Positions 1-45,598 of a stretch of DNA of 45,598 nt are shown in pieces (position 1 is the stretch's first letter; the number at the start of each line of letters is the position of its first letter). The stretch lies in contig JADGRH010000001.1 in assembly GCA_017881075.1 (NCBI GenBank), positions 123,639 through 169,236 of the forward strand, in the 5' to 3' direction. A model generated the notes under the pieces. It searched no databases. It saw nothing but the letters and a program-made list of their open reading frames with translations, and had not been told where the DNA came from. Position numbers and translations under genes: made by a program. The DNA comes from Minisyncoccota bacterium (lineage in GTDB: Bacteria > Patescibacteriota > Minisyncoccia > Phycocordibacterales > CAJBRS01).

Positions 1-851
1 TAGTCGGGGAAGAGCCATTTACCCAGGGTTAGTTCTAGATTGCATAAATCGTTTATCTTTTGGCAGTTCTCAATCGCTTCGGGCAGGTTCTTGAAATATT
101 TTTCCGCTGTTTCGGGACTGATGAAAGAAAACTCTCCAGCTTCTTCAATCACTTTTCGCTCGCCGAATTCGTTCTGAATTGCGACCAAAGTATTACGGGC
201 TTTCTGGTCTTCTGGATCAAGATAATAAGTATCGTGAGTCGCCACTATTGGCACATTCATTTTTTTTGCTAGACTGGCCAGCCGTTTCATATTTTCTTCG
301 TGCCCTTCAATTTCGGGGTGATGGGTGATCTCAATAAAAAGATCGTCGCCAAAAAGCTTTTTATAATAAGTAAGTTGTTCCGCCGCCGCTTCCTCGTTTC
401 CGTTTCGGAGGTGCGTCGCAATGTCGCCACTAAATGAAAGAGAAATCATGACGAGATCGTCTTTGTATTTTTCCAGTAGCTCTTTGTCTATTCGTGGTTT
501 GTAATAGAAACCTTCAAGATGAGAAAAGCTGACGAGCTTAATTAGATTTTTATAGCCGTTGGCATTTTTAGCGAGGAGTACTACTCGACTTCTTTTATTG
601 TCGATTCTCGGTTCGCGGTCGTTACGAGTGCGACTGGCTAAATAAAAATCTACTCCTAAGATTGGTTTGATACCTTCGGCTTTGCATTCCTTGTAGAACT
701 CGATGGCGCCGTAGAGGTTGCCGGCGTCGGTGAGGGCCAAGGCAGGCATGTTGTATTTTTTTGCCCGCGCGACTAGGTCGGGGATTTTAGGTAGGGCGAG
801 GAGGAGGCTGTAGTGACTGTGTGTGTGAAGGTGAATGAATTTGGAGCCCAT
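1..851 (-). CDS. dnaE: DNA polymerase III subunit alpha, N-terminal PHP region (partial, runs off the window start)
   Basis: Minus-strand translation from ATG at 851: MGSKFIHLHTHSHYSLLLALPKIPDLVARAKKYNMPALALTDAGNLYGAIEFYKECKAEGIKPILGVDFYLA, the typical DnaE PHP start; not in the ORF track because it is open at the edge. Confidence 0.95.
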   Translation of the reverse strand, partial: MGSKFIHLHTHSHYSLLLALPKIPDLVARAKKYNMPALALTDAGNLYGAIEFYKECKAEGIKPILGVDFYLASRTRNDREPRIDNKRSRVVLLAKNANGYKNLIKLVSFSHLEGFYYKPRIDKELLEKYKDDLVMISLSFSGDIATHLRNGNEEAAAEQLTYYKKLFGDDLFIEITHHPEIEGHEENMKRLASLAKKMNVPIVATHDTYYLDPEDQKARNTLVAIQNEFGERKVIEEAGEFSFISPETAEKYFKNLPEAIENCQKINDLCNLELTLGKWLFPD

Positions 852-1097
852 AATTGGTTTCAGTATATTGTGATTCGGCTTCTCAGGCAATTAGCATTTC
901 TTGCCTGCGGGTGACGCCCTGTAACGATGCTACTTTAGTAATAGAGCTACCGTGTATATTAGTAACCTTCTATCATTATGCAGGGTGAGTAGTATGGCTT
1001 TCACGTGTCCTCGGCGGCGAAATGCTAATTACCTTCGAGCCGAATCGCATAAAATAACGAAGTCTGACTTCGGTATTTTATGCAATAATTATGGGTA

Positions 1098-1703
1098 ATG
1101 AATAAAAATAAACTCAAATACATCATCGGAATCGATGAAGTTGGCCGCGGACCTCTGGCGGGACCACTAGCAGTCGGCGCCTTTGTGGCGCCGAGGGGTT
1201 TTGATTTGAGAATCTTTAAAGGAGCTCGTGATTCAAAGAAGATGTCGGCGGGGGAGAGGGAAGAGTGTTTTGGGGAGATCAAAAAGGAATTGAAAAAAGG
1301 GAAATTAAATTATGTTGTTTCATTCGTGAGCTCTCAAAAAATTGATAAATTGGGATTGACTAAAGCCATCAACCTAGCTATTCATAACTGTTTGAAAAAG
1401 CTCAATCTTGATCCGAAAAAATGTCTGGTGTTTCTGGACGGCGCCCTTCGGGCGCCATCCTCCTATCCCCACCAAAAAACCATCATCAAAGGTGACGACA
1501 AAGAAAAAATAATTTCTCTCGCCTCCATTGTCGCCAAAGTCAGCCGCGACCGTCGCATGGTCCACTTTTCCAAACTTTACCCTTCCTATAATTTCCACAA
1601 ACACAAAGGCTACGGCACTCTCGAACACCGCCAAAAAATCAAAAAATTCGGCCTCAGTCCCATCCATCGGAGAAGCTTTTTGACTAGAATAATTGCCAAA
1701 TAA
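1098..1703 (+). CDS. rnhB: Ribonuclease HII
   Basis: IIGIDEVGRGPLAGPLAVGAFV ... DGAL ... KGDDKEKIISLASIVAKVSRDR. Confidence 0.95.
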   Translation: MNKNKLKYIIGIDEVGRGPLAGPLAVGAFVAPRGFDLRIFKGARDSKKMSAGEREECFGEIKKELKKGKLNYVVSFVSSQKIDKLGLTKAINLAIHNCLKKLNLDPKKCLVFLDGALRAPSSYPHQKTIIKGDDKEKIISLASIVAKVSRDRRMVHFSKLYPSYNFHKHKGYGTLEHRQKIKKFGLSPIHRRSFLTRIIAK

Positions 1704-1726
1704 ATTAAATATGCTAATATAGAGCC

Positions 1727-1951
1727 ATGGTTATCAGAATGCGACACACTCGGGCTCATACGGCAAACCGCCGAAGCCACCACGCTCTCACCGGAGCGGC
1801 CACAACTCTTTGCAGTGAATGCGGGCATGCCAAATTGCCTCACCGCCTTTGCCTTAATTGCGGAAAATATAAGGGCAAGATGACAATCGACGTAGTCGCC
1901 AAAGCGGAGAAGAAGGAGAAAAAGCGCAAGGAAAAAGCAACAGTTAAATAG
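1727..1951 (+). CDS. rpmF: 50S ribosomal protein L32
   Basis: RHTRAHTANRRSHHAL ... CSECGHAKLPHRLCLNCGKYKG with two CxxC knuckles. Confidence 0.9.
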   Translation: MVIRMRHTRAHTANRRSHHALTGAATTLCSECGHAKLPHRLCLNCGKYKGKMTIDVVAKAEKKEKKRKEKATVK

Positions 1952-2040
1952 GAATTAGGTCTTAGGTTTCAGGAATTAGGTATCAAAAAAACTTAATTTC
2001 TAAAACCTAAAACCTAGAACCTAAAACCCAGTTCATTAAA

Positions 2041-2967
2041 ATGGCCAACAGGCACCTTTCAAGATCAATAGTTCTCCAATCACTCTTTGAGTGGGATTTT
2101 GCTAATAAGCCTAATTCTGACATTGAATCTATTTTTACTCGCACTGCCGAAGAGTTTGCCCCTGGTATGGGGGATTTTTCATTTATGCGGTCACTTATTT
2201 CAAATATCCTGAAGAAGAAACCGGATCTAGATAACATTATTGAAAAAGCCGCTCCCGAATGGCCCATTGCAAAGATTAGTATTGTTGATCGCAACATCTT
2301 GCGCATCGGTCTTTACGAATTGCTTTTCTCTGACAGAAAAGAGGTCCCTTCCAAGGTAGCTATCAACGAAGCTATTGAGTTAGCAAAAACTTTTGGAGGA
2401 GAAACGAGCGGGAAATTTGTGAATGGAGTACTCGGTGCAATCTACAAAGAAATGGGCGAGCCGGGAAAGGACGAAAAGACTACAAAGAAGCGTCGGCCAT
2501 TTATAAATGTCCCGTATGAGCAAATGCCGATTGAAACTCTCGGTGGAGCGGTTATTTACGCTCTCGGTCAAGATGGAGAGGTCTACCTCGCCTTAGTTCA
2601 CGATGTTTTTGGCCACTGGACACTTTCCAAAGGGGGAATTGCCGCTGATGAGGAGCCAAAGGCTGGCACAATGAGAAAAATTAAAGAGGAGGTGGGATTG
2701 GATATTATGATAAAAGAAGAGCTCGCTAAAAATGAGTATATTGCCACTCATCCGGAAAAAGGGAAGATCCGAAAGCAGGTAATTTATTTTTTAGGTGAGT
2801 CAAAATATCAAGATATTCAATTAGAGAAGACCGGAGGTCTCGACGACGCCAAATGGTTCAAATTGAAAGACATCCTTGACTTGAATTTTTATAATGATAT
2901 TTTGCCTATTATTACCAAGGCAATTAATATCCTCATCAGTACCGACACACTGAAGACGAAAAAGTAA
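2041..2967 (+). CDS. nusB: NusB-type transcription antitermination domain fused to a C-terminal Nudix-like domain
   Basis: N-terminal NusB motifs (RHLSRSIVLQSLFEWDF ... VDRNILRIGLYELLF ... VPSKVAINEAIELAKTFGGETSGKFVNGVLG); C-terminal GGIAADEEPKAGTMRKIKEEVGL Nudix-like box. Confidence 0.88.
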   Translation: MANRHLSRSIVLQSLFEWDFANKPNSDIESIFTRTAEEFAPGMGDFSFMRSLISNILKKKPDLDNIIEKAAPEWPIAKISIVDRNILRIGLYELLFSDRKEVPSKVAINEAIELAKTFGGETSGKFVNGVLGAIYKEMGEPGKDEKTTKKRRPFINVPYEQMPIETLGGAVIYALGQDGEVYLALVHDVFGHWTLSKGGIAADEEPKAGTMRKIKEEVGLDIMIKEELAKNEYIATHPEKGKIRKQVIYFLGESKYQDIQLEKTGGLDDAKWFKLKDILDLNFYNDILPIITKAINILISTDTLKTKK

Positions 2968-3653
2968 TGGATTTTGCACAATTTGAAAAACATATAGGAA
3001 TATCATTTAAAGACAAAAGCCTTCTAAAACAGGCCTTTATTCATCGTTCTTATATTAATGAGAATAGGAATCTGAAACTGGAGCACAATGAAAGATTTGA
3101 ATTTCTAGGTGATGCGGTTTTGGAGCTGGTGGTCACTGATTATCTCTATCATAAATATCCGCAAAAGCCGGAAGGGGAATTGACCTCGTTTCGCTCATCA
3201 CTAGTCAATTCAAATACGCTCGCCGAAGTGGCACAACGCATAAACATAAATGATTTCCTTTTCTTATCAAAAGGAGAATCAAAAGACACGGGCCGCGCTC
3301 GCCAATATATTCTGGCGAACGCACTCGAGGCTCTGATCGGCGCCATTTACCTCGACCAAGGCTACGATGCGGCCCGTGACTTCATTTCCAAATACATTTT
3401 TGATCTCATCGACGAGATCGTTGAAAAAGGCACCTTCATTGACGCTAAGAGCCTCTTTCAGGAGAAGGCCCAGGAGAAAGTAAGCATCACCCCCCTCTAC
3501 AAAACTATCAAAGAAGATGGTCCCGATCACGACAAACATTTCACCGTAGGGGTCTTCCTAGACACCGATCTCGTCATCGAAGGCGTCGGCAAATCCAAAC
3601 AAGAAGCCGAACAAGCCGCCGCCAAAAAAGCACTTGAAAAAAAGGGGTGGTAA
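2967..3653 (+). CDS. rnc: Ribonuclease III
   Basis: HRSYINENRNLKLEHNERFEFLGDAVLELVVTDYLY and a C-terminal dsRBD. Confidence 0.96.
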   Translation: MDFAQFEKHIGISFKDKSLLKQAFIHRSYINENRNLKLEHNERFEFLGDAVLELVVTDYLYHKYPQKPEGELTSFRSSLVNSNTLAEVAQRININDFLFLSKGESKDTGRARQYILANALEALIGAIYLDQGYDAARDFISKYIFDLIDEIVEKGTFIDAKSLFQEKAQEKVSITPLYKTIKEDGPDHDKHFTVGVFLDTDLVIEGVGKSKQEAEQAAAKKALEKKGW

Positions 3654-3738
3654 GATTGAAATAAATAAAAGGGTTAGGAGCTTTTTTATCATGAGTAAAA
3701 GCTGATAAAATTTTTATGAAAATGATTTTGAAAAGTTG

Positions 3739-3766
3739 TTGACAGGGGATTGAGTAGGAATATAAT
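3739..3766 (+). promoter_or_regulatory. Consensus-like sigma70 promoter TTGACA-N16-TATAAT
   Basis: TTGACA 3739-3744, 16-bp spacer, TATAAT 3761-3766; no annotated gene immediately downstream on +. Confidence 0.75.
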
Positions 3767-3771
3767 AGAGA

Positions 3772-3862
3772 GTACAGATGGCCTTTTGGCTCGCCTTCCT
3801 TCCGGGGAAGGAGAATGGAAAATAGCTAGCCGAAATTAACTCGGCTAGCTATTTTCTTTATC
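3772..3862 (+). ncRNA. Candidate short transcript of ~90 nt between the promoter and a strong terminator; also holds a 15-codon ORF (MAFWLAFLPGKENGK)
   Basis: Downstream of a perfect promoter; contains CCTTCC/GGAAGG hairpin and ends in a 16-bp perfect stem followed by TTT. Confidence 0.45.
3818..3856. terminator. Bidirectional intrinsic terminator between the short + transcript and the PemK-like gene
   Basis: GAAAATAGCTAGCCGA-aattaac-TCGGCTAGCTATTTTC, 16-bp perfect stem with T runs on both strands. Confidence 0.75.
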
Positions 3863-4218
3863 TCGTGGAGTAGATGTGGCTCAATTGAACAAATTTTGTT
3901 AACCAATCTCTTACTATCAATGTTTCTTAATTGAGACAGATTAGCAGTTGCTTCTTTTTCTTCAATAGTTCCAACAGGGATTCGATAGGAGTTTAACTTT
4001 TTTGACGTGCTTAAAGGTAGAGCTAAAAATGAATACATGTTGTATTTATTTAAAATAATCACTGGTCGCATATAAGTTTCGATTCCACCATTCATTTCGA
4101 ATCCTATATTTAACCCCAAATTTATCCACCACACTTCTCCTTCATGGAAAAACAGTCGATCTTCTTTTTGATCAATTGTTTTCTTCATTTCATTCCATCG
4201 ATCAAAATCTTTTTCCAT
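3826..4218 (-). CDS. Type II toxin of the PemK/MazF family
   Basis: HEGEVWWINLGLNIGFEMNGGIETYMRPVIILNKYN ... LPLSTSKK ... ATANLSQLRNIDSKRLVNKI. Confidence 0.8.
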   Translation of the reverse strand: MEKDFDRWNEMKKTIDQKEDRLFFHEGEVWWINLGLNIGFEMNGGIETYMRPVIILNKYNMYSFLALPLSTSKKLNSYRIPVGTIEEKEATANLSQLRNIDSKRLVNKICSIEPHLLHEIKKIASRVNFG

Positions 4219-4275
4219 TCATGAATCATAATCAGACCACATGAAAAGAACCTGAAAATTTGTTAAAATAAGCTC

Positions 4276-6543
4276 ATGTATCTGAAATCCCTGGAACTTT
4301 CCGGCTTTAAGTCTTTTGCAAAAAAAAGCAGTCTGGAATTCAATGCCTCTATCTCGTCCATTGTGGGGCCGAATGGCTCTGGCAAATCCAACATTGCCGA
4401 GGCTTTTCGATTTGTCTTGGGAGAGCAATCCTTTAAATCAATGCGAGGGAAAAAGGGAGAGGATCTCATTTTTAATGGTGGCAAGGATTCCCAGAGAGCC
4501 AATCGAGCCAATGTTAAAGTGCTTTTTGATAATAGCGATCACACCTTGAATGTTGATTTTGATGAGGTAAGCATTGAGCGAGTAGTGCATCGTGATGGCA
4601 TCAATCAATATTTAATAAATGGATCGGAGGTTCGTCTGCGCGATATTATTGAGCTTTTGGCGGGCGCTCACATTGGAGCCTCGGGTCATCATATTATTTC
4701 CCAAGGTGAAGCTGATAAAATTTTAAATGCCAATCTTCGCGAGCGCCGAACCATGGTGGAAGACGCACTTGGGTTAAAAATATATCAATACAAAAAAGAG
4801 GAAAGTGAAAGAAAGTTGGAAAAGACAGAAGAAAATATTAAATCGGTTGAATCGCTGCGTCGAGAAATTGCTCCGCACTTGAAATTCTTGAAGAAACAAG
4901 TAGAAAAAGTGGAGAAGGCTCGCGAGATGAAAGAAGAACTCAAAGATCTTTATCGGGAATATTTCAAGCGCGAGGATATTTATTTGAAATTGCAGAAGGA
5001 GGACCTCGCGGCGAGGAAGAAGGGGCCGCAAGCGGAGCTTGTGGCCCTCGAGAACGAATTGGAAAAAGCCAAGAAAATTCTCGCCGCGACCAAAGAAAAA
5101 GACTCGCGCGGCGAGGCCATTATTGATGTTGAAAGTAAGTTAAAGATTGTCCGGAGTGAAAAAGAGGTTCTGACACGTGAAGTGGGACGAATCGAAGGGG
5201 AGATCGCATACCTCGAAAAGAATATTAAAAAACAGAAAGAAAGTACCAGCCAGATAGAGCAAAAAACCGTTTATTTACATGAACTGGAAGCTCTTCGGAA
5301 GACAATTGACCAGCATGCCAGTGAAGCCGAAGGCAAAACCGATGTCGCCGCTATCAAGTCCTTGATATATAAGATCCGAGACCTTTTTAGGAATTTTATT
5401 GAGAGTAATAGAACTAAAAAAGATCAGGCGGCAATTGGCGATTTGGAAAACGAACTCGCCAATTTGAATGAAGAAAGAAAGCAGTTAGATCAAAAACTCC
5501 AAAAGCAGGCCACCGAAGAAACTGGATTGAACAATGAATATTTACGACTAAAGAACGAGGTGGAGAAGGGGAAGGACACCAGTCTGGAAGCCGAGCGCAA
5601 AATGCTTCAGGTGATGGCGCGACAGAACGATATTCGCGCCACCCTGAATTCACTTCAAGTAACGGAAGAGAGATTTGTTCTGGAAGAGACCGATTTCAAG
5701 CGGGAACTGGGAGAAGCCGGTGTGCTTTTGGGAAGGGAAGCGACAGAATATGAAAGTTTCAAGATCGGCGGAGAGGCTAGTGCCAGATCCGAACAGCTTG
5801 AGCGTCGCCGCTACATTGAAAAGATCAAGATTCGATTGGAGGAAGCGGGAACGGGCGCCGGTGAAGATATTCTGAAGGAATACACAGAAGCGGAAGAAAG
5901 AGACATATTTCTTGGACGTGAATTGGAAGATTTGGATAAATCCGCTGTCTCACTGAAAGAATTAATTACTGATCTGGAAAATCGACTGGATGTTGAATTC
6001 AAAGAAGGGGTGCGAAAAATTAATGAAGAGTTCGGTAAATTTTTCGCCCTAATGTTTGGCGGAGGCAAGGCTTCGCTCGAAGTGATTCGTGAGAAGGTTC
6101 GGCGAAGACGATCGGATGAGGATCTAGATTTATTGGAAGCGGAAGGCTATAGTCGCGCCGAATCTGAAGCAGATTCGGCTCTAGGCGACGAAGGGATCGA
6201 CATCAATGTCTCCCTCCCTCATAAGAAGATCAAAGGCCTCGTCATGCTCTCCGGCGGAGAACGGGCTCTTACCTCCATCGCTCTACTCTTCGCTATTTCT
6301 CAGGTAAATCCGCCACCATTCATTATTCTGGATGAAACTGATGCCGCTTTAGACGAAGCCAACTCCCGAAAATATGGCGACATGATTGAAAATCTTTCCA
6401 AATTTTCCCAGCTCATCCTCATCACTCACAATCGTGAGACCATGTCCCGCGCCGGCGTCATATATGGTGTCACCATGGGCGGTGATGGTCTCTCAAAACT
6501 TCTTTCCATTCAATTTGAAGAGGCGGTGGTGGTAGCGAAATAA
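4276..6543 (+). CDS. smc: SMC-family chromosome segregation ATPase, short form (755 aa)
   Basis: Walker A GPNGSGKSN, signature LSGGERALTSIALLFAI, Walker B PPFIILDETDAALDEANS; coiled-coil middle. Confidence 0.92.
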   Translation: MYLKSLELSGFKSFAKKSSLEFNASISSIVGPNGSGKSNIAEAFRFVLGEQSFKSMRGKKGEDLIFNGGKDSQRANRANVKVLFDNSDHTLNVDFDEVSIERVVHRDGINQYLINGSEVRLRDIIELLAGAHIGASGHHIISQGEADKILNANLRERRTMVEDALGLKIYQYKKEESERKLEKTEENIKSVESLRREIAPHLKFLKKQVEKVEKAREMKEELKDLYREYFKREDIYLKLQKEDLAARKKGPQAELVALENELEKAKKILAATKEKDSRGEAIIDVESKLKIVRSEKEVLTREVGRIEGEIAYLEKNIKKQKESTSQIEQKTVYLHELEALRKTIDQHASEAEGKTDVAAIKSLIYKIRDLFRNFIESNRTKKDQAAIGDLENELANLNEERKQLDQKLQKQATEETGLNNEYLRLKNEVEKGKDTSLEAERKMLQVMARQNDIRATLNSLQVTEERFVLEETDFKRELGEAGVLLGREATEYESFKIGGEASARSEQLERRRYIEKIKIRLEEAGTGAGEDILKEYTEAEERDIFLGRELEDLDKSAVSLKELITDLENRLDVEFKEGVRKINEEFGKFFALMFGGGKASLEVIREKVRRRRSDEDLDLLEAEGYSRAESEADSALGDEGIDINVSLPHKKIKGLVMLSGGERALTSIALLFAISQVNPPPFIILDETDAALDEANSRKYGDMIENLSKFSQLILITHNRETMSRAGVIYGVTMGGDGLSKLLSIQFEEAVVVAK

Positions 6544-6557
6544 TATTAATTCATTAA

Positions 6558-7157
6558 ATGAAAGATCAGCAAAAAGGATCGGCGATAATAATTTGGATAA
6601 GCACTATTACCATTTTAGCTATTGGTATCGGGGCGTCTATCTATTTCAATTCTTTGTCTTATCCCTCACCGATCAATTTTATCCCTCCTCCTTGTTGTGC
6701 GACAGCATCCTCTACTTATGATTCTACATCCACCATGGTGTTCATTGATATGAAGATCGCTCTTTTGGCGGTTCCTCACGAAGGTAACAATCCTGAGACG
6801 GTTAGGGGCTGTGATATAGTTGTAATGTCTCATCAAGCTCGAGAGGTTCCCTTAAACCAAGGCCCTTTGACATCTGCAATGAAAGAGCTTTTTGCAAAAA
6901 AGGAACCATGGCCATACTCAGAGGGTTTTCTAGGAAGTTTCATTTCTTCTCAAAAGAATTTATTCTTTGACCATGCCATAGTTGAAAATGGGGTAGCGAA
7001 TATCTATTTAACCGGCAATTATACTTTGGGAGGGGAATGTGATGACCCTCGAACCGAAACTCAAATAGTAGAAACGGCCAAGCAATTTTCAACCGTCAAA
7101 TCGGTTCAAATCTTCTTGAACGGAAAAGAATTTAAAACTCCAAACGAAAGAGGTTAG
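6558..7157 (+). CDS. Membrane-anchored protein with a GerMN-like C-terminal domain
   Basis: N-terminal TM; NLFFDHAIVENGVANIYLTGNYTLGGECDDPRTETQIVETAKQFSTVKSVQIFLNG. Confidence 0.6.
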   Translation: MKDQQKGSAIIIWISTITILAIGIGASIYFNSLSYPSPINFIPPPCCATASSTYDSTSTMVFIDMKIALLAVPHEGNNPETVRGCDIVVMSHQAREVPLNQGPLTSAMKELFAKKEPWPYSEGFLGSFISSQKNLFFDHAIVENGVANIYLTGNYTLGGECDDPRTETQIVETAKQFSTVKSVQIFLNGKEFKTPNERG

Positions 7158-7264
7158 AGAAAAAAGGGTCAGGCACCTTTTTAACTTCTCTTTAATTTTT
7201 CTTCATATCCGATCTCTATAATTGGGAGATGGAGAAGAATTTTGACTAATGGAATGAGGTTAAG

Positions 7265-7299
7265 AAAAAACCGGTCAAGTTAATTTTGACCGGTTTTTT
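7265..7299. terminator. Intrinsic terminator
   Basis: AAAAAACCGGTCAA-gttaatt-TTGACCGGTTTTTT, 14-bp perfect stem. Confidence 0.85.
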
Positions 7300-7414
7300 C
7301 CATCGTTTGCACCACTCGGATACCGAGTGGGCGAGCCCGAAGGCCATCACTACCTACATGATAGCGAATCTGACGATGAAAAGTCAAGTCCTGATAATCT
7401 TTCTAATTGACTGG

Positions 7415-7434
7415 ATTCCCGTCTGCACGGGAAT
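7415..7434. repeat. REP-like palindrome ATTCCCGT-CTGC-ACGGGAAT
   Basis: 8-bp perfect stem; resembles widespread ATTCCCG...CGGGAAT intergenic repeats. Confidence 0.5.
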
Positions 7435-7440
7435 GACAAT

Positions 7441-9492
7441 CTACTCCACAAAGCGATAATCCAAAGTTCTCTTTTCCAGATCAGCGCCGGCGATTTTGAT
7501 TTTTACTTTGTCGCCAAGAGTATATTTCTTTTTGGTTTTTTGACCAACGATGGCATAATTTTTCTGGTCGAAAATGTAATAATCGTCAATTAAATCTCGC
7601 AGACGAACCATTCCTTCCGATCTTGTTGAAACTTCTTCCACATAGATACCCCAGTCGGTGACACCGGAGATAATGCCGTCGTAAATTTCTCCAATGTGCT
7701 CGCTCATGTATTCCACCTGTTTGTATTTAATAGATGAACGCTCGGCATCAGCGGCAGCAATTTCCCGACGCGTGGATTCGTCGGAGACTTTGTAGTAATA
7801 AGCCATTTGTTCAGGTGTGATATTTTTGCCCTGCAGCACATCATTCAGAATTCTGTGAACTAGAAGATCCGGATAACGGCGAATAGGGGAGGTAAAGTGA
7901 GTGTAATAATCGAAAGCCAAACCGAAGTGACCGATATTTTTAGTGGAATAAACTGCTTTGGCCATGGAGCGAATAGTGGCGGTTTTAATGAGCGATTCTT
8001 CCGCTTTTCCTTCTACTTGATTGAGTAGGGCCTGAATATCTTTTGGTGAGATATTTTTGTCAGAGATAGGTAATTCGTAGCCGAGCGCTTTTAGGAAAAT
8101 GGAGAGCTCGGCTATTTTTTCTTTGTCGGGAAGGTCGTGGATACGATAAATGCCGATATCTTTATTTTGATAATGGATCTTGGCTGATTTGTGAATGAAT
8201 TCGGCGACCTCCTTGTTGGCTAGGAGCATGAATTCTTCTACCAGTTTGTGTGTATCGAGTCGATCTTTTTTGATTACTTCAATTGGTTTTCCTTTTTCGT
8301 CGAGCACGAACTTTACTTCCGTTGTTTCAAAGTCAATCGCTCCGGATCCGATTTTCTTTTTTTTGAGGATTAAAGCGAGTTCATTTAAAGTATTCACTTC
8401 TTCGAAGTATTCTAATTGTACGTTCGTTCGGCCCTGCGCAAAAAACTTTTCGTCCGCTTTGGCGGAGTCAAGTTTTTTGTCTGCGGGCACTCTGCCACCC
8501 TTCAACCTGGCGCTATCTAGGACTCCCTGCGCTTCTTCATAACTGAAACGTTTGTCGGAGTGAATGACAGTTCTTCCAAACCAACGACTCTTTATTTCAG
8601 CCTTTTTAGTTATTTCAAAAACAGCGGAAAACGTTAGCTTGTCTTCGTTTGGGTTTAGACTGCATATGTCATTGGAAAGTACGTGGGGGAGCATGGGAAT
8701 AGTGCGATCCACAAGGTAGACGGAGAATCCGCGTTTCCTGGACTCTTTATCAAGGGCGCTACCAGGTCGGACATAATAAGAAACGTCGGCAATATGAATG
8801 CCGACTTCGAAATTGCCGTTTGGGAGTTTTTGAAAGGAAAGGGCATCGTCAAAATCCTTGGCGTCGACTGGGTCGATAGTGCAGGTGAAAACGTTTCGGA
8901 AATCACGCCGGCTTTGAATTTCCGCCGGCGTGATTTCCTTCTGATTCTTTTCAATATTCTCCGCTTCGCGAACCACCTCATCCGGAAAATCCGTATCAAA
9001 TCCTCTCTCGAGCACGATGGACTGCATCTCCACATCGTGCTCACCCTTTTTACCGATCACCTTCAAGACCTTACCCTCCGGACTCTTCTTTGAATCCTTC
9101 CAGGAAACAATAGTGGCCAAAACTTTTTCACCCACCTTGCCGCCAGCCGCTTTCTCCGCTGGAATAAAAATATCAATGTACATTTTGCGGTCATCAGCAT
9201 TCAGAAAAAAGTTTTGGCCAACTGCTTCAAGCGCGCCAACAAATTCTGTTTTGGTGCGCTTTTCGATCTTCAAGATCTCGCCCTGCAGCCGCCGTCCTTT
9301 TGATTTCGGGTGAACGGCCGCTTCCACCTCGTCCCCATTTAGAGCTGTATTCAGGAAGTTATTCTGGATCTCTAGATCATCTTCCTTAGGCTGTAGAACA
9401 TTTTTAATATACCCAACGCCCTTGGAATTAATACTAATGACTCCGCGAATTATCGATTTTGTCTGCTCGCTATGAAGTTTCTTCTTTGACAT
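7441..9492 (-). CDS. rnr: Ribonuclease R / RNase II family exoribonuclease
   Basis: TIDPVDAKDFDDALSFQKLPNGNFEVGIHIADVSYYVRPGS ... FTSPIRRYPDLLVHRIL, S1 domain at C-terminus; start reassigned to MSKKKLHSEQ (ORF track 9594 overlaps rpsP start). Confidence 0.93.
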   Translation of the reverse strand: MSKKKLHSEQTKSIIRGVISINSKGVGYIKNVLQPKEDDLEIQNNFLNTALNGDEVEAAVHPKSKGRRLQGEILKIEKRTKTEFVGALEAVGQNFFLNADDRKMYIDIFIPAEKAAGGKVGEKVLATIVSWKDSKKSPEGKVLKVIGKKGEHDVEMQSIVLERGFDTDFPDEVVREAENIEKNQKEITPAEIQSRRDFRNVFTCTIDPVDAKDFDDALSFQKLPNGNFEVGIHIADVSYYVRPGSALDKESRKRGFSVYLVDRTIPMLPHVLSNDICSLNPNEDKLTFSAVFEITKKAEIKSRWFGRTVIHSDKRFSYEEAQGVLDSARLKGGRVPADKKLDSAKADEKFFAQGRTNVQLEYFEEVNTLNELALILKKKKIGSGAIDFETTEVKFVLDEKGKPIEVIKKDRLDTHKLVEEFMLLANKEVAEFIHKSAKIHYQNKDIGIYRIHDLPDKEKIAELSIFLKALGYELPISDKNISPKDIQALLNQVEGKAEESLIKTATIRSMAKAVYSTKNIGHFGLAFDYYTHFTSPIRRYPDLLVHRILNDVLQGKNITPEQMAYYYKVSDESTRREIAAADAERSSIKYKQVEYMSEHIGEIYDGIISGVTDWGIYVEEVSTRSEGMVRLRDLIDDYYIFDQKNYAIVGQKTKKKYTLGDKVKIKIAGADLEKRTLDYRFVE

Positions 9493-9521
9493 TTTGTAAG
9501 ATGATGATACCATATCCCCAC

Positions 9522-9893
9522 ATGTTAAAAATTCGCTTACAACGAACGGGTAGAAAACACGAGCCGGCATTTCGGCTTGTTTTGACCGACTCAAAGAACA
9601 GTACTAAGAGTGGTAAAAGCCTGGAAGTACTCGGCTCTCATGATTTTCGGAAAGAAAATACAACCATACAAGCTGACAGAGTAAAATATTGGATGTCCAA
9701 AGGAGCTAAGCCAACCGATACCGTTCACAACCTACTCCTCAGCCAAAAAATTATTGAGGGCAAGAAAATAAACGTCCTACCAAAAAAGACTCCTCCTAAG
9801 AAGGAAGAGCCCGCACCAGTTGCCGAAACACCTGTTGCCGAAGCGGCAACACCTGAACCAGCCCCAGAGTCAGAACCGGCTCCGGAAGTCTAA
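9522..9893 (+). CDS. rpsP: 30S ribosomal protein S16 with an Ala/Pro/Glu-rich C-terminal tail
   Basis: MLKIRLQRTGRKHEPAFRLVLTDSKNSTKSGKSLEVLGSHD; start trimmed from the ORF-track start at 9459. Confidence 0.93.
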   Translation: MLKIRLQRTGRKHEPAFRLVLTDSKNSTKSGKSLEVLGSHDFRKENTTIQADRVKYWMSKGAKPTDTVHNLLLSQKIIEGKKINVLPKKTPPKKEEPAPVAETPVAEAATPEPAPESEPAPEV

Positions 9894-9993
9894 TATTTGA
9901 CGTCAAAACTCTAAACTAATATACTTGCTTCATCCGTGCGATTCGCACTGGTCGAATTTCGTAGAGTTTTAAAAATACATATATACCAAAATA

Positions 9994-10326
9994 ATGAACG
10001 ATCAAGACACACAATTTCTGGACTTCGTTATTAAATCTTTGGTGGACAATCAGGGCGCTGTAAAGATCACCCGAACGGTTGATGAAATGGGCGTACTGAT
10101 GACACTAACTGTTGATCCCGTCGATATGGGCAAGGTTATTGGCAGACAAGGAAATACCGCCAAGGCCATCCGCACCCTTTTACGAGTGGTCGGGATGAAG
10201 AATAACGCTCGGGTCAACCTAAAGATTGAAGAGCCTGAGGGAAGTACGAGACCGGAAGGAGGAATGAGAAAAGAACAAAACGCCACAAAGACGGTTGACG
10301 AAGTGATGGACGATCTTAAGATTTAG
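9994..10326 (+). CDS. khpA: KH-domain RNA-binding protein (KhpA/YlqC type)
   Basis: DPVDMGKVIGRQGNTAKAIRTLLRVV, located between rpsP and trmD. Confidence 0.85.
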   Translation: MNDQDTQFLDFVIKSLVDNQGAVKITRTVDEMGVLMTLTVDPVDMGKVIGRQGNTAKAIRTLLRVVGMKNNARVNLKIEEPEGSTRPEGGMRKEQNATKTVDEVMDDLKI

Positions 10327-10991
10327 TGGTTTTTCACATCATTACCTTATTTCCCGGAGTTTTTGATTCATACATCAATGAGTCCATCTTAAAACGTGCT
10401 CAAAAGAACAAAAAGTTAAAATTTAAATTCTATAATCCCCGCGATTACGTGAAGGTGGTTGGAGCCCAGAAAGGGAAAGAGAAACCCTATCTGCGAGTGG
10501 ATAATAAACCTTACGGAGGAGGACCGGGAATGGTGATGCAGGCCTTGCCGGTGATAAAGGCAATTGAGGCTGCAATCAAGCATTCAAATAAAAAAAGAAA
10601 GATTATCTTTCTTTCTCCAAATGGCAAACAATTCAATACCTCTTATGCTAAAACCGTAGTCAAAAAATATTCCGACATTATTATCATTTGTGGTCATTAC
10701 GAAGGAGTGGATGCTCGGGTAAAGAAGATTTTCAAAGCTGAAGAAGTTTCCATTGGTCCCTACACCCTAACCGGCGGGGAATTGCCCGCCATGATCATGA
10801 TCGACTCAATGGCTCGCCAGATCGAAGGAGTCCTCGGTAACTTCGACTCCCTGGAAGAATCCCGCGCCGCGAGCTCGGATACCTACACCCGTCCGGCTGT
10901 TCTGAAATACAAAGGCAAAAACTACAAGGTGCCCAAAGTTCTTCTTTCAGGAAATCACCGAGATATAGAGGAATGGCGGAGGAAGAAATAG
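10326..10991 (+). CDS. trmD: tRNA (guanine-N1)-methyltransferase (GTG start)
   Basis: FHIITLFPGVFDSYINESILKRA ... DNKPYGGGPGMVM ... CGHYEGVDARV ... GPYTLTGGELPAMIMIDSMARQI. Confidence 0.96.
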   Translation: MVFHIITLFPGVFDSYINESILKRAQKNKKLKFKFYNPRDYVKVVGAQKGKEKPYLRVDNKPYGGGPGMVMQALPVIKAIEAAIKHSNKKRKIIFLSPNGKQFNTSYAKTVVKKYSDIIIICGHYEGVDARVKKIFKAEEVSIGPYTLTGGELPAMIMIDSMARQIEGVLGNFDSLEESRAASSDTYTRPAVLKYKGKNYKVPKVLLSGNHRDIEEWRRKK

Positions 10992-10992
10992 C

Positions 10993-11036
10993 TTGACATT
11001 ATTTCTACATACTATAATATAGTACTATTATATAGT
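10993..11036 (+). promoter_or_regulatory. Promoter region and 26-bp imperfect palindrome (putative antitoxin operator)
   Basis: TTGACA 10993-10998, TATAAT 11013-11018 (14-bp spacer); ACTATAATATAGTACTATTATATAGT 11011-11036 is 22/26 self-complementary. Confidence 0.6.
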
Positions 11037-11050
11037 AAATAATTATATTT

Positions 11051-11269
11051 ATGACCACCATATCAATTCCACTCAACAATGAGCTAAACGAATATGTCGA
11101 CGAACAAGTCCGGCTAGGAAAGGCCTCAAGCAAGGCCGAGCTCATTCGTCGAGCCATCGTCAAGTTCAAGGAAGACGATTTCATCCACACCATTTTAAAA
11201 GCTAAGCAGGAGATCAAGGAGGGGAAGGCTCTTGAAGGCAATTTAGATGATTTAGCAAAGGGTTTTTAA
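11051..11269 (+). CDS. Ribbon-helix-helix (CopG/ParD-like) antitoxin
   Basis: TTISIPLNNELNEYVDEQVRLGKASSKAELIRRAIVKFKE; followed by a RelE/ParE-like toxin. Confidence 0.82.
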   Translation: MTTISIPLNNELNEYVDEQVRLGKASSKAELIRRAIVKFKEDDFIHTILKAKQEIKEGKALEGNLDDLAKGF

Positions 11270-11281
11270 TATTCAAATTTC

Positions 11282-11542
11282 GTGATAAATATTCGCTATG
11301 CTCCGACATTTGTTCGGATGTATAAAAAAATAGACGATAACCTTCAACATGAAGTAAAAGAGAAGATTGAGCTATTTAAAGATAAGAAAAACCACGAATC
11401 TCTAAAGGTTCATAAACTGAAAATACCCGAAAATACGTACTCTTTTCGAGTGAACTATAAGATTAGAGTTGTTTTTGAATATGAGGATAAGGAAAACACA
11501 GTAAACTTATTGTATATAGGAGGCCATGATGAGGTGTATTAG
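11282..11542 (+). CDS. RelE/ParE-type toxin (GTG start)
   Basis: YAPTFVRMYKKIDDNLQHEVKEKIELFKDKKNHESLKVHKLK ... YSFRVNYKIRVVFEYEDKENTVNLLYIGGHDEVY. Confidence 0.82.
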   Translation: MINIRYAPTFVRMYKKIDDNLQHEVKEKIELFKDKKNHESLKVHKLKIPENTYSFRVNYKIRVVFEYEDKENTVNLLYIGGHDEVY

Positions 11543-11547
11543 ACTGC

Positions 11548-11577
11548 TTGACAGTGGAAAGCCCCCTCTGCTATACT
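11548..11577 (+). promoter_or_regulatory. Promoter upstream of rpoB: TTGACA-N18-TATACT
   Basis: TTGACA 11548-11553; TATACT 11572-11577; followed by a ~145-nt leader. Confidence 0.65.
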
Positions 11578-11727
11578 CTCCTTACTGATTGAGTTACGGG
11601 GGATTCTAAGAAGTTACAATTTAACACTTACAAAAAGTGCCAAGGAGAGAAAGGCACTCGGTAATTCTCGCACTGCGAGAAGATTTTTGTTTCTATATTA
11701 AATTTTTTAATTAAAAATCAACCCCCA

Positions 11728-14700
11728 ATGATCAAAGAGAAAAAATATTTTAATAAGTTTAAGAAGCCTCTCATTGACCTTCCTAATTTAGTAGACGCCC
11801 AAACTTTCTCCTTTAATTGGCTACTTGAAACGGGTATGAAGGAAATCTTTGCCGAGTTTTCTTCAATCAAAGATTATTCCGAAAAGAAATTTGAACTTGA
11901 TTTTACCGGTTTTGAATTAAGCGAGCCGAAATACGACGAATTTTATGCTAAAGAGAATCGCATCTCTTATGAGGCACCACTAAAGGTGACAGTGCGATTA
12001 AAGAATAAGGTACTCGGCAGTGATAAAGAGCAAGAGATCTTTATGGCTGATTTTCCGATCATGACCAATCATGGCACTTTCATTATCAATGGTATTGAAA
12101 GAGTCATCGTTCCCCAATTAGCCCGATCATTTGGGGTATTTTTTACTTCACAGGAATTGAAAGGACGAGTATTCTTTGGTGCCAAGATCATTCCTTCTCG
12201 TGGGGCCTGGGTAGAAATTGAAAGCGATCCTGACGGCGCCATTTATGTTCGTATTGACCGTAAGAGAAAGTTTCCGGTTACTTCACTCCTCCGAGTTTTC
12301 GGTGCCATCGATGACACATCCATCAAGGCACTATTTAAAAATAACCAATTTGCCACTCCTTTAATTGAAACAAGTTTGGTTAAGGATCACGCCAAGACCC
12401 AGGAAGATTCTTTCATTGAAATTCACAAGCGATTGCGCGACGGCGATCTTGCCACTGTTGAGAACGCCAAGGAGTTCATTAAATCTATTTTTGGTGCTGA
12501 GCGATACGATCTTTCAAAAGTGGGCCGCTTCCGCTTTAACAAACGTTTTGATAAGAGTATGACTGAAAAAGATCTGGAGAAAAGAGTGGTAACTCTGGAG
12601 GATATTGTCACCATTATTTCTCACATCATTGATTTGAATAATAATATTTCCGCCACTGCCGATGATATTGACCACCTGGGTTCTCGACGAGTCAGATATG
12701 TCGGAGAATTGCTTCAGCAGAAAATTCGAGTGGGTATGTCGCAGATCAAACGAAACATTCAGAACAGAATGTCTACCATTGATACCGATGCCGCCATGCC
12801 TGTTCAATTCATCTCCCCGCGCCCCCTTCAAGCTCGTATCAAGGAATTTTTCACTACCAACCAGCTCTCCCAATTCATGCAGCAGGAAAATGTTTTGAAT
12901 GAGCTGGAACATTTGCGCACAATTTCTGCTCTTGGCCCGGGAGGTTTAACTCGCGAACGAGCCGGATTTGAAGTTCGTGACGTTCATCCTTCTCACTACG
13001 GCCGTATCTGTCCTATCCACACCCCAGAAGGTCCGAATATCGGATTGGTCCTTCACCTTTCCGTCTACGCCAAGATCAACGATTTCGGCATGATCGAAAC
13101 TCCTTATATGAAAGTAAAAGACGGAAAGATCACTAACGAGATCAAATATCTAAATGCTCTGGAAGAAGAGGGTTCAGTCATCACCCATGCTGTTACTCCT
13201 TACGACAAAGATGGCCATTTAACCAATGAGATGGTAGAAGTTCGAATGAAAGGCAAGCCGGGTGAAGTTCACCGAAATGAGGTCAATTATATGGATGTGG
13301 CTTCAAATCAAGCCTTCTCCATTGCCACCAGCATGATCCCATTCCTCAATCACGACGATGCCAACCGAGCACTGATGGGTTCAAACATGCAGAAACAAGC
13401 CACTCCCTGCATCGTGCCGGAAGCACCGATCGTTGCCACCGGTATCGAAGAGAGAGCGGCCAAAGATACAGGGCGTATCATCATGGCGCCGGAAGATGGT
13501 CACATCAAGGCAGTGGATGCGGAAAAGATCGTTTTCAAGAACAACAAAGGCAAAGAAAAAATCTTTCCTCTGGTGCGCTTTTCCCGAACCAATCAATTCA
13601 CTGCTTTTCATCAGCGACCAATTGTTTCTTTGGATCAGAAAGTAAAAAAAGGTCAGGTGTTGGCTGATACCTCCACTACCGCAAACGGTCAGATCGCTCT
13701 CGGCCAGAATATTCTAGTGGCCTTTATGTCATGGTCTGGTGCCAACTACGAAGACGCCATCATCATTTCCGAAAGATTGGTCAAAGAGTCAAAATTTGCC
13801 AGCATTCATATTGAAGAATTTATTGTCAGCGTTCGCGACACCAAGCTCGGACCGGAGATTACTACTCATGACATTCCAAACGTTGGTGAGGCTCGACTGC
13901 GTAATCTTGATGAAGATGGGATTATTCGCATCGGCGCGGAAGTGCGACCGGGCGACATCATTGTAGGCAAGATCACTCCAAAAGGGGAGACGCAACTGAC
14001 TCCGGAAGAAAGATTGTTGCGATCCATTTTCGGAGAGAAGTCTCGTGATGTTAAAGATACATCAAAACGAATTGAGAACGGCAAACGTGGACGAGTTATT
14101 AATGTCAAAGTTTTTTCTCGTGAGCGAGGCGATAAACTTGAGTCCGGCGTTATCAAGAAAATTCACATTGAAGTGGCCCAGCTTCGCAGTGTCTCCGTCG
14201 GAGATAAACTGGCTGGTCGCCACGGAAACAAGGGAGTTATTTCCAGAATCCTACCGGAAGAAGACATGCCTTACATGGCGAACGGCACGCCGGTTGACAT
14301 CATCCTTACCCCGCTCGGTGTGCCGAGCCGAATGAACCTCGGACAAATCCTTGAGCTTCATCTTGGAATGGCCGCCAACACTTTAAATTATCAGGCCATT
14401 GTTCCGGCTTTCGGTGGGGCCACTGACGTTGAAATAAAAGAGGAATTGGTAAAGGCTGGATTCCAAAGTAATGGAAAGATGCAACTTTATGATGGCCGCA
14501 CTGGCGAAGGATTTCATCAGGAAATCGCTGTGGGTTACATGTATATTTTGAAACTTCATCATATGGTAGAAGACAAAATTCACATGCGATCCATCGGTCC
14601 GTACTCTCTCATCACCCAGCAGCCACTCGGCGGTAAGGCTCAAGGTGGAGGACAGCGATTCGGAGAAATGGAAGTTTGGGCATTACTTGGTCATGGAGCG

Positions 14701-14901
14701 TCACACACCTTGCGTGAAGTTCTTACCATCAAATCCGACGACATTATAGGACGAAGTGCCGCATTTGATTCCATTGTTAAAGGCGAAGAGATTAGTCCGC
14801 CTAATGTGCCCGCATCATTTAATGTTTTACTTCACAATTTACGAGGCCTTTCTTTGGATGTCGACCTTGAGAAGAATAGCGATAACGTCGGAGACGAATA
14901 A
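11728..14901 (+). CDS. rpoB: DNA-directed RNA polymerase subunit beta
   Basis: HYGRICPIHTPEGPNIGLV; GDKLAGRHGNKGVISRILPEEDMPYMANGTPVDIILTPLGVPSRMNLGQILE. Confidence 0.98.
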   Translation: MIKEKKYFNKFKKPLIDLPNLVDAQTFSFNWLLETGMKEIFAEFSSIKDYSEKKFELDFTGFELSEPKYDEFYAKENRISYEAPLKVTVRLKNKVLGSDKEQEIFMADFPIMTNHGTFIINGIERVIVPQLARSFGVFFTSQELKGRVFFGAKIIPSRGAWVEIESDPDGAIYVRIDRKRKFPVTSLLRVFGAIDDTSIKALFKNNQFATPLIETSLVKDHAKTQEDSFIEIHKRLRDGDLATVENAKEFIKSIFGAERYDLSKVGRFRFNKRFDKSMTEKDLEKRVVTLEDIVTIISHIIDLNNNISATADDIDHLGSRRVRYVGELLQQKIRVGMSQIKRNIQNRMSTIDTDAAMPVQFISPRPLQARIKEFFTTNQLSQFMQQENVLNELEHLRTISALGPGGLTRERAGFEVRDVHPSHYGRICPIHTPEGPNIGLVLHLSVYAKINDFGMIETPYMKVKDGKITNEIKYLNALEEEGSVITHAVTPYDKDGHLTNEMVEVRMKGKPGEVHRNEVNYMDVASNQAFSIATSMIPFLNHDDANRALMGSNMQKQATPCIVPEAPIVATGIEERAAKDTGRIIMAPEDGHIKAVDAEKIVFKNNKGKEKIFPLVRFSRTNQFTAFHQRPIVSLDQKVKKGQVLADTSTTANGQIALGQNILVAFMSWSGANYEDAIIISERLVKESKFASIHIEEFIVSVRDTKLGPEITTHDIPNVGEARLRNLDEDGIIRIGAEVRPGDIIVGKITPKGETQLTPEERLLRSIFGEKSRDVKDTSKRIENGKRGRVINVKVFSRERGDKLESGVIKKIHIEVAQLRSVSVGDKLAGRHGNKGVISRILPEEDMPYMANGTPVDIILTPLGVPSRMNLGQILELHLGMAANTLNYQAIVPAFGGATDVEIKEELVKAGFQSNGKMQLYDGRTGEGFHQEIAVGYMYILKLHHMVEDKIHMRSIGPYSLITQQPLGGKAQGGGQRFGEMEVWALLGHGASHTLREVLTIKSDDIIGRSAAFDSIVKGEEISPPNVPASFNVLLHNLRGLSLDVDLEKNSDNVGDE

Positions 14902-14912
14902 AAATAAATATC

Positions 14913-17900
14913 ATGCAAAGATATCCATCAATTAAATATAAACATCAAGATGCTAGTGTCAATGACTTTGACGCTATTTCCATTCGCATCGCTTCACCCG
15001 AAAAGATTAAGGAATGGTCATACGGAGAAGTGTTGAAGCCGGAAACGATGAATTATCGAACCCAGCGCAGTGAAAAGAACGGTCTTTTTGACGAGAAGAT
15101 CTTCGGACCGGACAAAGATTACGAATGTTACTGTGGTAAATATCGAGGTATTCGCTACAAGGGTATTATTTGTGAGAAGTGTGGGGTGGAAATTACCCGC
15201 TCTATTGTTCGACGTGAGCGAATGGGTCACATTGAGTTATCTACCCCGGTCTCACACATTTGGTTTTTGAGAAGTCTTCCTTCACGAATTGGTTTAATTC
15301 TCGGTATGAGTAACGTTGACCTGGAAAAGGTTATTTACTTTGCCGGTTATCTTATTACTAAGGTCAATCAGGCCGAAAAGACCAAATTGCTGAAAGATCT
15401 TGATGCCGAATACAAGACAAAAATCAAAGCCTTAAATGACGAAAAGACTAAACAGGCAGTAAGCGATTTATTACTTAATGCCAAAGAAGATATTGAAAGC
15501 ATTGAAATTGGTCAAGTGCTTGACGAGATTGCTTATCATAAGTTTTCTCTCAAATATGGAGCGACTTTTGAGGCTGGTATTGGTGCCGAGGCTATCTTCA
15601 ACATTCTGAAAGTCCTGGATCTGAAAAAACTTTACGAAAGTCTGGAAAAGGAATTGGAAAATGTCGCCTCGGCGGAGAAAGATAAAATGCTGAAGAGACT
15701 TTCTCTGATTCAGGCTATGGCGGCTAGCAACATCCGGCCTGAATGGATGTTTCTTACTCGTATTCCAGTTATTCCGGCTGCCTTACGGCCGATGGTACCG
15801 CTCGATGGCGGCCGTCATGCTACCTCCGACGTCAACGATCTCTATCGCCGGGTAATCAATCGAAACAATCGTCTGAAAAAACTGAAGGAGATCAACGCTC
15901 CGGACGTCATCCTCCGAAACGAGAAAAGAATCTTACAGGAAGCGGTAGATTCATTGATTGATAATTCCATTCGACACGGCAATACCTTATTTGCTGGAGT
16001 CAATCAGGCACAACGGAGACCGCTTAAATCTATTTCCGATAATCTGAAAGGTAAGCGTGGTCTCTTTCGTCAGAACCTCCTTGGTAAGCGAGTAGATTAC
16101 TCCGGCCGATCGGTGATTGTTGTCGGTCCGGAGTTGGAATTGCATCAATGTGGTTTGCCTAAGCACATGGCTCTGGAACTTTTTCGGCCGTTCGTCATTT
16201 CTAGACTTTTGGATCAAGAATTGGCTTTCAATATTCGAGGAGCTTCACGCCTGATTGACGACGGTATTCCAGAAGTTTGGGCCATTCTTGAGGAAGTGAT
16301 TGCTGATAAATATGTTTTGCTTAACCGAGCTCCAACTCTTCACCGACTGGGTATTCAGGCTTTTAAGCCAGTATTGATTGAAGGTAATGCCATTCAAGTG
16401 CACCCTTTGGTCTGTTCTGCTTTCAACGCCGACTTCGACGGAGACATGATGGCTGTTCACGTACCTCTAAGTAAAGAGGCCCAGATGGAAGCCCGCACCA
16501 TCATGGCCGCCGACAAGAATATTTTGAAACCGGGAAGCGGCGAACCAACCGTTACCGCTAAACTTTTGGACGTCGTTCTCGGCTGTTACTGGGTCACTAA
16601 AATTATCGTTGGCGATAAAGGTGAAGGGAAAGTCTTTGAAAGTCCTTCAAGCGCCCTGGCTGCCCACGAATTTGATCAGGTTTCATACCGCGCTCTCATT
16701 AAGGTTCTGCCTGGAACAAGTGAAAAATACAAACAATTCAAAGGTCAATTGTTCGAAACAACAGTAGGTCGCCTTCTTTTTAACCTCATTTTGCCGGAAG
16801 ACTACCCTTATCAGAATAAAGAAATAGAAAAGAAAAGCATGGGTGTTTTGGTGAACGATCTAATTAATAAATATGGCATTGAATCAGTGCCGCCGATTTT
16901 AGATAAGATTAAAACATTTGGCTTCAAATATGTCACAACCAGTGGCGTCACCTGGGGTATTGATGATATTAAGATTCCTGAAGGCAAAAAGCCTGTCATT
17001 GAGGCTGCTAAGAAACGTTCCGATGAAATTACCATTCAATACAACGAAGGTCTGCTTTCTGAAGAAGAGAAGATTCGAAAGAATATTGAAATTTGGCAGG
17101 GAGCCAAGGGAGAAATTGAAAAGTTGATCCCAGCTACTTTGGATGAGAACGGTTCAGTACACGACATGGTTCTCTCTGGCGCTCGAGGTTCGCTTTCTCA
17201 AATCACCCAGATGGCCGGTATGAAAGGTCTAATCCAAAATTCGGCCGGAGACATTATTGAATCACCCATCCTTTCATCTAGTAAAGAAGGGTTAACTCCG
17301 ATTGAATATTTCATTACTACTCACGGTGCCAGAAAAGGTCTCACAGATACTGCTCTAAATACTGCCAAGGCCGGATATCTCACTCGTAAACTTTTCGTAG
17401 TGGCTCAAAATGTCATTATCACCGAAGATGACTGCAAAACTAAAGAAAGCATCATAATCAGAAAAGGTACTGCCTCTGGTATTGAGGTGGGCCTCTCTAA
17501 AAACATTCGTGGTCGAGTCTTGGCTGAAGAGGTGATGAAGAAAAATAGCAAGGTCACTCTATTTGAGAGAAATCACTTACTTTCCAAAGAGGATGCGGAC
17601 GAGATTGAAAAAAATGGAGTTGAAGAAGTAGTTGTTCGCTCACCCCTTACTTGTAAAACTTTGGAGGGCATCTGTCGAGAGTGTTATGGACTGGACTTGG
17701 GTAAGAACAAGTTGGTAGATCTCGGTGAAGCGGTGGGCACAGTAGCCGCTCAAGCTATCGGCGAGCCAGGCACCCAGCTGACTATGCGTACCTTCCACGC
17801 CGGAGGTACCGCCTCCGCCGGAGGAGATATTACTCAAGGTTTGCCCCGAGTGGAAGAGGTCTTTGAAAAACGCAAGCCTAAAAATCCAGCCCTTATCAGT

Positions 17901-18602
17901 CGAACAGATGGGATAGTGTCGGACATTAAGGAAGGCGACAAAGAAAGATTGCTCATAGTCCTTCCGGAAATTCATGATAAAGCCAAGAAAGGTAAAAAAA
18001 GCGAAGTGGAATATTCTGTTAGCTTTTTACGTACTCTAACCGTCAAAGTAGGAGACAAGGTTCTCAAGGGACAATTCCTAACCGACGGATCGGCCGACAT
18101 TGAAGAACTATTCAAATATGCCGGCAAAGACGAAGCTCAAAATTATGTTATTTCTGAAGTGAAGAAACTTTATGAACTCCAGGGTGAAGCTGTTTCTCGA
18201 AAACATATAGAAGTAATTGTTCGACAGATGTTTGCCCGAGTGAAGATCAAGGATGCCGGCGGCACTGACCTATCCGTTGGTGATGTAGTAGAAAATTTTG
18301 AATTCATTATAAAAAATAAGCAAGCCAAAGCAAAAGGAAAGGATGAAGCAAAGGCAGAATCAATTGTTATGGGTATTGCCGAGGTCTCTCTTTCAAGACG
18401 CAGTTTTCTTTCAGCTGCCTCCTTTCAACATACTACTCGAGTGCTGATCAACGCCGCAATAAGAGGCAGCAAAGATCGCCTCCACGGCCTGATGGAGAAT
18501 GTTATAATCGGCCGATTAATTCCAGCCGGTACAGGCTTTAAAGGCAGTCCAAAATATCAACAGATTGAGGATATGCAGAGGGGTGTAGATAATCAAAATT
18601 GA
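14913..18602 (+). CDS. rpoC: DNA-directed RNA polymerase subunit beta prime
   Basis: [24 protein letters not shown] zinc finger; [30 protein letters not shown]. Confidence 0.98.
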
Positions 18603-18694
18603 CCAGCTCACCTACGAACTTTTTTAGAGACCGCTCCGGGGCGCTTGCCCAAGTCTTAGTCTCTAAAAAAGTTGTAGGTTTCGCGTTCAATTTT
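18595..18694. repeat. Large hairpin element copy 1, between rpoC stop and dnaG start
   Basis: AAAATTGA-ccagctc-ACCTAC(g)AACTTTTTTAGAGAC-[cgctccggggcgcttgcccaagtctta]-GTCTCTAAAAAAGTTGTAGGT-ttcgcgt-TCAATTTT. Confidence 0.85.
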
Positions 18695-18698
18695 TAAA

Positions 18699-20414
18699 AT
18701 GTCCACAGTCGAACAAATAAAAGAAAAGTTGAACATTGTTGATGTGGTTGGGCGATACATCAAGCTGGAAAAGGCTGGCGCTAATCTTAAAGCCAAATGC
18801 CCTTTTCATAACGAGAAGACCGCTTCTTTTTTTGTTTCGCCTTCACGTAATAATTACTACTGCTTCGGTTGTAATGCCAAGGGTGATATTTTTACCTTCG
18901 TTCAGGAATTTGAACGAGTTGATTTTGTGGAGGCGTTGAAAATTCTGGCTGACATTGCTGGAGTAAAGATCGTTTACGAAAAAGGAGCGGATAAGCAGGT
19001 GAGGAGCGAAAAAGAAAAGCTCCTAGCCCTAACAGAATCAGCGGTCAATCATTTTGAGAAGAATCTTCCTAAGAATCCTCCAGCTCTTGAATATCTGAAG
19101 GGAAGAGGTCTGAAAGAAAGAACCATCAGTGATTGGCGTCTAGGATATGCCGTAGATTCTTGGCAAGATCTTCTGGATCATTTGAAAAAGGCGGGCTATT
19201 CGGAATCGGACATTGAAAAAGCCGGATTGATAAAGAAGGGAGACAAACCGGGAGGCGGCCTCTACGATCGTTTCCGAGCCCGCCTGATGTTTCCGATATT
19301 TGATTCAGCCGGCCGGCCCATCGCCTTTTCCGGCCGGCTACTTGATCCCACTTCGCAAAATGCTACGGCGGGGGCAGCAAAGTATATTAACAGTCCGGAA
19401 GGGCCACTTTTCAATAAATCTTCTGTTCTATACGGCTATGATAGGGCCAAAAACCCCATTAGAGAGCAGAATTACGCCATATTGGTGGAAGGGCAGATGG
19501 ACCTGCTCATGATGCATCAGGCGGGGCTTCGAAACACCATTGCTTCAAGCGGCACCGCTCTTTCTGAAGAGCATTTGAAAATACTAAAACGAAGTTCGGA
19601 AAATCTACTTCTAGCATATGACGGCGATGGAGCAGGTCTGAAAGCGGCCATTCGGGCCTGGAATTTAGCACTGTCGATGGGGATGGAGATAAAGATTGCC
19701 CCTCTGCCAAAAGGAGAAGATCCGGCGTCAATCATTGCCAAAAGTCCGGAGGAGATGAAAGAGATTTTGCAACAATCCAAGCATATCATCGACTTCTATC
19801 TTGAAGCCATCCTAAACTCCGATAAAGATAGTCGGAAGATCTCAAAAAAGGTTGAAAAGGAACTTTTGCCACTTGTTCGGAGTCTTGCTTCAAGTATTGA
19901 TCAGGCCCACTTTATTACCAACATTTCTGAAAAGACCGGAATCAAAGAAGAGGCTCTTTATGAGGAGCTCAATAAGATTCAGGTGGAGGAGACGAGCGAG
20001 GATAGTTCCGAAAAGATCGAGATAGTTGATGAATTCATCGCTCGGCGACTATGGGGGCTCCTCTTCTGGCAAGAGAATGAAAAAGAAAAACGGGTCGATC
20101 AGGAAAAAATTATTGAGAAACTAAAAGAAATTGTCGGCGAAGAAGAGATCAAGCGCCGACAAGCCTCTACCCTCGAACAAAAAGCCAGTCTGGTGTATGA
20201 AGCGGAACTCTATTATGGTGATACCACCGATCTCCAAAAGGAAGCAGAAGAACTCTTGGGGTATGTTGAAGAAGACTATCTGAAGGATCAATTTGGCAAG
20301 GCCATGGTAGAGCTTCAATCAGCCGAGCGAGAAAAGAAGACGGAGGAAGTAGCCGCTATTTTAAAAAGATGTCACGATTTATCAGCACGACTTTCAGCTA
20401 GGAAAAAACAATAA
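18699..20414 (+). CDS. dnaG: DNA primase
   Basis: KAKCPFHNEKTASFFVSPSRNNYYCFGCNAKGDIFTFVQ; TOPRIM region LVEGQMDLLMMHQAG ... AYDGDGAGLKAA. Confidence 0.97.
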   Translation: MSTVEQIKEKLNIVDVVGRYIKLEKAGANLKAKCPFHNEKTASFFVSPSRNNYYCFGCNAKGDIFTFVQEFERVDFVEALKILADIAGVKIVYEKGADKQVRSEKEKLLALTESAVNHFEKNLPKNPPALEYLKGRGLKERTISDWRLGYAVDSWQDLLDHLKKAGYSESDIEKAGLIKKGDKPGGGLYDRFRARLMFPIFDSAGRPIAFSGRLLDPTSQNATAGAAKYINSPEGPLFNKSSVLYGYDRAKNPIREQNYAILVEGQMDLLMMHQAGLRNTIASSGTALSEEHLKILKRSSENLLLAYDGDGAGLKAAIRAWNLALSMGMEIKIAPLPKGEDPASIIAKSPEEMKEILQQSKHIIDFYLEAILNSDKDSRKISKKVEKELLPLVRSLASSIDQAHFITNISEKTGIKEEALYEELNKIQVEETSEDSSEKIEIVDEFIARRLWGLLFWQENEKEKRVDQEKIIEKLKEIVGEEEIKRRQASTLEQKASLVYEAELYYGDTTDLQKEAEELLGYVEEDYLKDQFGKAMVELQSAEREKKTEEVAAILKRCHDLSARLSARKKQ

Positions 20415-20436
20415 TTGACTCTATAATTTTACACTA

Positions 20437-21705
20437 ATGCCCAAAAAGAAGATAAAAAAGAATAAACCTAAAAAGAGCCCGAAAAAGAAGAAAGCGGCGG
20501 CTTTGAAGCCGAAACTGGCCAAGAATAAAAAGAATGCCAAGAAGCTTGCCGAAAGAGATCGCAATTTAAAACTGAAAAGAATGCAGGCTGCTAAACCGAT
20601 CATTAATTTCTCCAAGCTCTCCAAGAGACATCGGGATTTTGAAATCAAAGCCAACAAACTTTTAGCTAAGGGTCGCGAGCGTGGTTTTGTCACCTACGAC
20701 GATATTTTAAAAGAATTTCCGACCATTGAAGACGATGTAATGTTTCTGGATCATCTTTATGATAAACTTTCCGCCGCCGGGGTGGATGTTTTGGAAGGCG
20801 GTGGGCTTTTGGATGTTGGTCAAGACGATGAGGCACTACTGAAGAAATATGTTTATAATCGCAATGATTCCAACTATGACTCCATTCAGATGTATTTGAA
20901 GGAAATTGGTCAATACCCACTTATTCTTGCTAATCAGGAAAAGGAATTGGCCAAGCGAATTGAGGCAGGAGATGAAGAAGCAAAGAATCTTCTAGCTAAG
21001 GCTAACCTCCGTTTAGTGGTTTCAATTGCTAAGAAATATGTTGGCCGTAGCCCAGATCTGACCCTTTTGGATCTTATTCAAGAAGGAAACCTTGGTCTTT
21101 TCAAAGCAGTGGATAAATTCGACTGGAAGAAAGGATATAAATTCTCAACATATGCCACTTGGTGGATCAGACAATCTATCACTCGAGCTCTGGCTGACCA
21201 ATCGCGAACTATTCGCGTACCGGTACATATGGTGGAAACTATTGCAAAATATAAACAAGTGGTTCGTCGCCTGACTCAAGACTTGGGACGAGATCCTCTT
21301 CCGGAAGAAATCGCAGTGGAGATGGGACTGGATGTGGATAAAATTTATAATATTGAAAAGATTGATCAGAATACTATTTCGTTGGATACGCCGGTGGGGG
21401 ATGAGGGAGATGATGGTAAGAGCACCTACGGCGATTTCATTGCTGATGACAAAATTCTTTCACCTGACCAGGATTCCTCCCGTCGTATTTTGCGCGACCA
21501 GGTAATGGATATATTGAATGACCTATCGGAAAAAGAAAGACGTATTTTGGAAATGCGGCACGGGCTGACTGACGGCATTCAGCATACTCTTGAAGAAGTA
21601 GGGAAGACCTTTGCCGTCACTCGCGAACGCATTCGACAAATTGAAGCCAAAGCTCACGAAAAAATTCGTCAACACGAGAAGGCATTGAGACTTAGGAACT
21701 ATTAG
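20437..21705 (+). CDS. rpoD: RNA polymerase sigma factor RpoD with a Lys-rich N-terminus
   Basis: [77 protein letters not shown]-terminal [25 protein letters not shown]. Confidence 0.97.
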
Positions 21706-21845
21706 TCTGGTGTCCGCTCGCATGCTACTTTCCCGAGAGCATAGCTTCGGGAGAAGCAGCAAGCTCGCAACACTTCGTCCTTCAGCCTATTGCAATACAA
21801 TCTGGAATGGTTCGCCTTGACCAGGTTCTATTTAAATAAAAGAAA

Positions 21846-21870
21846 ACGGCGGGCCTTTTGGGTCCGCCGT
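21846..21870 (-). terminator. Intrinsic terminator for the minus-strand small membrane protein
   Basis: Minus-strand hairpin ACGGCGGACC/GGCCCGCCGT followed by TTTTCTTTTATTT. Confidence 0.65.
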
Positions 21871-21901
21871 CACCTGTATCTTAAGAGTGTTCCTCGATCC
21901 T

Positions 21902-22156
21902 TCAGTGTTTATCGAGAAAGAAAACCATTAACCAGCTCACCGCGGCAATCCACGTGAGAATTATCAGTGGCTTCCTTACGACACTACAGCTAAAAGCTTC
22001 ACTTGGCGTTTGTCCTGCAGGCCGAGTTCCAATATCAGCCGCCGCGCATCCCGAAGCAAACAGCAACATGATTGTCGACATTAAGCCGATCAGGAAAGAG
22101 CCAATCAGCAGGGGTACTCTGACTTCGTTAGGGATTTGCATTAATAGGTTGTGCAT
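21902..22156 (-). CDS. Small two-TM membrane protein (84 aa), unknown function
   Basis: GGAGG Shine-Dalgarno before ATG at 22156; MHNLLMQIPNEVRVPLLIGSFLIGLMSTIMLLFASGCAAADIG...; own promoter and terminator. Confidence 0.75.
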   Translation of the reverse strand: MHNLLMQIPNEVRVPLLIGSFLIGLMSTIMLLFASGCAAADIGTRPAGQTPSEAFSCSVVRKPLIILTWIAAVSWLMVFFLDKH

Positions 22157-22235
22157 CTTATTGCCTCCGTTTTCGAGAGGTCTTGTTGTTACTGAGTTTG
22201 ATTTGAAAGGAACTGGGGGAAAGTTCACTGTGTAT

Positions 22236-22265
22236 ATTATACCACATATCAAGCCTAAAAGTCAA
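22236..22265 (-). promoter_or_regulatory. Promoter TTGACT-N18-TATAAT for the 84-aa membrane protein
   Basis: Minus strand TTGACT (22265-22260), TATAAT (22241-22236). Confidence 0.65.
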
Positions 22266-22317
22266 GTATGGAATATCTCTCATAAGTGCAATAATTGAGC
22301 CATTAATCTAAAGATGG

Positions 22318-22379
22318 GAATTGCAGAGGTCAGACCTCTGCAGGAGGATTCGGGTGCAGAGGTCTGACCTCTGCAATTC
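22318..22379. repeat. Paired inverted REP-like palindromes (BIME-like)
   Basis: GAATTGCAGAGGTCAGACCTCTGCA and its exact reverse complement separated by ~12 nt; each arm is itself a 21-nt palindrome with a single-base centre. Confidence 0.8.
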
Positions 22380-22384
22380 ACTCT

Positions 22385-25300
22385 ATGAATATAAATTTTG
22401 ATTCGCTATATAAACAACTCAACCGTCGGCAGAAAGAGGCGGTGGATGCTATTGATGGGCCGGTGATGGTGATAGCGGGACCTGGGACGGGAAAAACGCA
22501 GATACTAACTCTTCGCATTGCCAATATTTTAAAGAAGACGGATACGGCGCCGGAGAATATTTTAGCTCTTACTTTTACGGAGTCGGGAGTGTATTCAATG
22601 CGCCGGCGTCTTACCGAAATAATCGGCGCCGGCGCCTACAAGGTTCGGATTAATACTTTTCACGGCTTTTGCAATGATGTTATTAAACAATACCCCGAAG
22701 AGTTTCCACGTATCATTGGCTCTACCAATGCTTCGGAGATTGATCAGATTAGAATTTTAGAGAAGATATTTGATGGAACTTCGCTTGAAAAACTTCGCCC
22801 TTACGGCGAGCCGTATTACTATGTTCGGCCAGTACTTGGAAAGATCCGCGAATTGAAACGGGAAAATATCAGTTTCAAAGAGTTTCAAAAGACCACTGAA
22901 AAACAATCAAAAGAATTCACTAAAATACCTGATCTCTATTATGAAAAAGGTGCTTACAAAGGCCGAATGAAAGGAGCTTATAAAGATCAGGAAAAAAATC
23001 TGGAAAAGAATACAGAGTTGGGGTTGCTCTATCAGAAATATGAAGAGACGTTACGAAAAGAAAAGCTCTATGATTATGAGGATATGATTCTGGAAGTGAT
23101 CACCACTCTGAAAAAAAATGGCGATCTTTTACTGCGACTCCAGGAAGAACATCAATATATTTTGGCCGATGAGCATCAGGATGCCAACAATGCCCAGAAC
23201 AGGGTTTTGGAATTACTCTCGAGTTTTCACGCCTCACCGAACCTCTTTATTGTCGGTGACGAAAAACAAGCCATTTTCCGCTTTCAGGGAGCGTCGCTTG
23301 AGAACTTCTTATATTTTAGGAAACTTTACCCGAAAGCTCTGCTCATCAGCCTGGAAGAAAATTATCGCTCCACTCAAACTATTTTGGACGCCTCACATAG
23401 TCTCATTTCTAAAAATAGAGTGGATGATTCAAAATTGCGGGTGAAGTTGAAATCAAGTCTACTGGATGTCCGACACCCCGTTTCAGACATGAGAATTGTG
23501 ATTTCCGAATGGAGTACCGCTGAATTGGAAATTGCCGCTCTGGTCAAGGATATTCAAAAGAAAATTAAAGAAGGCGTCGCGCCTGAAAGTGTCGCGGTTC
23601 TTTTTCGCGACAATCGCGACGCCTTTCCCATCATTGACGCACTGGAACGGACAGATATCCCGTTTGCACTATTTTCCGAACAAAATATTCTGGCAGACTC
23701 GGCCATTAAGAATTTTCTACTATTTCTACGATTGATTGACGATCCCACCAACAGAGAACTTTTGAGTGAGGTTCTTTTTCTAGATTTCCTGAACATTCCT
23801 AATTTAGATGTTTATAAAATTCTCCGATATGCTTTCAGCAAGAAAATTCTACTTTATGATTTGCTGTCGGGTGAAGAGGGATTAAAAGAGGCTGGCGTCA
23901 AAAATCCACTAATCGTCGCGGGCCTCTTCCAAAAGATTCTCGGCTGGAGCAAACTTTCTCGAAATACCACCTTGGTCGGAAGCTTTGAGATTATTGTTCG
24001 TGAATCAGGTTTTCTTGATCATTTACTTAAAAATCAGAAATCCTTGGAAGGACTTCATAAACTGGATGTTGCCTTTCAGGAAGTAAAGAAGGTGGCCGAG
24101 GCTCACAAGAGCGCCAAACTCAATGATTTCATCAGTCATTTGAATATTCTAGAGTCCTACAAAGTGCCTATTCGGGCCGTAGAAAGAAGCTCGCGTGGAG
24201 GTGTGAGGTTGATGACGGCGCATCGCTCTAAAGGCCAGGAATTTGATTATATTTACATTGTCGGCGTCTACGACACCCATTGGGGCAATAAAAGAGACAT
24301 TCAACATTTTAGATCGGCCGGGAATCTGGGTAGTCAAAGTATTGAAGATGAACGCCGACTGTTTTACGTCGCTCTTACTCGAGCTAAGAAGGAAGTGTCA
24401 ACAAGTTATGCTCGCGAAGGATTGAATGGAGCGCCACAATTACCGAGTCAATTTTTAGAGGAAATTGATAAAGAATTTGTTGAGATCCTGGACACAAAAA
24501 AATTGGAAGAATCTTTAAAAAAAGAAACAGTAAAATTTGCTCCGAAGATAAATGTCGGTATTGATATTAAAGATAAAAAGTATTTGCACGATATTTTCTT
24601 GGAACAAGGTCTTTCGGTCACCGCCCTGAACAATTATCTTCATTGTCCGTGGGAATTTTTCTTTAATAATCTGATACGTCTGCCTATCGGTGAGACCAAA
24701 CATCAGCTCTACGGTACGGCCATTCACGAAACCCTCAAAAGTCTCTTTGACGCATACAAGAACGAACGTGACATGACAAAGAAAAATCTTCTAGAACTCT
24801 TTGAACATAATCTCCGTCGAAAACCACTCATGGACGGAGATTTCTCGGATTCTTTAAAGAAGGGGAAGAATGCCTTGGAAGGATATTATGATTTTTATAA
24901 GAAAAGCTGGAATAGAAATTTGATCACCGAATTCAGGATTGGCGGAGTTTTTGTTCCCTTGAACGATAGTGAGAATCTTTTGTTGAAAGGTACTCTGGAT
25001 AAGTTGGAGTTGGAAGAAGGAAATAATGTGAATGTCGTTGACTATAAGACGGCCAAGCCTCGGAGTCGGAACGACATCATGGGTGAGACTAAAAGTAGCG
25101 AGGGGAATTATTATCGTCAACTGGTTTTTTATAAATTGCTCCTGGATCGTTACAAGGAAGGCGGAAGTAGGTATGTCATGTCCTCTGGTGAGATCGATTT
25201 CATTGAGCCTAATCAGAATAATAAATATCAGAAAGAACGGTTCGTGATCAAGGACGAAGAGGTGAAGGAATTGGAAGAACTACTCAAAAAGGTGGGTAAT

Positions 25301-25387
25301 GAAATCCTGAATGTTTCCTATTGGAATGAGAAATGTGACGAAAAAGACTGTGAATTTTGTCGCCTTCGCGATTTAATAGTAAGCTAG
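22385..25387 (+). CDS. UvrD/Rep-type superfamily 1 helicase with a C-terminal PD-(D/E)XK nuclease and Cys cluster (AddB/RecB-like)
   Basis: AGPGTGKTQILTLRI; LADEHQDANNAQNRVLELL; VGDEKQAIFRFQGA; C-terminal LHCPWEFFFNN ... VNVVDYKTAKPR ... CDEKDCEFC. Confidence 0.9.
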   Translation: MNINFDSLYKQLNRRQKEAVDAIDGPVMVIAGPGTGKTQILTLRIANILKKTDTAPENILALTFTESGVYSMRRRLTEIIGAGAYKVRINTFHGFCNDVIKQYPEEFPRIIGSTNASEIDQIRILEKIFDGTSLEKLRPYGEPYYYVRPVLGKIRELKRENISFKEFQKTTEKQSKEFTKIPDLYYEKGAYKGRMKGAYKDQEKNLEKNTELGLLYQKYEETLRKEKLYDYEDMILEVITTLKKNGDLLLRLQEEHQYILADEHQDANNAQNRVLELLSSFHASPNLFIVGDEKQAIFRFQGASLENFLYFRKLYPKALLISLEENYRSTQTILDASHSLISKNRVDDSKLRVKLKSSLLDVRHPVSDMRIVISEWSTAELEIAALVKDIQKKIKEGVAPESVAVLFRDNRDAFPIIDALERTDIPFALFSEQNILADSAIKNFLLFLRLIDDPTNRELLSEVLFLDFLNIPNLDVYKILRYAFSKKILLYDLLSGEEGLKEAGVKNPLIVAGLFQKILGWSKLSRNTTLVGSFEIIVRESGFLDHLLKNQKSLEGLHKLDVAFQEVKKVAEAHKSAKLNDFISHLNILESYKVPIRAVERSSRGGVRLMTAHRSKGQEFDYIYIVGVYDTHWGNKRDIQHFRSAGNLGSQSIEDERRLFYVALTRAKKEVSTSYAREGLNGAPQLPSQFLEEIDKEFVEILDTKKLEESLKKETVKFAPKINVGIDIKDKKYLHDIFLEQGLSVTALNNYLHCPWEFFFNNLIRLPIGETKHQLYGTAIHETLKSLFDAYKNERDMTKKNLLELFEHNLRRKPLMDGDFSDSLKKGKNALEGYYDFYKKSWNRNLITEFRIGGVFVPLNDSENLLLKGTLDKLELEEGNNVNVVDYKTAKPRSRNDIMGETKSSEGNYYRQLVFYKLLLDRYKEGGSRYVMSSGEIDFIEPNQNNKYQKERFVIKDEEVKELEELLKKVGNEILNVSYWNEKCDEKDCEFCRLRDLIVS

Positions 25388-25390
25388 GCC

Positions 25391-25407
25391 TGGAAGCTAA
25401 GCTTCCA
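25391..25407. repeat. Palindrome P1 TGGAAGCT-A-AGCTTCCA
   Basis: Perfect 17-nt palindrome, inverted relative to P2. Confidence 0.85.
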
Positions 25408-25465
25408 ATCATAAAAAATTTATCTTATCTTTAAGCTCTCTTCATCATTGATCATGTAGAGTTGC

Positions 25466-25484
25466 TTGGAAGCTTAGCTTCCAA
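25466..25484. repeat. Palindrome P2 TTGGAAGCT-T-AGCTTCCAA
   Basis: Perfect; ends 2 nt before the transposase ATG. Confidence 0.85.
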
Positions 25485-25660
25485 ACATGCGAAAAACAAT
25501 TTTTACACCTGGCGAGTATTACCATATTTACAATCGCGGGGTTGATAAAAGGTCAATTTTTATTGAGGATTTTGATTTTCAGCGATTCTTACAAAGCATG
25601 AAGGAGTTTAATACCATCGAGCCCATTGGTAGTATCTTTGAAAATCGCCATAAAAAAGAA

Positions 25661-25687
25661 CAATTTGGAAACTTAGTTTCCAAATTG
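25661..25687. repeat. Palindrome P3 CAATTTGGAAACT-T-AGTTTCCAAATTG inside the transposase CDS
   Basis: Perfect 27-nt palindrome; encodes QFGNLVSKL. Confidence 0.85.
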
Positions 25688-25930
25688 GTGAAATTCACAG
25701 TCTTTAATTTACTCGAAAATCATTTTCATTTTGGTCTAACACCGCTAGTAGAGCATGGGGTAGAGAAATTTATGCATCGCTTGGGTACGGGATATACCAA
25801 GTATTTTAACGAACGTTATCATAGGTCTGGCGCACTATTTCAGGGGACTTACAAGGCAATTCATATAGATTCTAACGAATATTTATTGCATTTAAGTGTC
25901 TATATAAATCTGAATCACCGACTACACTCT

Positions 25931-25951
25931 TTTGGAAGCTTAGCTTCCAAA
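25931..25951. repeat. Palindrome P4 TTTGGAAGCT-T-AGCTTCCAAA inside the transposase CDS
   Basis: Perfect 21-nt palindrome; encodes FGSLASK. Confidence 0.85.
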
Positions 25952-26151
25952 CCAGATTATTCGAGCTGGGGGGAATATGTAAAAGGGGCTATAACCCCAA
26001 ACCGTCAAATGTGCAACCCTACTATTATTTTAGATCAATTTGGCTCTAAAGATCATTATAAATATTACGCAGAAGGAGTTTTGCCGGATATCATTAGACG
26101 AAAATCTGAGCAAAAATCCTTGGGAGATTTTTTAATTGATTGAAAGGAAGT

Positions 26152-26174
26152 GCTTGGAAGCTTAGCTTCCAAGC
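26152..26174. repeat. Palindrome P5 GCTTGGAAGCT-T-AGCTTCCAAGC after the transposase stop
   Basis: Perfect 23-nt palindrome. Confidence 0.85.
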
Positions 26175-26226
26175 TATAGTAAACTAGGCCATTCTTCAGA
26201 ATATGTGTGCACATTACCAAAAAGTA

Positions 26227-26254
26227 TTGACATATGTCATCTACATGATATAAT
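26227..26254 (+). promoter_or_regulatory. Promoter TTGACA-N16-TATAAT overlapping palindrome TGACATATGTCA
   Basis: TTGACA 26227-26232, TATAAT 26249-26254; 12-bp perfect palindrome at 26228-26239. Confidence 0.7.
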
Positions 26255-26352
26255 ATAAGTAGTTGCAATTTGTCAAAATATCGTCTTATCACTTAGACGT
26301 AAATCCGATCCAGCAGGATCATCAAGTGAAAGCAAAAAGAACGGGAGAAACT

Positions 26353-26661
26353 ATGAAAAATACTGCTACCAAGGCCTACTGGTATAGACAGGGAGGTCTT
26401 GATTCGGGAACAAAAACTTTTTGGATTCCCCAGAAAGGCGGAGTTATCGTGGTGGACGTGCATCATTACCCAAATTATGGGATCAGTAGCGTTTATCTCA
26501 GCGAACATTTCGGTGGCGACCTCAAAGACAAGAGTCTCAATAAGGTCATCATTCGTCAAGAGGTTGTTGATCAAATCCTCAACCTCATCCAGATGAAGGA
26601 GCTTCTCGCCCGATCCCTAAGCGACATCTCCATGGGCAAGAAAACGGGTGGAACAGGATAA
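26353..26661 (+). CDS. Hypothetical protein (102 aa)
   Basis: MKNTATKAYWYRQGGLDSGTKTFWIPQKGG... with GGGAGA upstream; strong promoter and terminator; start trimmed from ORF track. Confidence 0.7.
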   Translation: MKNTATKAYWYRQGGLDSGTKTFWIPQKGGVIVVDVHHYPNYGISSVYLSEHFGGDLKDKSLNKVIIRQEVVDQILNLIQMKELLARSLSDISMGKKTGGTG

Positions 26662-26675
26662 AAGTAAGTCTTCAA

Positions 26676-26711
26676 CAAGCGTCGTTCAATAGTGGACGAC
26701 GCTTGAACTTT
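26676..26711. terminator. Intrinsic terminator
   Basis: CAAGCGTCGT-tcaatagtgg-ACGACGCTTG then AACTTTTTT. Confidence 0.85.
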
Positions 26712-26712
26712 T

Positions 26713-27435
26713 TTATCTCGTCTGCTTCAGGAGATTATCAATAACTGCTTTCAGTTGATCGAATGAGACGGCACCGAGAACATTACCTTGGGCGTCGGAA
26801 AGAGGATATTTGCCATTCTTGGTGACGAGGACGGTATATGGGGTGCCGCGAGCTCCGGCTTTAACAGCATCGTCATATGATGCTTGCACCTTGTCTTTAA
26901 ATTTTCCGCTATCAAGACAGCTTTGGAAGGCCTTCGTATCCAAGCCAAGGTCGCCTGCTGTTTTTGTCAGAACGGCCGGATCCAAATTATTGTCAGCCTT
27001 GGTAACAGCAAAGATCTTGTCTATGTATTTAAAGAAAACGTCATTGCCTCCAAGATCGGCGGCGCACTCTGCCGCTTCTGCTTCATATGGTCCACGGCTG
27101 TGGATCGGGAAGTGTCGAAAAACCCAAGCCACTTGTCCGCTTGAGGTACCGTAAGTGCTTAGCATCTGATTCATCACCGGCTCGTATTGCTTACAGTAAG
27201 GACATTCCAAATCTGCGTATTCCACGATAGTGACCTTAGAATCGGCTTTTCCCAAAAGGTGGTCACTGGCGTCAATGTCTTTCATGGTAATTCCAGCAGT
27301 TGGTACGACGCCTGGGGTAACGGGTGCAGTAGAAGGTCCCGAATGGGAACCCCCTGCATAAAGTGCTCCGGCAATAATAATGCCGGCCAAGACGATAGCG
27401 CCTGGGACCATCATGTTTTTATTTTCGTTGTTCAT
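26713..27435 (-). CDS. DsbA-family thiol:disulfide oxidoreductase, membrane anchored
   Basis: N-terminal TM; VTIVEYADLECPYCKQYEPVMNQ ... GARGTPYTVLVTKNG. Confidence 0.9.
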   Translation of the reverse strand: MNNENKNMMVPGAIVLAGIIIAGALYAGGSHSGPSTAPVTPGVVPTAGITMKDIDASDHLLGKADSKVTIVEYADLECPYCKQYEPVMNQMLSTYGTSSGQVAWVFRHFPIHSRGPYEAEAAECAADLGGNDVFFKYIDKIFAVTKADNNLDPAVLTKTAGDLGLDTKAFQSCLDSGKFKDKVQASYDDAVKAGARGTPYTVLVTKNGKYPLSDAQGNVLGAVSFDQLKAVIDNLLKQTR

Positions 27436-27453
27436 AGATGGTTAGTATAACAA

Positions 27454-28029
27454 TTAAAAACCTAAAGTAGAAGTAATGGCTTTTTCTTGTTTAATCTGCC
27501 AATCACTGACATCAATTGGAATCTCAAAAATTTTGCCGTCTTCTTTGTATTTCAATTTTTTATTAGCAAGAGCGTACTCATAAATTTCTTTTGTTAATTT
27601 AACATCATCAAGACAATACTGACGGACCTTTTCCACTTGGCCTTCTTTCCACCATTTAGAAGCTACCGCGCCATCGGCGGATTTTGGGGTTCCGAGCGTG
27701 CCTTCGCCAACCTTGCCGAGACCGACTCTACGCCCGATTGATTTTCGGATCTCCTGCATCAGGTCGAGACTTTTTATCTGAGTAAGATCCCCGGGATAAT
27801 ATTTATTAAGTAGGGGAATATCGAAATGATCAGAGTTGTAGCCAATCAGCATGTCTGCTTTTTCTATAATCGGCCAAAGTCGCGGCAATTCACTTTCTAG
27901 AAAGGAATCGTACTTGCTAGTGGCAAAGTCATAAATGCAGACGATGGAGATAGTTAAAAGGGAGGGATCGGCTTTTCCGACATCATCGAAAAAATTACTG
28001 GTTTCAATATCAAATACGATCGGTTTCAT
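27454..28029 (-). CDS. RNase H-like 3'-5' exonuclease domain protein
   Basis: MKPIVFDIETSNFF ... LIGYNSDHFDIPLL ... YCLDDVKLTKEIYEYA (DEDD-type motifs); start trimmed. Confidence 0.75.
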   Translation of the reverse strand: MKPIVFDIETSNFFDDVGKADPSLLTISIVCIYDFATSKYDSFLESELPRLWPIIEKADMLIGYNSDHFDIPLLNKYYPGDLTQIKSLDLMQEIRKSIGRRVGLGKVGEGTLGTPKSADGAVASKWWKEGQVEKVRQYCLDDVKLTKEIYEYALANKKLKYKEDGKIFEIPIDVSDWQIKQEKAITSTLGF

Positions 28030-28035
28030 TATGTT

Positions 28036-28133
28036 TAGCGAACCTGCTCGCTTACGAACTTTTTTGGAGACCGCTCCGGGGCGCTTGCCCAAGTCTTAGT
28101 CTCCAAAAAAGTTGTAAGCTTCGCGCTTCGCTA
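28036..28133. repeat. Large hairpin element copy 2, between hisS stop and the next minus-strand start
   Basis: TAGCGAA-cctgctc-GCTTAC(g)AACTTTTTTGGAGAC-[cgctccggggcgcttgcccaagtctta]-GTCTCCAAAAAAGTTGTAAGC-ttcgcgc-TTCGCTA. Confidence 0.85.
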
Positions 28134-29354
28134 TTTCAGATCTTTAATTTTATAATTACCACTCTTTTTTTCTTCTTCACCAATGACAATGATTCCAGCA
28201 ATTCCTTGTTTGGCTGCCCTTTTAATTTGATCGGCAATTTTGCGGTAAGTTAGATTAAGTGCCACATTTTTGCCTGCTGCCCGCTCTTTCTCCGCTACTG
28301 ATTCGGCAAATTCTTTTGATCCTTCATCCATAGCCACTACTAATAGCTCGCAGGAAGATTTGTATGGGGGAATTAATTTTCTTGATTCCAAGAAATTCTC
28401 CATAGTAACGTCTCCCATGCCAAAGCCGACTGCGGGGATTTTATCTCCGCCGAAAATAGTCAAGAGATCATCATAACGACCACCACCAAATAAGGAGCGA
28501 TTGTTTTTCGGATCAATATCAAAGATCTCAAAGATAATACCGGTGTAATAATCAAAACCACGCACTAAATGCGAGTCTAGAACTACATTTTTAATACCCT
28601 GTTTCTTTAGACTCTCAATAACCGCATCCAGTTCGGTTTTAGCCTCTCTGATTTCGGGAAAAGCCATAGCTTCTTGGTAATCGGCACTATCCTTGGCAAA
28701 ATCAAGAAAATTAAAGGCTTTTCTGGAGATCTTTTCCGCTTCCTGCTGGAATTCTTCAGCTGGCATTCTCGCTTTCTTATCGATCAGTCGGCGAAGAGTG
28801 TCTGATTGTTCCGGATTGAGCTCATACCAGTTGTTGAAAACGGCATTCAGTAATTTACGACTAGAAATTCTGATCTCGAAATCATTATTTTTTGCTCCGA
28901 AGTTCTGCATGATCTTGTAAGCAAGAGAAATAATTTCAATCTCTGCTTCAATGCTGGGAATACCAAAAAGGTCCACATTCAATTGATAGTGTTCGCGTAG
29001 TCGGCCTCGTTGAGGTCTTTCATAACGAAAAAGATTGGGAATAGAATACCAGCGGAGAGGGAAGGAGAGGTCGCGGCGCCGCGCCGCGACCATTCGGGCA
29101 ACTGTCGGAGTCATTTCCGGCCGCAGTGCCACGCTCCGGCCGCCCCGATCAATAAATTGATAGGTTTGCTCGTTGACGATCTCGGCACCGCTCTTCGCCT
29201 CGTATAATTCTGTCGGCTCGAGAATTGAGGCATCGTATTCCACATAACCGAAACTCTCTACCGTTTTTCGCCAGGTGTCAAAAATGTATTTTTCCACAAA
29301 TAGGTCCTCCGGATAGAAATCCCGCACTCCTTTATAAGGATCAGTATTTAGCAT
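28131..29354 (-). CDS. hisS: Histidyl-tRNA synthetase
   Basis: GVRDFYPEDLFVEKYIFDTWRKTVESFGY; LRPEMTPTVARMVA; RYERPQRGRLREHYQLNVDLFG; GFDYYTGIIFEIF. Confidence 0.96.
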   Translation of the reverse strand: MLNTDPYKGVRDFYPEDLFVEKYIFDTWRKTVESFGYVEYDASILEPTELYEAKSGAEIVNEQTYQFIDRGGRSVALRPEMTPTVARMVAARRRDLSFPLRWYSIPNLFRYERPQRGRLREHYQLNVDLFGIPSIEAEIEIISLAYKIMQNFGAKNNDFEIRISSRKLLNAVFNNWYELNPEQSDTLRRLIDKKARMPAEEFQQEAEKISRKAFNFLDFAKDSADYQEAMAFPEIREAKTELDAVIESLKKQGIKNVVLDSHLVRGFDYYTGIIFEIFDIDPKNNRSLFGGGRYDDLLTIFGGDKIPAVGFGMGDVTMENFLESRKLIPPYKSSCELLVVAMDEGSKEFAESVAEKERAAGKNVALNLTYRKIADQIKRAAKQGIAGIIVIGEEEKKSGNYKIKDLK

Positions 29355-29481
29355 TGCTTTATTGTAGCGGATATGCTATAGTAATAGCAATAGTAGGATT
29401 TTCTCGAGGATCTAAAGTTTATCTTTGTTCATTGGAGAAGGGTCGTCTACTTGAATAAATAGAAAATATTAGACAAACACA

Positions 29482-29784
29482 ATGGCAAAGAAATTATATG
29501 TTGGTAATTTGTCTTGGAACACTACCGCTGACAGCTTGAAAGATACTTTTTCTAAAGCTGGATCCGTATTGTCAGCCAATTTGATCACAGACAAAATGAC
29601 CGGCAGATCACGAGGTTTCGGATTCGTTGAAATGGAAGATGCCGACGCCGACAAGGCGATCGAGATGTTCAACGGAAAAGACCTTGACGGTAGAACTCTT
29701 ACCGTCAATGAGGCCCGACCTATGACTGATCGACCTCGCCGCAGTTTCGATAACAATCGAGGCGGCGACCGACAGAGTTACTAA
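29482..29784 (+). CDS. RRM-domain RNA-binding protein
   Basis: KLYVGNLSWNTTADSLKDTFSKAG ... SRGFGFVEMEDADADKAIEMFNGKDLDGRTLTVNEARP (RNP1/RNP2). Confidence 0.93.
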   Translation: MAKKLYVGNLSWNTTADSLKDTFSKAGSVLSANLITDKMTGRSRGFGFVEMEDADADKAIEMFNGKDLDGRTLTVNEARPMTDRPRRSFDNNRGGDRQSY

Positions 29785-29795
29785 AACTTTGAAGA

Positions 29796-29837
29796 AAAAT
29801 CAAAAGGGCGCGCCGCAAGGCGCGCCCTTTTGATTTT
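29796..29837. terminator. Bidirectional intrinsic terminator
   Basis: AAAATCAAAAGGGCGCGCC-gcaa-GGCGCGCCCTTTTGATTTT. Confidence 0.88.
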
Positions 29838-31622
29838 CTATTTTCTTCCCGCTCTAGCTCTATCGTTCTTGCTCAAAAACTTTTTACGGATTCGGGTGGA
29901 TTTTGGAGTAATTTCCAGATATTCATCGTCGCTCATTATTTCTAAGCCACGCTCAATGGTTATTAGGAGGGCTGGCACAAGATAAATAGTTTCGTCTGTG
30001 CCGGAGGCACGCATATTAGTAAGTTGTTTTCCTTTGGTTGGGTTAACGTCCAGATCGTCGCCTTTGGCTACATTTCCGATGACCATTCCTTCATAAACCT
30101 CTGTTCCTGGCCCAACATAAAGCACCCCACGATCTTGGAGATTTCCCAAGGCAAAACCCAACACCTTGCCATTTTCCATTGAGACCATTGAGCCTACTTC
30201 TCGTTTTTCAATATTGCCAACATAAGAGCGGAATTCTAGAAATCTACTTGAAAGTAAACCTTCGCCTTTGGTATCAATAACAAATTGATTCCTAAATCCA
30301 AGCAGTCCGCGAGTAGGAATCTCAAATATCACCCTGACCACATTACCATCTTGTTTCAGGCTGGTCATGATTCCTTTTCTCTTTCCCATCTTTTCAATAA
30401 CGGAACCGGAAGTGACCTCAGGTACTTCAATAACCGCTTCTTCAAATGGCTCCAACCTCTCTCCATTCTCTTCTTTAATAATGACGTGAGGTTGTGATAC
30501 TTGTAATTCGTATCCTTCACGGCGCATATTTTCGAGCAGGATGGCGATATGAAGCTCGCCGCGGCCGTAGACTTTATAGGCATCGGCATTATCAAAATCC
30601 ACTCGCAAGCCCACATTTATCTCCAATTCTTTTTCCAATCTTTCTCGGATCTGTCTGCCGGTGACAAATTTTCCATCGCGGCCGGCAAAGGGGGAGTCGT
30701 TGACCAGGAAATTAAGCGAAATAGTTGGCTCGTCAATTTTAATGGAAGGTAGAGGAGCTTCGTCTTCCTTGTCGGTAATGGTCTCACCGATGAAGATGTC
30801 GGAAAGGCCGGCGACCATGACGATGTCGCCGGCCTCCGCCGTCTCCACCTCTTTTCTTTCAATGCCAAGAAATGTGAAAAGCTTGGTGATTTTACCGGAA
30901 CGTGTCTCACCCGTTGGCTTTTTTACAAAGACACTTTGGCCATTCTTGATTTGGCCGCTATATATTCTAACTATTGCTAAACGGCCGAGGAAATTATCGT
31001 AGCCGAGATTAAACGGTTGGGCTTTCAAAGTTTCATCTACTTTTCTTGGTGCCGCCGGCACTTTCTCCAGAATAATATCTAAAAGGGGAGTGAGATCCGA
31101 TGATTCATCATCGAGATTTCTTTTGGCAATACCGTCGCGGCCAATGGCGTAAACGGTGGTGAAGTTCAGTTGTTCGTCATTCGCTCCTAAGTCCATAAAA
31201 AGCTCCAATACTTCATCATGAGCTCGGGCGGGATTGGCGGCCGGCTTGTCTATTTTATTTAAGATGACAATTGGTTTTAGACCGAGCTCTAGAGACTTTT
31301 TCAACACAAACCGAGTTTGAGGCATCGGTCCTTCCTGGGCGTCTACTACCAAGAGGACAGAGTCAATTGAGCGAAGTACTCGCTCTACTTCCGAGCCGAA
31401 ATCGGCATGACCCGGTGTATCCACGATGTTGATTTTAGTCCCTTTATACTTGACCGAGGTATTTTTAGCGTAAATGGTGATGCCCCGCTCTAGCTCCAAA
31501 GCATTTGAATCCATACTCACTCCTTCAGCCACCATCCCTGTCTGGCGCATCAAAGCATCCGTCAAGGTAGTCTTGCCGTGGTCAACGTGGGCGATTATTG
31601 CAATATTTCGTATTTCTTTCAT
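29838..31622 (-). CDS. typA: Ribosome-associated GTPase TypA/BipA
   Basis: NIAIIAHVDHGKTTLTDALMRQTG ... NIVDTPGHADFGSEVERVL ... GLLGFRNQFVIDTKGEGLLSSRF. Confidence 0.96.
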   Translation of the reverse strand: MKEIRNIAIIAHVDHGKTTLTDALMRQTGMVAEGVSMDSNALELERGITIYAKNTSVKYKGTKINIVDTPGHADFGSEVERVLRSIDSVLLVVDAQEGPMPQTRFVLKKSLELGLKPIVILNKIDKPAANPARAHDEVLELFMDLGANDEQLNFTTVYAIGRDGIAKRNLDDESSDLTPLLDIILEKVPAAPRKVDETLKAQPFNLGYDNFLGRLAIVRIYSGQIKNGQSVFVKKPTGETRSGKITKLFTFLGIERKEVETAEAGDIVMVAGLSDIFIGETITDKEDEAPLPSIKIDEPTISLNFLVNDSPFAGRDGKFVTGRQIRERLEKELEINVGLRVDFDNADAYKVYGRGELHIAILLENMRREGYELQVSQPHVIIKEENGERLEPFEEAVIEVPEVTSGSVIEKMGKRKGIMTSLKQDGNVVRVIFEIPTRGLLGFRNQFVIDTKGEGLLSSRFLEFRSYVGNIEKREVGSMVSMENGKVLGFALGNLQDRGVLYVGPGTEVYEGMVIGNVAKGDDLDVNPTKGKQLTNMRASGTDETIYLVPALLITIERGLEIMSDDEYLEITPKSTRIRKKFLSKNDRARAGRK

Positions 31623-31633
31623 TTTTCTTGATT

Positions 31634-31650
31634 AAGAGGTTAAACCTCTT
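31634..31650. repeat. Palindrome AAGAGGTT-A-AACCTCTT in the typA leader
   Basis: Perfect 17-nt palindrome with single-base centre. Confidence 0.6.
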
Positions 31651-31759
31651 ATGTGTCTCCGAGACAAAAAAACGGCGCTCTCGCCATGTGGTTCTATTAA
31701 AGCAGAAAATATCTAAGAAGTCCAATTGGCATTATTTTTGGGAGTGTTAGAATGGATAT

Positions 31760-32002
31760 ATGACCTTGCTCCAAAATATTCCATTTTTAAATACTCTTAA
31801 TTCCATTCAGTTGCTTTGGCTTCTGTGGATCGTTACCTTCTTGATTTTTCTTATTTTAAGCATGGTTCTATCGTATCAATGGCGTCATTATGGTGTCCAA
31901 AATAGCAATCTGCGCTTCGGTGAATTCATTTACTATATTATCGCTATTATTATTTTAGGTTTTTCCGCTCTGGCTATTCTTATCTATAACGCCCATTTTT
32001 AA
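31760..32002 (+). CDS. Small membrane protein, unknown
   Basis: Two hydrophobic segments; directly abuts the next CDS. Confidence 0.65.
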   Translation: MTLLQNIPFLNTLNSIQLLWLLWIVTFLIFLILSMVLSYQWRHYGVQNSNLRFGEFIYYIIAIIILGFSALAILIYNAHF

Positions 32003-32557
32003 ATGATCACTTACGACAAAGGAGAACAGATTAAATATATTGCCCGACGCCATAAGGTCGCTTTTTTCATTGAAACTATTTTTTTGATAATTGCGGCACT
32101 CTTGCCATACTTAGCATATCTGCATGGCCTAAACTTCTGGCTTTTTGATATTTTTACGCCTAGTGTAACCAATATTTTCTTTTTACTTCTTTCTTTGTAT
32201 GGGATATGGCTCACTCTTCTCTGGGTAATCTTTTTTATTGCCTGGAGTGATTATTACTTGGATATCTGGATTATCACTGACGGACGGGTGATTGATGTAA
32301 AGCAGAAAGGAGTGTTCCATAGGGAAATTAATACTTTTAGGCTTGATAAAATCACTGACATGATATTGGTGGAAAAAAACTGGTTGGGAAAAATTTTTAA
32401 TTATGGTGACATTCACGTTACTCTGGCGGGGCAAGTGCACAAATTCATCATCGCTGAAGTGCCAGAGCCGGAAAAAGTGAAGGAGCAAGTAATTAACGAA
32501 CAGAGGGCGTCTCTAGAGAGGTTAAAGAGCACCGTTCAGTTTGAAGAGGGGAAGTAG
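32003..32557 (+). CDS. Bacterial PH-domain membrane protein
   Basis: Two TMs then DYYLDIWIITDGRVIDVKQKGVFHREINTFRLDKITDMIL ... IFNYGDIHVTLAG. Confidence 0.75.
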   Translation: MITYDKGEQIKYIARRHKVAFFIETIFLIIAALLPYLAYLHGLNFWLFDIFTPSVTNIFFLLLSLYGIWLTLLWVIFFIAWSDYYLDIWIITDGRVIDVKQKGVFHREINTFRLDKITDMILVEKNWLGKIFNYGDIHVTLAGQVHKFIIAEVPEPEKVKEQVINEQRASLERLKSTVQFEEGK

Positions 32558-32629
32558 AAAGTTTGGATTATATCTTATTTTTATCTTTTCTTTCTGTAAA
32601 ATTCATGTCGTCTGATTAAGATAAGGGCG

Positions 32630-33676
32630 ATGAAGATACGTGAACAGATCCATTTGGCTAAACGACTTGGCTTTCTTCTATCTGCCAACATTCCACTTCC
32701 GGAAAGTTTAAAAATGTTGGAGAGAAATAGCCAGTCAAAGAAGCAGAAGGCCATTTTGTCAGTGGTGGATGGAGAGATCGCCAGAGGGAAAAAACCTTCT
32801 GAAAGTTTTAAATCGGCTCAAGCCTTCAATAATTTTGGTCTGTATCTATTGAAAGTAGGGGAAACTACCGGTACTTTAAGTGAAAATTTTTTTTATCTGG
32901 CCGAAGAACTTGAGAAGAAGCAACAACTTAAACAGAAAATACAAGGGGCTCTTTTCTACCCTTTTTTCATTAGCACAGCCTCACTGGTTTTATCCATCCT
33001 ACTTATTACTAACGTCTTTCCGAAAATTTTACCTATTCTTTCCGGTTTAAACGCCCAAACCCTTCCTCTGCCAACCCGGGTTCTCATTTTTCTCAACTCT
33101 GTCATTAAAAGTTGGGGAGTTTATATTTTGGGCGCCGCCGTCTGTGGCGGCGCCCTCCTCTCTTTTCTCATTAAGAAATCTTCCCATTTTCGCCTGCGAA
33201 TGGAAAAACACCTACTACAACTCCCATATCTGGCTAATTTTATTATTTATTATCAACTTTCTAATCTTGCCCGAACCCTCGGACTCTTATTGAAAAGTCA
33301 TTTGGTAGTGGAAGAAGGTCTTGTCATGATCTTCAATCACTCTTCCAATTTGGTATATAAAAAAGCTTTACATCAGGTTCGCGAACGTATCTTTGAAGGC
33401 GGTCGATTTGCAGAATCTCTGACTGAGATAAAAGGGGGACTTTTCCCGGCTTTTTTTGTGGAAATGGTAGAGGTGGGGGAGGCAAGCGGTAGATTATCGG
33501 AAACTCTTATTCATCTATCCGATTACTATACTGGCGAACTAGAAGAGAAATCCAAAAAATTATCTAGTCTTCTGGAGCCGATGCTAATGATATTTATGGG
33601 CTTAGTTATCGGAGGAGTAGCCCTATCTATCGTTATGCCTATTTATCAAATTACAGCCAGTCTTAATTCAAGATGA
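32630..33676 (+). CDS. pilC: Type II secretion / type IV pilus inner-membrane protein (GspF/PilC family)
   Basis: NFFYLAEELEKKQQLKQKIQGALFYPFFI ... EVGEASGRLSETLIHLSDYYTGELEEKSKKLSSLLEPMLMIFMGLVIGGVALSIVMPIY. Confidence 0.9.
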   Translation: MKIREQIHLAKRLGFLLSANIPLPESLKMLERNSQSKKQKAILSVVDGEIARGKKPSESFKSAQAFNNFGLYLLKVGETTGTLSENFFYLAEELEKKQQLKQKIQGALFYPFFISTASLVLSILLITNVFPKILPILSGLNAQTLPLPTRVLIFLNSVIKSWGVYILGAAVCGGALLSFLIKKSSHFRLRMEKHLLQLPYLANFIIYYQLSNLARTLGLLLKSHLVVEEGLVMIFNHSSNLVYKKALHQVRERIFEGGRFAESLTEIKGGLFPAFFVEMVEVGEASGRLSETLIHLSDYYTGELEEKSKKLSSLLEPMLMIFMGLVIGGVALSIVMPIYQITASLNSR

Positions 33677-34116
33677 TCTTTGCGACCAAAACAAAAAGAG
33701 GTTTCACCTTAATAGAGATCTTAATCACTATAGCTATCACCTCTATTATTTTAGGTGCTGGTCTTTTAATTACCACTGGGGCCTATCAGGGCGCTATTCT
33801 GCAAGATCAGTTCAATCTATTTTTATCTCTTCTGGAAAAAGTCAGAAATGAGGCTGTTAACAATGTCGACAATGAACCTCACGGCATCAGAGTGGAAGAA
33901 GATCGCTATGTTTTATTTGGTGGCTCATATTACGATCCGGTCGATCTGGAGAATGAAATAGTAATTCGGGCCGATCATATTCCCCTGATCGGTCCGACTG
34001 AAATCATTTTTCAAAACCTAAGTGGTGAAACTGCGTCGGATACCCAGTTCCTTCTTTCATTAAATGGCGCTCAAAGGAAAATATCAGTTGATAAAAGTGG
34101 TCGTCTTAACTGGTAA
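33673..34116 (+). CDS. Prepilin-type protein (GspH-like)
   Basis: RGFTLIEILITIAITSIILGAG class III signal. Confidence 0.85.
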   Translation: MIFATKTKRGFTLIEILITIAITSIILGAGLLITTGAYQGAILQDQFNLFLSLLEKVRNEAVNNVDNEPHGIRVEEDRYVLFGGSYYDPVDLENEIVIRADHIPLIGPTEIIFQNLSGETASDTQFLLSLNGAQRKISVDKSGRLNW

Positions 34117-34119
34117 AAA

Positions 34120-35490
34120 ATGACAAAAGGGAACAGTCTTCTAGAAATAATCATTGTCATGGCTATTTTCGGACTGATTCTAGCTTCCTTGGGAACCTTA
34201 TCAACTACGGCAGAATCTTTAGGTACCAATGGTCAATTATCGGCGATAGCACTCGGCAAATCCGAATCATTACTGGCGTTCTCTCTAGACTCTCTCAAAA
34301 ATGATTTCAGTAAAAATATTGCTACCACAACTACTGAAGATATCTTTTCCAAAATAATGGAAGTTCAGGAACTGGATAATTTTACAAAGAAAATTAAAAG
34401 CATCGTTAAGTGGTTCCAGAATGGTCGTGAGCAATCAGTGACACTCAGCGAAATAGTGACAAATCCGAACGAGGCATATGGAATCGGCGACTGCCAGCTA
34501 GATGGCACCGAGAGCTGGCAGTCGCCGAATCTTCTATCCACTCATATCGATCTTGGTTTTGGCAATCAAGCTACCGGTGTTTTTGCTCGTGGCGGCATTA
34601 TCTATCTAGCCACCAACAATGTCAGCCCGCGCGATCCGGCAGCTGATAAAAATGATTTCTTTATTATTGATGCACGTAATTCCAGCAACCCAGTAATTTT
34701 GTCAAGACTTGACACCGGGCCAGGCCTCAGCGCCATCGCAGTGGCCGGTCCATATGCTTATTTAGGCAACACAAGCATAAATGCTCAACTTCAGATCGCG
34801 GACATTAGTGATCTCTACCAACCCCGAATAATTGCCAGTTATAAATTGCCGGGGAATTATAGCGACGGAACCACCATTCCAAATACCTTGTTTTATAATC
34901 GCCATAAAATTTATCTCGGCACCGCCAAAAGTCAGATCGAAGAACTTCACATTATTAATGTAGAGAACCCAGCATTGCCACTTGAGGTGGGAAAATGGGA
35001 AACGAATGCCGGCATCAACAACATCTTTGTTAGCGGTAATTATGCCTATCTGGCCACTCCCAACAACGAAGAGTTGAGCGTTCTTTATATCTCCACATCG
35101 AGCATTCCGCAAAAAATTGGTGGCTTTGACGCTCCAGGCGGATCGGGTAATGGCAAGAGCTTAGCTCGGGACCGCCAAACTCTCTTTCTCGGTCGAACGG
35201 TCGGACACAATGAACTTTTTGCTCTGAATATTGAAAATCCAGCTGCTATCTTGGTGCGTAGCTCTATGGCTGTCTCCGAAAGTATTAATGCCATGGTTGC
35301 TTCAACAGGACGGCTTTTTCTTACCACCAATACTAAATTTGAAGTGATCAATACAGAAAATTCTGGATTAAGTCTGATTGGTACTGTTACTCTGCCGGCC
35401 AAACCAACAGGCATAACTTGCAACGGCAAATCACTTTATCTTTCCATTCTTTCTTCCGATGGTTTAAAAATTATTATCCCATCTATATAA
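34120..35490 (+). CDS. Prepilin-like N-terminus fused to a LVIVD-type beta-propeller
   Basis: GNSLLEIIIVMAIFGLILASLGTL pilin N-terminus; C-terminal repeats such as FFIIDARNSSNPVILSRLDTG, LQIADISDLYQPRIIASYKL, LHIINVENPALPLEVGKWET. Confidence 0.75.
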   Translation: MTKGNSLLEIIIVMAIFGLILASLGTLSTTAESLGTNGQLSAIALGKSESLLAFSLDSLKNDFSKNIATTTTEDIFSKIMEVQELDNFTKKIKSIVKWFQNGREQSVTLSEIVTNPNEAYGIGDCQLDGTESWQSPNLLSTHIDLGFGNQATGVFARGGIIYLATNNVSPRDPAADKNDFFIIDARNSSNPVILSRLDTGPGLSAIAVAGPYAYLGNTSINAQLQIADISDLYQPRIIASYKLPGNYSDGTTIPNTLFYNRHKIYLGTAKSQIEELHIINVENPALPLEVGKWETNAGINNIFVSGNYAYLATPNNEELSVLYISTSSIPQKIGGFDAPGGSGNGKSLARDRQTLFLGRTVGHNELFALNIENPAAILVRSSMAVSESINAMVASTGRLFLTTNTKFEVINTENSGLSLIGTVTLPAKPTGITCNGKSLYLSILSSDGLKIIIPSI

Positions 35491-35491
35491 A

Positions 35492-35866
35492 ATGCGGTCC
35501 GGCTTCACATTAATAGAAACCATAATTTATCTCGCCATCACCAGCATCATTCTTACTTCTTTAATTTCAGTGACTTATCAAATACTTTCCAATGGAAAGA
35601 AATTAGAGGAACGAACTTTAATGATGGAAGAAGGGGATTTTATGATTCATAAAATAAATTGGGAGCTAAAAGAACCGACCGACATTTCGAATTTTACACT
35701 GGAAGACGGCAATCTTTTGATGCAAGAAGACGGCGGCGACCCTCTTCCTTTAAATGCCTCCGCCGTCACTGTCTCCGACCTCATTTTCACCAACCAAGAC
35801 AACTTTATTAAAACTAGTTTCAAGGTTGATAATCAGCCCTTTGAGACCATTAAATATTTTCGATGA
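35492..35866 (+). CDS. Prepilin-type N-terminal methylation domain protein
   Basis: RSGFTLIETIIYLAITSIILTSLISVTYQIL. Confidence 0.85.
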   Translation: MRSGFTLIETIIYLAITSIILTSLISVTYQILSNGKKLEERTLMMEEGDFMIHKINWELKEPTDISNFTLEDGNLLMQEDGGDPLPLNASAVTVSDLIFTNQDNFIKTSFKVDNQPFETIKYFR

Positions 35867-36300
35867 ATTTTAAATCCGGCTACATTGCCCTAGTTTCAGT
35901 TATCATTCTCTCTAGCATTCTTTTACTAGTCACTCTGGAAATGGCCAACATAAGCTACATTGCTCGCTTTAATACTCTTCGCACCGAAGAGAAAGAGCAA
36001 AGTGCTAGCCTTGCTCGAAGTTGTCTCCAAATCGCTCTAGTCCGCCTAGCCGAAAACCCCGACTACCGGCCAGCCTCGACTAGCGACTCAAGTCTAGGCG
36101 GGCCAGGCCCGAGCGGCGACAATCTAAAAATTGATCAAGACATCTGTCAGATCATTTCAATTGACACCAGTGGCCCCGAAGAATTGCTGGTTAAGACTAC
36201 TGCCACTAAGGGCAAAAGCATCAGTAATTTACTAACCTCAGTTCATTTTACGGGAAGTGATATTAGTGTGAATTCAATCAAAGAGATATTGGACGATTGA
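35863..36300 (+). CDS. Pilus-assembly-associated (PilX-like) protein
   Basis: GYIALVSVIILSSILLLVTLEMANISYIARFN; overlaps preceding pseudopilin by 4 nt. Confidence 0.6.
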   Translation: MNFKSGYIALVSVIILSSILLLVTLEMANISYIARFNTLRTEEKEQSASLARSCLQIALVRLAENPDYRPASTSDSSLGGPGPSGDNLKIDQDICQIISIDTSGPEELLVKTTATKGKSISNLLTSVHFTGSDISVNSIKEILDD

Positions 36301-36343
36301 CTTTCGGGGCGGAAAAGTATAACTTTTTCTTCAGGAGTATCAT

Positions 36344-36457
36344 ATGATTACACAAATGTGGAATTTGGCTTTGACACACCCCTTCATCAGCTTGGGGATA
36401 GTTGTGGCAGCGGTGGTTCTCATTCTTGTGATGACTGGTCGCGACCAAGATTCTTGA
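36344..36457 (+). CDS. 37-aa single-pass membrane microprotein
   Basis: CAGGAG Shine-Dalgarno before ATG; MITQMWNLALTHPFISLGIVVAAVVLILVMTGRDQDS; own terminator at 36476-36500. Confidence 0.6.
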   Translation: MITQMWNLALTHPFISLGIVVAAVVLILVMTGRDQDS

Positions 36458-36475
36458 CACGGTGGGTATTCGGCG

Positions 36476-36500
36476 AGGGCTCTTGATCGGGCCCTTTTTT
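36476..36500 (+). terminator. Intrinsic terminator after the 37-aa ORF
   Basis: AGGGCTC-ttgatc-GGGCCCT then TTTTT. Confidence 0.75.
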
Positions 36501-36521
36501 AATTTTATTTTTCAAAATAGT

Positions 36522-37136
36522 CTATACCCCTTTATCCACTTTTTTCCATTCAATAATCTCTCCGGCGCGTAATTCCATTTTATCCGCCCTGCGAATTAAC
36601 TTCTCATTTTTCTTGGGCACGATAGGGAAGTGAGGAGAGTTGTCGATAGCCTCGGCTATAAAATACAGATCTTTATCGGTGGTGATCCATTTTGTTCCGA
36701 ACTTTTTCAAATTAAAAGGTCTAGAATAACTTTTGAGAACTTTCTTTCTGGTTTTATTATTGAAATATTCATGAAAATAGGACAGGGCCAACTCTCGGAT
36801 GGTTTTGTATACCGGGTCACGAAATCGAAGACTAGCGTGGTTGGTCTTGCTAATCGCTCCCCAATAGCCATTTCTTTTGTAAAGGGCGACGACATGGTCT
36901 TCGTCGCCCTTTACTTTAAGATCTAAAAGAAGTGGTTTCTGGCCGCCTACCCACAAGGTAGCAGCGGCCAAAAGGGCTCCTTCCAGGCAGTGTGCCTTCT
37001 TCTTTTGAAGCACTCTTCGTGGAGACATATACTCTTCTCCCCAATTAATGGGAAGGGAATCCAAAAAATCCTGGATCTTTATGGGAGTGGAAAGTTTTTT
37101 AAGAGTCGAAAACTCTTTCGGAGAAAGGCCGAGCAT
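36522..37136 (-). CDS. Hypothetical protein, possibly transglutaminase-like
   Basis: KKKAHCLEGALLAAATLWVGG ... DEDHVVALYKRNGYWGAISK (Cys and His motifs); fold call is tentative. Confidence 0.5.
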   Translation of the reverse strand: MLGLSPKEFSTLKKLSTPIKIQDFLDSLPINWGEEYMSPRRVLQKKKAHCLEGALLAAATLWVGGQKPLLLDLKVKGDEDHVVALYKRNGYWGAISKTNHASLRFRDPVYKTIRELALSYFHEYFNNKTRKKVLKSYSRPFNLKKFGTKWITTDKDLYFIAEAIDNSPHFPIVPKKNEKLIRRADKMELRAGEIIEWKKVDKGV

Positions 37137-37137
37137 T

Positions 37138-37305
37138 TCAGTAATTGCTGATTTTAAGGCCGAGCCAAATGCCGGCTATGCCGCCGACCGCTGTTAAGAC
37201 GACAGATGACAACGAGAAAAAGCCGGCTCCCCACAAACTAGGGATGAATCCTCCGATGGTAGAGCCGACAAACATTCCAATCCAGATAAGTGATTTGGAG
37301 CCCAT
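37138..37305 (-). CDS. 55-aa Gly-rich two-TM membrane protein
   Basis: MGSKSLIWIGMFVGSTIGGFIPSLWGAGFFSLSSVVLTAVGGIAGIWLGLKISNY; stop lies 1 nt from the next ATG (translationally coupled layout). Confidence 0.7.
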   Translation of the reverse strand: MGSKSLIWIGMFVGSTIGGFIPSLWGAGFFSLSSVVLTAVGGIAGIWLGLKISNY

Positions 37306-37337
37306 GAGATAATTATATCATCTGTTATAATTATTCC

Positions 37338-38096
37338 TTGCCTCCAACTATCAAAAAAGACTGGAGTATTTTTATGAGCAGTTTATTTTTTGTGCTGGGA
37401 TTTTCTATTGTTTTTTCATTGGTGGGAATTCTACTTCAAACAGTTCTCTCGCATGCTACTCTTGTGGTTGAGACTTGGCTGGATAGGGTAGGAGGGGTGA
37501 TCATTATTCTTTTTGGCCTATTTCTGCTCAATCTTTTTACCCCCGGATTTCTCTCTAAAAGTCGTCCATTTGCAGTAAAACATCGATTTAAGTCATATTA
37601 TCTGACCTCCTTTGTCTTCGGTGCCGCCTTTGCCCTAGGCTGGACACCGTGCGTTTCAGCTGCACTCGGGGCTATTCTGGTCCTTGCCAGCACCTCTCCC
37701 AGTAGTGCCTTCTTCCTTTTATTTGCTTACACTCTTGGTATCGGAATTCCTTTTCTTCTGGTGGGGTTGTTTACTAATCAAGCACAATCGGTCATCAATA
37801 GAATGGGCAAGGCACTTCAATATTTTCAATATGTCTTTGGGGCACTTCTACTGGTTATGGGAGTTCTGATCTTTACGGGAGAACTTTCAAAGATCGCTAA
37901 TTTCCAATTGCTGACAAATATTTTAACTTCTCTGAATGTAGGCACGAGCGTTGGTGGTAATATTAACTCCATCAGTATTATTAATCTTGTGGTGGCCTTT
38001 CTAGCTGGCCTCGGATCATTTTTGAGTCCGTGCATCTTACCGATTATTCCAGGTTTTCTTTCGTATCTTGCCTCAACGGCAGTTAAAAAATCATGA
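37338..38096 (+). CDS. ccdA: CcdA/DsbD-type thiol transporter, apparently circularly permuted
   Basis: Begins with LFFVLGFSIVFSLVGIL; central FVFGAAFALGWTPCVSAALGAILVLAS; ends VVAFLAGLGSFLSPCILPIIPGFLSYLAS, the motif normally N-terminal. Confidence 0.85.
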   Translation: MPPTIKKDWSIFMSSLFFVLGFSIVFSLVGILLQTVLSHATLVVETWLDRVGGVIIILFGLFLLNLFTPGFLSKSRPFAVKHRFKSYYLTSFVFGAAFALGWTPCVSAALGAILVLASTSPSSAFFLLFAYTLGIGIPFLLVGLFTNQAQSVINRMGKALQYFQYVFGALLLVMGVLIFTGELSKIANFQLLTNILTSLNVGTSVGGNINSISIINLVVAFLAGLGSFLSPCILPIIPGFLSYLASTAVKKS

Positions 38097-39229
38097 ATAG
38101 ACAGAAGAAAAATATTATATTAGTAATTGTGGTAGCGCTTATTGTCTTGGCAATTGGTTATTTAGAAGCAAAAAAACCGCAAGTGGTTCAAGTAGGGAAT
38201 GATGAGATTATTCTTAATGATGCTGGTAGTGGGGCGGCCACCACTTCAACATCTACAGAAGTGGTGGCCGCCAACCGAACAATAGTCAGAACAGGAAAAG
38301 TGCTGACTTATCCTCGGGCCAAAGAGTTTGTGGACCCTCAAGGATTTATTAATAGCGACCCTTTTAAGTTATCAGATTTGGTCGGAAAGAAAGTCCTCCT
38401 CATTGATTTCTGGACTTATAGTTGCATCAATTGTCGCCGGACTGTTCCATATCTGAATGCCTGGTATAAGAAATATAGAGACCAGGGTCTGGAAATCATC
38501 GGCGTTCATACACCGGAATTTGATTTTGAAAAGAATTACAACAATGTTGCTAGAGCGGTTAAAGATCTTGGTATTCAATATCCGGTAGTTCTAGACAGTA
38601 ACCTTGGCACCTGGACTGCGTATCAAAATAGTTATTGGCCACGAGAGTATTTAATTGATATTGACGGATTCATCGTTCACGACCACATCGGAGAAGGGGA
38701 TTATGATAAAACAGAAGAAGCCATTCAGCAGGCTCTGGCAGAGAGAAATACAGCCCTGGGATTGAATACAAAAATCAGTTCGGGGATTAGTAATCCGTCC
38801 GATGTTATTCAAATGGATGGGAGTAAGGTAAAAAGTCAAGAAACTTATTTTGGCTCGGGGCGGAATGTATATCTCGCAAACGGTGTTCAAGGTCAAGTTG
38901 GATCTCAAAATCTTACTTTACCTTCGACCACTGATCCAGATAAGTTATATTTAGATGGAAATTGGGATTTTCAGCCAGAGTTTGCCACGAATAAAAATAA
39001 TGGATCTAAAATACTATTCAAATACAATGCCAAGAATGTCTACTTTGTTGGGAGTGCCGCAAGCGATGTGTCAGTTAAAATCTTCCAGGACGGGAAGCTA
39101 ATCAACACCCTCACCATTAAGGACAATAAATTATATACCCTTATTCAAGGCGATAATTACGGTCAACATACTCTGGAAATTGAAATTGACGGAGTCGGCT
39201 TAGAAGCATACACCTTCACTTTCGGCTAA
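38093..39229 (+). CDS. TlpA/DipZ-like redoxin with a C-terminal beta-sandwich-like domain
   Basis: KKVLLIDFWTYSCINCRRTVPYLNAWYKKYRDQGLEIIGVHTPEFDFE ... WPREYLIDIDGFIVHDHIGEGDY. Confidence 0.88.
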   Translation: MNRQKKNIILVIVVALIVLAIGYLEAKKPQVVQVGNDEIILNDAGSGAATTSTSTEVVAANRTIVRTGKVLTYPRAKEFVDPQGFINSDPFKLSDLVGKKVLLIDFWTYSCINCRRTVPYLNAWYKKYRDQGLEIIGVHTPEFDFEKNYNNVARAVKDLGIQYPVVLDSNLGTWTAYQNSYWPREYLIDIDGFIVHDHIGEGDYDKTEEAIQQALAERNTALGLNTKISSGISNPSDVIQMDGSKVKSQETYFGSGRNVYLANGVQGQVGSQNLTLPSTTDPDKLYLDGNWDFQPEFATNKNNGSKILFKYNAKNVYFVGSAASDVSVKIFQDGKLINTLTIKDNKLYTLIQGDNYGQHTLEIEIDGVGLEAYTFTFG

Positions 39230-39279
39230 TCTGTGGTAGACTATATGTAGCTAAAATTTATTATTAATTGTATAGAAAT

Positions 39280-39495
39280 ATGGATGAAGTAAAAAATATT
39301 GGAGAAAAGTGCAATTGTCCGCACCATAAAATGGTGCCATTAATGGTCTTGCTCATTGGTCTGACTTTTTTATTGGGCGCTTTAAACATTTTGAGCGGAC
39401 AGGCTGTAAGTATTATTTGGCCGATTCTTGTTATCATTGCCGCCGGCACCAAAATCTCTTCATCTAAATGTAAGTGTTGCAATAAATCCAATTAA
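39280..39495 (+). CDS. Small Cys-rich membrane protein
   Basis: MDEVKNIGEKCNCPHHKMVPLMVLLIGLTFLLGALNILSG ... SSKCKCCNKSN. Confidence 0.6.
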   Translation: MDEVKNIGEKCNCPHHKMVPLMVLLIGLTFLLGALNILSGQAVSIIWPILVIIAAGTKISSSKCKCCNKSN

Positions 39496-39535
39496 TAATC
39501 GAAGCAGATTTATTATCATTTCTAGATAAATATTT

Positions 39536-39721
39536 ATGGAAAAAAGAAAAGTGGCAGATTGTCGCAAAATGCCTAGCGATTCAAACTGTTCAGTTACTAT
39601 TGCCGGTCGGGAAGAAGAACTAATGCCTTTGGTAGTTCATCATGCAACCACTGTGCATGGACACAAAGATACACCCGAATTAAGAGAAGAGATCAGAAAA
39701 AATCTAACAGACGAATCATAA
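39536..39721 (+). CDS. DUF1059-like small protein
   Basis: VADCRKMPSDSNCSVTIAGREEELMPLVVHHATTVHGHKDTPELREEIRKNL. Confidence 0.75.
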   Translation: MEKRKVADCRKMPSDSNCSVTIAGREEELMPLVVHHATTVHGHKDTPELREEIRKNLTDES

Positions 39722-39725
39722 ATTT

Positions 39726-40100
39726 ATGATTGAAATCGAAGATGATTTTCCCCACTATCACGGAGATGCCATTCAAGCCCTTTTTATGACAAATGGGCTA
39801 ATTATGCTTATCGGCCTACCTTTCTTTTCCGCATATCTTCAATTTACTCTTTTTGCCGCCATTTTAGGCATCTTATTGGTAGGCATATTTGCCGGTCTCA
39901 CCAATCACCGAAATAGGGTAGTAATGTTTCTGAATATAATTGTTTCTTTAATTGGTCTGTTTGCTTTTGAGTTAAGCGCCATTCAGTCTAGAGATTTACA
40001 GATGTATTTTCTTTTCAATCAAGTAATTGCTGTTATTTTCTTTATCACCACTTACTTAAGTATCAAAAGCTTCCGGGAAATCTATTGGACCATCAAATAA
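39726..40100 (+). CDS. Multi-TM membrane protein, unknown
   Basis: Four hydrophobic segments in a 124-aa ORF. Confidence 0.6.
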   Translation: MIEIEDDFPHYHGDAIQALFMTNGLIMLIGLPFFSAYLQFTLFAAILGILLVGIFAGLTNHRNRVVMFLNIIVSLIGLFAFELSAIQSRDLQMYFLFNQVIAVIFFITTYLSIKSFREIYWTIK

Positions 40101-40115
40101 TTATTTAGGAATTAT

Positions 40116-40565
40116 TTAAGCTTCAACAACTATTTTACCGTGCATTGTTGGATGGATACTGCAATGATAATTTGTAGTACCAGGACTGGTAAAGGTAAAA
40201 GTGAAGGATTGTCCCGGCGAGAGCTGTGAAGAATTAAGGAGATTGCCTGAATCGGAGGTAATGGTATGAGGGACACTGTCATTATTAATCCAGGTCACCT
40301 TTGTTCCTACTTTGATCGTTGTTGATGAAGGACTAAAGGCGAAGTTCTTTATGCCGATAGTGATGTTAGAGGCTACTGGCTGTGCGGGAGCAGCTACGGT
40401 TGTCGTAGAATTGTTCACTATGTTAACCGAGGTGTTTTCAACAGGAGGAGTATTTGTTTGTGAATTGTCCACCGGAGTCTGGTTAGAGTTATTGTTGAAG
40501 AAGATAAAATAACCTCCGACAATAACGATCACCAACACTAATAATATTACGATTGTTTTATTCAT
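40116..40565 (-). CDS. Cupredoxin (plastocyanin/azurin-like), membrane anchored
   Basis: IKNFAFSPSSTTIKVGTKVTWINNDSVPHTIT ... SPGTTNYHCSIHPTMHGKIVVEA (His, Cys, His, Met ligands). Confidence 0.9.
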   Translation of the reverse strand: MNKTIVILLVLVIVIVGGYFIFFNNNSNQTPVDNSQTNTPPVENTSVNIVNNSTTTVAAPAQPVASNITIGIKNFAFSPSSTTIKVGTKVTWINNDSVPHTITSDSGNLLNSSQLSPGQSFTFTFTSPGTTNYHCSIHPTMHGKIVVEA

Positions 40566-40619
40566 AGAGATTTATAAAGTTAGCTAATAGGAAAATATTA
40601 TATCATATGTGTCTATTTT

Positions 40620-40648
40620 GCTCCACATGTTGAACGATATTAGAACCT
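40620..40648 (+). repeat. 29-bp cassette-boundary-like motif, copy A
   Basis: GCTCCACATGTTGAACGATATTAGAACCT. Confidence 0.75.
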
Positions 40649-40668
40649 GTTTTTAATATAGTAATCTT

Positions 40669-40920
40669 ATGACCAAAAAAGGAATCGCCACTGGTGTGGT
40701 ACATAGAGTGCCCGCGGATTTACGAAAGACCCTTACTTCTACTCCAGCGGCGCTAGCGGTGTGGGAGAATATTACCCCACTCGCACGCAATGAGTGGATA
40801 TGCTGGATTGAATCCGCCAAGAAATCGGAGACTAGGCGTCATAGGATCGAGAGGACGCGCACAGAACTTATGGACGGAAAACACCGACCTTGCTGTTGGG
40901 CCGGTTGCATTCATCGTTGA
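40669..40920 (+). CDS. Small YdeI/OmpD-associated-like protein
   Basis: NITPLARNEWICWIESAKKSETRRHRIERTRTELMDGKHRPCCWAGCIHR. Confidence 0.6.
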   Translation: MTKKGIATGVVHRVPADLRKTLTSTPAALAVWENITPLARNEWICWIESAKKSETRRHRIERTRTELMDGKHRPCCWAGCIHR

Positions 40921-40952
40921 AATAATTGAAGAGATGTAAAGTTACCTTTTTT

Positions 40953-40981
40953 GCTCCGCATCGTGAACGAGTTCAGAACCC
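40953..40981 (+). repeat. 29-bp motif, copy B
   Basis: GCTCCGCATCGTGAACGAGTTCAGAACCC. Confidence 0.8.
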
Positions 40982-41051
40982 TTAATTGGAGGAATATAGA
41001 ATTTAATCTGAGCATTTTTACTAAATCCTATGATTTTGCTAGACTTCAATA

Positions 41052-42035
41052 ATGGACAAAATGGAATCTTACGAGACCACGAGGTTGCCTTTTGAAGAAC
41101 TATTTGATAGTGGAAAAACCAAGTTATCTAAAGAATCATTTGATGGTGCAAGGGAGACATTTGCTTATGTATCAAAGGAATGTTCAGCAACTGTCCGACA
41201 CGCCTTAGCAATAAACGCTGATTATATAGTTGTTTTAGATAAAGCCGCACGAAATTATGGATACATTTTCCTTAAAACAATTCCTGCAATTTGTGAAGAA
41301 ATTGCAAGAATCAAAGGTGTTCCAATTAAAGATATAAAAGTGCCTGAAGTTAAGTTTCTAAACCCCTCAACTGAAGTAAGTTGGGGTCTTAGTCACGAAT
41401 ATAAATTTTCCCCTAAGGAAGAAGACGAAGAGATGATGAAAAAAATGTTTAACGATAAAACAGTATTGGTTTTTGACGAATCCTCGGATTCTAATTTTAG
41501 AAATTATAATAATGTTCACGAATTAAAACCTAGTGAACAATATGATTTTTGGGATAACGATACTAGCAATGAGCAGTTTGCGGGAGAATTAAAATCTCCA
41601 ATTGGTGAAAGATTATTAGACGACAGAAGTTATTTTCACAAAAAAAGAAAACAGTGGTTTGGGGAAGAGGAAATACCTCCTCCAAGAGGTCGTGGGTTTA
41701 TGGCAAAGCCAGATTATAGACCCAAAAGTGTAGCTTTTAGCGAGTGGTTACATAAGAAATATGGCACTAATGCTGATGTGCACATCGGCATTTCGTCTGG
41801 AGGGGGTGGAGTTTTACACGGCTTATTTGATATTTATACGAAGCATAAGGAGGGGGAAAGTGTGGCTCACAGACATAATCCTAAAATAGAAGATTCAAAT
41901 GATTCTGACTTATTTTCAATTCAAAACCCAGAATTTAAGAGAGATGAATTTGATGAATATGTAAAACCCGCTCTAGATGCGATTATAAAAGATATTCAAA
42001 ACAGCTCTAAATCTGGGTATCAAAACAGCCTTTAG
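41052..42035 (+). CDS. Hypothetical protein, possibly phosphoribosyltransferase-like
   Basis: ADYIVVLDKAARNYGYIFLKTIPAI ... DKTVLVFDESSDSNF; fold call is inference only. Confidence 0.45.
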   Translation: MDKMESYETTRLPFEELFDSGKTKLSKESFDGARETFAYVSKECSATVRHALAINADYIVVLDKAARNYGYIFLKTIPAICEEIARIKGVPIKDIKVPEVKFLNPSTEVSWGLSHEYKFSPKEEDEEMMKKMFNDKTVLVFDESSDSNFRNYNNVHELKPSEQYDFWDNDTSNEQFAGELKSPIGERLLDDRSYFHKKRKQWFGEEEIPPPRGRGFMAKPDYRPKSVAFSEWLHKKYGTNADVHIGISSGGGGVLHGLFDIYTKHKEGESVAHRHNPKIEDSNDSDLFSIQNPEFKRDEFDEYVKPALDAIIKDIQNSSKSGYQNSL

Positions 42036-42037
42036 AT

Positions 42038-43012
42038 TTACAGTCTATTTAAAAACACTTCTAAATTGGTTTCAGGCTTAAAAACAAGAGTATTTTCTTC
42101 TTCGGTTGGAACTTCTAATTCTTCTATGGCTTGGTCCAAGTATTCTTGCTTAACATCGTGCCTTTGTTTGGCAGTTAAATTATTAGATTGCCTTTGTTTT
42201 TGAACTTCCAAAGGAGTGTCCAAGAAGACTACTTTTGTATCAGCGTTAGCAGATGTGGCTATTTCTCTTAATTCCTCACGATGTTCAAGGCGAGTATTTA
42301 CATTATCAAAGACGACAGATTTTCCATTTAAGAGGTTTTTTTTGATTTTTTCTATACACATATCTAAAAGCATTCTCCATTGCTCATCACTATCTTCATC
42401 TATATTCAATCTATCCTTATTTTCAAAATACATAGCATCCTGAGAAATTAAGACACTATCCGTTTTCTCAGCAATTTTCTTTGCCAGAAATGACTTACCT
42501 GAAAATCCCACACCGCACATTATGTAGAGGATGGGCATAGACCGATAGGACCGAAAGAAGTCGTATTTAGCCTTCCTATAATCATCCATTGATTTACCCT
42601 CAAAGCTTCTTTTTAAGTGATTTAACTCTTCAACCAATTCTGGATGATTTAGCAATAGGTCTCGTTGGGCAACAAATTTATCGTCTAGCGAACCAATAAC
42701 TGTAAGCTGAGCACCAAAGTCTATTTCTAGACTGCTATCCTTGAAACTAGCAAAGCTGTCGGTCCAGTTTTCTGATTGATTGATTTCATACATCTCTTTT
42801 AAGGCTCCCACGGATGCACTAAAGTCTTCTTTTTGAACACGAATATTTATGTCCAAATCGCCTTTGGTTAGTGAGTTAGGAATTGATGAGCTACCGATAT
42901 GCTCAACCTCCGCGAACGGAAGATTCTCAAGTACTTTACTTTTTTGCTCAACAAAGACCTTATTAGCTAAATATTGAAATTGACTGACAGGTTTGAAGGA
43001 TACAATTTCCAT
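42038..43012 (-). CDS. GrpB/nucleotidyltransferase-like domain fused to a P-loop (AAA_33-type) kinase
   Basis: VEHIGSSSIPNSLTKGDLDINIRV ... MDDYRKAKYDFF then ILYIMCGVGFSGKSFLAKKIAEKTDSVLISQDAMYF ... GKSVVFDNVN. Confidence 0.75.
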   Translation of the reverse strand: MEIVSFKPVSQFQYLANKVFVEQKSKVLENLPFAEVEHIGSSSIPNSLTKGDLDINIRVQKEDFSASVGALKEMYEINQSENWTDSFASFKDSSLEIDFGAQLTVIGSLDDKFVAQRDLLLNHPELVEELNHLKRSFEGKSMDDYRKAKYDFFRSYRSMPILYIMCGVGFSGKSFLAKKIAEKTDSVLISQDAMYFENKDRLNIDEDSDEQWRMLLDMCIEKIKKNLLNGKSVVFDNVNTRLEHREELREIATSANADTKVVFLDTPLEVQKQRQSNNLTAKQRHDVKQEYLDQAIEELEVPTEEENTLVFKPETNLEVFLNRL

Positions 43013-43036
43013 ATGATTGGAAGTATATCAAAATCT

Positions 43037-43065
43037 GCTCCCTTGGTTGGATAGGTTCAGAACCC
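43037..43065 (+). repeat. 29-bp motif, copy C
   Basis: GCTCCCTTGGTTGGATAGGTTCAGAACCC. Confidence 0.8.
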
Positions 43066-43114
43066 TGGATTGGGGGAAGATAAAGAGGGAAGTGGAGGGT
43101 TTGGTTTTATATAA

Positions 43115-43140
43115 AAAACACATCATTGCTGATGTGTTTT
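43115..43140 (-). terminator. Intrinsic terminator of the GNAT gene
   Basis: AAAACACATCA-ttgc-TGATGTGTTTT; minus strand continues TTATATAAAA. Confidence 0.7.
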
Positions 43141-43154
43141 GAAATTTGTATGGA

Positions 43155-43706
43155 CTATTTATTTCGCTCCCATTCACTCACAAGAATACTGTATGCCACT
43201 GCGTCAATGAAATGATCATAAAGCCATTCGTTCTGGCGACAGACACCCTCATTTGTGAAGCCAAGCCGTTCAGGAATTGCAACACTTTTAGTATTCTCAA
43301 CAGCACACAGAATCTCAATGCGATTTAAATTCATTTTTTCGAATCCGTATTTGATGAGTGCTTTAACCGAATCGGTCACAATACCCTTGCCTTGAAAATC
43401 TTCTGCGAGCCAGTATCCGATTGTATCCTTTCTATTGATCTTATCCCAATAGTGGAAACCAATTGAACCAACCCATTGATTGTCATACCAAATTCCAAAA
43501 TCCACACTTTCTTGTTTTTCAAAATTTGAAATACACGATTGAATATATTTTAGCGTATCACCAACTGTCTTCGTGGCATCAACCCACGGCAGCCATTGTC
43601 GAAGATAGGTACGATTTTTATCAATGAGGCTGAAGAACACGTTAGCGTCTGCCTCTTCTCTGAGTCGTAGCTCTAAATTTTCTCTTCCAGGAATTACAAA
43701 GTTCAT
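43155..43706 (-). CDS. GNAT acetyltransferase (RimJ/RimL-like)
   Basis: LELRLREEADANVFFSLIDKNRTYLRQWLPWV ... TIGYWLAEDFQGKGIVTDSVKALIKYGFEKMNLNRIEILC. Confidence 0.9.
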   Translation of the reverse strand: MNFVIPGRENLELRLREEADANVFFSLIDKNRTYLRQWLPWVDATKTVGDTLKYIQSCISNFEKQESVDFGIWYDNQWVGSIGFHYWDKINRKDTIGYWLAEDFQGKGIVTDSVKALIKYGFEKMNLNRIEILCAVENTKSVAIPERLGFTNEGVCRQNEWLYDHFIDAVAYSILVSEWERNK

Positions 43707-43745
43707 ACAATAAATAATACATTATATATGGAGTATTGTCAATTT

Positions 43746-43774
43746 GCTCCCCTGGTTGGCTACGTTCAGAACTC
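43746..43774 (+). repeat. 29-bp motif, copy D
   Basis: GCTCCCCTGGTTGGCTACGTTCAGAACTC; C and D also share similarity downstream to about TTTTATATAAA. Confidence 0.8.
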
Positions 43775-43893
43775 TTGATTGGAGACAGATTGAGAGGGAA
43801 TTGAGTAGTTTGAGTTTTATATAAACGAAACCCCCGCACCAACTTTCGTCGGATTGGGGGCTCATGACAGAGATCTTCTAGATCTGTGTCAGA

Positions 43894-44190
43894 TTAGTAA
43901 TCGTCTTCCTCATCGTCTGCATGACAAGCTGCCCAGTCAACTTTTTCTAGCTCCCTTCGAAGCTCGCGTTGTTCTCGGTCAGACATTTCACCAGAGATAA
44001 TGCTTGCGCTATTGAAATCTCCTTCCTCGGGGCAACACCCATTGGTTAAAGAGTCTAGTGCGCATGCGTAGCAGGAGTCGCGAGACGAATCTCGGTCACT
44101 CCTCTCCGCTCCGTCAATGTTTTTATGATACGTTTTACCGCAGTCCTTACATTCAGTCTTAATGATCATGTATGTCCTATTGTTGTCCAC
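43894..44190 (-). CDS. Cys-rich hypothetical protein (zinc-ribbon-like)
   Basis: CKDCGKTYHKN ... CYACALDSLTNGCCPE; GTG start at 44190 or internal ATG. Confidence 0.55.
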   Translation of the reverse strand: MDNNRTYMIIKTECKDCGKTYHKNIDGAERSDRDSSRDSCYACALDSLTNGCCPEEGDFNSASIISGEMSDREQRELRRELEKVDWAACHADDEEDDY

Positions 44191-44368
44191 GGCAAGCGTG
44201 GGTAATAGACATCATCCCTTCTTACCTTTCGGCGCGGGGGATTGTCGCTCGATCTGCCACTGTACCGCATAGACAGCAGATTGTTACTTCTCAGTCGAAA
44301 CCCTGTGTGAAGTACGCGTAGGTTACCTATCTAATATGTTAGCATTAAAATAAGGATTTGTCAAATTT

Positions 44369-44397
44369 ACTTCGTCTCGTAGAGGATGTTAGAACCT
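44369..44397 (+). repeat. 29-bp motif, copy E (most divergent 5' end)
   Basis: ACTTCGTCTCGTAGAGGATGTTAGAACCT. Confidence 0.7.
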
Positions 44398-44440
44398 ATC
44401 AAACCTGATAATATAACTCTATCATTGAAAAAGTCAGCTA

Positions 44441-45223
44441 TTGTATATGAAATTATCTAGACAAAAAACATCATTCGGGCTTTTGGCAAAGGAGTATCAA
44501 AAATATCGCCGCTCATATGATCCGAAGCTATACAAACTACTTTTTTCTCTACTTCCATCAAAAGATCTAACCGTTCTAGATATTGGTTGTGGAACAGGAA
44601 AATCCACAGAGCCTTTAGTTCTCGAAGGAGGAAGACGCAGGGTTTCCGTCACTGGTCTTGATCCTGATAAAACAATGCTTCAGGAGGCAAGATTATCAGC
44701 AAAAAAGAAAAGATTATCAATAAGGTATGTTTGGGGAACGGCCGAGAGACTTCCTTTCAAGAAAGAAAGATTTGATGCAATCACTTCCGGAGCTGCTTTT
44801 CATTGGTTCGGAAGTAAACGAACAATGGTAAAAATAAAAAATGTTCTAAAGAAAAATGGAGTATTTTTTATCTTTTGGGCTCAATATACAAAGTCAGATA
44901 AACCAGCAATTGGTAGTAATTTATATGAAAAGTATAAGTGGCAAGGAATTCCGAAAAAGTTCAGGGTACAAAAATTTGTCACCAAGCTTTTAATTCAAGC
45001 TGGTTTTAATGGGGTGAAAAAAGCATCAATTCCATTTACCGAAAAGAAGACCATTCCGGAGATTATAGGTAATCTAAAAACCAATTCTTCATACGCCCTG
45101 ATGTCTTCGAAGGTGAAGAAGCAGTTCATAAAAGAAATGACTCGAGCTTATAGAGTTAGTTTAGGCCATAAAAAATATGAGGTTAATAAACTTGAATTAA
45201 GGATTTGCTACGGATCTAAATAG
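44441..45223 (+). CDS. Class I SAM-dependent methyltransferase
   Basis: LTVLDIGCGTGKSTEPLVLEGGRRRVSVTGLDPDKTMLQEA ... GTAERLPFKKERFDAITSGAAFHWF. Confidence 0.92.
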   Translation: MYMKLSRQKTSFGLLAKEYQKYRRSYDPKLYKLLFSLLPSKDLTVLDIGCGTGKSTEPLVLEGGRRRVSVTGLDPDKTMLQEARLSAKKKRLSIRYVWGTAERLPFKKERFDAITSGAAFHWFGSKRTMVKIKNVLKKNGVFFIFWAQYTKSDKPAIGSNLYEKYKWQGIPKKFRVQKFVTKLLIQAGFNGVKKASIPFTEKKTIPEIIGNLKTNSSYALMSSKVKKQFIKEMTRAYRVSLGHKKYEVNKLELRICYGSK

Positions 45224-45252
45224 GCTCCGTCTAGTGGAGGATGTTAGAACCT
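45224..45252 (+). repeat. 29-bp motif, copy F (starts directly after the methyltransferase stop)
   Basis: GCTCCGTCTAGTGGAGGATGTTAGAACCT. Confidence 0.8.
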
Positions 45253-45345
45253 GGGTGAGGTAGGTGCTCGAGTCCTTAACCGCCAGCACTTCTTCGCCTT
45301 CGAATTGCCGTACGAAGGCTCATCAGTGTCAAGACGGTTTTTGAG

Positions 45346-45391
45346 AAAAAATAAAAAAGACCCTGAGTGGAATCGAACCACACAGAGCCTT
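45346..45391 (-). terminator. Intrinsic terminator of the minus-strand ORF at the window end
   Basis: Minus strand AAGGCTCTGTGTGG-TTCGATT-CCACTCAGGGTCTT (one mismatch, two G-T pairs) then TTTTATTTTTT. Confidence 0.65.
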
Positions 45392-45396
45392 TGGAT

Positions 45397-45598
45397 TTAC
45401 TTAACTATCAAGATTTTCTCAGCACCTTTTGGAAGTTGGCCCGGTTCCAGTTTGTCCTTGCGAACAATGGTTGGCCTTATCCATTCAGTCTTTGGGTGAG
45501 TAAGCTCGGTGTTTTTGGGTCTGCGCCAGTATCCTTGACGGAAGTGGCAACATTTTTCCTTGAACGATCTCGTCGGCATTCCTTCGGGATCGCTAAAC
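45397..45598 (-). CDS. C-terminus of a hypothetical protein (open at window end)
   Basis: Frame is open past the listed ATG at 45579: FSDPEGMPTRSFKEKCCHFRQGYWRRPKNTELTHPKTEWIRPTIVRKDKLEPGQLPKGAEKILIVK, then terminator. Confidence 0.65.
   Translation of the reverse strand, partial: FSDPEGMPTRSFKEKCCHFRQGYWRRPKNTELTHPKTEWIRPTIVRKDKLEPGQLPKGAEKILIVK

Follow-up and report, generated by a model that had tools for sequence, protein, structure and literature searches.

At the end of contig C6 in a Minisyncoccota genome, six copies of a short motif, all on the plus strand, separate unrelated genes that run in both directions, which raises the question of what the motif is. The window, by which we mean the whole stretch of 45,598 nucleotides analysed here, corresponds to C6:123639-169236 and stops where the contig does (C6 length 169236). 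The first-pass annotation had proposed a cassette-like recombination system that does not use attC sites; most of the tests it named were run, with results in its favour, and the proposal is supported. We consider it very likely, at a probability of roughly 0.85, that the motif is the recombination site of mobile single-gene cassettes inserted in tandem at the 3' ends of tRNAs.

The motif and its array

The six copies, A to F, were confirmed on the plus strand in a gap-free alignment. The motif, its coordinates and its orientation had been described correctly, while the spacing originally given, GCTCC-N15-TTNAGAACYY over 29 bp, had to be corrected to the 28-bp form GCTCC-N14-NTT[A/C]AGAAC; conservation continues more weakly as far as about base 33. 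Scored with a profile trained on 144 sites, all from other genomes, copies F (41.0), E (34.2), A (29.0) and B (27.3) are individually far above chance; 100 dinucleotide-shuffled versions of the window reached 16.8 at most. Copies C (9.6) and D (4.1) fall below significance with this profile from other genomes; judged by sequence comparison, we take them to be a recognisable subtype (GCTCCCYTGGTTGGNTACGTTCAGAACTCTNGATTGG...), with close matches in their own genome (L019:5655 and L019:12625) and in other families (L141:7270, L141:11375, L191:6077 and L196:6578). The remaining matches in the window, at 18482 (16.0) and 26682 (13.2), score within the shuffle range, so that the earlier statement that the first 40 kb hold no copy stands.

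The left edge of the array is formed by a cupredoxin-like gene on the minus strand (40116..40565; Pfam Cupredoxin_1/Copper-bind), which is probably not a cassette because the window contains no site to its left. Site A (GCTCCACATGTTGAACGATATTAGAACC; 40620..40647, plus) precedes cassette gene 1 (40669..40920, plus), which encodes an 83-aa protein of the YdeI/OmdA family (Pfam OmdA, 2.9e-18). Site B (40953..40980, plus), whose left half is of the GCTCCGCAT type and whose right half is of the GTTCAGAAC type, opens a cassette of two convergent genes, one of 327 aa with no Pfam match (41052..42035, plus) and one of 324 aa (42038..43012, minus), to which Pfam adds the detail of GrpB and AAA_33 (kinase-like) domains. 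Site C (43037..43064, plus; subtype GCTCCCTTGGTTGG...GTTCAGAAC) lies 25 bp upstream of the start of the latter gene and is followed by an extended left end (GGATTGGGGGAAGATAAAGAGGGAAGTGGAGGG...TTTTATATAAA; 43065..43120, plus), similar to the flanks after site D, L019:5655 and L019:12625, and of which the first 20-30 bp are present in other families too. Cassette gene 3 (43155..43706, minus) encodes a GNAT acetyltransferase of 183 aa (Pfam Acetyltransf_3, 1.2e-26) with a relative in genome G705 (40% over 67 aa) at an equal offset from the same-subtype site L196:6578. Between site D (43746..43773, plus; assigned to the subtype of site C by sequence comparison) and site E (ACTTCGTCTCGTAGAGGATGTTAGAACC; 44369..44396, plus) lies cassette gene 4 (43894..44190, minus), a Cys-rich 98-aa frame with a GTG start and no Pfam match. 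Cassette gene 5 (44441..45223, plus) encodes a class I methyltransferase of 260 aa (Pfam Methyltransf_11, 3.1e-21), and its stop codon abuts site F (GCTCCGTCTAGTGGAGGATGTTAGAACC; 45224..45251, plus; E 5e-8 with model R1 in the whole genome), after which the start of the next cassette (45252..45598, plus) is cut by the contig end. The gene content initially described for these intervals holds, apart from the GrpB and AAA_33 identity of the second convergent gene.

The system is larger than first noted, and the array continues past the window. Further sites of this genome lie on C1 (five more, from L017:1119 onward, ending at a tRNA-Asn at L017:3876-3948 on the minus strand), on C4 (six or more) and on C2, and all the listed matches of the whole-genome model fall inside the four clusters on C6, C1, C4 and C2. 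We infer that C6 and C1 are adjacent and that the array at the end of C6 resumes at the start of C1. A model of the copies, applied to related genomes as the first-pass annotation had suggested, found clustered arrays in many of them: with 30 columns, it detects the site in 147 out of 387 genomes from the class, where about 19 are expected by chance. Exact-pattern matches in a species-level genome collection come from Patescibacteria only, and no phage record matched the array. Two apparent sites were rejected as chance matches, one in G026, inside a glycosyltransferase gene, and one at L038:7709 beside the second integrase of G001, within the TnpA frame of an IS200/605-type element.

tRNA anchoring and cassette boundaries

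Across 161 distinct sites, the left boundary is sharp at base 1. The site opens with 4-8 bases that repeat the 3' end of the tRNA adjoining the array (Asn, Trp, Gln, Gly or Val). The first five bases of the motif in the window, GCTCC, are the 3' end of tRNA-Asn in reverse complement, a point absent from the earlier description, as is the anchoring of the array on a tRNA gene; other prefixes are GCAGGGG (tRNA-Trp), GTTGCGGG (tRNA-Gln) and GAGCGGG (tRNA-Gly). At the level of loci the match between prefix and tRNA is 4.18 nt, compared with 1.87 +/- 0.25 when tRNAs are permuted (0/5000). The length of the identical block is not fixed: arrays at tRNA-Asn often have just five matching bases, and in distant genomes bases 6-8 depend on the type of tRNA (tRNA-Asn arrays have CCC). 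The portion after the prefix, NNTNGTGGACGATGTTAGAACC, is common to all sites, and the tRNA-type form of the site reads GCTCC-N7-GGATTCGAACC. The right half of the site resembles a tRNA T-arm (GGAT..GAACC).

We also observed that the sites face the tRNA, since 82 of the tRNAs within 4 kb are on the opposite strand downstream, versus 10, 19 and 9 in the other three classes. Displaced 3' fragments of tRNAs are present at array ends, on C4 (GCTCCGTGGGTAGGGAT) and at the tRNA-Asn and tRNA-Gln loci of the congener G001. At some loci the prefix is unlike the nearest tRNA (C2 of this genome, G000, where that is tRNA-Glu; G030; L148; L159), and no intact tRNA was present at the array end in the stretch read for C4 of G000, for Colwellbacteria and for several arrays in G728.

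The units between sites (75 intervals, median 753 bp) mostly hold one gene, and their cargo is unrelated; some contain no ORF. Relative to the site, 31 genes run in the same and 63 in the opposite direction, and at some sites the distance to a start codon is 25-40 bp. The right end of the cassette has no conserved sequence (about 0.1 bit per base over the 161 sites); in G728, one cassette right end abuts two tRNA prefixes, GCAGGGG at L143:9066 and GCTCC at L144:7297. A glutamine amidotransferase-like cassette is common to G682 and G696, which belong to two families; the two copies are homologous from one GCTCC up to the following one, with both limits exact, and have unrelated flanks. The expectation that sites should bound differences in gene presence was borne out by two comparisons. 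Synteny holds between the congeners G728 and G701 to either side of tRNA-Trp, and between these flanks the former has 3.2 kb with three sites and the latter 0.9 kb with one site, with no DNA in common; G000 and G001 likewise differ in content within the array at tRNA-Asn. The variation in content between congeners is confined to the region between the tRNA and the last site. These are comparisons within a genus (DNA about 75% identical), not between strains; neither an occupied and empty pair in one species nor excision circles were seen.

Candidate mechanisms and enzymes

From these observations, we hypothesize that each mobile single-gene cassette carries a single recombination site and would be mobilised in trans through site-specific recombination between double-stranded DNAs, the cassettes building up in tandem at a tRNA 3' end that would serve as the insertion platform, like attI in integrons. 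The site has two parts, bases 1-5 (up to 8) being the 3' end of the anchoring tRNA in reverse complement and NNTNGTGGACGAYGTTAGAACC the conserved left end of the cassette. Given this identity with the tRNA, insertion would rebuild the tRNA and leave the same short block at each junction; because the right end lacks a conserved signal, there is one site per cassette. We further suggest that the cassette passes through a circular intermediate, that exchange occurs within the tRNA-identical block or beside it, and that the enzyme acts in trans. Parcubacteria seem to gather single genes by a means of their own, and we somewhat favour the broader proposal of a cassette-capture system of their own, unrelated to integrons, with a new site family, many tRNA platforms, cassette exchange between families and a recombinase that is either new or an Xer put to another use. 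The genomes of Patescibacteria are very small, and their gene acquisition is poorly known; a widespread tRNA-anchored store of single genes, if true, would account for part of their gene content and would be a second, independent example of the integron strategy. The system opens direct tests of the enzyme, of circular cassettes and of transfer between lineages, and with the site model the cassettes of an entire class of uncultured bacteria can be catalogued.

No recombinase was linked to any array. The tyrosine recombinase that the first-pass annotation had expected next to an array was not found: the single PF00589 gene of this genome, Xer-like, is on another contig than the arrays, and in array genomes PF00589 matches are located away from the arrays. 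The best NCBIfam matches of the Xer-like protein, XerD and XerC, are below their cut-offs. That the host Xer acts on a dif-like site, as in Xer-dependent modules, seems unlikely to us. It is the only tyrosine recombinase of this genome and of most array genomes, and the ATGTTA of the site presumably resembles the XerD arm of dif; however, Xer occurs in 351 of 374 genomes of the class and is so nearly universal that its association with the sites is uninformative, while sites occur without any Xer match in G612 and in G419 (three sites, estimated completeness 100%). Nor is the site palindromic, no axis with marked palindromy being seen in the 161 sites. By sampled GC skew, the only site of G087, at 215.7 kb, falls within a replichore and not at the terminus, where a chromosomal dif would be present once; with arrays being multi-copy, identity with a chromosomal dif site was rejected. 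A better prospect, which we regard as quite possible though at less than even odds, is a dedicated tyrosine recombinase supplied in trans by a phage, plasmid or element outside the assemblies, for which the chromosomal arrays would be cassette stores. Tyrosine integrases classically target tRNA 3' ends and leave displaced tRNA fragments (PMC4383910); the fragments found here match that pattern, and no enzyme was recognised among the annotated cassettes. Against this, of four scans of viral contigs, two gave 0 matches and the other two gave 4, none convincing, as they lack a tRNA-like prefix, the phage contigs carry no cassette and some matches are apparently in coding sequence; the extra integrases checked in G151, G030, G728, G521, G708, G705 and G001 have no convincing site adjoining.

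The sharp boundary at base 1, the block repeated at every junction and the G728 right end that abuts two different prefixes would also fit a transposase aimed at tRNA 3' ends, with the prefix as its target-site duplication. We find such a transposon-like insertion quite improbable, since a transposase requires two ends and the right end has no conserved terminal sequence, and since the prefix match varies from 4 to 8 bases, with bases 6-8 differing by tRNA type. A promoter, terminator or tRNA-like processing signal could explain the T-arm-like right half and the proximity of some sites to start codons, but the constant orientation of the site while genes point both ways, the exact cassette boundaries in two families and the units without an ORF make it very hard to credit a regulatory or processing element.

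Relation to known systems

The classic attC core is GTTRRRY, the attC site forms a hairpin in single-stranded DNA that leaves some bases extrahelical, and the platform of integrons is attI. An ordinary integron remnant (CALIN) with degenerate attC sites would account for the mostly single genes between sites, the mixed functions and the lack of a nearby integrase, yet we regard it as highly improbable: strong sites read GTTAGAAC or GTTCAGAAC where the core would be, no common structure was seen in 56-nt folds of 21 sites on both strands, as the first-pass reading of the sites as not attC would have it, and covariation across the 161 sites did not exceed permutation. Rfam gave tRNA as its sole match and none for the site, and integrase_gron scores the Xer-like protein at 131 bits, with a cut-off of 265. 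Identity with attC or an integron was rejected for want of a hairpin, a GTTRRRY core and IntI. Our proposed cassettes share with integron arrays and CALINs the tandem of mostly single-gene, unrelated units with one site each, a platform at one end and a recombinase that is not part of the cassette. They differ in the site, a sequence-conserved double-stranded element of 28-33 bp, in the tRNA anchor instead of intI-attI in a genome without IntI, and in genes of both orientations. The pdif sites of plasmids are XerC/XerD palindromes, with the two arms set about a 6-bp centre, in alternating orientation. Xer-dif (pdif) modules are likewise small gene modules with bounding sites of about 28 bp and no recombinase of their own, whereas the sites described here are asymmetric, in one orientation, chromosomal and tRNA-linked.

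Integron cassette arrays and additive tRNA islands come closest to the system described here. A literature search, which covered few subscription papers and preprints, returned nothing linking Patescibacteria with integrons, tRNA islands or Xer/dif arrays of this type. In the additive flexible genomic island fGI-2 of Methylopumilus, the repeats are the last 20 nt of tRNA-Lys; repeats in additive islands are described as consisting of the tRNA end alone, with 1-63 CDS per island (PMC10872708). Both systems place variable DNA next to a tRNA, each successive insertion being marked by a direct repeat of the tRNA end, and we found serial insertion at one tRNA, a repeated tRNA end and variable content, in congeners rather than strains. 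Unlike additive islands, the Parcubacteria arrays fuse a short tRNA part to a tRNA-independent core of 20+ bp that is common to many tRNA types and a whole class, and their units are mostly single-gene. tRNA-targeted islands and tycheposons (the latter 4-200 kbp; PMC10872708) carry a tyrosine recombinase and extend over kilobases to hundreds of kilobases, compared with a median of 753 bp here and no integrase recognised among the annotated units; the tRNA 3' end as target and a tRNA that stays intact are shared with them, and here, too, insertion at a tRNA gene is accompanied by a displaced fragment at the far end.

Cassette arrays in the window and beyond it

The six motif copies claimed by the first-pass annotation are present near the right end of the window, at positions 40620 (A), 40953 (B), 43037 (C), 43746 (D), 44369 (E) and 45224 (F), all on the plus strand and aligned without gaps. 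With a profile built solely from sites of other genomes, F, E, A and B scored 41.0, 34.2, 29.0 and 27.3, respectively, whereas dinucleotide-shuffling the window 100 times gave at most 16.8; with this profile sites C and D were below significance. The latter two define a subtype with a GTTCAGAAC right half and a conserved tail (GATTGG...), which we also observed on contig C4 of the same genome (G000) and in other families. ARAGORN called no tRNA in the window. Within the truncated cassette 3' of site F, GACCCTGAGTGGAATCGAACCACACAGAGCC (45359-45389, plus strand) resembles the reverse complement of a tRNA T-arm and acceptor end.

The array extends past the window, which is the end of contig C6. 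An array of the same type occupies the start of contig C1 (stretch L017, sites at 1119, 1738, 2558, 3052 and 3181) and is terminated by a minus-strand tRNA-Asn gene (L017:3876-3948) that starts GCTCCGTGGGTAGGGATCGAACC when read in the motif orientation, the GCTCC of the motif being its 3' end. We infer that contigs C6 and C1 are adjacent. A third array, on contig C4, terminates in GCTCCGTGGGTAGGGATAGAAC (L019:13318) with no tRNA gene; this end is a displaced tRNA-Asn fragment. Two further sites, on contig C2, adjoin a tRNA-Glu gene. Contig C1 also carries near-identical 65-bp stretches (L017:2360-2425 and 3812-3877), each preceding a minus-strand cassette gene; one of them lies directly against the 3' end of tRNA-Asn. 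The Colwellbacteria array has a related stretch (L074 near 2250).

The units between sites are cassettes. The 75 intervals have a median length of 753 bp and most contain one gene, with 31 ORFs running along the motif and 63 opposed to it; eight intervals lack any ORF of at least 60 aa. The genes carried are unrelated to one another: YdeI/OmdA, GrpB-kinase, GNAT, methyltransferase, serine hydrolase, NUDIX, peptidases S49 and S51, YcaO, amidase, PgpA, epimerase, cupin, hemerythrin, deaminase and many unknowns.

Anatomy of the site and its tRNA prefix

Among 161 distinct sites, conservation begins sharply at base 1 and decays past base 33 (consensus GCTCC[GC][CT]CTAGTGGACGATGTTAGAACCTGTTT), and almost no conservation is seen 5' of base 1, in the right end of the cassette before it. 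We found no prominent symmetry axis or covariation in these sequences, and no shared single-strand fold among sites. Taken together, these properties indicate a site that is asymmetric, double-stranded in character and present once per cassette. The right half (GGAT..GAACC) looks like the T-arm of a tRNA, a likeness that we take as no more than suggestive. In Colwellbacteria GWA2_46_10 (L074:3700-7300) the sites are paired at a distance of 55 bp and enclose an imperfect inverted repeat, giving a composite of ~83 bp in which only the first member starts with GCTCC; similar pairs occur in G682 and G696. The G632 (L160) and G528 (L184) arrays have a conserved 60-bp stretch (TCCGAGATTTCTGAAACAGAAACGG...AAAAGTC) at each cassette's right end, directly 5' of the tRNA prefix, in contrast to other genomes.

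The site opens with the 3' end of the tRNA that adjoins the array: GCTCC then CCCTAGTGGACGACGTTAGAACC at tRNA-Asn, GCAGGGG then CTCGTAGAGGATGTTAGAAC at tRNA-Trp (G728, G436), GTTGCGGG then TCGTGGACGATRTTAGAACC at tRNA-Gln (G578) and GAGCGGG then ATAGTG... at tRNA-Gly (G689, G558). The mean match over 25 locus-tRNA pairs is 4.18 nt, versus 1.87 (sd 0.25) with tRNAs permuted, and none of 5000 permutations attained the real mean. The rule is broken at a few loci (C2 of G000, G030, L148, L159). One and the same cassette right end can adjoin two different tRNA prefixes (L143:9066, L144:7297). There is a marked orientation bias: the tRNA lies downstream of the site on the opposite strand in 82 cases, and the remaining three classes hold 10, 19 and 9, counted as site-tRNA pairs in which sites of one array are non-independent. 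In the single genome G001, one and the same mini-unit, the AAADATTTCACATTGTYGGAATATT... element, comes after a 3' fragment of tRNA-Gln and after one of tRNA-Asn, at two tRNA genes (L037:9457 and L039 near 6968); upstream of tRNA-Trp in G436 (L152), cassette right ends include a 3' fragment of tRNA-Trp and, after it, a CCCCGCAGCTGCGGGG hairpin.

Distribution and movement

Within the order, 8 of the 397 genomes contain the core with at most three mismatches; the reversed control gave none. Scanning one genome for each of 85,462 species yielded seven exact matches, all in Patescibacteria-type MAGs by title or context, one of them titled only 'bacterium'. The scan of related genomes proposed by the first-pass annotation, made with a sequence-only model of 35 sites (E <= 0.05 per genome), gave sites in 147 of 387 genomes of the class, where ~19 would be expected by chance, the richest (G682, G728) having up to 15-19 sites. 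The site system is thus class-wide.

Comparative anatomy, read from sequence, indicates that the cassettes move. One containing a glutamine amidotransferase-like gene is common to G682, where it is the last before tRNA-Asn, and G696, from a different family; the DNA alignment runs from the left GCTCC to the right GCTCC, with no relationship between the flanks on the left and divergence past GCTCC on the right. Sites also bound differences in gene content within genera, a check that the first-pass annotation had proposed for close strains. G728 and G701 are collinear either side of tRNA-Trp, between which G728 has 3.2 kb with three sites and G701 has 0.9 kb with one diverged site, the two stretches having no similarity; G000 and G001 agree on the tRNA side beyond the tRNA-Asn gene and have nothing in common on the array side. 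G705 has a sequence related to the GNAT cassette of the window, placed at the same distance from a site that belongs to the same subtype.

Candidate enzyme and known systems

The tyrosine recombinase sought next to an array was not there: the only one in G000, which is Xer-like, is on contig C5, and most array genomes likewise have a single one, distant from their arrays. Xer is found almost throughout the class (351 of 374 genomes), so finding it carries no evidential weight. It had no match in G419 (three sites, two strong; 100% estimated completeness) or in G612, and no viral contig scanned had a convincing site; for these reasons we present movement as a comparative result with no enzyme named. 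The lone site of G087 is away from the replication terminus.

In its workings the site system resembles an integron cassette array, yet it does not pass the attC fold, core and IntI tests; single-strand folds of the sites have no common structure, which is in line with the cassette-like, non-attC type first proposed. Functionally it is also like the additive genomic islands that form beside tRNA genes, and the nearest description we found is fGI-2 of Methylopumilus, whose repeats are the last 20 nt of tRNA-Lys (PMC10872708). Unlike such islands, it has single-gene units, no recognised integrase and a tRNA-independent core common to tRNA types and families. In the open literature searched, we found no account of such a system in Patescibacteria. 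The system stands a fair chance of being a distinct kind of its own. Contig 13 of G001 (L038) contains a phage-like region; named by eye from the translations, its contents are a divergent tyrosine recombinase, an IS200/605-type element, a DNA methylase and an IMP dehydrogenase/GMP reductase-like gene.
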